This document shows positions 1-64,000 of a DNA stretch of 64,000 bases, in pieces. Under the pieces are notes generated by a model, which saw only the letters and a program-made list of their open reading frames with translations, made no database searches and was not told where the DNA came from. The stretch covers positions 124,001 to 188,000 of the forward strand of contig JAJLTO010000008.1 of NCBI GenBank assembly GCA_030568195.1, read 5' to 3'. Source of the DNA: Dipodascopsis uninucleata var. uninucleata (lineage: Eukaryota > Ascomycota > Lipomycetes > Lipomycetales > Lipomycetaceae). The translations under genes and the position numbers were made by a program. Position 1 is the first letter of the stretch. Each line of letters begins with the position of its first letter.

Positions 1-568
1 TTAGCAGCCTTCATATGAAATGTCAAATTGGTTTATCGACCACTTACCAGAATACTGCTTGCCATGCGATATTGCTAAAACAAATACTTTTCCTCCTTCC
101 AGTATCTTTACCACTCTATGAACTTTACGAATATTCTGCTCATTCAAATTCAGCATATGAGGTTTGACAGATTTCCAATCTATTAGAAAGCAAATACCAT
201 TACTTCCTATAAGCCAGGTTAGTGGCAGTCTATCATCGCTGTTGCCATTGTCGGATGGATCTATAACTAAATCAACATATTGATGAGCCTTTGTGACTGG
301 ATATGACGCCACCTTTTGCTTAGATTTAGAAGAATACACCCGAACTTCCAATGATGTCAGTACTATAAGGTATCTATTGGCCTGCGTTAGTATTTCATAG
401 TTGGTAGCTGAAAAAAATCTGAACGTACTTATGATCCCATGAAAATACTGGTGGTATACCCAGTAAACCACCTCCCTGACCACTAGAGAGCTTCCAGTCA
501 TATTTCTTATGAGATCTCTTTCGTTTTCCACTAGAATCTTTAGCTCGTTTCTCTTCTTTATCCTCCAT
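1..568 (-). CDS. UTP17: Utp17/Nan1 (WDR75-like) U3 snoRNP protein, 5' part only
   Basis: This is the N-terminal part of the WD-repeat protein Utp17/Nan1 (human WDR75), a t-UTP component of the small-subunit processome that supports rDNA transcription and early 18S pre-rRNA processing in the nucleolus. I place the start at the ATG at 568, giving a very basic, lysine-rich N terminus followed by KYDWKL and GIPPVFSWDHKYL, which fit the start of the WDR75 beta-propeller. A 55-nt intron (374..428; donor GTACGT, branch TACTAAC, acceptor AATAG) joins exon 1 (429..568) to exon 2 (48..373) in frame. A second donor, GTAAGT, lies at 47, and a TGCTAA branch-like element sits at the window edge, so the reading frame probably does not end at the in-frame TAA at 1-3 but continues outside the window. 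The family call rests on the N-terminal motifs, the length context and the WD-like repeats only. Confidence 0.72.
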
Positions 569-1266
569 TTTAATCTATTTTGTACAGTACATCACCAATC
601 CTAGTGGGAGCTGAATTTTAATGCGAGGTGAATAAAATGTATAGACAATCTCGACGCAAATTTTTTAAACGGTTAGAATTTTTTTTATCCCACCAAGCCG
701 CATGCAAACCCTAATAAGCATATCATTTAATTCCATGTAATATTCTATAAGCGCACTCTAGAACGTAAACGCAGAAAGCACTCTGTCCAGATTATTTCAA
801 ACTCTTCGGGTTTGTCTCTTTTAAATATTAGCGGGAGATATTTAAGGAGACAGGACAATTCATTAGCTATATACTTTATAGGTACTATAATATTTCTTGA
901 TAAATTTCTTGAAAATCTAGTAGTAATACAAAGTTAGGTTTTCGAGAAACTTAGAACGAGATCTCTAAGCTTCAATCGCATACGATCAGATAATAGAAGA
1001 CCTTTAGCTTTGAACACAAGTAGAATACTAGAGCGACAAACCAAATCTCGAGCAAGGTAAGAAGCGAGTAGCTGGGTGCAAGTATGTTAATATGTAACTG
1101 ACTGTACCCGAGCAGTAGCTGCTGACTGTGAATTTCACGTCTGTATTTATCTAGAAGTGCCAATCGACAGACCTGAATGGCATAAACAGAATCTTCTAAA
1201 GAATCTCGAGCGATAGACGAAGCAGTTTGAGGTGGTTGAAAGGTGTTATTCATTTTGACTCGCAGT
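569..1266. other. Intergenic region, UTP17 / Zn-cluster gene (divergent promoters)
   Basis: This AT-rich interval separates two divergently transcribed genes. An AAATTTTTT tract at 658-666 resembles the RRPE element common before ribosome-biogenesis genes, but no PAC element (GATGAG) stands beside it, so regulation through it is only suggested. A short minus-strand reading frame at 972-1253 is listed separately. Nothing else is recognisable. Confidence 0.5.
972..1253 (-). CDS. Possible small hypothetical protein, divergent from the Zn-cluster gene
   Basis: This reading frame begins at an ATG at 1253 and codes for about 93 residues. The N-terminal half is polar and helix-like (QPPQTASSIARDSLEDSVY, then a Leu/Arg-rich segment); the C-terminal half is hydrophobic and could be a single membrane span. 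A potential 36-nt intron (GGTACAG donor, CACCCAG acceptor) would replace the hydrophobic tail with a short Arg-rich end. I do not recognise the family. It begins only 14 bases from the first ATG of the opposite-strand transcription factor, so the two 5' ends would overlap, which argues for caution. It could be a chance frame. Confidence 0.2.
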   Translation of the reverse strand: MNNTFQPPQTASSIARDSLEDSVYAIQVCRLALLDKYRREIHSQQLLLGYSQLHINILAPSYSLLTLLEIWFVALVFYLCSKLKVFYYLIVCD

Positions 1267-4209
1267 ATGAAATCTCCTATACCGGAATCTCTGAATGGAG
1301 TAGGATCTGGTACGGGTGTAATGGGAGCTCATCGGTTGGTGGGTCAAGCAGATCTATCACTTCCTCCAATAAATGCTCCTCGTGTTCTAAACGGATTTAC
1401 AGGCCCGTACGGTTATCCCGCGCCAGTGGCCTATGATTATGGCGGTAGCCATATGGGAAGCATGACTAATCGAGGTATTCCTGAGCGAGCATATCCACTC
1501 TTGATAACGGAAGAAAGGCGTCCTGTTCGAAAGCGCAGAAGGATTCCAGTGTCATGTTTAGTTTGCAGGCAACGTAAGCTGAAGTGCGATAAGAGAAGTC
1601 CCTGCTCTGCATGTGTAACTCATGGCACTGTTCCTATGTGTACATATGCGCAGCGATCTTGGGTGGATATGCAAGATAGTACCTCGCAAAGTGCTCAAGC
1701 AAATGATGACGCTGATGAGCATAGCTCTGATGGAGCTTTCTCAAAAGCCCCAGAAACAGATCGCGTCATAATCAGACAATTTGATACCAATACTCGCAGT
1801 TTGTCTGATAGTGATCGTTCAAACGACACTATACGAGAACTCAAGGAACAGATGACTAGAATGGAAGCGATATTGAATAAGTTGGCTAACAGCAGATCAC
1901 AACAGGATAGCGAGAGACATGAGATACATTCCGTGAAATTAAATACCTCTAAAGCATCGACTTCAAACTATTTGTCTTCTCAGACGGTTCTACCTGCAGA
2001 TCCAATGGATACGATGACCTTAAGACCAGAACTGAGCTTGAAAAAGAGTCGAATGACATTCTTTGGTCCCCTGTCAAGTATAGCAGCAATATCTGAGGAT
2101 GGGTATATTCGCAAGTGTCTTGGTCAGGTTCATCAAGCTAAAAAGGTTTTGGCCAGACGTACTGATAGTGAAAGAGCAAGGGGCGGGTTAGTCAGTGCTG
2201 CTGCCGCCCTTAAAACACGCTCATCTCATGATGTGATGCCTCCTTCGCGGATTCCGAATGTCAGTGATGAGACTATGAAACTGATGAAGGTTATGTTTGA
2301 TCCTACTACGGACCCTGCTATGCAGTTTCCTCGTTTAGAGCATAAGCCTGTTTGTGATTTCCTCATTGATCGTTACATGAAAACGATTAATTTAATTTTT
2401 CCTATTGTGGATCCGTCTGTCTTCAGATGCGATATGACAAAGTTCTGGAATACCAAGAGAGAAGCAACTAATAATCCTAATCGACAAGTAAACACCGAAG
2501 ATAGAGATGATAAGTTTTCTCTAGCCGCCCATAAGGCAACGCTTCGTGGAACTGCACTTTTTGTAGTATTGCTGCGCATGGGCAGATTGTCTTTACTTCA
2601 CGAATGGAAACCATCAGACTCTGGTTTCGATGACAAGTATGCAGCCTTTTTTGGGCCCAGACTTCATGCTTATGCTTGGTCTTGTCTTCGAGAATCGAAC
2701 TATCTAGCTAAGGCAAATCTTGTGGTAGTCCAAGTTCTGGTTGGCTTGCGTATAAGTCAACTGATATCACGAGAGGATGGTGACGGAACTGATTCTTCGG
2801 ATTCAGCTCCCTTAGTAGGCATGATATCACAGATTGCTATAACCTTGGGACTTCATCGAGATCCTTCGATTTTTCCACAGGTCCCTTCTAGTATGGCTGA
2901 TGCATGGAGAAAGCTCTGGTCACAAATCGTGATCCTTGACACGTATAGATCACTGGAGTTAGCACTTCCTTTCAGTATTCCTCTCGAGATGACTGATACA
3001 GTATTAGATAGCTCGTATTCATTTTCAGACGATGTCGCACAACACGAGCAACCGTCTCAGCAATTCCATTCAGCTCATATTAAATGGGCAATGCTTGCGA
3101 GATCTGTACTTTCTCGAATAATGAGACCAAATTATGCTCTCGAACGGAGCGAATTACTCCAGCTTATAGATCAATTAGAGCAATTTGAGGAGCATCATTT
3201 AGGATCCTTTCAGTCTCTAATATCAGTCATTAAAGTTGATGAACAAATTTCAAGTCCACAGGATGCTTATGATTTGATACAAAAATACATGCTACAACTT
3301 CTCGTTCAACGTTTACAGCTGCAGCTCCTCCGATCTTATAGTCCTGCTACTCCCGCGGACGCAGAGTTGTTTCGACGAGATCGATTGCGATGTGCATTAA
3401 AGATGTTGGACACTATATCTACGTGTATGGAGCATTTGAAGTTGTTTTCAGATTTTGAGTGGATTTTAAGACCGTTTGCCATCCACCATTATTTATATCC
3501 CCTGTCTTTAGTTTTAAATGGCCTCATTCGCGAATACTATGAAAATCCGAAAATCATAATACCGAATTTTCCTTTGCACGCTCCCCTAGGCCAATCTAGC
3601 GACGCTATGGATGAGGATGACAGATGGTTGTATCCTGATCTTTCATTCAGCTATGATGATGATGGGGTAAGGAACCTTCATCGTCTCTATCAAGCCTTTG
3701 TCAAAACCAAAAAATGGATTATCACGTTGTCTAACACGTACTATTCTGGATCTAAAGACACCTCTACAATGAAGGTTTTTTCGGGCTATCTGAAGCATGA
3801 GATTTGTAATGCAAAGACTGCATCTCCTCGAGAGGGAGACTCCGGTAATATCTCAAGCGTGTCTTCTGTCATTGCTTCGTCGCCTGCTTCAGCATCAATT
3901 CAGACGCCTGCTTCTTCGTCTTCTGACATTGTCTCTGTTTTAAATCCTGTATCTGTGCAGGAAAATAAGGGAAACAATCTAACTTTAGAGTTAATGCAGC
4001 GGAGAGCGGCTGGGTCTGCCTACATTCCTTCAGAGGAGTTAGATATTGCGTCTAATGCTACTACTTCCAATTCAGAAAGTATTTATGAAGCTATCGATTG
4101 GGCAAACCCGCTCGATGTTCTTGTAACTGAAGACCTAGTAGGCGAATCATGGCATGATTGGTCTTTTTCACTGCAGGACGACATTGATTTTGAGGATTCA
4201 TCATTTTAA
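1267..4209 (+). CDS. Zn2Cys6 fungal-type transcription factor
   Basis: A nuclear regulator of about 980 residues. The binuclear zinc cluster has all six cysteines (C97, C100, C107, C113, C116, C125; spacing x2-x6-x5-x2-x8), preceded by a basic KRRR stretch, and binds DNA in the manner of Gal4. A short heptad-like segment (IRELKEQMTRMEAILNKLA) about 90 residues later is the likely dimerisation coiled coil. The centre (about residues 360-620) has the features of the fungal-specific transcription factor domain, including FPIVDPSVF and ITLGLHRDPSIFP. The C terminus is Ser/Ala-rich and then acidic (DIDFEDSSF at the very end), a plausible activation region. The frame is open upstream to a GTG at 1243, but the first ATG is at 1267. 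No introns are needed. The target genes cannot be inferred; the amidase gene next to it is one candidate by position only. Confidence 0.9.
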   Translation: MKSPIPESLNGVGSGTGVMGAHRLVGQADLSLPPINAPRVLNGFTGPYGYPAPVAYDYGGSHMGSMTNRGIPERAYPLLITEERRPVRKRRRIPVSCLVCRQRKLKCDKRSPCSACVTHGTVPMCTYAQRSWVDMQDSTSQSAQANDDADEHSSDGAFSKAPETDRVIIRQFDTNTRSLSDSDRSNDTIRELKEQMTRMEAILNKLANSRSQQDSERHEIHSVKLNTSKASTSNYLSSQTVLPADPMDTMTLRPELSLKKSRMTFFGPLSSIAAISEDGYIRKCLGQVHQAKKVLARRTDSERARGGLVSAAAALKTRSSHDVMPPSRIPNVSDETMKLMKVMFDPTTDPAMQFPRLEHKPVCDFLIDRYMKTINLIFPIVDPSVFRCDMTKFWNTKREATNNPNRQVNTEDRDDKFSLAAHKATLRGTALFVVLLRMGRLSLLHEWKPSDSGFDDKYAAFFGPRLHAYAWSCLRESNYLAKANLVVVQVLVGLRISQLISREDGDGTDSSDSAPLVGMISQIAITLGLHRDPSIFPQVPSSMADAWRKLWSQIVILDTYRSLELALPFSIPLEMTDTVLDSSYSFSDDVAQHEQPSQQFHSAHIKWAMLARSVLSRIMRPNYALERSELLQLIDQLEQFEEHHLGSFQSLISVIKVDEQISSPQDAYDLIQKYMLQLLVQRLQLQLLRSYSPATPADAELFRRDRLRCALKMLDTISTCMEHLKLFSDFEWILRPFAIHHYLYPLSLVLNGLIREYYENPKIIIPNFPLHAPLGQSSDAMDEDDRWLYPDLSFSYDDDGVRNLHRLYQAFVKTKKWIITLSNTYYSGSKDTSTMKVFSGYLKHEICNAKTASPREGDSGNISSVSSVIASSPASASIQTPASSSSDIVSVLNPVSVQENKGNNLTLELMQRRAAGSAYIPSEELDIASNATTSNSESIYEAIDWANPLDVLVTEDLVGESWHDWSFSLQDDIDFEDSSF

Positions 4210-4389
4210 CTTTTTAGGTAATTTCTTTAACCTATAGATTTAGAGAATGCTCGTTTATGTAAAGTTATCCTAGATGTATAGAAAATAAATTTGACAGCTC
4301 CATACTGTACTCAAATTAAGATTATAATCGTCTGAACGATTAGCCTAAACAAGATATTTAATACGATATTTAAGGTTCAACTATCCGCT

Positions 4390-4395
4390 CTTATC
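4390..4395 (-). promoter_or_regulatory. GATAAG element upstream of amidase
   Basis: CTTATC on the plus strand (GATAAG on the minus) lies about 240 bp before the amidase start. GATA factors such as Gln3/AreA bind this sequence and activate nitrogen-scavenging genes. A single hexamer is weak evidence on its own; it pairs with the copy at 4627-4632. Confidence 0.3.
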
Positions 4396-4626
4396 TGGAT
4401 GACTCAAAGCCCTAACCTTTATTAAGGCTGATTAAAGCTCATAGGAGTTCGGCCATCGCTAGTCAAAATTTCCTTCGAACAAGCATAGTCAATCGTTATA
4501 TAGTATTAACATATAGTGATTGATTATTTAGACAGAGACGGTCCATTAGGATCACTTAAGGGATAGTGAGTTCAAGGACTGCAAGTTAAACATATAGAAA
4601 TTAAGAAGTCTTACGCGAATAAGTGA

Positions 4627-4632
4627 GATAAG
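4627..4632 (+). promoter_or_regulatory. GATAAG element next to the amidase start
   Basis: GATAAG ends five bases before the amidase ATG. It could mark nitrogen control in the style of amdS, but its position inside the probable 5' leader makes a direct promoter role doubtful. Confidence 0.25.
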
Positions 4633-4637
4633 GAAAA

Positions 4638-6293
4638 ATGAAGCCAATTGTATTTCCAGCAACCAAGAAGCCATACAAGGAGTTGGCTGCCGCTAAATTG
4701 GCTGAGAGGGAGAACAAAATCCCAAAGGAATGGCGAGTGGAAATTGACTACAGCAAAGTCAGTGTCCTTAATGCTGTTCGTGAGTCAAATCTCCTTAATG
4801 AGAAAGAACTGGAAATTACTGAAAACTATGATGCATATGGCCTCGTTCAAGAACTTGCTAAAGGTACATATACTGCTGAAGAGACCGCCATTGCATTCTG
4901 TAAGCGTTCCGCTATTGCTCAGCAGGCATGCAATTGTTTGACGGAAATTTTCTTTGACGATGCAATTGCTCGAGCGAAATGGTTAGATGACGAGTTTAAG
5001 AAAACTGGGAAGCCTGTCGGACCACTGCACGGACTTCCGATCAGTTTGAAGGATTCTGTTAGCGTTGCTGGATATGACTCTGTAGTTGGTATCGCCGCTT
5101 ATGCGTTTCAACCTGAAAAGGAGAATTCTGTCATCGTAGATATTCTTTTGCGATTAGGTGCTGTGATTTATGTCAAAACTAATGTTCCTCAAAGTATGAT
5201 GGTCCCTGACACTGAGAATAACATATTCGGAACAACAAGAAATCCTATTCACAAAGAGCTCTCTGCCTCTGGGTCATCTGGTGGATTAGCTGCTCTCATT
5301 AAGATGAGAGGATCTCTTCTTGGAATCGGAACTGATGTAGGTGGCTCAATTCGTGTTCCAGCATACACACATGGTATCTACTCTATCAAGCCATCTAGTG
5401 GAAGAGTCCCTTATCACAATATGAAGGGATATCTTGAACCAGGTGCCGAAACTGTCGGAGTTCTGTGTGTGAATGCTCCAATGGCTGTTTCCGTCAGAGA
5501 TCTTCAGATGGTCATGCAACTTATTTCTGAGCAAGAGCCTTGGCTCGAAGACCCTTCATGTCAGTATTTGCCTTGGATCGAACCTAAGCCACTTAACCGT
5601 CCATTGTCGTTAGGTGTGGTGAGATTCGATACTGAAGTTCAGACTCTCCCTCCTGTCGCTCGTGTTCTAGACGACACCGTGGAGAAGTTGAAGGCTGCAG
5701 GTCATGATATTGTCGAGCTTGATCTTTTCTTAGCTGAGGATATTTCTCAAAATGCTGTCGACTTCTTCACTGTTGACGGAGGTGCTTTTTTGATGTCTCA
5801 ACTTGAAATTACGGGTGAACCTCTGTCCAAAGCAGTGACAAATGGAGGAATGTATCCTTGCGAGAAGAAAGGTATCTCTGAATTTCATGCCTATTCATCA
5901 GTGAGGGCTGAAATTCAACGAGCTTGGCTCAAGTACTGGGCCGCAACTGCAAAGAAGACTAAGTCTGGTGAGCCTATTGATGCTCTCTTACTACCAATTC
6001 AATCTTTCCCTGCTAGACCAGATGGCTTTTTGATTAGAAGCCATTTCTCAAGAACTTTCAACTTGCTTGATTATCCGGGACTAATTTTCCAGGCTGGAAA
6101 GGTAGATATGAAGCTTGATGATAAGGATATGCCGCCACCTTTGAATTCAATGGATGAGAAGGTCCAGAGTACTTGGTCTAAAGGCGTTCGAGAACGTCTT
6201 GATGGCTATCCGATTGGTCTTCAACTTGTCGGTCAGCGTCAGATGGAACCTAAGCTGTTCCAGACTATGCTTGAAATTGAAAAAGCTTTGTAG
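4638..6293 (+). CDS. Acetamidase-type amidase (amidase signature family)
   Basis: A cytosolic amidase of 551 residues, intronless, which hydrolyses short-chain or aryl amides to acid and ammonia, as fungal AmdS enzymes do. The amidase-signature triad Lys-cisSer-Ser is intact: K138 in PISLKDS, S213 in SASGSSGG and S237 in GTDVGGSIRVPA. Their spacing (75 and 24 residues) equals that of mammalian FAAH (K142/S217/S241). The C-terminal block DGYPIGLQLVGQR is typical of the family, and the length is normal (about 540-560). It starts at the first ATG. The exact substrate cannot be told from sequence. GATA-type sites upstream, and adenine deaminase as its 3' neighbour in convergent orientation, fit a role in nitrogen supply. 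The conserved Leu in GPLHG is encoded by CTG, which argues for the standard genetic code. Confidence 0.9.
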   Translation: MKPIVFPATKKPYKELAAAKLAERENKIPKEWRVEIDYSKVSVLNAVRESNLLNEKELEITENYDAYGLVQELAKGTYTAEETAIAFCKRSAIAQQACNCLTEIFFDDAIARAKWLDDEFKKTGKPVGPLHGLPISLKDSVSVAGYDSVVGIAAYAFQPEKENSVIVDILLRLGAVIYVKTNVPQSMMVPDTENNIFGTTRNPIHKELSASGSSGGLAALIKMRGSLLGIGTDVGGSIRVPAYTHGIYSIKPSSGRVPYHNMKGYLEPGAETVGVLCVNAPMAVSVRDLQMVMQLISEQEPWLEDPSCQYLPWIEPKPLNRPLSLGVVRFDTEVQTLPPVARVLDDTVEKLKAAGHDIVELDLFLAEDISQNAVDFFTVDGGAFLMSQLEITGEPLSKAVTNGGMYPCEKKGISEFHAYSSVRAEIQRAWLKYWAATAKKTKSGEPIDALLLPIQSFPARPDGFLIRSHFSRTFNLLDYPGLIFQAGKVDMKLDDKDMPPPLNSMDEKVQSTWSKGVRERLDGYPIGLQLVGQRQMEPKLFQTMLEIEKAL

Positions 6294-6454
6294 ATAGAAA
6301 TTTTGAAGTATCATCTAAAATAGTGGATTGAAAGGCAACTTTCACGATGTGTTACGTTCACTATTGTAATGAATAGCTATTAATATACATGTAAGCAAAT
6401 AGTATACGCTAAATATAATTCGAAAGTTTTTGAATAATTGTTTTAAAAAGATAA

Positions 6455-7576
6455 TTAGATTGAATTTTTAAGTAAATCGTCGATTTCGGAAAGAAATGCT
6501 ATTTTGAAAGCCTTGTCAGTCCAGGCCATCTTAATGGTATTACGTTGGATATTAGCTATCTGCTCAGCAGTCCAACCTGTATGCTTCTGGACAGATACAA
6601 TGACACCTTCAACATAGCGGGTCATATACGCTGGATCATCGCTGTTCAATGAGAACGGAATTCCAGCTTTGACAATTGTATTCAAGGATTTGAACACACG
6701 ATCGGATCCGGCGCTTCTAATATATCCCATCGGGCAGAGCGTCAGGCCGAGATTTGCAGATTTAATCAGTTCGATCAGTTCTGGCTTGTCAGCAATATTA
6801 AGACCATGATCAATGCGATCAGCGCCGGCTGGTAATGTAGGCACTAAATCAAAAGGAGAACTAGGACCTGAAGAGAATCCTACACGAGCGCCCCCAAGCT
6901 CCGTAGCAACATATTTGATATGAGCATGAGTATCCGGCTGATCAACATCGCAATGCGCTGTGATTTTCAGACCCAGCTGACGAGCTCGAGCGAAAACCGA
7001 AGCAAATTTAGTTGGGGGATTATTCAATTCGTCAGAGTCTAGACCAACAGCTATTAGATTTTTAACAAATGGTTCAGCGGCACTTAATGTAGCCTCCGCT
7101 GATTCTACAGAGAGGTCTCTCAGAAAGCATAGAATATAACTCATTCGTACACCATCTGGTCGAGCCAATTCGCTAGCACGAACTCGAGAGAGGCCTTTCA
7201 TTACAGTCTCAAATGAGATTCCTCGGTTTGTATGAGCTTGTGGGTCGAAAAATACTTCTGCGTAGCGAACATTCATTGCTCGCGCATGATCGGCGTAGTC
7301 TTGGGCCATGTCCGCAAAGTCATCTTCAGTAATAAGGACTTCCATCGCAGCATAATAATTTGCAAGGAATTCTTGTAAACACAAGGTAGCATCCTCATCC
7401 TCTTCATATCCATACGTTTTAGGATAATTTAAAGCCTCCAATTGTTCTGCACTGGTAATGCCGTCAATAATGATCCCATTTTTCTGCGCACAGGCAAATC
7501 GTCGATGTGGGGTTAATGTACCTTCTATGTGAACATGCTGTTCGCATTTAGGTAGTTTATGAATGAAATTCTCCAT
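6455..7576 (-). CDS. AAH1: Adenine deaminase (adenine aminohydrolase)
   Basis: A zinc hydrolase of 373 residues that converts adenine to hypoxanthine and ammonia in purine salvage. The N terminus LPKCEQHVHIEGTL supplies the first two metal ligands (H14, H16). Further motifs are ITAHCD (third His and its neighbour), RIDHG and SLNSDDPAYM, the last carrying the catalytic Asp pair typical of the adenine rather than adenosine branch. The length is slightly above S. cerevisiae Aah1 (347), partly from an inserted Gly/Ser/Pro-rich loop (RVGFSSGPSSPFDLVPTLPA) just before the RIDHG motif, where relatives are shorter. The gene is intronless and convergent with the amidase gene, with 161 bp between stops. 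Whether the extra loop alters activity is unknown. Confidence 0.92.
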   Translation of the reverse strand: MENFIHKLPKCEQHVHIEGTLTPHRRFACAQKNGIIIDGITSAEQLEALNYPKTYGYEEDEDATLCLQEFLANYYAAMEVLITEDDFADMAQDYADHARAMNVRYAEVFFDPQAHTNRGISFETVMKGLSRVRASELARPDGVRMSYILCFLRDLSVESAEATLSAAEPFVKNLIAVGLDSDELNNPPTKFASVFARARQLGLKITAHCDVDQPDTHAHIKYVATELGGARVGFSSGPSSPFDLVPTLPAGADRIDHGLNIADKPELIELIKSANLGLTLCPMGYIRSAGSDRVFKSLNTIVKAGIPFSLNSDDPAYMTRYVEGVIVSVQKHTGWTAEQIANIQRNTIKMAWTDKAFKIAFLSEIDDLLKNSI

Positions 7577-7823
7577 GACAGCTAGATAGATATATATGCT
7601 AGCTGAAAATACCTAATTTGAGTATTGCTAGTATTTAATTGTGTCGAGAAGCAATTTGGGGAAACACCAGTCAATTATTGAAGAACATAGATACAATATA
7701 TATTAGTGATCTCCCAAGTAGCTGGAGGAAAGTACATTAACGATAAGACGGAAACTGAAAATAGATATAATTAAATAGTATGGATTTTAGTGCTTACTAA
7801 ATAGCACAACAAAAAAGACTATA

Positions 7824-8720
7824 TTACATGAATGAATAGTAAATATGATATAAACAGTAGAAAAATATTAATATTAGAATAAGGACTAACATAATGCAAG
7901 CCGGTAGACCGAATTTGTGCACATAGAGCTGGCGAAGCTGATCTAGATAAAACAGCATGACCCTACCTGTCAGCTTAGATTCACCAACCGTGCGAACACC
8001 AAAGGAAAACGGGACTTCAGCAACATCATTTCCAGCACCGGTCTTTACGAGAAGCTCCAATGCAATCTTAAAGCCGTGCGCATCGATATCAGTAGCCTCG
8101 TCAATCTATTAAACAAGTCCCGGGAAGGCACCCCGATTAGTAATCGCAATAATTAAGAATCTCTTTCTCAAAAACACTGCGCTAAATAGAAACACACTTC
8201 TGATACTTACATATTTCTTCTGAATTCCGAAGAATCCGCTCATAGGGTCACTAGCACTTGTTAACGGAAGGGCAAGCAATCGTGCACCGCTTGAAATAAC
8301 TCGTCTATACAATGGCCAATCCTTGTCCATTTCTACACCCTCAGCATAACGAGTGCCGAGAACAAATGCATGCCGTTCTAGCTTCTGGAATAGCGCAGGG
8401 ACGCGCTCGGGTGGGTGCTGCAAATCAGCATCCATACATACTAACCTTGTGCCCTTTGCGCTTTGAAAGCCATGCATTACCGCAGAAGATAATCCTCGTT
8501 CCTTGGTGCGAACAATTATTTGAACATTGTAGCCTTCAGAAGCCAGCTTATCAACCTCCTCGACAGAGCCATCTCTACTATTATCGTCAACAAAAATCAA
8601 TTCTGTAACCTGCCCAGTTTCTTCGAGTGCAGCAAATAATCTTTCTGTGAGGGGACGAATATTAGGCTTCTCATGATATGCGGGTACAATCACCGAGTTC
8701 AATGTACTCTGCGCTACCAT
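7824..8720 (-). CDS. DPM1: Dolichol-phosphate mannosyltransferase, membrane-anchored single-subunit type
   Basis: This enzyme makes dolichol-phosphate-mannose from GDP-mannose on the cytosolic face of the ER, the donor for N-glycan, O-mannose and GPI assembly. Two exons (8211..8720 and 7824..8105) joined over a 105-nt intron (GTAAGT ... TTTAATAG) give 263 residues. The GT2 glycosyltransferase fold is clear: SVIVPAYHE, IFVDDNSRDGS, RTKERGLSSAV, CMDADLQHPPE and SDPMSGFFG, nearly identical to S. cerevisiae Dpm1. After GESKLTGRV the chain ends in a hydrophobic anchor (ACIMLVLILILIFFYCLY). This anchor is known from the budding-yeast form, which works without DPM2/DPM3; human and fission-yeast Dpm1 lack it. 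The uninterrupted frame past exon 1 stops within the intron, so splicing is required. Confidence 0.95.
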
Positions 8721-9117
8721 GTTGACTAACTAACTGCCTTTTATCGAGTAATTGATTACCGTTGTGTCAATACTTGCACGATTATATCTTCTTCTTCTGG
8801 AGCTGTCAATTCTTCTTGCCTTTATTACTTTTTATTGTGTTTAATAATACTATTTTTCCCCTTCCCTTCAACGAAGTGGACACGCAACTGATTAAAAGCC
8901 GGGTAACAGCATTAAAGAGCGCGATTCTACGCATGCGGCTTTGTAAGAAAGGTCTAAAGTACATAACGAACAGCGCTGCTAGCGGATCAGAAATGACGAG
9001 AGATACTTCTTTCAGATAGACAGGGCAAACAGTTATAGGGAGCCGATACTCTGTCATCACGGTATTATCATCATGACAGAGAGGCTAGCGAGCACATATA
9101 CGACAACGGTACATACC

Positions 9118-9125
9118 TGAGCAAA
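9118..9125 (-). promoter_or_regulatory. Mac1-type copper element (TTTGCTCA)
   Basis: The minus strand reads TTTGCTCA, an exact match to the element bound by Mac1 in the CTR1 and FRE1 promoters of S. cerevisiae under copper starvation. It lies about 700 bp before the Ctr gene and about 400 bp before DPM1. Confidence 0.4.
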
Positions 9126-9518
9126 TATGAGGTAAATGAGGTATCAGTTAGTGTGGTAGCATACCGCGAGCGGTCGAAAATTGCTCTTAGAATCACGTGT
9201 ACCAAGAAGGCGTTTCACGGATATCTATTCTATAGCTCGTATCCCTAGCTCCTTGGTTTCGGTACTTGTGTCATTGTGAATGTTGGCCTGCAGTTGATAT
9301 TTCAGAACGGATTATATAGCTACGCCAGATGTTTTTTCAGCCGCTTACTCTTCCGACAGCGGTGACTCAAGCATATTTACCATGACTGTGTGCCATATAT
9401 TCAATATTATAATACGGATTAGCCATTTACGGCATAACACTTTTAGTGCCATACGACATATTAGTTGAAGTGTGCAATTTTATGCATCTTCAGCTACGAA
9501 CTACATATAAGCCACACA

Positions 9519-9525
9519 GAGCAAA
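9519..9525 (-). promoter_or_regulatory. Mac1-type copper element core (TTTGCTC)
   Basis: The minus strand reads TTTGCTC followed by T, matching the seven-base core of the Mac1 site. It lies about 300 bp before the Ctr start and faces the site at 9556-9563. Mac1 needs paired sites in S. cerevisiae, so the arrangement is suggestive. Confidence 0.4.
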
Positions 9526-9555
9526 TTACACCTAACCCGAAGACTAATACGATAA

Positions 9556-9563
9556 TTTGCTCA
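9556..9563 (+). promoter_or_regulatory. Mac1-type copper element (TTTGCTCA)
   Basis: An exact TTTGCTCA on the plus strand, 260 bp before the Ctr start and 30 bp from the inverted copy at 9519-9525. The pair forms the best candidate for a copper-responsive activation unit. Confidence 0.45.
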
Positions 9564-9822
9564 AATGAACGCAAATACGCCATATTAGCCACAGCAATGC
9601 CGAGACCGATATAAATGTTGACAGTCTTGTCGCCGTTCTTATAGAGTCAGAAGACAACAAGAAGCTTAAAAATTTGAAAAATATCGACGATAGCCTGTCA
9701 ATTGACTTAGCACTCTGTACAGATAATTCATTTAGTAAAGTGATTGAATAAAATAACACGTTGAAGCGCGTTAGTGGGACACATCTTAAGTTCAACTAGT
9801 TCAAGTAAAAGCAGCAAGCAAA

Positions 9823-10545
9823 ATGGATGGGATGGATATGGGTAGTAGTGGCATGAGTATGGATATGGACATGACGTCCAGAGCTTCAATGGTTTCTTCT
9901 ACTATGTCGGCTATGTCATCAATGGTTACGTCTATGGCTATGACTGGCTCTATGGCAATGGATATGTCTAGCACGTCAATGGATATGAACATGGGAACAT
10001 CTACCTCTATGGATATGTCTAGTTCCACTGCAGATTCTATGGATATGAGCTCTATGGATATGCTATTCCATACTTCTACGACTGATTCTCTCTTCGCTGC
10101 TGGGTGGACACCCTCTTCCACTGGCAAATATGCTGGTACATGTATTTTTTTGATTGTTCTAGCCGTTATTTACAGATTCACACATATCATTAAGCATCGC
10201 TCGGAAAGATACTTTACTACCCGTGCTTTGGACAACAGGTACAGAGGAAGCATTAAAGCTACACGATCAGACGCAGTTGACACCATTGAGAAGTCTGTTG
10301 ATTCATCTGAAGCATGCTGTCCAGATGCTGCTACACCTACAGGATTCTTCAGTCCCTATCGCCCATGGTGTTTTAGTAGTGATGTTCCAATGGCTCTTAT
10401 CCAGACCCTTCTGTCTGGTATTTCATACTTGCTTATGTTGGCAGTAATGACCTTCAATGTTGGTTATTTCTTGTCAGTTCTTGGTGGTATTTTTTTGGGT
10501 GAGCTTCTTCTGGGCAGATTTTCTGCAAATTTTACGGCGCATTAA
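9823..10545 (+). CDS. Ctr-family high-affinity copper transporter
   Basis: A plasma- or vacuolar-membrane Cu(I) importer of 240 residues that works as a trimer. The N-terminal 81 residues hold about 25 methionines in M-x-M and M-x-x-M clusters (MDGMDMGSSGMSMDMDM and repeats), the extracellular metal-collecting Mets motifs. TM1 is KYAGTCIFLIVLAVIYRF. A cytosolic loop of about 100 residues contains a CC pair (SSEACCPDA). TM2 holds the obligatory M-x3-M (LLMLAVMTF), and TM3 holds a G-x3-G packing motif (GGIFLGE). The gene is intronless and starts at the ATG at 9823. Copper-element-like sites upstream fit repression by copper. Its assignment to the CTR1, CTR2 or CTR3 subtype is unclear. An antisense open frame over the Met-rich part (Ile-rich) is a codon artefact. 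Confidence 0.93.
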   Translation: MDGMDMGSSGMSMDMDMTSRASMVSSTMSAMSSMVTSMAMTGSMAMDMSSTSMDMNMGTSTSMDMSSSTADSMDMSSMDMLFHTSTTDSLFAAGWTPSSTGKYAGTCIFLIVLAVIYRFTHIIKHRSERYFTTRALDNRYRGSIKATRSDAVDTIEKSVDSSEACCPDAATPTGFFSPYRPWCFSSDVPMALIQTLLSGISYLLMLAVMTFNVGYFLSVLGGIFLGELLLGRFSANFTAH

Positions 10546-10731
10546 AGTATTGGTTTCTAGCATGATACAAGTTTTTGTCTTTGTTTTATGTAATTTTGTC
10601 TGGTTATTAGCAAAAGTGGAAGAAAAGCAATATGATAGAATTTCATTTGTCGTCATTTCTCGAGATATGCATTTATTGTTTAATATTTATCTATGTTTTA
10701 TTGTAATTAGTATGGTATAATTCAACCGATC

Positions 10732-12301
10732 TCACTCTTCTAATATATTGACATTCGTGAGTCCTTCTATTATTTCAAGCTTTGTCCAGCCCTCCACATC
10801 TCCATTTCTAGCATTCAAATACTTGCCATCAGATTTCCCATCTTTGACTTCTTGTATGAATTCAATAGCAGCATTGACATTTAATTCCATAACCCTCTTC
10901 TGACTCTCAAATGTGCACTCTTTGTTGTAAGCATATTTTGTGATAGCTGGAAAAAGCAGTGCAAAGTCGCTCTGAGAATGGTGTGCAGATGGCGAAGCCA
11001 AATAAATTTGTCTCTCTGGCCGAGTGCTTTTACTTGAAACACCGAATTCTGTCTTGGGGCTACAAGCATCTGTCATCATTTGGTTGACCAGCTTAAAGTT
11101 TGGGACCCATTTATAAAATGGATCTGAAAGCACAGCAATAGCTGGATAGGGTAATGGTACATCCATTCCCTGATATATGGGAATACACCAGGGATCTAAT
11201 AGTATCAATCCCCGTGCAGGATATGGTCTCGTAAATTCATCCCTTTCCAAGATGCTTTCGGGATCAACTGGCTCTTCAACATCAACCTCTAATCCAGTTT
11301 GATTTGATCCTTTCACATTCGACTCTATGTGTGCAAGGTCGTTAAAAGAGCCCTTTGTTAATGAAACCATTGTGGCAGCGCCGAAACTATGACCGGCGAG
11401 GTAAGCCTGTCCTTTAGCAGTGTTGACATAAGACCAGTCGAATTCCACATTCACACCAGAGCCCTCTTTCTGATGATGATTTTCCGGTCGTGCCACTAAA
11501 TTAGGCTTGGTCTCATCAATCACTCTTAAAATTGAAATAATTTCTCTAGTTCTTTGAGCAAGCTGGTTTGCTCTCAATTGTCGGGCATCCTCGCTGACAC
11601 CCATCACCCGCCTGAAGTTTACCTCGCCTTTTAGCCCGTGATACTCGCCATTTTCATCAATATCGCCCACATAAGAAACAGCTGCCGACATATCTCTATG
11701 CTCAGGTACTATTACCACATTTCCATATGATGCAACAGATCCACAGAATTGTGAGTAAGCGTTACGCGTTCCTCCAAGTCCGTGAGAAAACACGACCAAC
11801 GGCCATTTCTGACCACCTGGTGGTGGCAGTAGAGGAGCATTCGAGAGGCATGGTAACTTAGCTCTAGTTACAAAAGGCATGTTACACGCTACTCCTGCAA
11901 CTCTTTTTGACATACCCAGAAAAAGAAGTAGATCTGCAATATCTGTTAGTAATTTTATGTCGCGAGACAGAAACCAGTTCAGCAGTCATGTCAAGAAAGA
12001 ACGCTTAGGGGTAGGATCTCGCTCTAGTTGGTAGACTGCGATTTCAAATTAGAGCCATTAGTAACTCACTCTTCAAATACTCTTTTCCATTTTCTGTAAA
12101 CCAATATGGCTGAGGATATGATTTCACTGTATTAGGTGCATCGTCATGTATATCTGCAGGATAAAATATTCGAAAAAGTAGAGTATCTATTGAAGTTCCA
12201 ATCGCTGCATATGTTTTTGGCCACGGTGAACGAATCTCAATCTCAACCGAACCTACAGTGTAGGGTCCTGTGTACTTGGGCAAACACGTAGTGAAGAACA
12301 T
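10732..12301 (-). CDS. Platelet-activating-factor acetylhydrolase-like phospholipase (PAF-AH, p/isoform II)
   Basis: A serine esterase of 477 residues from the fungal branch of the plasma PAF-acetylhydrolase/phospholipase A2 group VII family, expected to remove short or oxidised sn-2 acyl chains from phospholipids. Exon 1 (12070..12301) carries the N-terminal strand region YTVGSVEIEIRSPWP and FRIFYPADI. A 136-nt intron (GTGAGT donor, TACTAAC branch, ATTGCAG acceptor) joins it in frame to exon 2 (10732..11933), giving KEYLKNLLLFLGMS. Catalytic parts visible: oxyanion region VVFSHGLGGTRN, nucleophile in AGHSFGAAT, Asp in ILLDPWCIPI, and a His candidate in SAHHSQSDF. It ends convergently about 190 bp from the Ctr gene. 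There is no signal peptide in the model. A short 5' uORF beginning MLSFGSNW precedes it on the same strand. Confidence 0.87.
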
Positions 12302-13004
12302 ACTTCGTATTTAATTAGATATAATTTTTCGCTGATACCTGAAATATCCGTTGATAAAGAGATGCAAGTATAGAAGTTCCAATCCAGTTGCTGCCAAAAC
12401 TTAACATTTTTTCTGCAGTTCCGTGGAGCAGTAATTTTACCTCGGCTTGCCTAAGTAGATGTACAAGCCGCACGGGTATTACAGCGTCACCGACTATGAC
12501 TATGTTAAGTAGTGGCGAACAGCCAATTCAAAATTTTAGGAATACTGCAAATAGATTGATTACTTGTAAGTTATACTTGATTTTACGAACTGGACGAGTC
12601 ATGGGCGTTTCTATAATATCATGTATGTGTGACGCTAATTGCAAATAAACATTTCTGATTGTGGGAAGATAAATAGTTCTAGTTGTATCACTAATTTATC
12701 AGCGAAATCGATCTTCTTTAAAGAAATCTAGCCTGGCAAGAGTTAATTATATTAAATTAATTACAACAGCAGATTTGTGAGTCTTCGAGCAGTCATGATT
12801 TTGTAAGCGTTTAACGTAGTTTCTCCGTAGCTAATTCTTATCTACCGAACTTAAAAGTGCTGTAGTGCTGCCTTAAGTCACTGTAAGTCAATGTAAACTA
12901 TTAATTATCCCAGCTAAGGAAAGTCTTGCGTGCTTCTTTCTTTTGCATAGTCCTCGCTCACCACCAATAACGGAACAAGCTGAGCAAAATCTCGATTATT
13001 CAAG
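12302..13004. other. Intergenic region, PAF-AH / DUF3237 (divergent)
   Basis: A promoter interval. On the minus strand a frame open from about 12310 to 12480 reads plausibly (containing GDAVIPVRLVHLLRQAEVK and an inner MLSFGSNW start), but I could not join it in frame to the PAF-AH coding region and do not recognise it. A TGAGCAAA octamer at 12981-12988, 16 bp before the DUF3237 ATG, matches the Mac1-type element by sequence only. Confidence 0.4.
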
Positions 13005-13556
13005 ATGGCATCCTATCCGATTTTCAAACCTGTCTTCCACCTGTACATCAATGCAGAGAATAGTGAAGCTGTGAGCACCTTCGACAATGGAAAGAGAAGT
13101 ATGACCATTATAACTATCTAAATGGAATCAGGTGCAGAAGTTAACTGTCTGTCTCTTCTAGTTTTCGTCCAAATTCACGAAGGATATTGCGAATCAACAG
13201 ATGATGCTTATCCTTTCAATATCAAAATTACTTCCGGTACGAATTGGCTTTTCCTAAACAACGATAATATACTTACACTTGATGTGCGTCTCCGTGCTGA
13301 GACCCAGGATGGCCATGGAGTCTATATCCACTATGAAGGCTACACCAAGCCAACTCCCGCCATGAATGCCATTTTTGACGGCTCCGGTTCACATATGGAA
13401 TTTGGAGAGACTGAGTTCTTTATTAAACCGATCATTGAGACTGACGCCCCAAAGGAAGGCTGGGTTAATAACAAATTCTTAATCGGAAAGGGTCGTTTCG
13501 TTAGAAACGAGAAAGGCGTTATGGGCGCTGAATACTACATTTCAATGTGCCAGTAA
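13005..13556 (+). CDS. DUF3237 family protein
   Basis: A small protein of 162 residues of unknown biochemical role. Exon 1 (13005..13098) encodes MASYPIFKPVFHLYINAEN; a 63-nt intron (GTATGA ... CTTCTAG) leads to exon 2 (13162..13556). The core matches the pattern of the DUF3237 beta-barrel family: LTLDVRLRAETQDGHGVYIH, then a conserved turn, FGETEFFIKPIIETDAP and NNKFLIGKGRF near the end. Bacterial and fungal members have no settled activity. There is no signal peptide or membrane span. Without the intron the frame would start at an internal ATG and lose the first strands of the barrel, so the spliced model is preferred. Confidence 0.8.
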
Positions 13557-14093
13557 ATTTTTAATTTCGGTATAGGCACTTGTATATTCTGGATGACCAA
13601 ATTGCTTTAGTTTTTGGAAAATACGTGTTATTCTAGTTATCTTCTACCCTCTTGTGTCTTCCGTTTTACACTCCTCTTCATATTAATCTGCCCTATCGAG
13701 CTCCGAATAGGTATCAGCTATATTAAGCCGCACGAAGTAGAATCTGGTCGCTTTTCCAACCAGACTGAATTTCGCTAAGTTTGTTAGCAGATTATCATAA
13801 CTACTTTATAGAATAAATATTTCCTGATTTCGAACTTATAACTTTTGAAATATTTCCAGTCTATTAATATACTTTTGATAAGAGAACGTGGAAAGTGCGT
13901 TGAGCATTCAGTACTGAAGGAATTTAAAGAGTCAATCGAGAATTGGTGCATATAGATAAACGTCTAAAGATACCAGTTCTACTACAGCGAACTCAATACC
14001 TTTATAACTGATTACATCTTTTCCGTGAACTGAATTTCTACGAAATTACTATAAGCATAGTATTGAATAGGCAACAAAGGAGTTTTCGTGGAT
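13557..14093. other. Intergenic region after DUF3237
   Basis: This holds the 3' flank of DUF3237 and the promoter of the next gene. I see nothing distinctive in it. Confidence 0.5.
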
Positions 14094-15641
14094 ATGTCAT
14101 CTCAGTTTTGCTATGTTCCATTGTCATCGCCGTCGAATGCTTCTGCTTTTGTTGGTACGGACAATAACAATGGCCCGTTGTCATCTTCATCGACTCAATC
14201 TAAGAGACGATCTTCTCCCTCGCGCGATTTTGCATCGCCAATATACTCTTACAATAAGTCTGCTTTGACGCTCAAAGTAAAGAATCAGAATACCAGTCAA
14301 AACTCACTGTCACAGCAGCATCCACCAACCAAAATTAAATATATCGAGCAGTTTGAAGAGTCGGCCTCTCCAAATCAGAAGATATCCTTTTCAAATACCT
14401 TGTCTGATTGCCAATTGCTACCGTCGTTGTCGTCGCACTCTATTAACTTGAACCCAAGAAACCATGCAGATTCGCTATTAGGTGGTGTTGCCAAACAATA
14501 CGATCCTAATATGAAGCCAGCAAAATCAGTACTGGTCGTAAAGCGTCATGACGAGCCCTCCCGTCTTCTTCTGAAATACAAGCAACGGACTATTAGCGGA
14601 TTCGCTGACAGAACCAATTCTTCTAGTAATGGACTAGCAGCTTGGCAACTTGGTAGTGTGGAGTCTCGTCAATCACAGATTTCAACGTTGTCAGTGCAGC
14701 GTGATGATGATTCTGCATATTCAGTTCTTACTTCAGAATCAAAAGCAAAGAGGGTGAAATTCAATAACACAGTTCAGATTGCAGTTTTTGTTAGTCCGAT
14801 ACCTTCAAGAGGAGTTCGCGCTCGTGAGACTTCGGGCACGCTTCATCTGCAGCCTCCAAAGCAATCACGTATACCGTTACGAATGAGATCTGAATATGGC
14901 GACTTGCTAGAGCTGCCTTTTATATTCCGAAAAAGTTTCATATCACCATTTCCTACTAAGATCAAAGTTCCGAATCTAGCGATCGAACGGTCGTGCGAGC
15001 TTGCTCGATCAATGCTCAAGTCTGAATGTAAAATAGAATGCGAGACATCAAAGTCAGAGACGAAAGAGGAAGAAAAGGAAAACAATACCGAGGAAAGCAC
15101 TGAAGATAGCGATGCAATAATGATTGAAGAGTTTAGAAAAAAGATTGCTAGATTACAGTCAATAATTGCACAGCGCGAGCACGATAGGATTAGAGAACGA
15201 AGGCGAGAGCCAGAGCCGGAAAATCGCCAGCACTGTCAAGAGACAAAACTACTATGTCCTTCGACAACTTCTGTTGTCAGGCTTTACCCTGTTATTCAAG
15301 GGACGAATACTGAACATAATACTAACGCCAAGGTAGACACTAATGAGGAACTCGCAATTGACCTTGCAGTTGAAAAAGAGGAAATGCAGTCAAGTATTAC
15401 GTCGAATAGAGATAGCATCATTTGCTCCTCTCTAGCAATTCAGCGACACAGTAGTATCGAAAGTGTTGGCAACTATGGCAGTCAGCTATCTAATGGGCCA
15501 CTCAAATTCGCATTAGAAATTCCGAATACTCCTGTGACAGTAAATGCCAATGTCCAAATTGAAATAGCAATGCGAAGGGAGATTGCCGCAGTGGTAAATA
15601 CTTACTTTCCGAGTTATCTTCTGATACCAGTTATATTGTAA
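14094..15641 (+). CDS. Unrecognised low-complexity protein with a PP1-docking-like RVKF motif
   Basis: I do not recognise this protein (515 residues from the ATG at 14094; the frame is open to a GTG two codons earlier). It is Ser/Asn-rich and mostly disordered. The notable segment is KAKRVKFNNTVQIAVFV (RVKF at residues 220-223). KxVxF followed by a hydrophobic strand is the usual form of the RVxF docking site for protein phosphatase 1 (Glc7), so a regulatory subunit is conceivable. An acidic, then charged, helical stretch (IEEFRKKIARLQSIIAQRE, about residues 345-365) may form a coiled coil. The frame ends with hydrophobic SYLLIPVIL, where the last codons overlap a perfect GTAAGT donor at 15640. 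Splicing to the CATCAG acceptor at 15703-15708 would replace the stop and add a hydrophobic, tail-anchor-like end. Which form is made is open. Confidence 0.6.
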   Translation: MSSQFCYVPLSSPSNASAFVGTDNNNGPLSSSSTQSKRRSSPSRDFASPIYSYNKSALTLKVKNQNTSQNSLSQQHPPTKIKYIEQFEESASPNQKISFSNTLSDCQLLPSLSSHSINLNPRNHADSLLGGVAKQYDPNMKPAKSVLVVKRHDEPSRLLLKYKQRTISGFADRTNSSSNGLAAWQLGSVESRQSQISTLSVQRDDDSAYSVLTSESKAKRVKFNNTVQIAVFVSPIPSRGVRARETSGTLHLQPPKQSRIPLRMRSEYGDLLELPFIFRKSFISPFPTKIKVPNLAIERSCELARSMLKSECKIECETSKSETKEEEKENNTEESTEDSDAIMIEEFRKKIARLQSIIAQREHDRIRERRREPEPENRQHCQETKLLCPSTTSVVRLYPVIQGTNTEHNTNAKVDTNEELAIDLAVEKEEMQSSITSNRDSIICSSLAIQRHSSIESVGNYGSQLSNGPLKFALEIPNTPVTVNANVQIEIAMRREIAAVVNTYFPSYLLIPVIL

Positions 15642-18600
15642 GTTAAGCGCATTTCTATTGCTGTTTCTTTACTCTAGTTTCTAAGCTTACTTACGATAAT
15701 CATCAGTCAAATATTCTTTCTGATTCATGCACAGTCCATTATATGAACTTACGATGGCTAGACATATATAATACTACAGTATGTGAATTTAAAAGTTCCG
15801 CCATATACAATCTCCACCGTCTATTCTAGCCCTTTGGGTATCTCTCTCGAGCTGAGTCATCTTGTTAAGGCTGCTTTCGTGTGTTAGTTAAGTTGACTGA
15901 TTACAAACACTGCTAGGGCATATGAGTATATGCATATGCTTATAAGATACATGTAGACGAAATTTAACAAACGAAACTTTAATGGAAGAATAGAGTATTT
16001 TTAGTGTTTAGTAACTGTAGATTTACTAAAGATGTATCATATACTCTGAAAAAGCATCCTGGCATAGATATATAGGCAGGCGGGCAGATGGAGCTAAAAC
16101 TGTAAATAGGGCATTTCTAGGAGTGACCCAGAGTATGCTGTGACTATTGACTAGAGGAACATTTGTCATCATTAGAAACTCATATTCGCCGTCTATGCAC
16201 GGAGATTTTTGTATATTATGGCTACTAGTTCACACGGCATGTGCGATCTAGCATATTTTCTACAAGAATCGTTATTTAGTGTGCTTAGAGCTCTTTATGT
16301 GACTCGAAAATTAGATCTACTATTTTAGCATCATAAGGTGCGAAGTATCAAATGATGTATAGCAAAGGGCGTATGTATGGAGTTTATACCAGATCACTCA
16401 CGTTTGGAAAAGGTCTACAAGCATGCACTAATATGTTATTGCTGCTCCATGCGCATACTATTGGTAGAGCACATATATGTTGATTTGTAAAAATAAGTTA
16501 ATGTGTCATATCGGTATCGTCCTTTGTTCAAAAAATGCGCTACGATCTCGAGACAGCATAATTATTTTCCACGATAAACAAGTGTGTAGTATGTCTAGTC
16601 GGCTCAATCTGCCTTTTATCCATTATATATCTGTACAAAATGCACATCACTTTTTTTCCCCTCTACTGCTGTCTTATTTACTATATAGTTCTTTGCTTCA
16701 AAGTGCAATATACTATTTCAGTCTCTGTCTTACCATGTCTTTCAAATATTGAACTGAATATGCCTAATAGAGATCAAACTTTATATCGTGTGAATATCAA
16801 ACTTAATGTAGTGATATTACTTAGCCTACATTATGATTGTTCTAAACAGGAACTGTTCTCGTTTCTCGCTTTTTTTTGGCCGTTGACGTTTGTAAATAGT
16901 AGATGTCATAATACTAGTCGGACAAAGCTTAGGTAGAATATGTTATGTAGCTAATGCATAGAGTGTTTGCGCACTATGCCATACGACGCACCAAAGAAAG
17001 GTGACGCAACACAAGTAGCATCATTGACAACACCTGGTTATTACAACAACCTTGGCTTTGATAAAAGACGTAACCGTAGCTGTGGTATTATTAATAATAT
17101 CTGTTGTAGTTGTAGGGAAGCAAACAACAATAGCTATAATAGCAGTTGTTGTCCCAAAAACATTTCTTTTTTTCTTCTAGCTTCTCGAAGTCTACTACTC
17201 TTGTTGATATATTGAATTATTACGAGAGGATATGCTGTAAACAGAACAATTAGTCTGGACTATTTTTCATTCGCCTATCGATATACCCGGGAATGTTTCC
17301 GTTGCAATTATTTTCTTAAGAGATACTAGTATCCAGATAATGAAGTCTACTTTATGTGAGTGCGTGTGAGTGTGGATATAATGCCTTGAGCTTAAGATTC
17401 TATGCTTTCTGCTTGTCCTTATTACGTTTGTTTCTGGAATGAAACGAGAAACAAGATAGGAGAGATCAGAGGGATCTGGAAACGACAAGGACAGCAGCAA
17501 AGGAAGAGGCACCTAGGACAGTGAAAAATGAATAAAAGTCCTATTAGGAACAATTTGCACAATCAGGAAGTGAGGCAGAGCACTTTAAACCTCGTGATGC
17601 CGTTGGTCAGCGCCTCATGTACATTAGTTCTCTAAGCAGGCTCATTTACACTTCTTGCATTGGCTTCTAGTGTTTGGGGTCCATGAATGTAATTAAGCAC
17701 ACGACTGCTAGTTTCGTCGTCACAATAGTCACATTTCTGTAATTATATACAACTTTGATCCATCTGTAGATTCAGGTGCAATATTACTGTAATGTGTAGA
17801 ATGCATTATTTGTTACTTGCCTTTACTGGAGAGGAGTTCTTTTCATATCGTAATCCCCATTTCGGAGGAGGCATAGGGATAATAGAGGTTTCTCCTCTCC
17901 CACTTTGAATTTCACCCACCACCTGTTGGATATCTGCATATTCCGAATCATAACTCCAGCGTTATATCAGAATTTGCTTGCAATTCTTTCAGATATCAAT
18001 AATATCTATGGTTCTACGATTTCGTTTGGTAAGACGAGTTATTCCTAGTCTATTAAAGCAAGATTTCGGAGCCTGCTGTAAAATTGCGTTCTTTCATAGC
18101 GCGCTTGCATGCTTTAATACAATACCCACCAGCTTTCTACCGATGAGATTACCACTTCTAATCCCCTCTCAGCCACATTTCAGTCGCTCTTTTGTGATCT
18201 TCTCATATCTTTATACTATCTCCTTCTCTTCTTTCTTTGTAACTCCTTCTATGACCCTTCTAGGAGCAAAATAATTCTAACCTATCGTTCTCGTTCTCAA
18301 ATCCTATATCTTTTCCACCGTATATTTCACATATCTCTATTGCGTCGTAACAATTTAAACCCTACTATTCCGCTGGCTAGTCCGGTCGGAAAATAAATCA
18401 CGTGATCATGCTATCTTTGTTCTGGGCCCTAAACAACCCAGTTTATTGTGTAAGAGTTACAATAATGGTAGTAATAAGCAAGTGATTATTATATAAAATA
18501 ATAATAGCCAGCACTATTATGTAGTTTGGCTGGACAAACGCTCCACCTTCCAGCCCCCGATCGCGACGCCGCCAGAGCTTATAGAGGAAATCATAGTCGG

Positions 18601-19656
18601 AGGTTCAGGAACAAACGTCACTAACCACGGAATCTCATTCAATAAGCTGGCTGATAGTAAGTCAATAGATAGCTGTAGAAGACCAGCTATAAATGAAGTG
18701 ATCGATTACTGATTGATTTATTGAGGACTGAAGGTGGTTGAATTTTTTTGCAGTAGAAAACTGGGGGAGGAGAAAAGGATACCAACAAGTCCGCCTATTT
18801 TTGAGTAATTGCTAGCGCATATTATAAGCAGATATAAGCTTGGACAGATAAGGGTAAAACTCCAGCTGCAAAGAAGAAGCTATCAAAGAACGACGAAAAG
18901 AAGTTGATTGCGACAAGAATTGTACACAGTTTCGCTGACTATTTGGCAGTTTTTGGGGAGGCACATTACATTTTCGCCTGTCGGTAGTTTCTCATTTGTA
19001 TGAGCGACGAAAGAACCTTCGCAGTGCTCAGATAAGAGATAGACAACACGAACTGAAATCTGGACGCGATATTAGCCAAGGATCTGAATTGTTCTTGTTC
19101 TTTTTCTTTGCTAGCTTTTTTATTACTAGATTGGTTGAGTCTGATAATAGAAACGATAAAGGAGGATATAATCACCGCTCCGAATTTTACTGGTTATATT
19201 TTGGTCCTATATTCCTTTGGAATCAACGAAGAGTAATAAGTGTCTGTCAAGTAGATAACTTAGAATTTTGTCTCTGATACTACCAAGTTAGTCTGCGAAG
19301 AATATCTTCATATCGCCAAAGGACACTCCACTTGCGTAGAACAGAGTCAGTCTGATGCCTTGTTAGACCAGTCGTTTTATTTAATTACTATTCGCCACGT
19401 ACGAAATTCGGTGGAGTGTATTACGTTCTTTGGGCTACATCGATCTTATTTTCATTTTCGTGAAAGTATTACGGGAAAAAAGCTAATCTTGAGATAGACG
19501 TTTCGATATCGATTGTATCAAGTTGTATTATAGCAATAAACGATTGCTAGAACACTACGGAGGGTTAATTTATATTTCGGCTTCTGTCGATTAATTTTGT
19601 TTATACCTGATCAAGTTACTCTCAGTCAAAAAAAATTCTTTTGCAGTATATAGATC
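15642..19656. other. 4-kb region without recognisable genes
   Basis: This is the longest gene-free stretch of the window, ahead of PUF3. Open frames of 60-98 codons occur on both strands (for example 16477-17215 and 17978-18274), but none has a recognisable fold, good start or splice context. A perfect TCACGTGA octamer (Cbf1/Pho4-type E-box) lies at 18398-18405, and pyrimidine tracts lie at about 18130-18260. It may hold a long regulated promoter and leader of PUF3, or a non-coding transcript. I find no tRNA, snRNA or transposon in it. Confidence 0.5.
18398..18405. promoter_or_regulatory. TCACGTGA E-box palindrome
   Basis: A perfect eight-base palindrome with the CACGTG core bound by Cbf1, Pho4 and Tye7-type bHLH factors in yeasts. 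It lies 1.25 kb upstream of PUF3 in the long gene-free region. Another copy occurs at 37590-37597. Confidence 0.3.
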
Positions 19657-22600
19657 ATGACTACAAATGCCAATTGGGGAATATGGGGTAAGTTGTTTTT
19701 AATTTAATATGCGTTTCCAATGCTAATTTTGCTGTTATCTTAGGTGACTTATCGCCCCATATTTCACACATGAACTCAACTACATCGCCTTCCATGAGTT
19801 CGTCTACTGTTGTTCCTTCAGGTTCTAATGGACAGCCTGAGCGTGAAATCGACTTAGATCTACGTCACTGGCCTTCTAATTCATCTGCATCTCGATCTCC
19901 AATATGGTCCTCAACAATGGCTGACGGCAGTGCCAACGTATCTCCAGTTGGCTCACGAAAACTTCCAGTTGAGTTGGATGTGAGTAATGAAATATTGACT
20001 AATTTATGCATAGCGTATATTTTACTGATTTCGAAATTCTTCGCTCTTAGCACTCTGAATCACCTCGAGAGTCATCGCTCTTTGTATCTCCCCGACAACA
20101 GCCAGTCTCCTTAGGTTCGCCATCTCTCATGGAAATACGTTCGCAGTCTTCGTTAATTCATTCTTCTATTTTGCCCTCTCCCAGAATTGACAGATATGGT
20201 TACTCTAATCTTGTCAATGCAGATGATGATGTCATTATTGATGATGAACAACTCGGTTTACACCATCGTGGTACAGGACATGTCCGTGAGCAAGATTCTG
20301 TTCTTTCTCCTTCAATTTCTCAATCTCAAACTCCATCAAGATCGAATTCTACGCCTCCGATATATAATAGTTTAAATACCTCTGCGAATTCTTCACCATT
20401 ACCTAACAATAGTCTTAGATCACCATTTCCTCCTCAAAATTCTTTTGCAAGTCAAATGCGAGATCGAATGTCATCTATTGTAGAGGCCACTCGAGAAGTT
20501 GAGCTTACGGCCTCAATGAATAACATGAGTGTTGAGTCGCAGCCTTTACCTCAACAATCACAGTTTGCTTATCCACAACAGACAGCCCAGTATCATCAGC
20601 AACCGTATGAGCCAGAAAAGGATCATCGCAGAATGTTACCTTCGCATTCGATGACTCCATTTCTTGGTATGCCTGGATATGTCCCTCCCCAAATCCCTGG
20701 AGAATATGGTTTCAATATGGCTCCTTCTCGACAGCCTTTGTGGCCAGAAGAACGTTATTTTCAAAGGCCATCTCTTGGACCTGCTAGTCCTTCACCTAAC
20801 GAGTTCATGTTTTCTGCTCAACAATCGCAAAAATTAGACATGCAGATTCCTGTGCACTCAGTATCGGAACATGTTCCAGAATTTAGACCCATGTATGGTA
20901 GAGCAAATAGTATCTCTATTGGTGATTTGTCGCTGGAGCACCATCGCAAAATGTCTGATACTACTACCATCTATAATCCGACCATGAAACCATCACCGGT
21001 TACTTCTATGGTAGCTCCTCATTCTGGCATTCCATCGCCAATTGCTGTTCTACCAAACGGACCAGGTCCTGCTGATCATCATATACGATCCAATTCGGTT
21101 TCGAAAGTTCAAATGGTGCAAGATACTCGTAAATATAGAAATATTCAACAGTCTGCTGCAGGTTCGGCAGCGGTTGCTTCTGCTGCTATGCCACAACCTA
21201 GTTCACAATCTATGTCCTCAGCTAATGCGCATTCTTCCTCCGTTACATCTTCCACTACTAATGCTACTCCATCGCAGCTTTCAAGAAAATCTTCGGCAAG
21301 CCCCGGTTTGGCCAGTTCATACCGATTTAGTGGCTCTAATCAATCTGCAAATGTAAATTATGATTATCAGAATGCCTTTAATTCTGGTATTCGATCTCCT
21401 ACTGCTGCTTCTGGTCCTTCAGGTTCTTCAAGGCGTTCTAGTAACGCTCCTCTCGCTTCTTCTTCTACTGCTGAGGATTTTCCACACAATGTTCGCTCTC
21501 AGTTTCTGGAAGAATTCCGAAGTAGCAAAGGGAAGAAATATGAATTACAGGACATTTTTGGTCATGTCGTTGAGTTTTCGGGTGACCAGCATGGATCACG
21601 TTTTATTCAGCAGAGATTGGAAACTGCCAATAGCGAAGAGAAAGAGACTATTTTCAATGAAATACGATCAAATTCATTGCAGTTAATGACTGATGTTTTT
21701 GGAAACTATGTTATTCAAAAGTTTTTCGAGCATGGTAATCAAATGCAGAAAACACTTCTCGCTAGACAAATGGAAGGTCATATTCTCTCGCTATCACTGC
21801 AGATGTATGGCTGTCGAGTCGTTCAAAAAGCAATTGAACATATTCTGGTAGACCAGCAAGCAAAACTTGTGAAGGAGTTGGAGGGTCATGTGCTTAGGTG
21901 TGTTAAAGATCAAAATGGTAATCATGTCATTCAAAAGGCAATTGAGAGAATTCCGGCTCAGCATATTGATTTTATTATTCGAGCCTTCAATCAACAAGTT
22001 TATGATCTCGCTACTCATCCATACGGGTGTCGCGTAATTCAGAGAATACTTGAGCATTGTGATGAAGATGCGCAGGAAAAAATTTTGAAAGAGCTGCATT
22101 CGTATACGTCGTATCTCGTTCAAGATCAGTATGGTAACTACGTTATACAACACGTTATTGAACGGGGTAAAGTTGAAGACCGTGCCAAGATTATTATTGT
22201 TGTAAAAGATAATGTCTTACAACTTTCTAAACACAAGTTCGCTTCAAATGTTGTTGAGAAGTGCATTGTCTATGGTGACAGAGAACAGCGTCAGTCAATA
22301 ATCGATGAGATTTTGCGTCAGCGATCTGATGGATCTCTACCTCTGACAGCGATGATGAAAGATCAATTCGCCAATTATGTCATTCAGAAACTGCTTGACG
22401 TTACGGAGGGCCAACAACGTGATAACCTCGTTTCAAAAATTATGCCGCATTTGCAAGCTCTGAAGAAGTATTCTTATGGCAAGCACTTAGTGTCTATTGA
22501 AAAATTGATGTATCTTTCGACTGAGAAAGGATCTGATAAGGCACTAGAGAATTCAAAAGCAGTTAAATCTTCAGAAGTGTCTGCAATATCTGCTATATCT

Positions 22601-22714
22601 TCTGCATCAGATGAACCTACACCAGGTTCACCATCCTCTACTGAAGACGGAAAGTCTTTTGATACGGGAGTTACTAGCGACATGTCCACTTCTCAATTGA
22701 ATACTAAGGACTGA
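19657..22714 (+). CDS. PUF3: Pumilio-family RNA-binding protein, Puf3 type
   Basis: A cytoplasmic mRNA-binding regulator of 976 residues. Three exons (19657..19687, 19744..19979, 20051..22714) join in frame over introns of 56 and 71 nt. The N-terminal half is disordered and rich in Ser, Gln and Pro. The Pumilio homology domain spans about residues 569-913 with eight repeats. The base-reading residues in order are SRFIQ, NYVIQ, CRVVQ, NHVIQ, CRVIQ, NYVIQ, SNVVE and NYVIQ. By the known Puf code this reads 5'-UGUANAUA-3', the site of Puf3 and Pumilio. In S. cerevisiae Puf3 controls decay and translation of mRNAs for nuclear-encoded mitochondrial proteins; that role is inferred here from the code and repeat sequences. 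The conserved R2 segment [11 protein letters not shown] and the C-terminal [11 protein letters not shown] are typical. A UGUAUAUA lies 412 nt past its own stop. It follows a 4-kb gene-free region. Confidence 0.93.
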
Positions 22715-23125
22715 TCTGAACTCAGAAAGTCATTTACTCTAAAATTTTTAAGCTAGTCATCTTTAGCTAGATTTTTCTTTGTAATATTTTCTTTAGATAT
22801 ATTTCTAGTTTTTTATTTTCACATATACGTGTTTATTTATGTGTCTCTTTTCGCTTTGTTTATATGACGAATGTGGCCTGGTTTTTCTTATTATATAAAT
22901 TCTGTTTCTTGATATTGTGTATTTATTTTGTTCTACTAACTTTTTATCTGTAAATGATTATTATGCTCATGTTAAAAACGAAATTTGAATCTATATTTCT
23001 TTGTCTTCCTGACGATGTTTATATACACTTGTTTTCAGCATAATACTATGTGTGCTCTTTGATGTGATACTGACGCCTGTTATTATTTCTTGAATTCTCA
23101 TAAAGATATTCGTCATATATGTATG

Positions 23126-23133
23126 TGTATATA
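23126..23133 (+). promoter_or_regulatory. Puf3-type site UGUAUAUA downstream of PUF3
   Basis: TGTATATA matches the UGUANAUA element predicted for the protein encoded just upstream. If the 3' UTR reaches 420 nt this could allow self-regulation. The surrounding sequence is an alternating TA/TG tract, which raises the chance of a random match. Confidence 0.25.
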
Positions 23134-23403
23134 CATGCACGCGTATATTAAGATGTATGCCGAATAGTTTTGTTTCTCTTGATTTTCAGTTCTTTTCTAG
23201 TGTATTATTGAAGTCGAGAATATTTAAATTGCGTTCAAGATTTACTAGATACTGTTGTTTTATTTCTTAATATCTTCTATTACTTCTTCTTCTTACTCAG
23301 TTTATTTTTATTACATATACATATATACAAATATTGTATAGTGCTTATTTTATATCTGGCGTACATTTTTCGAAGGCTGGACTGTCAAGTTGATGGTTCC
23401 TGT

Positions 23404-23485
23404 TTATTATTATTTTATTATTATTTTTTTATTACCATTTCTTGACTATTATTATTGTTATTATCACGATTATTACTGCGTCTAC
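23404..23485. repeat. Degenerate TTA/ATT trinucleotide microsatellite
   Basis: An imperfect run of ATT/TTA triplets interrupted by a T7 tract and by GAC/GTT units. It is a simple-sequence repeat in the intergenic region after PUF3, with no sign of function. Confidence 0.7.
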
Positions 23486-24186
23486 AATTACTATCAGTAT
23501 TATATGACTATTCTGTCCTTTTCAGATATTCTGTGTCTCCTAATCATTTAATCTTTGGTCGTTTGGTATTATTACATATAGCATGAGTGTAACTGTGAAT
23601 GTTTAACATACTATATTTTCAACTGGGCTTCCATTACTTTTCATTAACTAGTCTTCTCTGTGTAAGCTTAGATAGATAGTATTTCATAAAATTTTATTAG
23701 TCCTTGGAAGAAATATTTGTTGTATTGTCAGCGACTGATTTGGCAACATTGAGAAGAAAGGCTGGGATATGTTTAAAGAGGGCCGAAATGTAGAATATTC
23801 AGATATATGCATCACATGACTAGTGGGCATTTTGAACAGTTAAAAATACTGAGTATTCATGATCCTGCGTAGAAAAAGAGCAAGGATAGAATCATTTAGA
23901 GAATCTTATTGCCCAGTGTTCGATTGAAAAAACGGAAGGTACTATTAAGTGTATGATTGGATTCTAATATGATTATTCTTTATTTGTTTTACTTGGGAGC
24001 TGTAGTTGAGTGGCTTTTTATCAGGCAAGGCTAACGAAGTTCAAGATCAAAACGATCTACCATACTATCTCAGATTACGGTTGCTTGGAGAATTTAATAA
24101 ACGAAACAAATTTCTAAAGTATATATGTGATTATACGACGATAGTGAAACAATTTTTTTTTGGGTGGGCATGCTAAGTTCACCAGA

Positions 24187-25592
24187 ATGATGTTTCGTAA
24201 TGTTATCCGTAATGTTCAAAGTAAGTCGTCAATAGTGTTCCATTCTTCGGGCCAGTTATGCTATAGCTAAAATGAGCTAAAGCTTTCATCCGACTCTTAA
24301 CGAGCTATGTCTAATATATTGGTCATTTAGCGTTGGACATGAATTTAAGTATGAGAAGGCGAGGATCTATCATACGGTTCCCAACTATACGAAAGATTCA
24401 GGAGCTACACATTAGAGGAGGCAGACCTAGGACGTCGTTGGGCAGTGTCGGAATGAATAATACTACGACCAATGGCCATGGGATTGCGGAATCAACGCTA
24501 ATAGCAGCTGTCAGTTCAGCAGGTGCTGCCAGTTCTGGGTTAACGACAGTTATTGAAGCAAGAAATATTAATGCTTCTACAGCTCTTGTAAGCCAGAGTT
24601 TCTCTCGGTCAATTTCGGATGATGCAAACAAGAAGCACTCTGGCCCTGAGCTAAATAATCCTAGCAGAGATCAGCATGTTCTAGCCGACGGCCACAAACG
24701 GAAGCTGAAATGGGAGCTAGAAATGACGAATGGAGAGAGTAGAGATGCCAATGGCTTGGTGGCATTAGAGGGAAGTAACGGTAGCAAAGGTAATAAGAAT
24801 AGAGACGACGAAGGGAATGGAGACAGCAATGATGGGAATGGTAATGGAAACAGTGAAGACGACAGTGCAACGGACATAAATGATCACAACGAATCTTTTG
24901 ATGAGAATCGAGTATTGACAGTGTCTAAACTTGTCATGCGGTATGCTCACCACTTTGATACGTACGCTATTTTCAGAAGTTTGCATTCAGCTGGATTTAC
25001 AGATGAGCAATCAATTGAGATTATTAAATGCATGCGTGGTCTCTTGTCTCACGAGCTCATAAGAGCAAAAGAGACCTTTTTATCGCAGGCAGAAATGGAA
25101 AATGAAGCATATTTGTTTGATGCAGCATGTTCTGAGCTCCGTACCGAAATTCAAAGTCTTCGACGGAATCAAACCGCAGTAGCTCAGACAGAAACAGCTG
25201 CTCTGCAACGAGAACTAGCACTCCTGCGGCAACTGTACACGGAGGAGATCGATTATATGAAAAATGACATTAACATGGAGCTCAATGAGAGAAAAAATGC
25301 TTCTAATGCGGATGCTAGGGCAACGGAAATTCAAATTCAGGAACTGAATAATAAAATAACGATTCAGATCATATCTGAGCTTCGATCCGCTGTTGAAGCT
25401 ACGCGATGGCAGATGACGCGAAGGGGTTTAGTAGCAATTGGATTTATTGCTGGTATTATTTTAACTGCGCTTTCTTACAGAAGTGAGTCTGATCAAAGAC
25501 GAAGTAAAGAAGCAGCTGCTAAAGCAGTCGCCTCTGGCGAGTCAGCAGAAAAGCGAAATGAGTCTTCTCCCGAAGTAATTTACATATCATAG
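24187..25592 (+). CDS. FMP32: DUF1640/CCDC90-family mitochondrial inner-membrane coiled-coil protein (Fmp32-like)
   Basis: A mitochondrial membrane protein of 431 residues, related to yeast Fmp32 (linked to cytochrome oxidase assembly) and animal MCUR1/CCDC90. Exon 1 (24187..24220) encodes MMFRNVIRNVQ and supplies the start of a basic, Arg-rich targeting sequence that continues in exon 2 (24331..25592) as MRRRGSIIRFPTIRK; the 110-nt intron is GTAAGT ... ATTTAG. After a low-complexity Gly/Asn/Asp/Ser linker, the family core begins at about residue 205: HFDTYAIFRSLHSAGFTDEQ, then a long coiled coil (SELRTEIQSLRRN and onward). One membrane span (GLVAIGFIAGIILTALSY) sits near the C terminus, the usual topology. 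The acidic Asn/Gly linker makes it longer than S. cerevisiae Fmp32 (about 207). The first ATG of the single-exon frame would lose the targeting signal. Confidence 0.85.
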
Positions 25593-25925
25593 AGCTATTA
25601 CCTATATTCATTCACTAGCAAATTCAATATTTTGGAATAATATTTTGTCGTCCAGAATAGTGAGGAACAATCTTGATTATCGCAGTATATTTGAATTTTG
25701 TTGCTTGCTGAGGTTGTTGATTGGTCGCTCGAGAGGGCTGGCGTTGATAAATTTGGTTGTTGATTTGTGAATAGTTTTTATGAAATCCAAGTTTTTGTAT
25801 TTTGAATTTGTGTAGTTAAATTTATTCTATCCATTTTTACGATCCACATACACCATTCTCTCCTTTAGTTAGCAGTTCTAATTAGTATTACTTATATATC
25901 CAAACGCTAATTGTCGATTCCAGAG
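25593..25925. other. Intergenic region after FMP32
   Basis: A short promoter interval with nothing distinctive. Confidence 0.4.
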
Positions 25926-26795
25926 ATGAGTATTGAAAACTCTCATATATCTGAGAGCGGCCACAGCCTGTCAGCGTCAGCGGTGCAGCAAATTCATTCG
26001 ATCTTCTTAGAGTTCTACAACACATTCAAGATGCAAATACTGCAAGGAGATGAGGCTCTTTCCGCAAAATATCATGATCGCTATGTTCAACGTTTTCTCG
26101 TGGCAGATAATGGAAATATAGAAAGCAAGCGTTTTGAATCTGGAGACCAATGTTCTAATAATAGGAGTGAAGCGAGAGAATTTGTTGACGACCTTGATAC
26201 TTCTAGTTCAAGTAGAAAACCCCCATTGATAAAGGAGACTGATCTGTCTAAAAATCTCAGAGATAAGGAAAGTGGTACCCAGGCCTCTCTTCTTAATGGG
26301 GATAAGAAGCGAGGCACCAGAAGGTTGAAGCGGAAACAAGTACCAGGAAATATCGACAGTGCCGCCAACAGAAATCGCACTAGTCAATACACTTTCGAAA
26401 GTATGAGAAGCCGGAAGTTACCTATGTTTTCACCTGAGCCTGAGGATACGAACACTATCGCAGAAGCAAATATGAATAGACGACAAAAAAATGTCCCTAA
26501 GCAAAAATCACGTATCAATCACGAGCAAGTGATAAACGACAGTGAATCATCGTCGCCAATATTTTCCTCCTCTCAGGAAATATCGCCCAGTGATATTCCT
26601 TGCTTCATAATTGTCGAATATAAGAAAAGCAAAAAAAAATTAAAGCTACGAAGAAAGCGATCTCATAAAAAGATTAACATGGATTTATTATGGGCAACGC
26701 ATTGGCTCCTCAAGCGGAATCAGCGAACAAGACCAACGCAAGTCCAGCTACCTAGAAAACCATTTCTCTTAAGAAATCTACGGCGAATTTCTTGA
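25926..26795 (+). CDS. Unrecognised basic protein
   Basis: I do not recognise this protein of 289 residues (ATG at 25926). An N-terminal helical segment (SAVQQIHSIFLEFYNTFKMQ, about residues 21-40) is followed by a low-complexity middle with many Ser, Asn, Arg and Lys residues (GDKKRGTRRLKRKQVPG looks like a nuclear localisation signal). The C terminus is strongly basic (KKSKKKLKLRRKRSHKK). There are no known motifs, membrane spans or cysteine clusters. The composition suggests a nuclear or nucleolar protein that binds nucleic acid, which is inference only. A run of nine A at about 26631-26639 precedes the basic tail; a sequencing slip there would change the last 50 residues. It ends 97 bp from the convergent HIU hydrolase gene. 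Confidence 0.55.
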   Translation: MSIENSHISESGHSLSASAVQQIHSIFLEFYNTFKMQILQGDEALSAKYHDRYVQRFLVADNGNIESKRFESGDQCSNNRSEAREFVDDLDTSSSSRKPPLIKETDLSKNLRDKESGTQASLLNGDKKRGTRRLKRKQVPGNIDSAANRNRTSQYTFESMRSRKLPMFSPEPEDTNTIAEANMNRRQKNVPKQKSRINHEQVINDSESSSPIFSSSQEISPSDIPCFIIVEYKKSKKKLKLRRKRSHKKINMDLLWATHWLLKRNQRTRPTQVQLPRKPFLLRNLRRIS

Positions 26796-26891
26796 TACTT
26801 AATGTACTATCTGGAAACTACGCAAACAATGGAAATTGCAGAAATGCAGATTTTATATTGTTAAATCTGGCTAACTTGAAGAAGCCGTATA

Positions 26892-27302
26892 TTAACTGCC
26901 ACGGTAGGTCGAGTAAGAGTATCTCGACAGTAACAGTGGTACATGGAAGTGCTCGGATGGAAGTGCATTTGCCTTCACGATAAAGCAGATGTCGACATAA
27001 GGAAAGAAAGTATCACCATCAAAATATTCGGAGATACCATCAAATCTGATCTGCAAAAGACGGTCTGTTTTGGCAGCTTCCTCCCCGCCCACACTATTCA
27101 GAATCTTATAGAACTCATCATCAGAAGATTGGCTGATATTATTCCAATATACAACGCGACCGTCTGAGTTAGTGGATGCTTGAGCAATCTTGATGAACTC
27201 TCTGGTAGCCGCATCCTGAACTTTGAGTGTGCATATAATTCCTACCGCTGGTTTTCCGGCAACAGTATCGAGAACATGACATGTAATTGGATGGCGAGAC
27301 AT
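26892..27302 (-). CDS. 5-hydroxyisourate hydrolase (transthyretin-like protein)
   Basis: A 136-residue enzyme that opens 5-hydroxyisourate to OHCU in urate breakdown to allantoin. The three hallmark patches of the HIUase/transthyretin family are present: ITCHVLDTVAGKPAVGI at the N terminus (His9), the mid-chain GRV with its Arg, and the C-terminal tetrapeptide YRGS, the signature that separates hydrolases from true transthyretin. HFHVPLLLSRYSYSTYRGS is almost identical to the bacterial and fungal consensus. The gene has a single exon of normal length. It has no N-terminal nonapeptide or C-terminal SKL signal for peroxisomes. It is divergent from DET1. With adenine deaminase elsewhere in the window it supports an active purine-degradation route, although the two genes are 19 kb apart. 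Confidence 0.93.
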   Translation of the reverse strand: MSRHPITCHVLDTVAGKPAVGIICTLKVQDAATREFIKIAQASTNSDGRVVYWNNISQSSDDEFYKILNSVGGEEAAKTDRLLQIRFDGISEYFDGDTFFPYVDICFIVKANALPSEHFHVPLLLSRYSYSTYRGS

Positions 27303-27871
27303 TCTTCAATTAGATTTTCAGTATGCTAAATGGTTTGTAGATGATGCAAATATTACTTTCTGTTGGCACCTGAGTACGTACGTTAGCTAAACAATATTAC
27401 TTTATTGTAAGAGCTAAGTATCCGCAGTGACGAGTTATGTTCTGGATTGCTCCGCCTTTTTGTCGATATTCATTAAGAATACACTTAATTCCTTATTTGA
27501 TTTAAATTCCAATGTCAGCAATAATGAATCACTGCCCGTCTGTCTAAATGTTTTCTATTTAAAAGTCTTTCATACGTACGGTGAAGCAATATATATTCAA
27601 TGAGACCATGCCAGATCCATGCGGCGCTATCGGGTAAGTCCGATAATGCCAATTACTCGTCCCAAATTTTAGAATAGCTGTCAGGGTAACATGTTACATA
27701 ATTTAGCATAATCGGCAAATACGCCATTCGCTATTTTTTCAACCTACTTTCTTAGTCTCATAAGTCCACCGGTATGTATGCAAGTACAAGAAGAACTGTG
27801 ACTACTTATTGCAACGAATAGAAAGCACGCCACTGAATACAGAGCTAAAGCTTGGTGAGCTATCGAATGCA
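27303..27871. other. Divergent promoter region HIUase / DET1
   Basis: A 570-bp interval with nothing clearly recognisable beyond AT-rich promoter-like sequence. Confidence 0.4.
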
Positions 27872-28986
27872 ATGGGCCGACCAAGGGTAAGCGAAGAACT
27901 CGTGCCACACAGTAGTGCAACTTGAAGTTGAATCAATTCCCACATTGCACACTACTCCATGACTATGAAGCCAAAGCTTTCCAGAGTATTTACTAACATT
28001 CGTCTTTATCAACGATAGTTAATTATTCTTGTGCGACACGGTGAATCTGAAAGTAACTGTAGGTGCTTAGCTGAAAATGTGAATTGATCTTTACGATTGC
28101 GTATTTCGAGCAGCTCTGATCCATCATTTATTTAGGTGATAAATCAATAAACAGATACATTCCAAATCACAAGGTCTCTCTTACGGATCGTGGTCACGAG
28201 CAAGCTAAGCAAGCTGGCAAGAACTTAAGAGATGTTTTACTTCCGGGTGAGAATGTATTGATTTATACTTCACCCTATAGGAGGACAAGAGAAACTACTC
28301 AAGGCATTGTGTCACAGCTCGATGGTGTTGATTATCGGGTATACGAAGAGCCCAGACTACGAGAACAGGACTTTGGGAACTTTCAGTTTGAAGAAGATGA
28401 AATGGCCAAAATTTGGAAAGAACGTGCACTTTACGGCCATTTTTTTTATAGAATTCCTAACGGCGAGTCTGCAGCTGATGTATATGATCGATGTGCTGGC
28501 TTTAATGAAACACTCTTTAGACAGTTCTCATCGGAAAAGTTTGCTAACGTACTTGTATTGGTAACGCATGGATTAATGACGCGCGTGTTTTTAATGAAGT
28601 GGTATCGTTGGACTGTTGAGCAGTTCGAGAATTTGAAAAACATAAACTATTGCGAATTCGTTATCATGGAACTTCAGGAGAACGGAAGGTATCTGTTGAA
28701 GAATAAGATGAGGACTTGGAGTGATCCTCCTTCTGATCCAATAATCACCAAGAAAGCTTCTTCTGCCGACGAAGAGAGAGAGCTGGAAGAGAAGCAACGG
28801 AAAATCAAGCTTCTCTACAATTCATTACATCATCCATCAAGTGCTAATAGCAACGCTTCCGTAGCTAGTGCTACGCCTATGGGCAGTAAAACTGTAATTG
28901 AGAGTACTACGCACTCATCCGGAGGTGCGCTAGTACCATGTGATCTTGCGGATGATAGCTCTTCTATATGTTCTAATGGAGAGTAG
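27872..28986 (+). CDS. DET1: Histidine phosphatase of the phosphoglycerate mutase superfamily (Det1-like)
   Basis: A branch-2-like histidine phosphatase of 301 residues, like S. cerevisiae Det1, which affects intracellular sterol transport. Three exons: a 15-nt first exon (27872..27886, MGRPR), exon 2 (28019..28058) and exon 3 (28136..28986), with introns of 132 nt (TACTAAC branch) and 77 nt. Splicing yields LIILVRHGESESNCDKSINR, where RHGES is the catalytic RHG motif with the phosphorylated His. YTSPYRRTRET and VLVTHGLMTRVFLMKWY supply the second Arg and His, and REQDFGNFQ the acid loop. The C-terminal 70 residues after LLKNKMRTW are Ser-rich and probably disordered. Without the two small exons the RHG motif is lost, so the spliced model is needed. 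The substrate is unknown. Confidence 0.88.
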
Positions 28987-29270
28987 TAATAAGAAATGAA
29001 GAGCCGTCGTTATATACTAAAATATCTTTTAAATGTTAAACTGTTTATGGGCTATCGGAAATTTTCTTTTATACACTTGCTTTATATTGTTTGTCTGTCT
29101 TTTTTTTTTTGGTTTCCACATTACTAATAAAGAGTTTTAACAATTCCATTATGAAGTCAATGCCCTAACCCTATATGATTCCGAATGGCCAAAAATTTTG
29201 CGGATGTTAAAAAAGTGGATAGAATTGGCATGAACGGATTCTCACGGAGGATACCTGTTTGTTTGATTTC

Positions 29271-31364
29271 ATGGCAATTAAGATGCAGTGGCACCGATGT
29301 AGTAGCATTTTTAATGGTGTACATCGCAGACTGGGCATATATAAGCGGTCTATATATGTTGATGCTCGTTCGAATATAGACTGCGGAAATGGAGCTGCCG
29401 ATGTAGTAGTCATCGGAGGAGGACATGCTGGATGTGAAGCTGCTGCTGCTGCCGCAAGAGCAGGCGCTAGGACCATACTTGTTACTCAGTCATCTGATGC
29501 TATTGGCACGTGTAGCTGTAATCCGTCCATTGGCGGTGTGGGTAAAGGTAATTTGGTACGAGAAATCGATGCTTTGGACGGACTGATGGGTCGTGTCGCA
29601 GACAAGGCAGGTAGCTTTTTTCGCATGCTCAATAGATCGAAAGGTCCGGCTGTTTGGGGTCCACGAGCTCAAATTGACAGAAAATTATACAAAAAATACA
29701 TGCAAGAAGAAATAAGAGCCTGTAAGAATTTGGAAATCAAGGAGGGAAGTGTTCATGACCTCATTGTCGAAAAGACGCCGTCTCTCGTCAGTAACGCTTC
29801 AACAGTTGATGCCAACGATTCGAGCTCTAGTACTACACTTGGAAAAGTCTTAGGTATTATCTTGGCTTCAGGACAAGTCATAGCTACAAATTCAGTTGTC
29901 ATCACTACTGGTACTTTCTTACGTGGTGAAATCCATATAGGCTTGCATGCATATTCTGCTGGAAGAATCAATGAACCAGCTTCCATCGGATTAAGTGAAA
30001 CCTTAGCTGAAGCAGGATTTAAACTCGGGCGTCTCAAGACAGGCACACCAGCTCGTATCGATGGTCGTACTATAAACTATAAGCGTGTCCAGGAGGAAAA
30101 AAGTGACGAAGTTCCTGAACCGTTCAGTTTTATGCATGACTATGTTGGTGACGGAAGTGGACGTCCATTATTGTCGAGTTATTTAACAAGAACAACGCAA
30201 GAATCTCATGACCTTATCCGCTCAAATTTGCATACATCTTTACATATTCGCGAAAGTGTAAAGGGTCCCCGATATTGTCCTTCAATTGAAGCTAAAGTCC
30301 TACGATTTGCTGAGAAGGAGTCTCATATGTTGTGGCTTGAACCTGAAGGGTACGATACTGATCTTGTCTATCCGAATGGCATCAGCTGTACACTTCCTGC
30401 AGATTTACAAAGACAGCTGTTGCGTACGATTCCTGGTCTTGAGGACGCAGAAATGGTACAGCCTGGATATGGCGTGGAGTATGACTTCATAGATCCTCGG
30501 CAATTGCGACCTACGTTAGAGACAAAGTTAGTTTCTGGCCTGTACTTAGCTGGTCAAATTAATGGTACGACCGGCTACGAAGAAGCTGGTGCACAGGGAA
30601 TTCTTGCTGGTGCAAATGCCGCATTATTCGCTTTAAATAAGTCGCCATTGGAACTTAGTCGAAGTCAAGCTTATATTGGAGTAATGGTGGATGATTTAGT
30701 GACTAAAGGCGTAGAAGAGCCCTATAGAATGTTCACGTCACGAAGCGAATTCCGCTTGAGTTTGAGAGCTGATAACGCCGATTCTAGGCTCACCGCTCTG
30801 GGATACGCTCATGGCCTGGTTTCTGACCAAAGATATAAGCGTGCTATCTATGAAAATGGAATCGTCACTCAAGCTGTTGAATTTTTGCAAAATGAGCGTA
30901 GATCTCCGGATTCCTGGAATAGATTCGCAGTGTCTGAGCGCATGAATCAAGACGGGATAATTCGAGATGCCTTTTTCCTTATTACGACGGAAAAAGCAAA
31001 AGCAAAGGAGCTTTTGGCAGCACTAGGATGGTCTAGGACAACGGAGCTAGATTCTAAGCTAGTGCGTAAGATCGAACTGGAAGGTAAATATAGTCGGTTG
31101 ATTGAACGCGAGCGTCGCTTTATAGAAGCTTTCAACCGTGACGAGAGTATTTCATTGCCTGATATTGATTATATGGTGCTACCGCAGCTACGGACAGAAG
31201 CAAGATTTCTTCTCAATCAGGTTAGACCAACAACCCTTGGACAGGCGCGTCGAATCCAGGGTATTACTCCAGCAGATGTTGGTGAGCTGTTTAGGCTTGC
31301 TATCCGTCAACGCTCACGCATTGCATCTGGCCGCACTACCGCATCGATACCATCATCTGTGTAA
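29271..31364 (+). CDS. MTO1: Mitochondrial tRNA uridine-5-carboxymethylaminomethyl modification enzyme, MnmG/GidA family
   Basis: An FAD enzyme of about 697 residues that, with Mss1, places the cmnm5 (or taurinomethyl) group on the wobble uridine of several mitochondrial tRNAs. A basic leader ([20 protein letters not shown]) fits mitochondrial import. The dinucleotide fold is [21 protein letters not shown]. The two GidA signatures are visible: [18 protein letters not shown] and [34 protein letters not shown] binds FAD, and the C-terminal helical part ends with [17 protein letters not shown]. The gene is intronless with the normal length for fungal Mto1. I choose the ATG at 29271; another at 29283 would also keep the leader. 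A UGUACAUA lies 88 nt after the stop. Confidence 0.95.
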
Positions 31365-31451
31365 ATAACCTAGAGAATAATTGGTATTTGTAAATTATGC
31401 TTCTTATAGTAATATTAATAGGTGCATTTGGGTCACGGTCTCTCAGTTTTT

Positions 31452-31459
31452 TGTACATA
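31452..31459 (+). promoter_or_regulatory. Puf3-type site UGUACAUA in the MTO1 3' flank
   Basis: TGTACATA begins 88 nt past the MTO1 stop and matches UGUANAUA, the sequence read by the Puf3 protein encoded at 19.7-22.7 kb. The transcript belongs to the class of nuclear-encoded mitochondrial messages known as Puf3 targets in S. cerevisiae. Confidence 0.45.
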
Positions 31460-31600
31460 GAATATTTGTAATAGTGCTCTGCTTTTGAATAGATCATTTT
31501 GCCAGTTCATAGTTGAGGTTAAAGCCGCACATGTAAAATAGACGCCCTGGAAGACGCAGTTCAACTTAGATTTAGTACTATCAGGAGTCGGTAACACGAA

Positions 31601-32479
31601 ATGAAGGATCTGCTTAGCAGATCTTGGTTAATACTTTTGCGAGAATCACTAAGACCTCACCTAACCTCTTGTGAATTGCCCAGATTTTGCAAAAACGATA
31701 CTTGCTGGGGGAAGAATGGACCTCTGGTAACAGCAATTCCTAAAGGATGGCATTTCGTCTTCTGGCCTAACCAAACCTACGAAAAGGATCTTGCTTATGA
31801 CGGCTACGATGGAAGGTCGGGAGATGTAAACCTGGGTAATTTGAAGGGTCTGCGAAGGAGATGGCGAAGAGGTGAACTCGTTTTTTTAAAAGAGCTTGAA
31901 TTCGAAAGACCAGGTAGTATTCACATCAATTGCAAAACAAGCGAAGGAGCTAGTGGTGGATTTATTGAGAGATCTGTCCGTCTTATGTCGAATACAAATC
32001 AAACAGCCGCTGAAGAAAACGCATCGCTAGTAGAACACAGAGAGCTGGTGTATCTACCTGCAATTACGGAACGAGTTAACAGCAGTATCGCAAACGACTT
32101 TGATGAAAAGTCTCCGCTTTCTTCAAAATCTATAAGAAAGGCCATGTTCGAAACGACATTAACACCAACTAGAATGCTCCTTTTTAGGTTTTCGGCGCTC
32201 ACCTTTAACGGGCACAGAATACATTACGATAGAGACTTCGCAATTAGTGAAGGCTTGCCGGACATTATTGCACAAGGCTCATTGGCCACTGTGCTGGCTC
32301 TAAGTTGGGTTCAGTTTGATCCAGCTATTGCGGCAAAATCCATACAACGGTTTACATATTCTTGCTTACGACCTATAGTCGCGGATGTACCTATCCGTAT
32401 GTGCTACAACCCACCCGGAACATTATGGATCGAACAGCAAGGTAACATCTGCTACCGAGGTCGTATAAGTTGCGAATAA
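31601..32479 (+). CDS. HTD2: Mitochondrial 3-hydroxyacyl-thioester dehydratase type 2
   Basis: A hot-dog-fold dehydratase of 292 residues acting in mitochondrial type II fatty-acid synthesis, which provides octanoate for lipoic acid. The family signature is LLFRFSALTFNGHRIHYD, followed by EGLPDIIAQGSLATVLAL, the hydratase-2 helix region. The N terminus (SRSWLILLRESLRPHL) is compatible with a mitochondrial leader. The centre, with WRRGELVF and LVYLPAI, matches the first hot-dog half. The length matches S. cerevisiae Htd2 (280). No intron is needed. It lies tandem to MTO1, 236 bp apart, and convergent with HRT1. The N-terminal ATG is the first in frame. Confidence 0.88.
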   Translation: MKDLLSRSWLILLRESLRPHLTSCELPRFCKNDTCWGKNGPLVTAIPKGWHFVFWPNQTYEKDLAYDGYDGRSGDVNLGNLKGLRRRWRRGELVFLKELEFERPGSIHINCKTSEGASGGFIERSVRLMSNTNQTAAEENASLVEHRELVYLPAITERVNSSIANDFDEKSPLSSKSIRKAMFETTLTPTRMLLFRFSALTFNGHRIHYDRDFAISEGLPDIIAQGSLATVLALSWVQFDPAIAAKSIQRFTYSCLRPIVADVPIRMCYNPPGTLWIEQQGNICYRGRISCE

Positions 32480-32821
32480 GTATCATGACTCAAAGTTGGA
32501 TATGAATTCTAGTGTAATTTATTTACAATAATATGACTTGCTCCATTCATATATTTATTTCTATATAACAGATTTTTCTGTGCTATGTATGGCACGCCAT
32601 CCCATGTTCGTTATGAAATTGATCCATCCCAAGGTACTATTAAAACATTAAAGACCTACAGCTGCGACACATTGGCTAGTATACAGCAGTGCAAATTCTT
32701 ATGTATTTGTCCTTTACATCCTGTAGCAGCCTCAAAGCATTATGCCGTGGATGTGAAATCGTGAAGAAAAGAGAAGAAATTATAACAGAAACTCCTGACG
32801 AGATCCCAGAACCGCAAATGC
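32480..32821. other. 3' intergenic region HTD2 / HRT1
   Basis: This lies between convergent genes. A 59-codon frame (32585-32764, starting MYGTPSHVRYE) is open here but unrecognised; it is treated as chance. Confidence 0.4.
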
Positions 32822-33436
<615 letters not shown>

Positions 33437-34716
33437 CTGATCTTGATCTTACGTATCAATACAACGCACCCCGAAGTTTTAAGTGTACTGAAAATATAAA
33501 ATATAAAGAGAAAGAGTCGACGGACGACTACTTCTATATCACAATATCGCAGAAAACGTTAAAAGTGTCCCTCAAGGTCGCCTGCGTACTTCAGACGAGC
33601 TTGGAAACCACAAACCCGTATTCTCCATGTTGTAGCTATACAACAACCGGGTAACAGAGAGAGCGCCGGGTAATCTAGGAACAGGACCCTGCCCTTGCCA
33701 CTGCTAAATCTACGATAATACACCTAACCCGTATATGCATTATAGCGGACAATATATGTATGAGTAATTGCTTATATAAGTTTTGTAAAGATATTACTGT
33801 TTCAACCTCACGTGTAGCAGCCAGCTGTGCATCTCTCCTCTAAGCTGTAGTCATCTTTTACTGCCATATATATAATCCATTACATAGCTTGCCAAGTATA
33901 TCAAAAACATTACAGCTACTGTCCGCTTATTACCAAGCAATTCTCTTATTTACTATTTCCACATATATTACATTCTTATTACCCTATTACTTTATCAGCC
34001 GCTACTCTTCCATTACTAGTCTAATAGCTGACGACGCCTAAATCGCTGGTGACGCAGTTGGCACGCTGTAGCTACGCTGTGTCCAATATATATAACAGAC
34101 TGTTATTGGTCACAGAACAGCAAATTAAGCAGGAATTACGTACTGCGTTTATGCGACAGCTTTTTTCTGCTAGTCCATAGTTTACTGAATAGCAAGAGAT
34201 ATTCTGGAAGTACTGATTATAGGGTCAAGCCCACACGTCACGTACACAGCCCTGAAATTGCGCCGCGTCCAGGACGGCGTAGTTCGCGCTCTGTACTATC
34301 CCCGTGCACTGCCTCTCAGCGCTACTTGGACTTGATGTAACCGTAGTCGTGTACAAGACTGTTTAATAAAAGTACGAAGAGATTTGCAGACTTCATTGCG
34401 CTTCTTCCCTTCTATTTTTATCCAGATGGCTGTGATTCGATCTACACTGTGTTGCCTGTTTCTTGTCCCTGCAGCGCCAGTAAGCCAAGCGTGTTTCTGA
34501 TTTGACATACCATATACTTTTAACTTTTACTGTTATTTATATCTTTTTATTATAGTGATAATAACTCATCCGCGAACGTACCTGCATTGAGCAACATAAA
34601 TATCGACGCTCCTCCCTAGTAAATATTTCAGTGCTCCCATTACAACTACACTCTTCTGATCCTTTTATATATTATTACTGTATAATAATTACTGTATAAC
34701 CGTCACTGCATAAATA
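33437..34716. other. Gene-free region HRT1 / CFEM protein
   Basis: A 1.3-kb divergent promoter interval. Short frames (for example 34296-34508 on the minus strand) show no recognisable protein. A stretch at about 34230-34330 is more GC-rich than its surroundings; no tRNA or snRNA fold was recognised in it. Confidence 0.45.
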
Positions 34717-35274
34717 ATGAAGTTCCACGTCATCTCTGCTCTCCTCGTTGCCGTTGCTCCGCTGGCTGCCGCCTTGGACCTGTCAGACGTCCCATCGTGC
34801 GTACAGTCTTGCCTGACTACTGTTGCGCTCTCGAGCTCCTGCGACACTCTCGATCTCTCGTGCTACTGCACGTCAAGCTCGTTCATTGACAGCCTTGCTT
34901 CTTGTGTCGACAGTTCGTGCTCTTCTGAGTCTGATAGGGCTTCTGCAGCCAGCCTTGCGCAGAGCGAGTGTGCTTCCGCGGCTAGTGTTACTTTAGCGAG
35001 TCTCTCGGAGCTACTTTCTCTCACCGGCGCTGCATCTGCCGCAACTATTGCATCCGTTTCCGTTACCTCTGATTCATTAAGCGCTTCTGGTACAGGAAGT
35101 TCTACTTCTACTTTCGTCACGTCGACTGCCACAAGCAGCAACAGCAGCTTCACTTCCAGTAGCGTGCAGGCCTCATCAGTTGCTACAGAGTCTTCTTCCG
35201 CAGCGTCAATCACGTCTTTCTATGGTATGTCGGCTGGTCTGGCGATTGCGGGACTCTTCATTACTATGTTCTAG
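34717..35274 (+). CDS. CFEM-domain GPI-anchored cell-surface protein
   Basis: A secreted protein of 185 residues. A signal peptide (about residues 1-19) precedes a CFEM domain with eight cysteines at 28, 32, 42, 49, 51, 63, 68 and 85, matching the family spacing (x3, x9, x6, x1, x11, x4, x16). Asp46, three residues before the CxC, sits where the axial haem-iron ligand lies in Candida Csa2 and relatives, so haem capture is plausible. A Ser/Thr-rich stalk (about 90-160), expected to be O-mannosylated, leads to a hydrophobic C terminus (SFYGMSAGLAIAGLFITMF) typical of a GPI-attachment signal. The coding sequence is richer in G and C, with more C-ending codons, than its neighbours, which may reflect high expression. 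No partner genes for haem uptake are seen nearby. Confidence 0.9.
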   Translation: MKFHVISALLVAVAPLAAALDLSDVPSCVQSCLTTVALSSSCDTLDLSCYCTSSSFIDSLASCVDSSCSSESDRASAASLAQSECASAASVTLASLSELLSLTGAASAATIASVSVTSDSLSASGTGSSTSTFVTSTATSSNSSFTSSSVQASSVATESSSAASITSFYGMSAGLAIAGLFITMF

Positions 35275-35683
35275 AAGTTGGTGTAAGGCTATTACTCATT
35301 TTCAGATGCGCATTTTTTGATATTATTGTAAAAAGGGATTAGCGATTTAAATATCGGTCGGGGTTTTTTTTTAACTTAAGCTTACTCTATGTTGGGAGGG
35401 ATAAGCACAATTGAATCGTTTTGGTTACAGAATACTGGTCTGCTTGTTAAATATTCGTTACTATTCGCATAAGTTGCATACGCAAAAAGACGTGAGCAAT
35501 TATAAAGTTGTTTGTTATGGTAGTTTTCATTGTTATCATCACTGTTAATATTATTGTTTAAAAATACATATCATCATTATTGTATACAATTCAATAGAGA
35601 AAAAAATATAGTAAAATATAGTGAACAAGAAACTAAAAAGAAGCAAATACCACAGCGTTTGATGAAATAAAATTACAGGTTCT
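35275..35683. other. 3' intergenic region CFEM / C2H2 gene
   Basis: An AT-rich interval between convergent genes. Nothing else was seen. Confidence 0.4.
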
Positions 35684-36529
35684 TTACATCATACTCTCCA
35701 TTGTAACGATTCGCTTCTCTTCATCTGAAAGCCATTCTTCTCGTCGCCCAAGATCGTAGAGCGTTAGCGTTCCTAGAGCTGCTTCAGCAGCAGACCGCTG
35801 TTCTCGGTTCCAGACCTCAGCTCGCTTACTCTTGCTCAAAACGCCCCAATTTTCATATGCAACCTTTGCTTTGGACGCCCAGTCGATGAATCGCTCATCA
35901 TCCATGTGAAGTGACGGATCCAGCATTAATGTCAGTTGGTTGTAAGTCTCCTGTGTAGGAGGATCATGAGGCCACTGAGAAGGAGGTAAGAAGTAGAGCA
36001 CCATGTAGGGGAATGAAGGATGTGGAGGTAACGCGGGTAGACCCAGACGGTTAAGAAAATTCAGCTTGGCTTCCTCTCGAGCGCGTAAAGAGCGCTCCTT
36101 TTCCCTTCGCCGCATCTTGGCTCTTTCCTTTACCTCGTCCCGTGCGTTGTATTCCTTTGCTCGACGTGCGCGGCGTGCCTTAATTTCCACTATATCACCA
36201 CGTCGCTTGACATCACCGCGAAGTTGATCGACCTGATCCGCTGGATGAAGACGCGTACCTCGTTTGAGATCAAGATGTCGACCTAATGATCCAGGATGAG
36301 AGAATGTTTTGTTGCAGAAAATGCATGTTTTCTTTGGGTCAATATCATCTTCCGGCCCCCCGGGGCCACCTGGAACAGAGCCACTGCCTATACCAATAGC
36401 AGGGTCAATAGCTGCTGTGGCAGCAGCTACCGCAGCACTCATGTTCATTTGATGATGATGATGTGCATGATGACCGTGTAGAGTTGGATCCTGGCCGCCC
36501 ATGGCAGCCAATGCCGAGTCAACATCCAT
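35684..36529 (-). CDS. C2H2 zinc-finger protein
   Basis: A 281-residue protein with a single zinc finger at about residues 69-95 (TCIFCNKTFSHPGSLGRHLD followed by LKRGTRLHP); the second histidine is displaced by a longer spacer than in classical fingers. The N terminus is His-, Ala- and Gly-rich (HGHHAHHHHQ). After the finger comes a highly basic helical region (KARRARRAKEYNARDEVKER and onward) and then a structured C-terminal half with LPPHPSFPYMVLYFLPPSQWP. The extent of ordered sequence around the finger suggests a conserved ascomycete family rather than a recent orphan, but I cannot name an orthologue. A nuclear, DNA- or RNA-binding role is inferred. The gene is intronless with a clear ATG at 36529. 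Confidence 0.75.
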   Translation of the reverse strand: MDVDSALAAMGGQDPTLHGHHAHHHHQMNMSAAVAAATAAIDPAIGIGSGSVPGGPGGPEDDIDPKKTCIFCNKTFSHPGSLGRHLDLKRGTRLHPADQVDQLRGDVKRRGDIVEIKARRARRAKEYNARDEVKERAKMRRREKERSLRAREEAKLNFLNRLGLPALPPHPSFPYMVLYFLPPSQWPHDPPTQETYNQLTLMLDPSLHMDDERFIDWASKAKVAYENWGVLSKSKRAEVWNREQRSAAEAALGTLTLYDLGRREEWLSDEEKRIVTMESMM

Positions 36530-37673
36530 TATGATTGAGTATTATGTAGTTTGTTCTTTACCAATCTCTCTTAGACGTTTACGTGCGACAACGTACATGT
36601 AAATTTTTTTAAACAGCCTGAATATCTTCTTATATTATTCACCTGTCCCTGTTCTAGCTGCCTCTCTAGATCTTTTTTACTCCAGATGAGCAGCGACGCG
36701 ACGAAGCTGGACGTTTACACGAAAATGGTACAACCGGTCAAACAGCACGTTGTGGCAAAAGCGACAAAATTAGCGGGAGATCCAGCCCCCTTTATACTTC
36801 TACAGTAGCGTTTGATCGTGATGGCATATTCGAGTCGCCACACAGCGTTTGTGCATTTTTCCCTCTTTCGTTATCATCATTTGTGCCATAAATTCTAATT
36901 TTAAATTTATTTTTTGTTTTACATTCATTTGTTTATCCATCTTGTATCCCATACCCTAGCAAACTATCTTTACTTGCGAAATCGCTGCTAATATTATCAA
37001 GATATTTATCACTTGCCCTTACCCGAGCAGTCAGCGTGTCTCGACCGTATAGCAGAAATGCTAAAAATGTAGTTATATGCTAAACAGTTGATGTATTTAT
37101 ATAAGTAAAGAAAATAATAATCCAGAAATTAGTAGTAACATGTAATTGAAAGGATGGCTTAGTTTCATCGCAGACATGTAGCAAAAGCCGAGCGCTCAAA
37201 GTGGTCGCAGAGATTGTGCAAATATATAGCTGAAATAATGGAACAGAATCCCGGAAGTTAGAATACTTGTCATTAAATAAGATAACTTCGTACGCTATGA
37301 TACTTTTAGCTCGGTAGCTGAATTACTACAAAAGAGGATCCTACTAGCACATGGCGCATTATTTTACGGTGAATCGGAAACAAGTCCCTAATCAGTATAC
37401 ATAACAAATACATTCTTCATTGTATACAGATGCTGTGCAATTCAACTCGAAAACAGTGAAACTACTCCTTCAATAGATTAGATATGATTTCAGGCGCACC
37501 ATGGATCTGTACGTGTCGAGACCATCGTCTGCTTAGTGGAACTCTACAATCCCTCCATATCCACATTTATTTTTACCGCTAGTAATACGTCACGTGATGT
37601 TCCTCAGTGCTGAAAGCACGTGCACGCTTGTATGTGTCTGGTTGCCAGTCACGCTAGTCTTATGCTGATATTT
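36530..37673. other. Upstream region of the C2H2 gene / 3' of UBP3
   Basis: 1.1 kb without a convincing gene on either strand. A perfect TCACGTGA octamer lies at 37590-37597, and the C2H2 promoter must lie here. Confidence 0.45.
37590..37597. promoter_or_regulatory. TCACGTGA E-box palindrome
   Basis: A second perfect Cbf1/Pho4-type octamer in the window, just past the 3' end of UBP3 and about 1.06 kb before the C2H2 gene. Its function is not inferable. Confidence 0.25.
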
Positions 37674-39555
37674 TCATATGCGTCTTTCATAAAAGAGTAA
37701 ATACGCAGTGCGCTCGTCGTCATCTACATTTTGATATCGTCCATAAGAGGCAGCGATGTCAGGGTCGAGATCAACAGATATTGTGGGATCAATTTCGCGA
37801 ATGGTAGTGTCGTCGTAGTTGAGCCACACCGTCTGATCATGGCCCGGACCAGTGCGATGTTGAACGTCCACGGTGTAATGACCGCCCTCCGCAGACTTGC
37901 CATGATGGTAGACAACACCAAACAACTCATATTCAGCACTTTGAGTGCTCACTGAGATGTTTGGACTACATTGTGAACTGGAATTCACGATGGTAGAAAA
38001 TCGTGAAAATGATGTTTGCGTAGTGTAAGATGGCAAAGGCGACGAGGAAGCCGAGGACTGTGAAGAGAGGCATGCAGATAGTGTTGGAGACAGTGTCGAA
38101 GTTGGCAGTTGAAGCCGTCTAGAATAGCCAACAGGCTTTGCGATCTTTTCTACACCATCGTAATCAGTGTAATGAAATCGCTTGAGATGCAATACAAGAA
38201 CTCGTGGAAGACGTTCAAAAAAGGTCTGTTTGGCAGCTGTCACTGTTGTGCCGCCAGCCACTCGATATTCTGGAATGGTTTCCATCTCACTTAGTTTAGC
38301 TAGCGCATCTTCAACTGTCTTGATATTGGGGTCCGAAATGTCCAACTGCACACGCTCATAAGGATCGAATGTAACTGAAGGTTTTTGGCCGGATGCTCTG
38401 ATCACGGACCGAAATAGACCACCAAAAATATTTGTAATTGGAGATGACCTTATCATCGCAGTGCGAGTTACGGCAACCTTCTGTCTTTTGCCAACTTCTA
38501 ACCATCCATCATCATCATTATCACCAGCCATCATGCCATTAACGTCTCCCACTGCAAAATCTACATTTTTAGATTTCTGCGATTTGCTCTTATCTAGCGA
38601 GAGAAATTCCTCGTGTAAACCGTCTAGCAGATAGCCAAGGAATTCTTCTGCATCCTCCTGATGGCCATGTCCCAACCTAGCAAATTTGCCGTTACTTCGT
38701 AGAGCATCGTATACAAATTCCGGAATGAATGACTCGCCCGCTCTATCATCAGCACCACCGAAACGAGGCTTAAACTCTTCTAGAAAAAGAATCAGAGAAT
38801 CCAAAATTGGAGTTTGTGACTTAAATGAATGTGCTACTTTTCGCCCCATTTCCTCTATAAAGCCATAAAATGGAGAACAATGCACCAGTACTTGCAATAT
38901 GGAGTTCATGAAACACATGTTGCCAGTATTTACTAAACCTCTAGCCACAAGGATAGGCTGTACATCTAACAACTGCATATCGGCTACCAACGACTCTTCA
39001 TACTGCTTATCATTCTTCTCTCCAGCCTGCCTCTTATTATCCTCCGGTTTTACTATATCGGCCCAGGATTTTGGTCCAGAGGACTCGTCCTGCACCCTAG
39101 TTTTTTCTGTTGTTGGGAAGACTAGTCCCTGCTCAACCATTTGTCGTCGTCTTGCATTAGAGAAACGTCTGTTTCGCCGTCGTCCTCGACGAGCAGGAAA
39201 CGGCTCCTGCGGATCAGAAAACCATGGCAGCTAGATTGAGTTTTGTTAGAATATATACTAAAACAAGCATCATATGCAACATTGATTTAAAACCAGGCAA
39301 AAGGGTTGCTATTCTAGACAGAGATGATAATGCTCTCTGACCCAAAGCCAGGAAATTTTTGACACTCACCTTAGCTAGTGGCTGTCTAAAATGGAGTCCC
39401 AGAGTAGTGAATTCTGCATAGTCGGTATTTGAATATATGCTTGTAGCCGCTGATGTGTCTGCTATAGATGATATTGATTCTGAAGCTGATGTGCCGCCAG
39501 AAGACCAAGACCTAGATCGGTTCGGACTTGAGGTCCCATTTATCTTTACTTCCAT
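37674..39555 (-). CDS. UBP3: Ubiquitin-specific protease, Ubp3/USP10 type
   Basis: A cysteine protease of 580 residues that removes ubiquitin; in yeast Ubp3 with Bre5 acts in ER-Golgi transport, ribophagy and stress-granule control. Exon 1 (39370..39555) and exon 2 (37674..39230) join over a 139-nt intron (GTGAGT ... AATCTAG), creating PLAKLPWFSDPQEPFPARRG, a segment resembling the conserved PWF motif before the USP10 domain. The Cys box is GLVNTGNMCFMNSILQ and the His box is GVVYHHGKSAEGGHYTVDV, with a downstream WLNYDD and YLLFYERR end. Other conserved parts are GHGHQEDAEEFLGYLLDGLH and VLHLKRFHY. It is shorter than S. cerevisiae Ubp3 (912) because the N-terminal disordered region is reduced. 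A Ser-rich insertion (about residues 450-490) splits the C-terminal catalytic lobe. Confidence 0.92.
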
Positions 39556-40087
39556 ACCTCGTAACAGTCCTTTAACTGCGATTCTGAACGAATCAACTTA
39601 ATTGATTTGATTTATATACACCTTAAATACTTTCTTGTACCTTGGTATTCTTTTTGAATCCTGTCATTGGATGATTCGCTTCTAGGTACCAGCTTTATAT
39701 CATGTGCTGGTAACAACTTAGTTGCTATCTCGCTCTCGAATGTAGATTACTTATATAATTACGAAATCAGGAAAGTACGCATCCACTCTTTTTAGCCGAA
39801 ATTAGTGACTCCTGTATGCAAATGATTTAATCACAAAGATGCTCTGTGAATGCAAATAATCCGGTTAGTATACTTGTTTGCAAAAAAAAAAAAAGAAAAC
39901 TTCTTAAAATAATTTGGTTATCCATCCTCGAAACTTTGGGAGCATAACCACAACGCAATAATTTATAATGACTTTAGAGAAACTGAGCCCATAAAGAGAT
40001 TGATATTATCCACAAGGATATGTCAAAAATGAGTAAAATGCGAGTAGAGTAATTTTTTGACTTGAAATGATACTAGAGAATTCATTC
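39556..40087. other. UBP3 promoter / 3' flank of the SWIM gene
   Basis: A non-coding interval including an A13 homopolymer at about 39882-39894. Nothing else is recognisable. Confidence 0.4.
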
Positions 40088-40813
40088 TTACATCAAAGAT
40101 CGGATCCACTGTTCTTGTGATAATTTCACATGTCTAGCTCGCTTCCCAAACATTCCACTACGCCCACTCTTGAAAACAACAAAGCAAGCTACTACATGCC
40201 TGCATTGGCCCACTTTGAGAAACCACTTATCGTAAAAATCAGTATCAAGATTTTCAAACGCACCAAGCCTTGCAGTGGAAACGCTGTTTCCACCACAGAG
40301 AGGTAATTTTTCAGCTACCTGACCAATTGTTATTGTATTTTGAATGTATTGTGGACAAATACACGTCCACAAAGGTCCCAGGACTTTAAAAATACTTCTC
40401 TCATCATGGACCAAAAAAGCAGGGCCAGATATAGACAAAGCAGAAGTTGCATGGTCTATCGAACTTGAGCACGTATCTTGCTGCGTATTATTCTTCTCGC
40501 TGTCACCATTATCTGCCTCGTCTTCAAGTTGTAACCAATCAACTTGGCCGCGATCTAAGAGATCAAGAGCAGGTATAAATGTCGAAGGCAACAAATAATG
40601 TAACGTAACAAAAATATTCCGATCTGACGGTGTTAATAGACTAAATATCTCCTCTAATTGTGTAATATTAGCACCCGATGCTTCTGAGATGTGGTCCTCT
40701 TCACCGATGATACCATTCTGAAGTTGAAGTGCAGTTGATGCCCTGTTGAAGATGTTGCATATTTTTTCCAATAATTTAATAACCAAGTATACTTTCGAAT
40801 CTATGGGATCCAT
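40088..40813 (-). CDS. SHU2: SWIM zinc-finger protein, Shu2/Sws1-like (Shu complex)
   Basis: A 241-residue protein resembling Shu2 (budding yeast), Sws1 (fission yeast) and human ZSWIM7, which act with Rad51 paralogues to promote homologous recombination. The diagnostic parts are the helix FVTLHYLLPSTFIPALDLLDRGQV and the SWIM ligands C151-x-C153 (WTCICP) and C204-x-H206 (GQCRHVVAC). The spacer between the two ligand pairs is 50 residues, longer than the 6-25 usually given for SWIM domains; the extra part (GGNSVSTARLGAFENLD) could be a loop. An acidic Ser/Asp/Asn-rich insertion at about 96-120 also lengthens the chain. The gene is intronless. The assignment rests on motif order and hydrophobic pattern, so orthology is probable but not certain. 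Confidence 0.72.
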   Translation of the reverse strand: MDPIDSKVYLVIKLLEKICNIFNRASTALQLQNGIIGEEDHISEASGANITQLEEIFSLLTPSDRNIFVTLHYLLPSTFIPALDLLDRGQVDWLQLEDEADNGDSEKNNTQQDTCSSSIDHATSALSISGPAFLVHDERSIFKVLGPLWTCICPQYIQNTITIGQVAEKLPLCGGNSVSTARLGAFENLDTDFYDKWFLKVGQCRHVVACFVVFKSGRSGMFGKRARHVKLSQEQWIRSLM

Positions 40814-41153
40814 GGCTAGCTTTCATTGTTAATTGAATCAATAGCAAAGATCTTAATAACTTCAATGAAATCGACCACTGCGTTGCATTAATAATCCAGC
40901 TATCAAGTAAGAAATACAAGAATCAGGACGAGTTACAGCTTTGTCTGATATTAAAAAGGTTTTGGGACTAATAAAATGCTACTTGATGCCAGAAGCATTA
41001 ATGTACTACGACTAGAAGCACGTAGGAATCTGAAAGAGTAATCTATATGTAGAAATAACGTAGAATTTGTAATAATTACATAAACAAGGAAGGTAAAATA
41101 CTATTTTTACAAAATAACATTGATATAATATGTCAGATTAATAATGAAGGATT
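40814..41153. other. Intergenic region SWIM gene / SPT16
   Basis: A short interval holding the SWIM gene promoter and the SPT16 3' end. Nothing distinctive was seen. Confidence 0.4.
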
Positions 41154-42904
41154 TTAATCATCTTCCGAGAAATCTTCATCTTCGTCTTCATCACCACCAG
41201 ATGCACTAGCATCGTCATCATCAAACTCAGACTCTTCTTCAGACTCATCTTCCGGGTCAGCATCTGACACTTCGAATTCTGATGCATCATCTGACATGTC
41301 ACTGTTCTCAGAGTCAGATTCAGTATCTAAGAAGCTCCATCCGCCGCCTTCGAAAAAAGCGTGAGGGTCAGCAACGATGGTTTTGATAATAGTTTGCCAA
41401 TTCAAATTAAGGGGACCCTCAGAGTATGGAATTTCCACCTCATCTAGCCAATCTTTGACATTATCCAGCTGGTCCATGGGGATTGAATTGATGTGGATAA
41501 CGGGCCGACTGAAGTCTTTGAATACGAATACAAGATCGAAGTTCTTTAATCCAAACTGCACGCGTTCCAGGTGAGCAATCTCGATCTCTGAAAGAGTTAC
41601 GACGAGGAATGGAGGGTCTATAAGCTGCACTAAACAATCTGTTGTAGGCTGGCAAAGCACATTTGCCCTAAATGGCACACCACTGAAACCAAGCTCACGG
41701 AACGGAATATCAACATCGAAGCTGTTGGAAGCCTCAGCTATCTTTTCGCTAAAGCTTCTAAACTCCTTGTTAAGAGCAGCACGTCGTCGACGTTCCTCCT
41801 GCTCAGCCTCCAATTCATCTTCATCACCATATCTGTACTTTCGCTTGCGATTTCCGGTTTCATCAAACTGGATATCGCTAGCTTCTCGATAAAATTGGAC
41901 ATCCTTAGTCTTTCTCTTTCCAATCATGATTGGGTTTTTAAGGTGTACATGAATGATCACAATCAGTTCATGATCACATGGCTGAAAGAATAGATGCTTT
42001 ATATTGCTAAATAAAAGATCAATGCGATGATCGCTTCTAACTGGACTCTGGTATCGAAGACCATTCTGATGAATTTCGAGTGCACCTGCAACGCGTTTTC
42101 CATCAGGAGCTGGTCGTACAAATACATTGTCCAGTCTAATCGGTCTTCTATTTCTGACCTCTATGAGATTATTCTGTTCCACGACATCTTCAAGCTCCTT
42201 TCGCTCCATCTCCTTTTTCACAGCACTCTTTTTCATCTCCTGGATGCTCTTAAAAATATCTGTTATTCTCTCTGTATCTCGACTTCGGTAAGTCAAACTG
42301 TGCACGAAGTTTGCATTAGCGTCATCAAATGGCGAATCATCTTTCTTGGATATGCTTTGTGCTGGTGTCAAAAAATTCAATCTTATATAGACATACTCGC
42401 CCTCGTCGTTCTTACTCGCATTCTTGAGAGTAGAGATATGGAATGGTACTGGCCGACCGCAGATTGGAACTACGACGACTTGATTCTTCGGATCAACTGC
42501 AATCTTTAAATCCTTGACACCAACTGGAAACTGGGATTCTCGTTTATAAGCTTCGAATCTGCGAAATGTTTCTCGCTTTTGATCTTCACTTGTTTTGACA
42601 TCGCCCGCGAAACGCTGCAATCCTTGTTCTTGCAATTTCTTGTGCAACTCCTTTTGGTGCTCCTTACGCTTAAGTTCCGCACCCTCATTCACCTAAATAC
42701 GCGTAATATTAGTAAACTATGTAAATGTTATGAGTTTAAATGTAATATCTGTCAATGGATTTATATACAGTCTCATTCGTCTTAAGAGTAATGAGCTCCT
42801 TATCATTTCCATCTCTTCTCATCTATTCAAATGCCATCACTATTAAAATATCTTACCGTTTTAGTTTCATTACGTAGTTTGCTCTTAAATGTTCTGTCTG
42901 CCAT
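41154..42904 (-). CDS. SPT16: FACT complex subunit Spt16 lacking the N-terminal domain
   Basis: The large FACT subunit, a histone chaperone for H2A-H2B and H3-H4 in transcription and replication. Exon 1 (42857..42904) encodes [16 protein letters not shown]; a 164-nt intron (GTAAGA donor, TTACTAAT branch, ATTTAG acceptor) leads to exon 2 (41154..42692), giving 528 residues. The junction [20 protein letters not shown] matches the linker just before the dimerisation domain of other Spt16. All later parts are present: dimerisation region, double-PH middle domain ([16 protein letters not shown]-type end [12 protein letters not shown]) and an acidic tail. The first about 440 residues, the pita-bread aminopeptidase-like domain, are absent: only 799 bp separate the start from the YPT31 ATG, and no such domain is encoded there. 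S. cerevisiae survives without this domain, so loss is credible. Family lengths are normally over 1000 residues. Confidence 0.9.
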
Positions 42905-43703
42905 TATTGATCAGCTACAATTGTATTAGCTCTTCGCGTTGTACCGAATTTTTTTCTAAATCGCTAATTGATATATTTTCTATTATCTGTCTTATTACCA
43001 AGTAAATTACTGAACTGGGTGGTTTGGGAAATCACGCGTATATTCCGTATGTGCAAAATGCCACAACATATATTCCGTAATGAAGTATATTTAATATGCG
43101 TTTACGAAAGGGAACTACTGCTAAGGTAGAAGACAAATTTACAGATATTTATTGAGATATGATCGAGAAGAGATGCTTTATAAAGGCTTGCTGGTTGATC
43201 TCATATGTTGCTTTTGCTGCCGATTAGTATACAGCACTTCCTGCAGATTGCTATTGCCTGAGCTGCTTCTTTGATATAAACATTGGACTGGCTGTACAAA
43301 TTTGCAAACAGGCAGCCACAAAGCAGCTTCGGCATCCATAGGTTATAACATGTGACAGAAATGCCATATCTGAAACAACCATCATACAAACACTGATTCA
43401 AAACGCTATTACATGTCAAATTTAAACCACAAATGCAGCAATATATAACAACGCCAATACGACCGGTGTCCCACAAAGCACCCACCCACCCCCTTTGACC
43501 CTTCTCAACTATAACAAGTTCAATTCTCTACCAAGTTTCGTTTCTTGAAAGAAATCCCCATCAAGTAGAAAGGATATTAGCAATAGAGATTTGCATCTAT
43601 AGGCTTCTGCGTTAAGTTATAAGTGTCGATAGATTCGAGATCGAAGTTCCCGATTTGCAGTTTGCTATTTTTTGTTTTAAATAATTGATTACAACAGTTC
43701 AAC
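42905..43703. other. Divergent promoter region SPT16 / YPT31
   Basis: 799 bp between divergent starts. A 94-codon minus-strand frame (43201-43485), Cys-rich and starting at GTG, is not similar to Spt16 or to anything I know. An acceptor-like TTGTAG at about 42920 could belong to a 5'-UTR intron of SPT16. Confidence 0.55.
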
Positions 43704-44894
<1,191 letters not shown>

Positions 44895-45953
44895 AAGGAT
44901 GTTTCTGTGTATGTATGTATGTAAAGACTGTATGAATCTTTCAATTTTTTTTCATTTTTTATTTTTATAACCAGACCTGCTTGTATCACTTTTTTGTTTT
45001 TGTTTTTCTTTTTTTCCATTATTTATTTCCCACTCGTTTTGTTTTATACATATAATATTAGATAATGAGATTCAGTTACCAACATATATTCGTCATCTTC
45101 AGATTCTGGATTCGATATTGAGACTTTCTGATGGCTTAGCATAGTTTCTTCAATATGCTAATTAATTCTATTAGTCGTTTAATTGCATTACTATCTCGAT
45201 CAGTAAGATTTCAGTTTAAACGAATGTAATAATCTTGTTATAGGATCAATGACTATAATTATGAATTTATCTTGATTTATTCTTTTTCAACTCCACTGCT
45301 TAGATAATCAAATCGAATGAGATTAATTGACGAAGAATAATTCGAATAATGACGGTTTATTGTCTCGTGCTTGAAACTTAGCAGTGAATTTTGTTTGTCT
45401 CCTCTGTTCTCGCTGGCAGTTGGTCTTGCTGATCCATACTTTTTGAATTCTTATTTGTGTTGTAACAGCCTAAAGCTTGTTATTTTATTACAAATTTTTT
45501 TTCTTTGTTAGCAATGTTTTCAATGGATTTGTTTCATTCTTACTAGTTGTCTATCAAGCATTACATGTTTTATCTTAAGCTAGACAACTCCATCTAGTTC
45601 TGTTCCGCTGGCTTGTTCACAGAAACGCATGTCTGGAGATCCAATCAAGTGAAGCAATTATGTCATCTACTATATAGGATGACTGACAATAACATTTGAT
45701 AGTAATTAAGATGTATATTTGATGCTCTTTCTCTCTGTCCCTCGATTCAAAATCACATTTCTATTTACTTCTCTACCTTTTTCTCTCCATTAACTAATAA
45801 ATGTATATACACTCCCATAACCAAAACAGGTTCTCCAAAATATATGCATTGTAGGAAATGATACAAAAAGTATTGTTGTAGTACGTAATCCAAAAACCAA
45901 AGCTTTATTTCAATGTTAATAGAAGCAATGTACAATATTCATGTCTATTTCGC
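44895..45953. other. Convergent 3' region YPT31 / INN1
   Basis: About 1.06 kb of T-rich 3' flanks between convergent genes, including long T tracts after YPT31 at 44940-45030. No gene was recognised on either strand. Confidence 0.5.
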
Positions 45954-47131
45954 TCAACCCATTGAGCGCAGCTTATTTTCCAAAATATCCACCTCAGCAC
46001 TTAATTCTGGATCAATGTCATCGGGAGTATAGTATATATATCCACTAGAGTCGTATTCACAATCATAAGTCTGATCGTGCTTCGCCTCGTACTTTGGGGG
46101 GCTCGATTGTTGACACTGCTGATATTGCTGTTTTCGCTCAATTGAAATTGGTGAGTGTGATAAAGTATTCTGGTCCTGGCTCGGCTGCTCCGGACCAGGT
46201 GTATTAGGAAGAGGTCGTCGAGGCCTCATGGAGGACGATCTCTCTTCTTCCTCACCAGTATGTGGAGATGAATGGATAGGCGACATCTCAGGCAAAACCG
46301 TGTAGTCATAGTGATAGTAGCTCTCACCATCTGTCGCTCCACGACTAGGACTTTTCAATGGATGCTGCGAATTTGACCTTATCATTGGTAACTGTACCTG
46401 TGGTGGTGTGCCCTGGACGACATAACGCGTACGGTGCATTGGTGGTGTCAATGATTGAGAACTTGAAACCGCTCCTGCTACTCCATTTTCCAAAGGAGTG
46501 CCTCCAGCTGGACTTGCAGGTAAAGGTCGTCTTTTAGAAGGCGTCCTTTTGGATGGGCTACTTTTTGGTGATTGATGAGTAGGTGATTGCGGTATAGACT
46601 TCGTCGGCGAAGGGGATGCAAGGGATTTTGAGAAGCGCTTCGATCTATAGAATGTCATTTCTATGAAAACTTCACCAGCGTATTTCTGCCTATACATCAG
46701 ACTATGCCATTTATCATACCCTTCTTTACTTGTAGTCAATAAAGCTGGTTTCAGTTCAATCATACAGTCACCAATTAACTCTGGTTTGGAGTCGTTATCA
46801 TCGAGAACTGTCAGCTTGAATTGGTCATCACTTTCTGTAACTGTGAATCTGAACTCGTGATTCCAATAAGGAGTTTGACCACCGCGCTTATCTACCTTTG
46901 TACTCTGTGCATTCTGACCAAGTCTTAAGGTACAGTATGGATCCTGTTTACCAAGTCTTCGACGATTTGGCAAATTTTTCTATAAATCAACTCTTAATCA
47001 GTATCATCATCGCTTCATGATTTTTTTAGCCCATCGATCGATCGTTCAGTTAGCTCTTGCATGTTACTTACTGCTTTGATAATAACGGCAATGAGTGTGC
47101 CAACCTCTTCAGGTGCCTGAATTGCCGGCAT
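45954..47131 (-). CDS. INN1: C2-domain cytokinesis protein, Inn1/Fic1-like
   Basis: A 361-residue protein resembling Inn1 (budding yeast) and Fic1 (fission yeast), which link the actomyosin ring to membrane ingression and primary septum synthesis. Exon 1 (47072..47131) encodes MPAIQAPEEVGTLIAVIIKA; a 92-nt intron (GTAAGT ... TTTATAG) joins to exon 2 (45954..46979), producing AKNLPNRRRLGKQDPYCTLR, a typical C2 start in this family. The C2 domain spans about residues 10-130 (TPYWNHEFRF, LIGDCMIEL, GEVFIEMTFYR) but lacks the full set of calcium-binding Asp residues. The rest is Pro- and Ser-rich, with two near-copies of RRPLPxxP (about residues 168 and 272) that fit ligands for the SH3 domains of Hof1/Cdc15 and Cyk3. 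The gene is divergent from the Munc13-like gene, itself a cytokinesis factor in fission yeast. Confidence 0.85.
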
Positions 47132-48005
47132 GATTTTATTTCAACGATTGAAATATTATTGCTGAGTGCGAACTATTGCTCACAACTAATTGATCTCGTA
47201 GTTCTCTATGATATTTTAGTTCATCTATCGCGTCACTCGAATGAACGACAGGCCGAGATGACAATAAATACAAAATCTAAATGTCAACTAAATAAACAAA
47301 CAAATTTCAGCGCCAGAAAATAACCGCCTCACTAAGTATGTATCTGCTTATTGTAGAGCCCCTAAAGCCTACTACTCTACAGAAGATGATCACGACAAAA
47401 AAGCTATAATAATATGGCCAACACGGATTTAAACACTCAGAGACACAAACACCGCGTCCTGTAACTGCTAGGTTTCTACTCAGCTCCTAGATCACTTGTT
47501 TACAAATATACGTATATATGCGTTTTCTTGTTTCCTTCGAGCTCGGAGCCTCATAAATGAAAATACTTGAAAAATGATTAAGTACTATCTCACTATTACG
47601 ACTTCAAGTCAAGGGTCTGAAAGAGCAAGCGCAGGATAGTACAAGCACTAAACTGTTTTTGGTAGCTAACAAACAGAAAGACGTAACAAAGCGCAAAACT
47701 GATAATTTTGTGTTTATGGCTTAAGTTCACGTATGTTTATTATTGTAAGTCTGTGTAAATGTGACTTAATGTGACTTAATGTGATCGAACCGACGCGTGC
47801 ATGTACGGAAATAGAAGTGCTAGTTATTTCTTGGGAAACGCACAACATTCTATATAGAATGAAGAGGCAAAGGAAAACAGCTTTTCTTGGTTAAAGTGGT
47901 TCAGCACCATACCGCGATTAGAGAAAAGTATTTGCAGGAACGAGCTAGAACTCAACTAAAAGGATAATTTAAGTGTACTTATGCTGAATGCAAGGATAGA
48001 CAACG
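47132..48005. other. Divergent promoter INN1 / YNC13
   Basis: An 874-bp shared promoter of two cytokinesis-type genes. A short tandem repeat of AATGTGACTT (47757-47785, two and a half copies) stands about 230 bp before YNC13. Nothing else is recognisable. Confidence 0.5.
47757..47785. repeat. Short tandem repeat (AATGTGACTT)2.5
   Basis: Ten-base units AATGTGACTT repeated twice, followed by AATGTGA, in the INN1/YNC13 promoter. TGACTTA resembles a degenerate AP-1/Gcn4 half-site, but no function can be assigned. Confidence 0.5.
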
Positions 48006-51000
48006 ATGCAAGCGCAAAAAAGCACTCTGAAAAGAAGCTTGGGCAGCCGCCCTACCAGGCGACCGGTCAAGAGCGCTATATCAGATGAAGAGGCATACGA
48101 TTTTGCAGTCAAGATTTGCTTTTTGACATACACGATGACTCCACAGGATGTGATAAGCATTCCAAAGACTCCTTTATCGACTACATTCTTGCGGACTATG
48201 CGAAAGTCGGTGCACAATTATCCATATCGAAACATGCACTCTGAGACGATTATCCATAAGGTGTTCGTCGAGTTTTCAGACATGCTCGCGATCAAAGATA
48301 TTAAAGATGATCTCAAGAGTGAAAAGCCTTTAGACAAGGTATTTAAGCTATGGATGGATTGTGTGCAGAAAGTGCATTCTATAAGCTTACCTCCTAACCT
48401 AAACGACAAATGTCGACTTGCCTTCGTCAAGTATTTGGAGTTCATTGCGCAGCGATCAGGTAGCTCCGAGAAATATACTTCACTGCAAAAGACCTTGCAT
48501 TCTCTGGAGTTAGATTTTGCTAAGGCTTCTGCATCACCGAATCTTCCATTCACAGAGACGGTATCGAACATATTTAATCTAACTGATGAAATTGTTAAGG
48601 ACGATGTATTAAAGCAATGGGGACGGATTTCAGAAAAGGATTATGTAGAAGATCTCAAGAAGTTGTCAGTAAGGATCAGTACTGACAATGCGGCCCTGCA
48701 GAAATTCGAAGATCAGGTTGACTATCTAAGCTGGAAAGAAAAGGAGCTTGCAAATATTACGCAATTGATTCTAAGTTCAGTTCTACAAAATACCACATTG
48801 GCTGGAAGTGCCAATAATCGAGACTCCTCTGCGAATCCTGATGATACGAACATGGTGTTTATACCGACTGATCCAACGGCAGTGTACCGTATTATCTTGA
48901 AAAAGTGTATTGAACAGAGCCTTGCTGAAAACGAGGCTATTATCGCAAGTAATGCGGAGTTGATGAACCCTGTTTCCTCTTTGCATATACAAATCTTAAG
49001 CAAAGAGAACAAGGAATTTTTAAGCACTCTTTATTTTAGATGGCGAGTGCGAAATGAGACTCGTAATTCTCTAATTTTAGATATCACAAAGGAGTTGTAC
49101 TTAGCGAAAAAGATTTCTTTTGCAGGATTGGCTAATATTTTGAAACTTCAAGCTCAACAATCCTACTCACCATATGACAAGGAGAACCCATGGACAGTCT
49201 CTGAAAAATTGTTATATGCCAACAGCCTTAAAGTCATCCATGGCCAGGTCATGTGCGATTTTTTTAAACTAATTAAACTGATATTTGAACCAAGGGGACC
49301 CCAGGTTTTACCAACGTTCCTATTTGTCGAGAAATTCATTTATCCCGATCCACTATTCGAAGAGCCTGTCTCTAAGTTTAATGATTGCATTGCATATATC
49401 AACCACTTAACGCAGAGCGTATCGGTTGATAAGTTCAAGCAACTTCTTGAAGAGGCAGGAAGCTCAAAGGAAGATAGCAGGATTTACAGATTTGGCATTT
49501 TGCTACAGAATGTTCTTAAATTAATAAATCGCATAGACAAACGCTATCACCTTGAGTCCATCGTTCAGGACGTTAACATATCGCGATGGAGTAGCACGGT
49601 GCATATTGATTCTTGGGGCAGCGAGAGGTTGTCTGCGCTGACTATTCATTACGCTTCTGTCGAGCTACCTCTGATTAGGCGATATTACGCAGAAAAGCAG
49701 TCTTTTCCAGCCGTGGAAGACGTCAATGAAATCTACAAACATCTTTGTAAGTTACGCGATATCAGGTTGCGCTATAATACAGAAGATTTAGATTTTAATA
49801 TTGAAGATCTTTTGGCGCCTTTTCTTTTTGAATGGGTCGAATCTATTGCAAATGTACCAGAAACCTGGGTGGATAGCAATTTCAATAGCGAGAAGTTTGT
49901 ACCTCTTAGTGATGAACTTCGTCACAGTGTCTCCACGGCTGATATGTATAAGTCCTTTCACCAGCAAATATCCCTTATCAGAGATTTGAACTGGAAGGAC
50001 GAATATCATAATGCACAAATGTATACAGCTATTATGGGTGGTATATCAAATGCAATCAGGAAATACTGTCGTCTTCTCCAAGAGAGCTTCGAACGGGATA
50101 TCCACACATCCTCGAACGAGAAACATAAGGGCGACAATAATTGGTTAATGGCAGCTAGACATATGACATCTCGAAAGGTATTTCAGCCTTACAATTTTAC
50201 GCCTGAGACATTTGTAAAATTCAACAACATTGAGTACGTGAAGACGCAGTTGGACAAATTGGAGTCATCGATCAATTCTGCGAAATTGGCGGAGATAATA
50301 AAGATAAAGGGACCCAGGCAAACTTCTAAACAGTCCAGTCATAGCTACATTTTTAATATTGAAATAGGAGAAGCTGAAGATTTGAGAGCCTGTGATTCGA
50401 ATGGTTATAGCGATCCGTATGTAGAAATTATTGATAATCGACAGAAGAAACGGGTAGCTAAAACAAGAACGATACAAAAGACGCTAGATCCAGTATGGAA
50501 TGAGAGTTTTGAATATGTAGTTAAAGATGGGTCTACTGAGAATTTCTTGATCGTGAGAGTGTGGGATGAAGACTTATTTGGAACACATGATGAATGTGGT
50601 CAATGCACAATTAGCCTAAATCCTCGACATTTTCAGGATTTCGTTCCTAAGGTCGTCTGGTATGACTTGAAGCCTCAAGGTAAAATAAGGCTTACCATCA
50701 GCATGGAGAAAGAAGGGAATGATATTCAATTCTTTTTCGGGAAGTCATTTAAAGAGATTCGTCGAGTGGAGGAGTTTATGGTAAATTCTATCACAGAGAA
50801 GTTTCAGGACATAATACGAGATATAATTTCATATGACACGTTGAAGAGTGTTAGCAATCGCAAGAAGCTTGGAACGATGTCTCGTTTCCTTGGCGGTGGA
50901 TATCAGGAAAATGAGAAGTCAGTGGATCAAAAGGAGGATGCTCTTGATCCTCTCTTCGATTACCTTAATGCAAATTTCGAGACATTAGCAAAGTCTTTAA

Positions 51001-51632
51001 GTGATGGGAATCGTATAACAATAATGGCGAGTGCATGGAATGCAGTTCTTATGAGATTAGATGAGCTATTACTGCCTCCGTTATCTTCAAAATCATCAAA
51101 ACATAAAATTTTGACTAGCAGTGAAGTAGACATCGTGATGATATGGCTTAATTCATTGAAGGTATTTTTCCATGGCGAGGGAAGTGGTCCGTCTATAGAG
51201 TCTCTTGAAGGCGCTGATTTATATAAAAACATTGAACTCACAAGGAAATACTATGATTTCTCAATTGAGAATCTTCAAGAACTTTATAACGCACTGTCAA
51301 TAGCTACAATTGAGCGACTACATAGGCAAGAGGTTTTGCCAATATCTCAAATGCTCGCTCGTTCTCGCACTGTTATGGCTCACAAAAATCTAGGTACGAT
51401 TATGGCTGAACAAGCTAAACTGAAGGAAGCACAGCAAGAAGGAAGCATCGAAGAAGTAATTTTACGAATCATGAGGTTACGAGGAGAGGATAAAATTTTG
51501 TCCGCTATTTTCGAGCAGCGTAAGAAGCTGTCAGAGCAGATTATTATGAATGCTAAATTAAGATTAATCGGCCGAACCAAAGCATTCAATCGACGAAGTT
51601 ATCTGCCTCCCTATCAGCAAAACAAAGCCTAG
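48006..51632 (+). CDS. Munc13-homology (MHD1-C2-MHD2) protein, Ync13-like
   Basis: A 1208-residue single-exon protein of the fungal UNC-13/Munc13 group; fission-yeast Ync13 acts in exocytosis and cell-wall integrity during cytokinesis. After a basic N terminus (KSTLKRSLGSRPTRRPVK), a long all-helical region (about 25-770) contains the MUN/MHD1 part. A C2 domain lies at about 778-905 (IEIGEAEDLRACDSNGYSDP, KTLDPVWNESFEYVV, VRVWDEDLFGTHDECGQC); its Asp residues D796, D802 and the DED pair fit calcium and phospholipid binding. MHD2 follows (WLNSLKVFFHGEGSGPS to about 1130), and the C terminus is basic. Domain order and length match the family. Fission-yeast ync13 is the best-studied fungal relative; I give no symbol because budding-yeast naming is unsettled. 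Confidence 0.88.
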   Translation: MQAQKSTLKRSLGSRPTRRPVKSAISDEEAYDFAVKICFLTYTMTPQDVISIPKTPLSTTFLRTMRKSVHNYPYRNMHSETIIHKVFVEFSDMLAIKDIKDDLKSEKPLDKVFKLWMDCVQKVHSISLPPNLNDKCRLAFVKYLEFIAQRSGSSEKYTSLQKTLHSLELDFAKASASPNLPFTETVSNIFNLTDEIVKDDVLKQWGRISEKDYVEDLKKLSVRISTDNAALQKFEDQVDYLSWKEKELANITQLILSSVLQNTTLAGSANNRDSSANPDDTNMVFIPTDPTAVYRIILKKCIEQSLAENEAIIASNAELMNPVSSLHIQILSKENKEFLSTLYFRWRVRNETRNSLILDITKELYLAKKISFAGLANILKLQAQQSYSPYDKENPWTVSEKLLYANSLKVIHGQVMCDFFKLIKLIFEPRGPQVLPTFLFVEKFIYPDPLFEEPVSKFNDCIAYINHLTQSVSVDKFKQLLEEAGSSKEDSRIYRFGILLQNVLKLINRIDKRYHLESIVQDVNISRWSSTVHIDSWGSERLSALTIHYASVELPLIRRYYAEKQSFPAVEDVNEIYKHLCKLRDIRLRYNTEDLDFNIEDLLAPFLFEWVESIANVPETWVDSNFNSEKFVPLSDELRHSVSTADMYKSFHQQISLIRDLNWKDEYHNAQMYTAIMGGISNAIRKYCRLLQESFERDIHTSSNEKHKGDNNWLMAARHMTSRKVFQPYNFTPETFVKFNNIEYVKTQLDKLESSINSAKLAEIIKIKGPRQTSKQSSHSYIFNIEIGEAEDLRACDSNGYSDPYVEIIDNRQKKRVAKTRTIQKTLDPVWNESFEYVVKDGSTENFLIVRVWDEDLFGTHDECGQCTISLNPRHFQDFVPKVVWYDLKPQGKIRLTISMEKEGNDIQFFFGKSFKEIRRVEEFMVNSITEKFQDIIRDIISYDTLKSVSNRKKLGTMSRFLGGGYQENEKSVDQKEDALDPLFDYLNANFETLAKSLSDGNRITIMASAWNAVLMRLDELLLPPLSSKSSKHKILTSSEVDIVMIWLNSLKVFFHGEGSGPSIESLEGADLYKNIELTRKYYDFSIENLQELYNALSIATIERLHRQEVLPISQMLARSRTVMAHKNLGTIMAEQAKLKEAQQEGSIEEVILRIMRLRGEDKILSAIFEQRKKLSEQIIMNAKLRLIGRTKAFNRRSYLPPYQQNKA

Positions 51633-52113
51633 AAAGTCATGCATGCCTATAATGAGTCTATAATCGGACATAATTTGTCGTATAATTTTTTGATTTTAAC
51701 TATTGTTACTTTACGGTTTTCTGGTGTGAATTTTCATTAGAGTTTCAAATCATCTATTTTTCTCTTCAGTTTTGTTTATTGGATACACATGGAGGTCAGG
51801 AAGTGAGTTACACTAGTACATACTTCCGTTTACGCATACAAGATAACTCTTTTCTAGGTTGTAATTAATTTATGGATTTATGTAATAATACAAGGAAGCA
51901 TTAAAAGTATCATTTATCATGATTTTTAGAGTGCTAATAAAAATGGAGGAATTTCGTACGATGCGTATGAAAAGTTAGATATAACATTTTCCGTAGAACA
52001 GTCAATAACAGTTTCCAAAACAAAACGTTAGAAAGTTGATATAATTGAGGAGATAAGCTTTAATAATATTGTATTTATGTTCCTAAATGTACATTTGAAA
52101 CTCGATTCTATCT
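51633..52113. other. Convergent 3' region YNC13 / NDUFB8
   Basis: 3' flanks of two convergent genes. A UGUACAUU, one base from the Puf3 consensus, reads on the minus strand at 52086-52093, about 20 nt after the NDUFB8 stop. Confidence 0.45.
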
Positions 52114-52986
52114 TTAATAGTAAGTGCCGTCGTCCTTCTTGGCCTGAGAAAGCAAATAAGAAATATTAGTATCTTGCACTTCACTAATGATAAAACACAA
52201 TAATAGAACATACCACATATATATTCTTGTTATATTCTGCGCCTCCGAGCTCTTTAAATAGCCCATTCGGGTAAATTCTCGGAGCGGCAATTGGCTCCAG
52301 AGCGTAGAAAGAAGCCAAATAAGCACCACCAGCGACAGTCAAGAAAAAGAAGACGATATATTGAGCAGCTGTTCTATCTGACACGTAGTCATGAATATCA
52401 GGAGACCACATGTTTAAATTGTCGTCATTCTCATGAAGCTATAATTTCATTGTCAGCCAAACTTGAATAAATTTTACAACAATATCTAGGCATCGTCTTG
52501 GGACCGTAGATCCGAAAAAATCCTTGAACATATCGTTGAATGTGGTAAATGTTGCTACACGCTATAACAATAGAAGCCCTATAAAACGTAATAAATCAAA
52601 GATTATAACTTACAGGATCTCCAAAGTTGCGTCTCAGCTGTTGATAATCGTATTTAACGCTAGGATCCCTCTTTTGATTGCTAACGTATGGGTAATCAGG
52701 ATAGTCTCCGCACTGAATAGAATATTTCCTAAGGTTAATTGAACTGTAGCTACAGATCACGCTCACGCTCACGCTCAAAACTTATATCGCGAAAAGAAGA
52801 TCTTACCAGTCGATCATCACCTTCAATTACACTTTCATCGGATTTAGCAGGACTACTGTTATGGCTAGCATAAGATGCTCGCAACAGCGCTGGGCTGTAT
52901 TGCTTCAATGTTCCGATATTTCTTCGTACCAGTGGACGCCTAACTGACATTCCAAGCAGGCTACGGGTAATTAATCCTGTAGTCAT
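52114..52986 (-). CDS. NDUFB8: Respiratory complex I subunit NDUFB8 (ASHI)
   Basis: A 177-residue accessory subunit of the membrane arm of mitochondrial NADH:ubiquinone oxidoreductase. Four exons, all in phase: 52807..52986, 52614..52712, 52214..52438 and a 30-nt last exon 52114..52143; introns of 94, 175 and 70 nt. The leader MTTGLITRSLLGMSVRRPLVRR is a mitochondrial presequence. The family core is GDYPDYPYVSNQKRDP, RRNFGDPLHENDD and MWSPDIHDYV, followed by one membrane span (TAAQYIVFFFLTVAGGAYLASF) and the tail AKKDDGTYY. The presence of this gene shows that the organism keeps complex I. The first intron contains a three-copy CACGCT repeat. The gene is divergent from SWR1, 430 bp apart. Confidence 0.93.
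52760..52778. repeat. Hexamer repeat CACGCT x3 inside NDUFB8 intron 1
   Basis: Three tandem copies of CACGCT lie within the first intron of NDUFB8. If translated they would give an Arg/Glu run (RERERE), which appears when the intron is left unspliced; it is not part of the mature protein. Confidence 0.6.
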
Positions 52987-53416
52987 CACAAATTACTTCG
53001 GTGGTACGTATAGACAAATTCACGTCGCAAATATCTTGCTGTAGATTTTATATAATCGTCTTGGCTGAATAGTAACGATCAGGTCTCTGTAGTTGAGAAG
53101 CAAGATAAAATCAAGTTAATATGTACTTGGTGATTGGTCCTTCATGATATATGGGTTAGGGCGATATAATTTACAAAGAGTTTTGCTCTTTAAGCTGCGT
53201 TGATACACTAAAGTAGGGTAGGAAAAGAAAACTCCTTGATCACCATTTTTTAAAAATTTACATAGAAGAGCAGAGATAGGGTGTATTTTCTATCATTTGA
53301 CAGCATTTGAGCATCGGGAGAGAACTGAAACCTGGAGAGCTGATTCTACGAAGCATTACGTACATTTTAATGTATTGAAGGTGCAGTTTTGTACAGTATA
53401 GAAGAAATATTCGCGA
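52987..53416. other. Divergent promoter NDUFB8 / SWR1
   Basis: A 430-bp shared promoter; no distinct element was recognised. Confidence 0.4.
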
Positions 53417-56400
53417 ATGGCGCCTTCTAGAATTACTAGAAGTGCAGCAGCTGGCACCGCACAGTCGCCTGTAAGCAGCAGTGCTAAGCCAGGTTAGTTG
53501 ACTTTTAGTATATAGATAATATTATAGAGAAAGTGACGAGTAATTAATGATGCATATTAGTAGATCGCGGAAATACGGAGCATGCAGCTCAGCATGAAGG
53601 TGGCAATGATGGAAGCACAGGTCGTCTGAAGCGATCTCTACGAAGCACGCCCGCTCGGACCAGCTCGCTGAAGAAGCTTGAAGATAGTGCCAATGCAAAT
53701 ACAAATCCTAGATCTGTCCATGGAATGGTATCTGTTGGCCTACCAAATATAAGTGATACGGCAGATGAGTTGAGTTTAGATACACCAACGCCATCAGCCA
53801 AACGTCAGAGGACTCTTCGACGTAGGCTGTCAAGCATCAATAACAAGCAAAACAATGGAGCTGGTAAAAGTAATCGTGAATCTGAAGGCATAGCTACTGG
53901 TACACAGAGTTCTAAACGGAAATATTTGCATACTGAGGAGATAGGCGAGACAAATGAACCCTGTGAACCGAGAATCAAGATCAAATATAGTGTACCAAAG
54001 CCTATAGTATCGCATCCTGGACATATTCCACCACCCGCTACCCATGGCTCGCTCGGTGAATATTTATCATCATTTAGATCTTTAGAGACAGATGATGTGA
54101 GTGAAGACGTTTTCAATAGCAGGATATTGGAAGAAGCTCGACTCAGGAAACAGATTGAAGACGCAAGAGTCGGAGGGAAGCTCATAGATGCGGATGTAAA
54201 CTCACCTTTTAAGCAAGGGTCTCTGAAACGTCCTTTCGATCCTCCTCATCATCATTCACATCATGATTACTTACTTTCGCAAGCATTACATTTATCCAAA
54301 CTTGCTAGCGACGAGCGTAGGAATCATATTTCTAGGGCGAAGAAAGTTGCCTCTATGGTGCAGGTACATTTTAAACGACTTTCTGGAGCTGATGAAAAAG
54401 AGCGCAAACTTGAAGAGAAGCGAATACGACAATTGGCTAAACGTACTGCGATGGAAGTTAAACGGAAATGGAGGCTTGCAGAGAAGGTCGTACGGCAACG
54501 CATTACTGAGAGGCGGCAGGAGCTCCAACGGCAGGCCGGTAAAGAGCAGCTAAACAGTATATTAGACCATTCCACACAGTTATTGGAAGCAAGAAGAGAT
54601 CAGCTTAACATGAGAGATTCAGAGGACCTAGAGGCAGAAGAGAATGCCGATGCTATTGATAGCTCTGATTCGGAAAACATGATGGATTCAGATTTGGATA
54701 TGAGTAGCGAGGATGATAGTGAAGAAGGCATTCTAGATAGTGAAGATCGCGACGCCTCAGCTATGCCAGATGCTACTCCAGACACTGAGTCAGAGGCTTT
54801 TGAGCAAAAGCCTTTTGAATACAAAAGTGAGCAAGGTGAGAAGACTGAGATTGATGTTGATGCTACAGATGATGCTATTGCTATTGGTGCCGCTACCAGC
54901 GAGCAAATGATGAAGCTCAAAGCTAAGACAGATGCCGAAGAACAAGGAAATAGTAGCGTTAGCCGCTCTCAATCCGTAATAAGTAGAGGAGAGAGTGAGC
55001 CACTAAATGTCGTGCCACGAACGCCAATTCCATTCCTTTTGCGTGGAAAACTTCGAGAATACCAGCATCTTGGTCTTGATTGGCTTGCTGGTCTATACAA
55101 TAGTAATACCAATGGTATATTGGCCGACGAAATGGGTCTTGGCAAAACAATTCAAACTATATCTTTATTATCATATCTGGCTTGTGAGAAAGGCGTTTGG
55201 GGCCCTCATCTAATTGTCGTCCCAACATCGGTCATGCTGAACTGGGAAATGGAATTTAAACGGTTTGCACCAGGATTCCGAATCCTTACATATTATGGAA
55301 ATCCTGCGCAACGAAAAGAAAAACGTCGCGGATGGAATAATGACGACTCTTGGGATGTGTGTATTACTTCATACCAGCTCGTTATTCATGATCAAAATGC
55401 ATTCAGGCGAAAGCAGTGGCATTATCTTATCCTGGATGAAGCTCATAATATCAAAAATTTCCGTTCTCAGAGATGGCAAGCGCTTTTGAATTTTAAAGCT
55501 TATCGACGTCTTTTATTAACGGGCACTCCTCTGCAAAATAATTTGATTGAACTTTGGTCACTACTTTACTTTCTTATGCCATCCACAGGATCTGCATCTG
55601 GGCCAAACGGTGGTGGATTTGCAAATTTGGCTGATTTTCAAGAATGGTTTTCCCACCCGGTTGATAAGATGATTGAAGGCAATTTTTCAAGGGACGATGC
55701 CGAAGCTAGGGGTACTATCTCACGGTTGCACCAAGTTCTACGGCCATATTTACTTCGTCGCTTGAAGGCAGATGTAGAGAAGCAGATGCCTGCAAAATAT
55801 GAGCACATTGTCTATTGCAAACTGTCCAAGCGGCAGAGATTTCTCTATGATGATTTTATGTCTAGAGCTCAGACTAAAGAAACACTGGAATCAGGCAATT
55901 TCTTAAGTATTATTAACTGTCTAATGCAACTACGGAAAGTATGCAATCATCCAGATCTTTTTGAGGTGCGGCCTATTGTCACCTCATTTGCAATGCAGAG
56001 ATCTGCTGTGGCAGAATTTGAAATTAAGGAATTACTAGTTCGTAGGAAGTTATTAGAGAGTGACTCACAGTCGAAATTAGATTTTGATTTTTTGAATCTC
56101 AAGCTAATGCAAAATGAGTATATGACTACCTACGAAAGTAAGTCTATTTTTAATGGAAGCGCTACGGATTTAATTAAGACTGATGTCAGTAGCCTTGAGA
56201 GTTCACTAGTTCCGAATTTTAAAGTTAGCTACAGCAGTCTTGATAGTTTTAGGAATTCTCGACTTCATTTGAAGAAAATCGAAAATTTAGACAGGCTGCG
56301 TAGCGTTCTGTATATTAATAAGTATCGATGTGCAAGGCGCCCCGTATATGGTAAGAATATTCTCGACTTCTGCAATATTGTCTCTCCTGGAGTGAAACGA

Positions 56401-57540
56401 AATACTTGGATTCAGAATTATCCATGTGACAAGATGGTTAAAACTGTGATTGAAAGATCTGATATCATGCGGGATGCCATCGAGCATTATGCTTTCGTTA
56501 CTCCTGCTGCAGTGGCTATTGATTTGCCTAAGTATGTCTTTTCGGGTATACCCAAATCTGAGTTTTCTAAGTTACGCCTGACAACGGTAAATCCCATGCA
56601 TCAAGCACAAGTGAAATTGTCCATAGCATTCCCTGACAAGCGTCTTTTGCAGTATGACTGCGGAAAGCTCCAAAAACTTGCAGAGCTTCTTTTAGAGCTG
56701 AAGGCGGGAGGGCATCGTGCTTTGATATTTACTCAAATGACAAAGGTACTTGATATTCTTGAGCAGTTTCTGAATATACACGGCTACCGATATATGAGAC
56801 TTGATGGTGCCACTAAAATTGAACAGCGTCAATTACTTACCGAGCGATTTAATACAGATCCTAAAATTTTTGTTTTTATTTTATCTACAAGATCTGGTGG
56901 TCTAGGCATTAATCTGACAGGTGCAGATACGGTCATATTTTATGACTCTGATTGGAATCCAGCAATGGATAAGCAATGCCAGGATAGATGTCATCGTATT
57001 GGACAAAATCGAGATGTTCATATATATAGATTTGTATCGGAGCACACTATTGAGTCAAATATTTTACGAAAGGCGTACCAGAAGAGAATGCTCGATGACA
57101 TTGTGATCCAAGAGGGAGACTTCACTACAGATTACTTTACCAAACTGTCACTCTCTGATATGCTTGGCACAGAAAGTGACGAGAAGACTAATTCCGCTCT
57201 AGAGAATCAAGTTCAAGGCTTGAAAGGTGGTCTAGAAAGGGCACTGGCACAAGCTGAAGACGAAGACGATGTAGCAGCTGCTAATGTTGCCATGAAAGAA
57301 GCTCATGTTGATAATAACGATTTCTATGAGACATCGAATAAAATCGAAGCATCCACTCCAGATCGGACATTCATCTCTGTTGCTTCTAGCGAAGTTAACT
57401 CAGCTAGTGGTAAGGGACAGGGTTTAAGCGTAATCGGCGACGGTGAGGAAGCTATTGAAGACGAATATATCGAAGAAGATGTTCCGAGTGTTGACGACTA
57501 CATGATAAGATTCATTGAAGGAGGATACTACTGGGATTAA
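53417..57540 (+). CDS. SWR1: Swr1 ATPase of the H2A.Z-depositing SWR1 complex
   Basis: A 1351-residue Snf2-family remodeller that exchanges H2A-H2B for H2A.Z-H2B at promoters. Exon 1 (53417..53492, MAPSRITRSAAAG and onward) and exon 2 (53561..57540) join over a 68-nt intron. An HSA domain (about 255-345, LHLSKLASDERRNHISRAKK) binds actin and Arp4; an acidic Asp/Glu/Ser region follows. The ATPase has Walker A DEMGLGKTIQT (about 548), DEAH box ILDEAHNIKNFRSQRWQALL (Swr1/Ino80-type wording) and helicase-C motifs RSGGLGINLTGADTVIFYDS and DRCHRIGQNRDVHIYRF, separated by the large insertion (about residues 740-990) that binds Rvb1/Rvb2 in the family. It is somewhat shorter than S. cerevisiae Swr1 (1514), mainly in the N terminus. 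The start is preferred because the exon-1 frame and intron fit. Confidence 0.95.
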
Positions 57541-58992
57541 AATGCACTAACCAACATGCTGTGGTCAATTGGTTCCACTGCATTCATCAAATATCTTTGT
57601 ACTAAATTTTTTTTTAATTTTAAGTGGCCTTAACTAGCTCTATGTTATATAATAACGATTTTTCGTATGTATGTGGCGCAATCTGTTAGAGCTTTCCTTA
57701 TATTCCTGATATAATATTTTGTTTTTGCTTGTTAATCTGTCATAACATTTCTATGTTAATCTATTTACTTTGGAGTTCGGATTTATGGTGTTTCTTATAT
57801 TATTTCAATTTTTCGTATTTAAAGGGTTCTGAATTTCTTAAATTCTCTGCTGGACTGTCCATTGAATATAAATTCGCTTTTTTAATCTTGTCTACTAATA
57901 AATGTAATCATATGGGTTCATTGGTTCTGTTATGTTTATATATCAGCTCACTAATACTATATCTGTAATTGTACCTCTGTTATCATATTTCACTAGTCCA
58001 TGCTGTATGGGATAGATTCCATTAAATAAAATAGCCTTTTCTATTCTACTACTCAAGTAACAGCTGAAGGCGCACGAGTGTATTGTCAATATCTGTTGTC
58101 GTGGATGATCTCGCTTACTACATGCCAGCGGAAGTCATTAATAAGGCACGTAGTATTGCATGACAATCACCTTTCATTGCCATGTCTGTTTACTTCCTTC
58201 GTCACTACAATATCAGTGCTTTAAGTTCTCAGTATTCCTCTGTTCTCTCATGTACTCCAGAGATTACTGTTCCACATTTTTTTATTTCAACCCATTTTTC
58301 AATCGTGTCAGACGCTTAGCTGTATTAGTATCCGCATCTGTCGGAGACCTAACCTGCGAGGTTCCTGAACGTAGAGTGCAACAAATCTAGGAGAAATTAG
58401 AGTTCTTTATGGATGATCAGGATGTCAGGGTGTCGAGGGTGATGCTGTGAAGCACAATTATAGCGCAATTTACCGTGGATAGGGCACTCCGGGTTACAGA
58501 GGCAAAGAAGGGCGAGTCGATACATCAGCTGCACTAATGTAATATGCAAACTCTAATGCCTCATTGATATACAGACTTACATTCCTCACCACTTGTGATG
58601 CATCTTTCAATTTTGGATTCTGCCTACCCCTGGAGTCTTAATGAGTAGTTAAATGCAGATTATTATTTCTATAAATAAGGCATTTGTTAAGGCAGCAGCT
58701 CTAAGTGAATGAAAAACAGATGTGCAAATGGCTATATAGAGGGGGAAAAAGAAAATTTAGCGTGAGTACCGAATACAAGAGACCGATATCAAGAGGCTAT
58801 TGAGCATTCTCGAACATCGAATCGGATTAGGCGTCAAACACGACTCACAAAGACTACATAGACTACAGCATCTACGTAAAGCTTATACAGTACAGCAGAG
58901 CATAATATTGCAGACGTCGTGACGAAGCATACGAGATAATATTTGAGAGTGATTACATTGTTTTTGATTGTGTAAAGAAATTGGATGGCAAG
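57541..58992. other. Intergenic region SWR1 / sorting nexin
   Basis: 1.45 kb with the SWR1 3' flank (T-rich to about 58000) and the promoter of the next gene. Short hydrophobic frames at 57729-57968 and 58160-58390 look like products of T-rich sequence. No RNA gene was recognised. Confidence 0.45.
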
Positions 58993-61900
58993 ATGAATGA
59001 CGGTAGTAGTGGTGGAGGCAGCAACAACGGTTGTCTTTCAGAGAAACAGGCTATACCTAAAGATGGTACAGGGGCAGAAGCAACGGAGAAAATTATATCA
59101 ACTAATGGCCATTCTGAGGGAGGTAAATCAATTCCAAGGAGACCTGTTGATAAAAAAACCGATGTAAGCAACAAGAGTGCTAAAATTGATGATAGCAACA
59201 ACGGTGATAAGAGTGTAGTTGAATCTGCGCAGCAGGTTACGTTTCAATCTTTTATTGATGGCGTATCACCAATGATTCTAGATTATATGGCAAATGCTTC
59301 GTCGACTCAACTGATAGTTACAAGTGTCATTCTTGTACCCGCATTAACATTTTTCTTTGGTGTCCCAATATTTTTTCTTCTCGTGGGGATTTGTGGTGGT
59401 GTATATATGTCTTTTACAATAATTCGGCCACCTAGTGACACATCTGAGTTGGATCAGCTTCCCTGGAAGAAAGAGGGATTCGGTTTGACTGCTTGTGAAC
59501 AAAATATCAAGCCTTTAGTCCAAAGTTCATATACTGTGTCTCCTGGCGTGCATAAAGTATTCGAGAGGGCTATTGATATTGTCATCGAGAATTATGTAGA
59601 ATCTTGGTACCGTGACCTCTCAAAGGATGATCAAACTTTCTTAAATGCTTGCAGGCAGACATTGTTTGATACTGCTACTTCATTCTCTGCTCAGATGGCT
59701 GTTAAGCGTCCTGCAGATCTATTTTTAGTTCTATTGTTCTCTACCTGTAATACTTTTGTGGTGTTCTTGCGTGAACTTCAATCAGTTTCAGCGCAGTACT
59801 CGACAAAATCGCTGATCAGTATACATGACTATATTGTTGCTAATCCAGAATCCGCACTAGCACAAATGTTGGATCCAGAAATACAGAAAGCAAAACTTCG
59901 AAATGCATCTAGCAATTTAGTTCAAACTTTTATTCCTATACTTGATATGAAACGATCCCCCGTGGCGCTCTTAGCTAGAGAGATAATGGCCAGTCAGGTT
60001 CTCGAGAGCATTGTTGAAACGTTGTCTAATCCTGATTCTGTTAATAAGTGGATCATACATTTTTTCCAAAAAGAAGAAAACCTTCAAGCATTGGCTGAGT
60101 CCGAGACTAAATCTAGAGAAAAGCAGAATTTTGCTAAGGATCATCAGTTTGATCAATTAAATAATGTGTTTGCTTATACGGATGATCATGAGGCGTTGTT
60201 TGAGTCAGAACCGTTAGATTTCACATTCTCACCCGAGGACGAAAAATATATCACTGAACAAAATATGGATAGCTCTCGAAACGACATACTTTTGAGTGAC
60301 AGCGATTCTGGAAGATCTGCAGGAGCTGAAGTGAGAAGGCTTGAATCTCATCATAGAGTAGCACGCAAACCAGTTGGTAAGACGAACGCTCCTCCATCTA
60401 GCTCGTCAAACAGCGGATCTCGAATGTCTTTGAGCGATGATAGTGATAAAATACCGACGAGCTTCGATGAAATATTCAGTAACGGTAATGGCGAAGCTTC
60501 TGATGCAATGTCAAGTGCATCCTATGCTTCATTAGGCGCGTCTTCTGTAGCTTCTCCAAATTCAATACCTACACCATCACATATTGTACCACCTCCGAAT
60601 TCAATTCTCGGTCGCAAGCCAGTTCAGTTACCGACATCCACGCTTTATCAATCGAATATATTGGTGATTGATTCTTCTGCAGATACCAGCAATTCAAAGG
60701 CTCTCACGTCGAAGCCATTAGGATTTTATACACTTGTTATTGAGCCTGCAGGTACTGCTCCTGGTTGGATGGCTATGAGAAATTTGGCAGACTTTGAAAA
60801 GTTACATACAGTTTTGCAAAAGCTTGCTGTTTTGGCTGGAATTACTACTTTCCCTGAAGTATTCCCTCCATGGCATGGCGTCACACGCTCGAACTATTGC
60901 CAATCTCTGCAATCCTATTTACAGCTAGTTGTTAGCACCAAGGAGCTTGCCGATTGTGAGGCTATGAAGAAGTTTGTTGATAAGAAAGAAACCACTTCAA
61001 TAGGTGAGAAACGTTGGCAAAGGAGTCCTTTCAAGCAAGCGGGTGAAGGCGTTTTAGATGCCATTGCAAAGGCCACTACGGCTACATCCTCTGCCAAAGA
61101 CTCTAGAAAGGCGATCATGAACGTTCTTGCCGCTGCTAAGCGACAATCAATGGATACAATAAACAGAACAAAAGACAATATGCAGCACAGGAAGGCATTT
61201 GGTGCTGGAAATGAGCATTTTACTGGGCTAACATCAAGCATTCGTAGCTTTACAAATGGTTTACCTAATGGAAGTAATAGTAATGACCGTACAATAGGCT
61301 ATAGTGGAGAAACGAACAGTAGTGTAGTGAGTCTTGCAAGTACCATTGAAACAGACGGTCATATCTTACCACCTCCTCCATCGGAAATTGCGGACTCGTA
61401 CAACCCGGATGTTCCAGAGAAGAAAGGTCCGCACTTAACAGGATCTTTTGGTGAATCGTCAACGTCTCTACAACTTAATCGAACAGCTTCATTACAACGA
61501 TCTACCGCTGTTGGGGGAAGTACATCGACGAAGACTGAATTCGTGAAAAATGAGTCGGAAACAGAAACAAGCGATAGCATTGTTCGCCGCTCTCTCGCTA
61601 CAGTAGACAGACCATCTTTATCTGAGATCCTGGGTGAACACGCAATTGCAACGTCTGCTGAGCCCGGAGATCGATCGTCAAACATTCAACATCAAGAGCT
61701 GACTCACGGAGAGACAAATTCTCTCATAGATACGATGTTTTTAGCCATATCTGAATTATATTTGCTTTCAAATGCATGGAACGTTCGTCGCTCACTTTTG
61801 ACTGTACTCAGAGGATTACTCTTACGAAATGGTAGCTCATCAGTCGAAGGAATTCGGGTAGCTATACAGAAGGATGTTATCAACAAGTATTCATCAGAGG

Positions 61901-62181
61901 TAGAGATTGAAAGAAAACTGAACGATCTGGTGGATGCAATATGGCCAAATTCCAATGCGAACGCAGAACCAAAGATTAGTCCCAAGTCCGAGGAGCTCAA
62001 AGCAGAAGCCAGAAAGATGTTTATCACAAGGGGTATTCCTGAGGCTATTAAGAGTGTTATGGGTGCTGGGGCATCTGCACAGGCGCTAGAGTTCGTATTT
62101 GATTCCCTTCAAGACAAAAGTATTGCTAGAGGTCTTGTTTTGAACTTGTTGATGGATTGTCTCACTACCTGCTTAATGTAA
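58993..62181 (+). CDS. PXA-PX-nexin-C sorting nexin, Mdm1/SNX13-like, membrane anchored
   Basis: A 1062-residue protein of the Mdm1/SNX13/14/19/25 group, which tethers organelles (ER with vacuole or endosome) and handles lipids. It starts at the first in-frame ATG (58993). A low-complexity Gly/Asn/Lys leader is followed by a hydrophobic hairpin at about 105-140 (STQLIVTSVILVPALTFFFG, FFLLVGICGGVYMSF). The PXA domain lies at about 180-330 (VFERAIDIVIENYVESWYRD and LFLVLLFSTCNTFVVF). Then come a disordered Ser-rich stretch, a PX phosphoinositide-binding domain (about 555-665, with LADFEKLHTVL and FPEVFPPWHG), a second disordered segment and a nexin-C domain to the end. No RGS domain is seen between PXA and PX, unlike SNX13/14/25. 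Its orthologue in S. cerevisiae is uncertain, hence no symbol. Confidence 0.87.
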   Translation: MNDGSSGGGSNNGCLSEKQAIPKDGTGAEATEKIISTNGHSEGGKSIPRRPVDKKTDVSNKSAKIDDSNNGDKSVVESAQQVTFQSFIDGVSPMILDYMANASSTQLIVTSVILVPALTFFFGVPIFFLLVGICGGVYMSFTIIRPPSDTSELDQLPWKKEGFGLTACEQNIKPLVQSSYTVSPGVHKVFERAIDIVIENYVESWYRDLSKDDQTFLNACRQTLFDTATSFSAQMAVKRPADLFLVLLFSTCNTFVVFLRELQSVSAQYSTKSLISIHDYIVANPESALAQMLDPEIQKAKLRNASSNLVQTFIPILDMKRSPVALLAREIMASQVLESIVETLSNPDSVNKWIIHFFQKEENLQALAESETKSREKQNFAKDHQFDQLNNVFAYTDDHEALFESEPLDFTFSPEDEKYITEQNMDSSRNDILLSDSDSGRSAGAEVRRLESHHRVARKPVGKTNAPPSSSSNSGSRMSLSDDSDKIPTSFDEIFSNGNGEASDAMSSASYASLGASSVASPNSIPTPSHIVPPPNSILGRKPVQLPTSTLYQSNILVIDSSADTSNSKALTSKPLGFYTLVIEPAGTAPGWMAMRNLADFEKLHTVLQKLAVLAGITTFPEVFPPWHGVTRSNYCQSLQSYLQLVVSTKELADCEAMKKFVDKKETTSIGEKRWQRSPFKQAGEGVLDAIAKATTATSSAKDSRKAIMNVLAAAKRQSMDTINRTKDNMQHRKAFGAGNEHFTGLTSSIRSFTNGLPNGSNSNDRTIGYSGETNSSVVSLASTIETDGHILPPPPSEIADSYNPDVPEKKGPHLTGSFGESSTSLQLNRTASLQRSTAVGGSTSTKTEFVKNESETETSDSIVRRSLATVDRPSLSEILGEHAIATSAEPGDRSSNIQHQELTHGETNSLIDTMFLAISELYLLSNAWNVRRSLLTVLRGLLLRNGSSSVEGIRVAIQKDVINKYSSEVEIERKLNDLVDAIWPNSNANAEPKISPKSEELKAEARKMFITRGIPEAIKSVMGAGASAQALEFVFDSLQDKSIARGLVLNLLMDCLTTCLM

Positions 62182-63347
62182 TAGAAGTCTAGCGATGTAC
62201 GTTGTCTTGATATAATCATTAGCATCTATATATGCTAGCCTGTTTATTATTTTTAGGTGTTTATATAGCTTTTACAGGTACTGATATCTCTATTTAATCT
62301 GAATGTTATTCACAGAGCATTGGATCAAGGAGTAATCTCTAGAAAGAGGTGGTTATGATAATATTTCAGTACATTCCATATACTATGCAAATGCACTTCG
62401 TAGGCATGGTGCTAGTCGTTTTTTACGTTAACAGGCACAATAACCTAATGTTAATACTTATATTTTGGCGTCTTGGTGGCTTTCTCTATAATGTTCGACT
62501 ACTACATATTTCATATAACTTATTCGATATATTCTTATGTTCTATAAATTCCTTAGTTTATTACATTTACTCTTTCTTACAAGTCTAACCGGGATATCTC
62601 TATGTATAAATGGTTATAGCAGTACTTCGACAACTTAGGGTGTAAATATGAGATGGTGATTTGTGAGCACTTTCGAATTAGTCCGTTCGTAGTATTGCAT
62701 CTAAGCTACAACATAATTTTCAGCGTCGTCAATTATGATAGAATTTGTAAAACCTTAAATAGAAACATTTAGTAGAAATCTATGCATAAGCTGATTGTCT
62801 CTTAGAAACCTTCCATCATGAGCATGAAAAAGAGATATTTAGTGGCCGAAGAACAAATGTGTACTTTTACTCTAAGTTTGGCCTATCCAACTTGTGATAA
62901 CCGGCTAAAAATCCGCGCAGCCATCATTCAAATTTCCTTGCCTTCATAATATAGAAGTTATCAATATTATGACAGAGGACCTCCTTTGGTATGCTTAATA
63001 TTTAGGCTGCTAATTCTTAGATTCTACAAAGAGGACAAGGCCACGATTAATTGCTTAAAAAAAGTAGTAAAGTAAAAAATATCTCGTACTCAGCCGTGTC
63101 TTCGCCCTTGTGTTTCATGATGTACGCTTCCTCCTAGAAACAGAACTTAAACAGGTTCTTGTTTGCAGCCAGATGACACAGAGAGGCACACAATTTCAGC
63201 CAGAGCAAGTAGAAAAAATTTGCATACTGCCTTCGATTAGAACCGGAAAAAGGGCCCTTATGGGAATCGAAACATAATCAGGAGTAGGAGCGGCTCATAA
63301 TATTATTAATAAATAAAAGAATACATTAGGCAAAGAGTTGGCGTCAA
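62182..63347. other. Intergenic region before the terminal gene
   Basis: 1.17 kb without a convincing frame. Short frames such as 62349-62588 are hydrophobic and unrecognised. The promoter of the next gene must lie here. Confidence 0.4.
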
Positions 63348-64000
63348 ATGTCAGAATATGAAGTAAGCAGCACAAGAGCATTATATAGTTCGGAAAACAC
63401 AGCACAAGTGCTAGAGAAATCTTCTACAGCATCAAATTTTTCAGATTCGGACAGTTTGCTCTTTAAAAGTGAACAGCGGTTGCTCTTGCAGCTGCCGTCG
63501 GAAGGGGAACTTCAGAGACCAGCTCGCGACGAATACAAAGCGTTTGCTATTCTCGGATACGATACGAATATCGGTATGGACGGCTTAAACCAAGATATTA
63601 CGGATGGTGGACAGCCAAACAACGTTCAAGCTCATAGTCTGCCATATTCTCAGGTTGACGATTCGACAAACGAAGGAGATCCCGAAAGCGGTGCTGAAAA
63701 AGGTGTGAACCGTTCGAAATTCACCACGACACAACTTCGTTACCTATTTCCTTGCCGAAGAGATCAGGATTTGAGTGACAATGAGTGGGTCAACAAGAAG
63801 AGGCTAAAATATAAGATCAATAAAGTAATACCTATCATATTAGGAGGAATTATCTGCTATGGTTCCTATGTTTTCTGCTACCTGTTATCATGGCGTTATT
63901 TGGTACATACGAGACACAAACGCTCTTGTGGCCTTGCTTTCATTTGTATTTACGCGATATTGGGCGCTACAATAGCTTATCTTTGTGTTCTAATATCTAT
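63348..64000 (+). CDS. PFA5: Probable DHHC palmitoyltransferase, Pfa5-like, N-terminal part
   Basis: This frame starts at the ATG at 63348 and stays open to the window end (217 residues seen). A polar, probably cytosolic N terminus of about 160 residues (MSEYEVSSTRALYSSE and onward) leads to two membrane spans. The first, KVIPIILGGIICYGSYVFCY, closely follows the first span of S. cerevisiae Pfa5 (ILPIIVLGLLCYGTWAYC, from memory); the second is GLAFICIYAILGATIAYLCV, again like Pfa5. The catalytic DHHC-Cys domain would follow outside the window, so the enzyme assignment rests on the membrane segments only. The N-terminal extension is much longer than in S. cerevisiae Pfa5, where the first span begins near residue 15. 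It could be another membrane protein. Confidence 0.5.
   Translation, partial: MSEYEVSSTRALYSSENTAQVLEKSSTASNFSDSDSLLFKSEQRLLLQLPSEGELQRPARDEYKAFAILGYDTNIGMDGLNQDITDGGQPNNVQAHSLPYSQVDDSTNEGDPESGAEKGVNRSKFTTTQLRYLFPCRRDQDLSDNEWVNKKRLKYKINKVIPIILGGIICYGSYVFCYLLSWRYLVHTRHKRSCGLAFICIYAILGATIAYLCVLIS

Follow-up and report, generated by a model that had tools for sequence, protein, structure and literature searches.

Genes at the locus

The window, by which we mean the whole stretch of DNA that was analysed (64000 bases, with no N), carries on its minus strand a two-exon gene for Spt16 (Cdc68/SUPT16H), the large subunit of FACT. Exon 1 (42904-42857, 48 nt) encodes the linker just N-terminal to the dimerisation domain and was placed using a splice test, alignment and the context of its ATG. 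It is followed by an intron of 164 nt (42856-42693, GTAAGA...CTAAT...TTTAG) and by exon 2 (42692-41154), which, according to Pfam and phmmer, encodes the dimerisation domain, a middle domain made up of PH_SPT16 and Rttp106-like parts, an acidic C-terminal tail and the stop codon. The open frame of exon 2 (41154-42692, minus strand) comprises 512 residues, in which three Spt16 domains exceed the Pfam cut-offs, and the spliced product is 528 residues long with zero internal stops. The initial annotation described a gene of 528 residues starting in the linker before the dimerisation domain, which both the splicing and the phmmer alignment bore out. Its interval of 41154-43703 does include the SPT16 gene but also takes in the intergenic gap; the coding region proper is 41154-42904.

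The dimerisation domain (PF08644, SPT16) was matched at 138.5 bits against a cut-off of 25, over profile positions 1-112 of 112. Both parts of the middle domain were likewise present, PF24824 (PH_SPT16) at 177.4 bits over positions 1-129 of 129 and PF08512 (Rttp106-like) at 87.8 bits over positions 2-90 of 91. Using phmmer against solved chains, residues 4-525 were aligned with residues 474-1007 of the Komagataella Spt16 chain 7xt7_j (E = 8.2e-218), while residues 57-180 corresponded to the solved dimerisation domain 4khb_A and residues 182-476 to the solved middle domain 4kho_A. Because the alignment begins at residue 474 of 7xt7_j, about 470 front residues are absent, which upholds the earlier claim of a missing front, put at about 440 residues. 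The last piece of the linker and all downstream parts are present, and everything that precedes them in other Spt16 proteins is missing. In known Spt16 proteins, the parts retained here bind Pob3 and deal with H3-H4 and H2A-H2B. Pfam scans of window ORFs found no domain of Pob3 itself (Pob3/SSRP1, the heterodimer partner).

The tail contains 29 aspartate or glutamate residues among the final 52, and its string SEFEVSD lines up with yeast SEYEASE. By composition it is an acidic tail, for which histone binding is predicted. The end of the protein (41154-41300, minus strand) does not contain the DWDELE...ADR motif that human and S. cerevisiae Spt16 share, a motif that we did not treat as defining. 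An uninterrupted DWDE codon string was found on neither strand of the window in a search that an intron-split copy would escape. When the Komagataella chain is aligned with human, its match stops at residue 1005 of 1008, at the edge of this motif, and the absence may reflect fungal variation or, for the deposited Komagataella chain, an effect of the construct.

Upstream of SPT16 and divergent from it lies YPT31/RAB11 (43704-44894, plus strand), with exons at 43704-43737, 44209-44598 and 44680-44894 that together encode 212 residues with no internal stop. Its first intron is 471 nt long (43738-44208) and is preceded by an exon of 34 nt; the internal intron is at 44599-44679. Elsewhere in the window are a zinc-cluster transcription factor (1240-4209), a CFEM-domain protein (34714-35274, plus strand) and a PAF-acetylhydrolase-like ORF (10732-11985, minus strand), whose Pfam match starts at position 80 of 372 and for which a 5' exon starting from 12301 is possible. 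A Fungal_trans domain was also found with Pfam. Together, the zinc-cluster, Fungal_trans and CFEM domains suggest fungal DNA, the zinc-cluster and CFEM proteins pointing probably to Ascomycota or Basidiomycota. The window contained no Rfam match at the gathering threshold, no tRNA and no repeats of at least 40 bases.

Search for the N-terminal domain

Spt16 structures solved from yeasts and human include an N-terminal aminopeptidase-like domain (the N-lobe). This domain is usual in Spt16; it is not treated as defining here because it is not needed for yeast viability. We searched the window for it with three Spt16 front sequences, using tblastn and, as a profile, hmmsearch --max on 3152 six-frame segments of at least 12 residues. 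The tblastn queries returned 28 rows at E ≤ 10. The two best of these (E = 7.7e-4 and 0.002) were the linker of SPT16 itself, and the remaining 26 across the 64-kb window had E values of at least 0.39. One of these rows, similar to residues 417-445 of the yeast protein, mapped to the plus strand at 43453-43539 (E = 0.69) and was attributed to chance. In the profile search of the 3152 segments, the SPT16 gene itself reached E = 0.019, and all others had E values of at least 1.8.

Positive controls were run with a database size equal to that of the real search. Komagataella N-lobe pieces were detected in nine of nine cases (E ≤ 1.2e-15) with a profile built without Komagataella, and overlapping human front-half pieces of up to 100 residues were also detected in nine of nine (E ≤ 6.5e-4, with eight of the nine at E ≤ 8.4e-9); exons much shorter than these control pieces might be missed. 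The aminopeptidase-like domain was not detected in the 64-kb window by a profile search with positive human and Komagataella controls, in keeping with the initial annotation.

The divergent interval between SPT16 and YPT31 (42905-43703) is 799 bp long, and neither an N-lobe nor a convincing coding signal was found in it. The codon score was calibrated on a held-out SPT16 exon, which scored 28.6 bits per 100 codons. Within the gap, the best 120-base window (43440-43559, minus strand) scored 5.1 bits and contained a stop, as opposed to 10-16 bits for windows of the main YPT31 exon. A 94-residue ORF at 43201-43485 (minus strand) was rejected as an exon, having no Pfam match at E = 0.001 and a codon score of -13.2 per 100 codons. 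A best-segment scan picked out 75 nt at 43447-43521 (minus strand, 10.9 bits), overlapping the start of this ORF; the segment was dismissed as noise because many antisense stretches within known genes score equally high. Gap size, codon score and the N-lobe search with its positive controls agree with the initial annotation, which held that the 799 bp leading to the YPT31 ATG could not accommodate some 1300 bp of coding sequence and that the frames there were unrelated. Other divergent gaps, taken from the gene models of this analysis, measure 1102 bp (DPM-CTR) and 874 bp (C2-MUN). Being near these in size, the SPT16-YPT31 interval resembles an ordinary shared promoter region.

These searches bear directly on the idea that the N-lobe was overlooked within the window, either divided among small exons or nested on the far side of YPT31. 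Introns of 471 nt do occur here, judging from the YPT31 model, and exons far shorter than the controls could escape detection. However, neither strand of the 64 kb gave a signal with controls that worked at pieces of 100 residues or fewer, and the upstream gap is without convincing coding signal. We consider an overlooked N-lobe highly improbable.

The 5' end of the gene

An in-frame TGA lies 9 nt upstream of the SPT16 ATG at 42904. The context score of this ATG was matched or beaten by 15 of 339 noncoding ATGs. Compared with 13 reference starts, several of which are our own gene models, three scored higher and ten lower. The 48-nt first exon is similar to modelled first exons of 34 nt in YPT31, 34 nt in CCDC90 and 60 nt in C2. 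A short first exon before an intron, as in YPT31, is seemingly common to several genes of the window.

A search for upstream exons carrying an ATG was carried out on 22 other ORFs; as these were chosen for being long and only 5' introns were considered, a bias in intron position is indicated rather than measured. Fourteen of the 22 ORFs yielded no model and eight yielded at least one (YPT31, CCDC90, histidine phosphatase (g28120), C2, UCH, PUF, PAF-AH and g25911). The model for g25911 was dropped because its first exon falls inside the CCDC90 gene, as was the longest UCH model, whose first exon falls inside ORF g40088. First exons in the retained models are 34-232 nt long. The long ORFs for the zinc-cluster factor, amidase, PUF, MTO1, MUN, SNF2 and PXA are single open frames; the DPM gene probably contains an internal intron. 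These models indicate that an SPT16 intron 48 nt past the ATG matches the local layout, whereas in a full-length gene, where it would sit near codon 490, the intron would be less in keeping with it. Taken at the level of sequence, the good ATG context, the upstream in-frame stop and the early first intron point to a genuine 5' end of SPT16. Counting against a short gene is the homology of exon 1, which is to a mid-protein linker and not to the start of any Spt16.

Two overlapping strings resembling a branch point and an acceptor lie at the edge of the truncation (42898-42930, minus strand). The first, CTAAT...TTGTAG, ends at 42915, 20 nt ahead of the first homologous SPT16 codon, and the second, CTGAT...GGCAG, ends at 42898, only 3 nt ahead of it. 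In noncoding stretches such combinations occur 2.2 times per kb per strand (39 in 17462 strand-bases), so that the odds of meeting one by coincidence no more than 30 nt from a chosen site are roughly 1 in 15. The strings could be fortuitous or a relic, or they could provide the acceptor for an intron in the 5' UTR or for an exon that is missing. Since in-frame reading from the first string runs into the TGA, that string would mark the end of a 5'-UTR intron. The second would act in mid-gene as the acceptor for an N-lobe-encoding exon, which is absent here.

A mid-gene acceptor is what would be expected if the real gene were full length, with its N-lobe exons elsewhere, and a faulty assembly join or a strain rearrangement had fallen in an intron upstream of 42898. 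The acceptor-like GGCAG|AC with its CTGAT branch, 3 nt ahead of the homology, is consistent with such a join, as is the start of SPT16 homology in the middle of the linker. Partial Pfam matches in other ORFs point the same way: PAF-AH from position 80 of 372, MUN over 146-282 of 473, adenosine deaminase over 1-195 of 330 (the better of two stretches) and Fungal_trans over 89-249 of 262. Other domains in the window are nevertheless near-complete, namely amidase (5-444 of 445), GIDA (1-390 of 391), UCH (1-254 of 254) and SNF2 (1-290 of 290), and the sequence contains neither an N nor a repeat of at least 40 bases. A misjoin would also require an exon of about 42 nt in mid-gene, with an intron on either side, whereas the long ORFs here are single open frames, and the good ATG context would have to be a coincidence. 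On this balance we regard a join or rearrangement as less likely than a genuinely short gene.

Conservation and the case for a shortened Spt16

Over residues 1-476 of the window protein, identity to human Spt16 was 196/450; in the same comparison Komagataella reached 185/450 and S. cerevisiae 186/450. The same residues were identical to Komagataella at 307/472 positions and to S. cerevisiae at 266/472, and identity to the middle domain from Chaetomium was 204/295. For linker plus dimerisation domain alone, the window protein matched the two yeasts at 91/177 and 81/176 positions, fewer than the 110/178 at which the yeasts match each other; against human it did not fall behind, with 55/160 for the window protein and 48/159 and 52/159 for the two yeasts. 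By these identity counts, the retained part of SPT16 is no farther from human than are two full-length yeast proteins. An identity to human as high as that of full-length yeasts speaks against an old pseudogene, but makes a break or duplication of recent date no less likely. An Spt16 alignment search of bacterial/archaeal and viral contig collections for related loci found no encoded relative. The codon pattern for QFGLKNFD matched 19 bacterial/archaeal loci, all of which were examined by tblastn and gave no relative (best E = 0.097), and 0 viral contigs.

Conservation and intron content also bear on whether a full-length SPT16 lies elsewhere, with the window copy being a shorter paralogue of an interfering, specialised or recent kind. 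The intron is retained, so the copy is not a retrocopy. It also shows no faster change relative to human, which is a weak point because a recent duplicate would show none either. A partial duplicate seems to us quite doubtful.

We favour, at a probability of roughly 0.48, a two-exon gene with its ATG at 42904 that encodes a genuine shortened Spt16, consisting of dimerisation domain, middle domain and acidic tail, and that is the working Spt16 of the genome. This reading starts from the gene structure, the domain content, the lack of a detected N-lobe in 64 kb and the conservation; it supposes that the gene would be expressed, that its product would bind Pob3 and function, and that the genome would hold no full-length copy elsewhere. 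The initial annotation had proposed a natural loss of the domain or its splitting into another locus. A gene lacking the N-lobe is indeed favoured by the start context, the intron near the ATG, the divergent spacing and the conservation, but these features would look the same whether the domain was lost or split off, a full-length copy lies elsewhere, or the assembly was wrongly joined. Our ranking places loss or fission first, a wrong join second and an extra copy third.

As a component of FACT, the short Spt16 would pair with Pob3 via its dimerisation domain, while its middle domain and tail would hold H3-H4 and H2A-H2B, so that it could carry the core nucleosome-reorganising activity of FACT. 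Lacking the N-lobe, it would lack the anchor to MCM2-7 and other replisome parts known from budding yeast. In budding yeast, the transfer of parental histones is disrupted when the N-terminal domain is deleted, and the interaction of FACT with MCM2-7 requires this domain (PMC10681723). The same source attributes to earlier studies a tie between the domain and Tof1, and reports mass spectrometry that connects it with the polymerase-alpha complex (PMC10681723). Replication-coupled histone recycling would then depend on different contacts, or on an N-lobe encoded by a separate gene; the short Spt16 would keep core FACT activity and lose its replisome anchor unless that anchor is separately supplied. 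It is possible, and we put this forward more tentatively, that the only Spt16 of this genome has lost its N-terminal domain with the rest under undiminished selection, and that FACT at the fork makes do without contacts between Spt16-N and MCM2-7, Tof1 and polymerase alpha. If the lineage has dispensed with the domain, one could ask which fork contacts, histone residues and features of Mcm2, Tof1 and polymerase alpha have changed with it.

Among the titles and opening lines of abstracts that were listed, from a literature that includes few subscription journals, none described an Spt16 that naturally lacks the N-terminal domain, which is weak evidence of novelty. The Spt16 passages of an Encephalitozoon paper are silent on this domain (PMC10158259), and Spt16 is not among the ten factors covered by a broad 2026 survey of elongation factors (PMC13289920).

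The window protein has in common with Spt16 (Cdc68/SUPT16H) the linker, the dimerisation domain, the PH-like and Rttp106-like middle domain and the acidic tail, and differs in being without the N-terminal aminopeptidase-like domain and without a detected C-terminal DWDELE...ADR motif. It also resembles laboratory deletions in S. cerevisiae, in which the same domain is missing and the cells are viable (PMC3362939, PMC7708052). The dispensability of the domain for viability, on which the initial annotation had relied, is confirmed (PMC3362939, PMC7708052), and the domain is described as deletable without severe effects, with a role that is non-essential and poorly understood (PMC7708052). Those deletions were engineered, whereas the absence in the window gene would be natural; were this the only copy in the genome, it would be nature's version of the domain deletion that yeast geneticists made in the laboratory. 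The ciliate Pob3 described in a Paramecium paper, without its N-terminal dimerisation domain, concerns the other subunit and another domain, but is likewise a case of a FACT domain missing in nature (PMC7402521).
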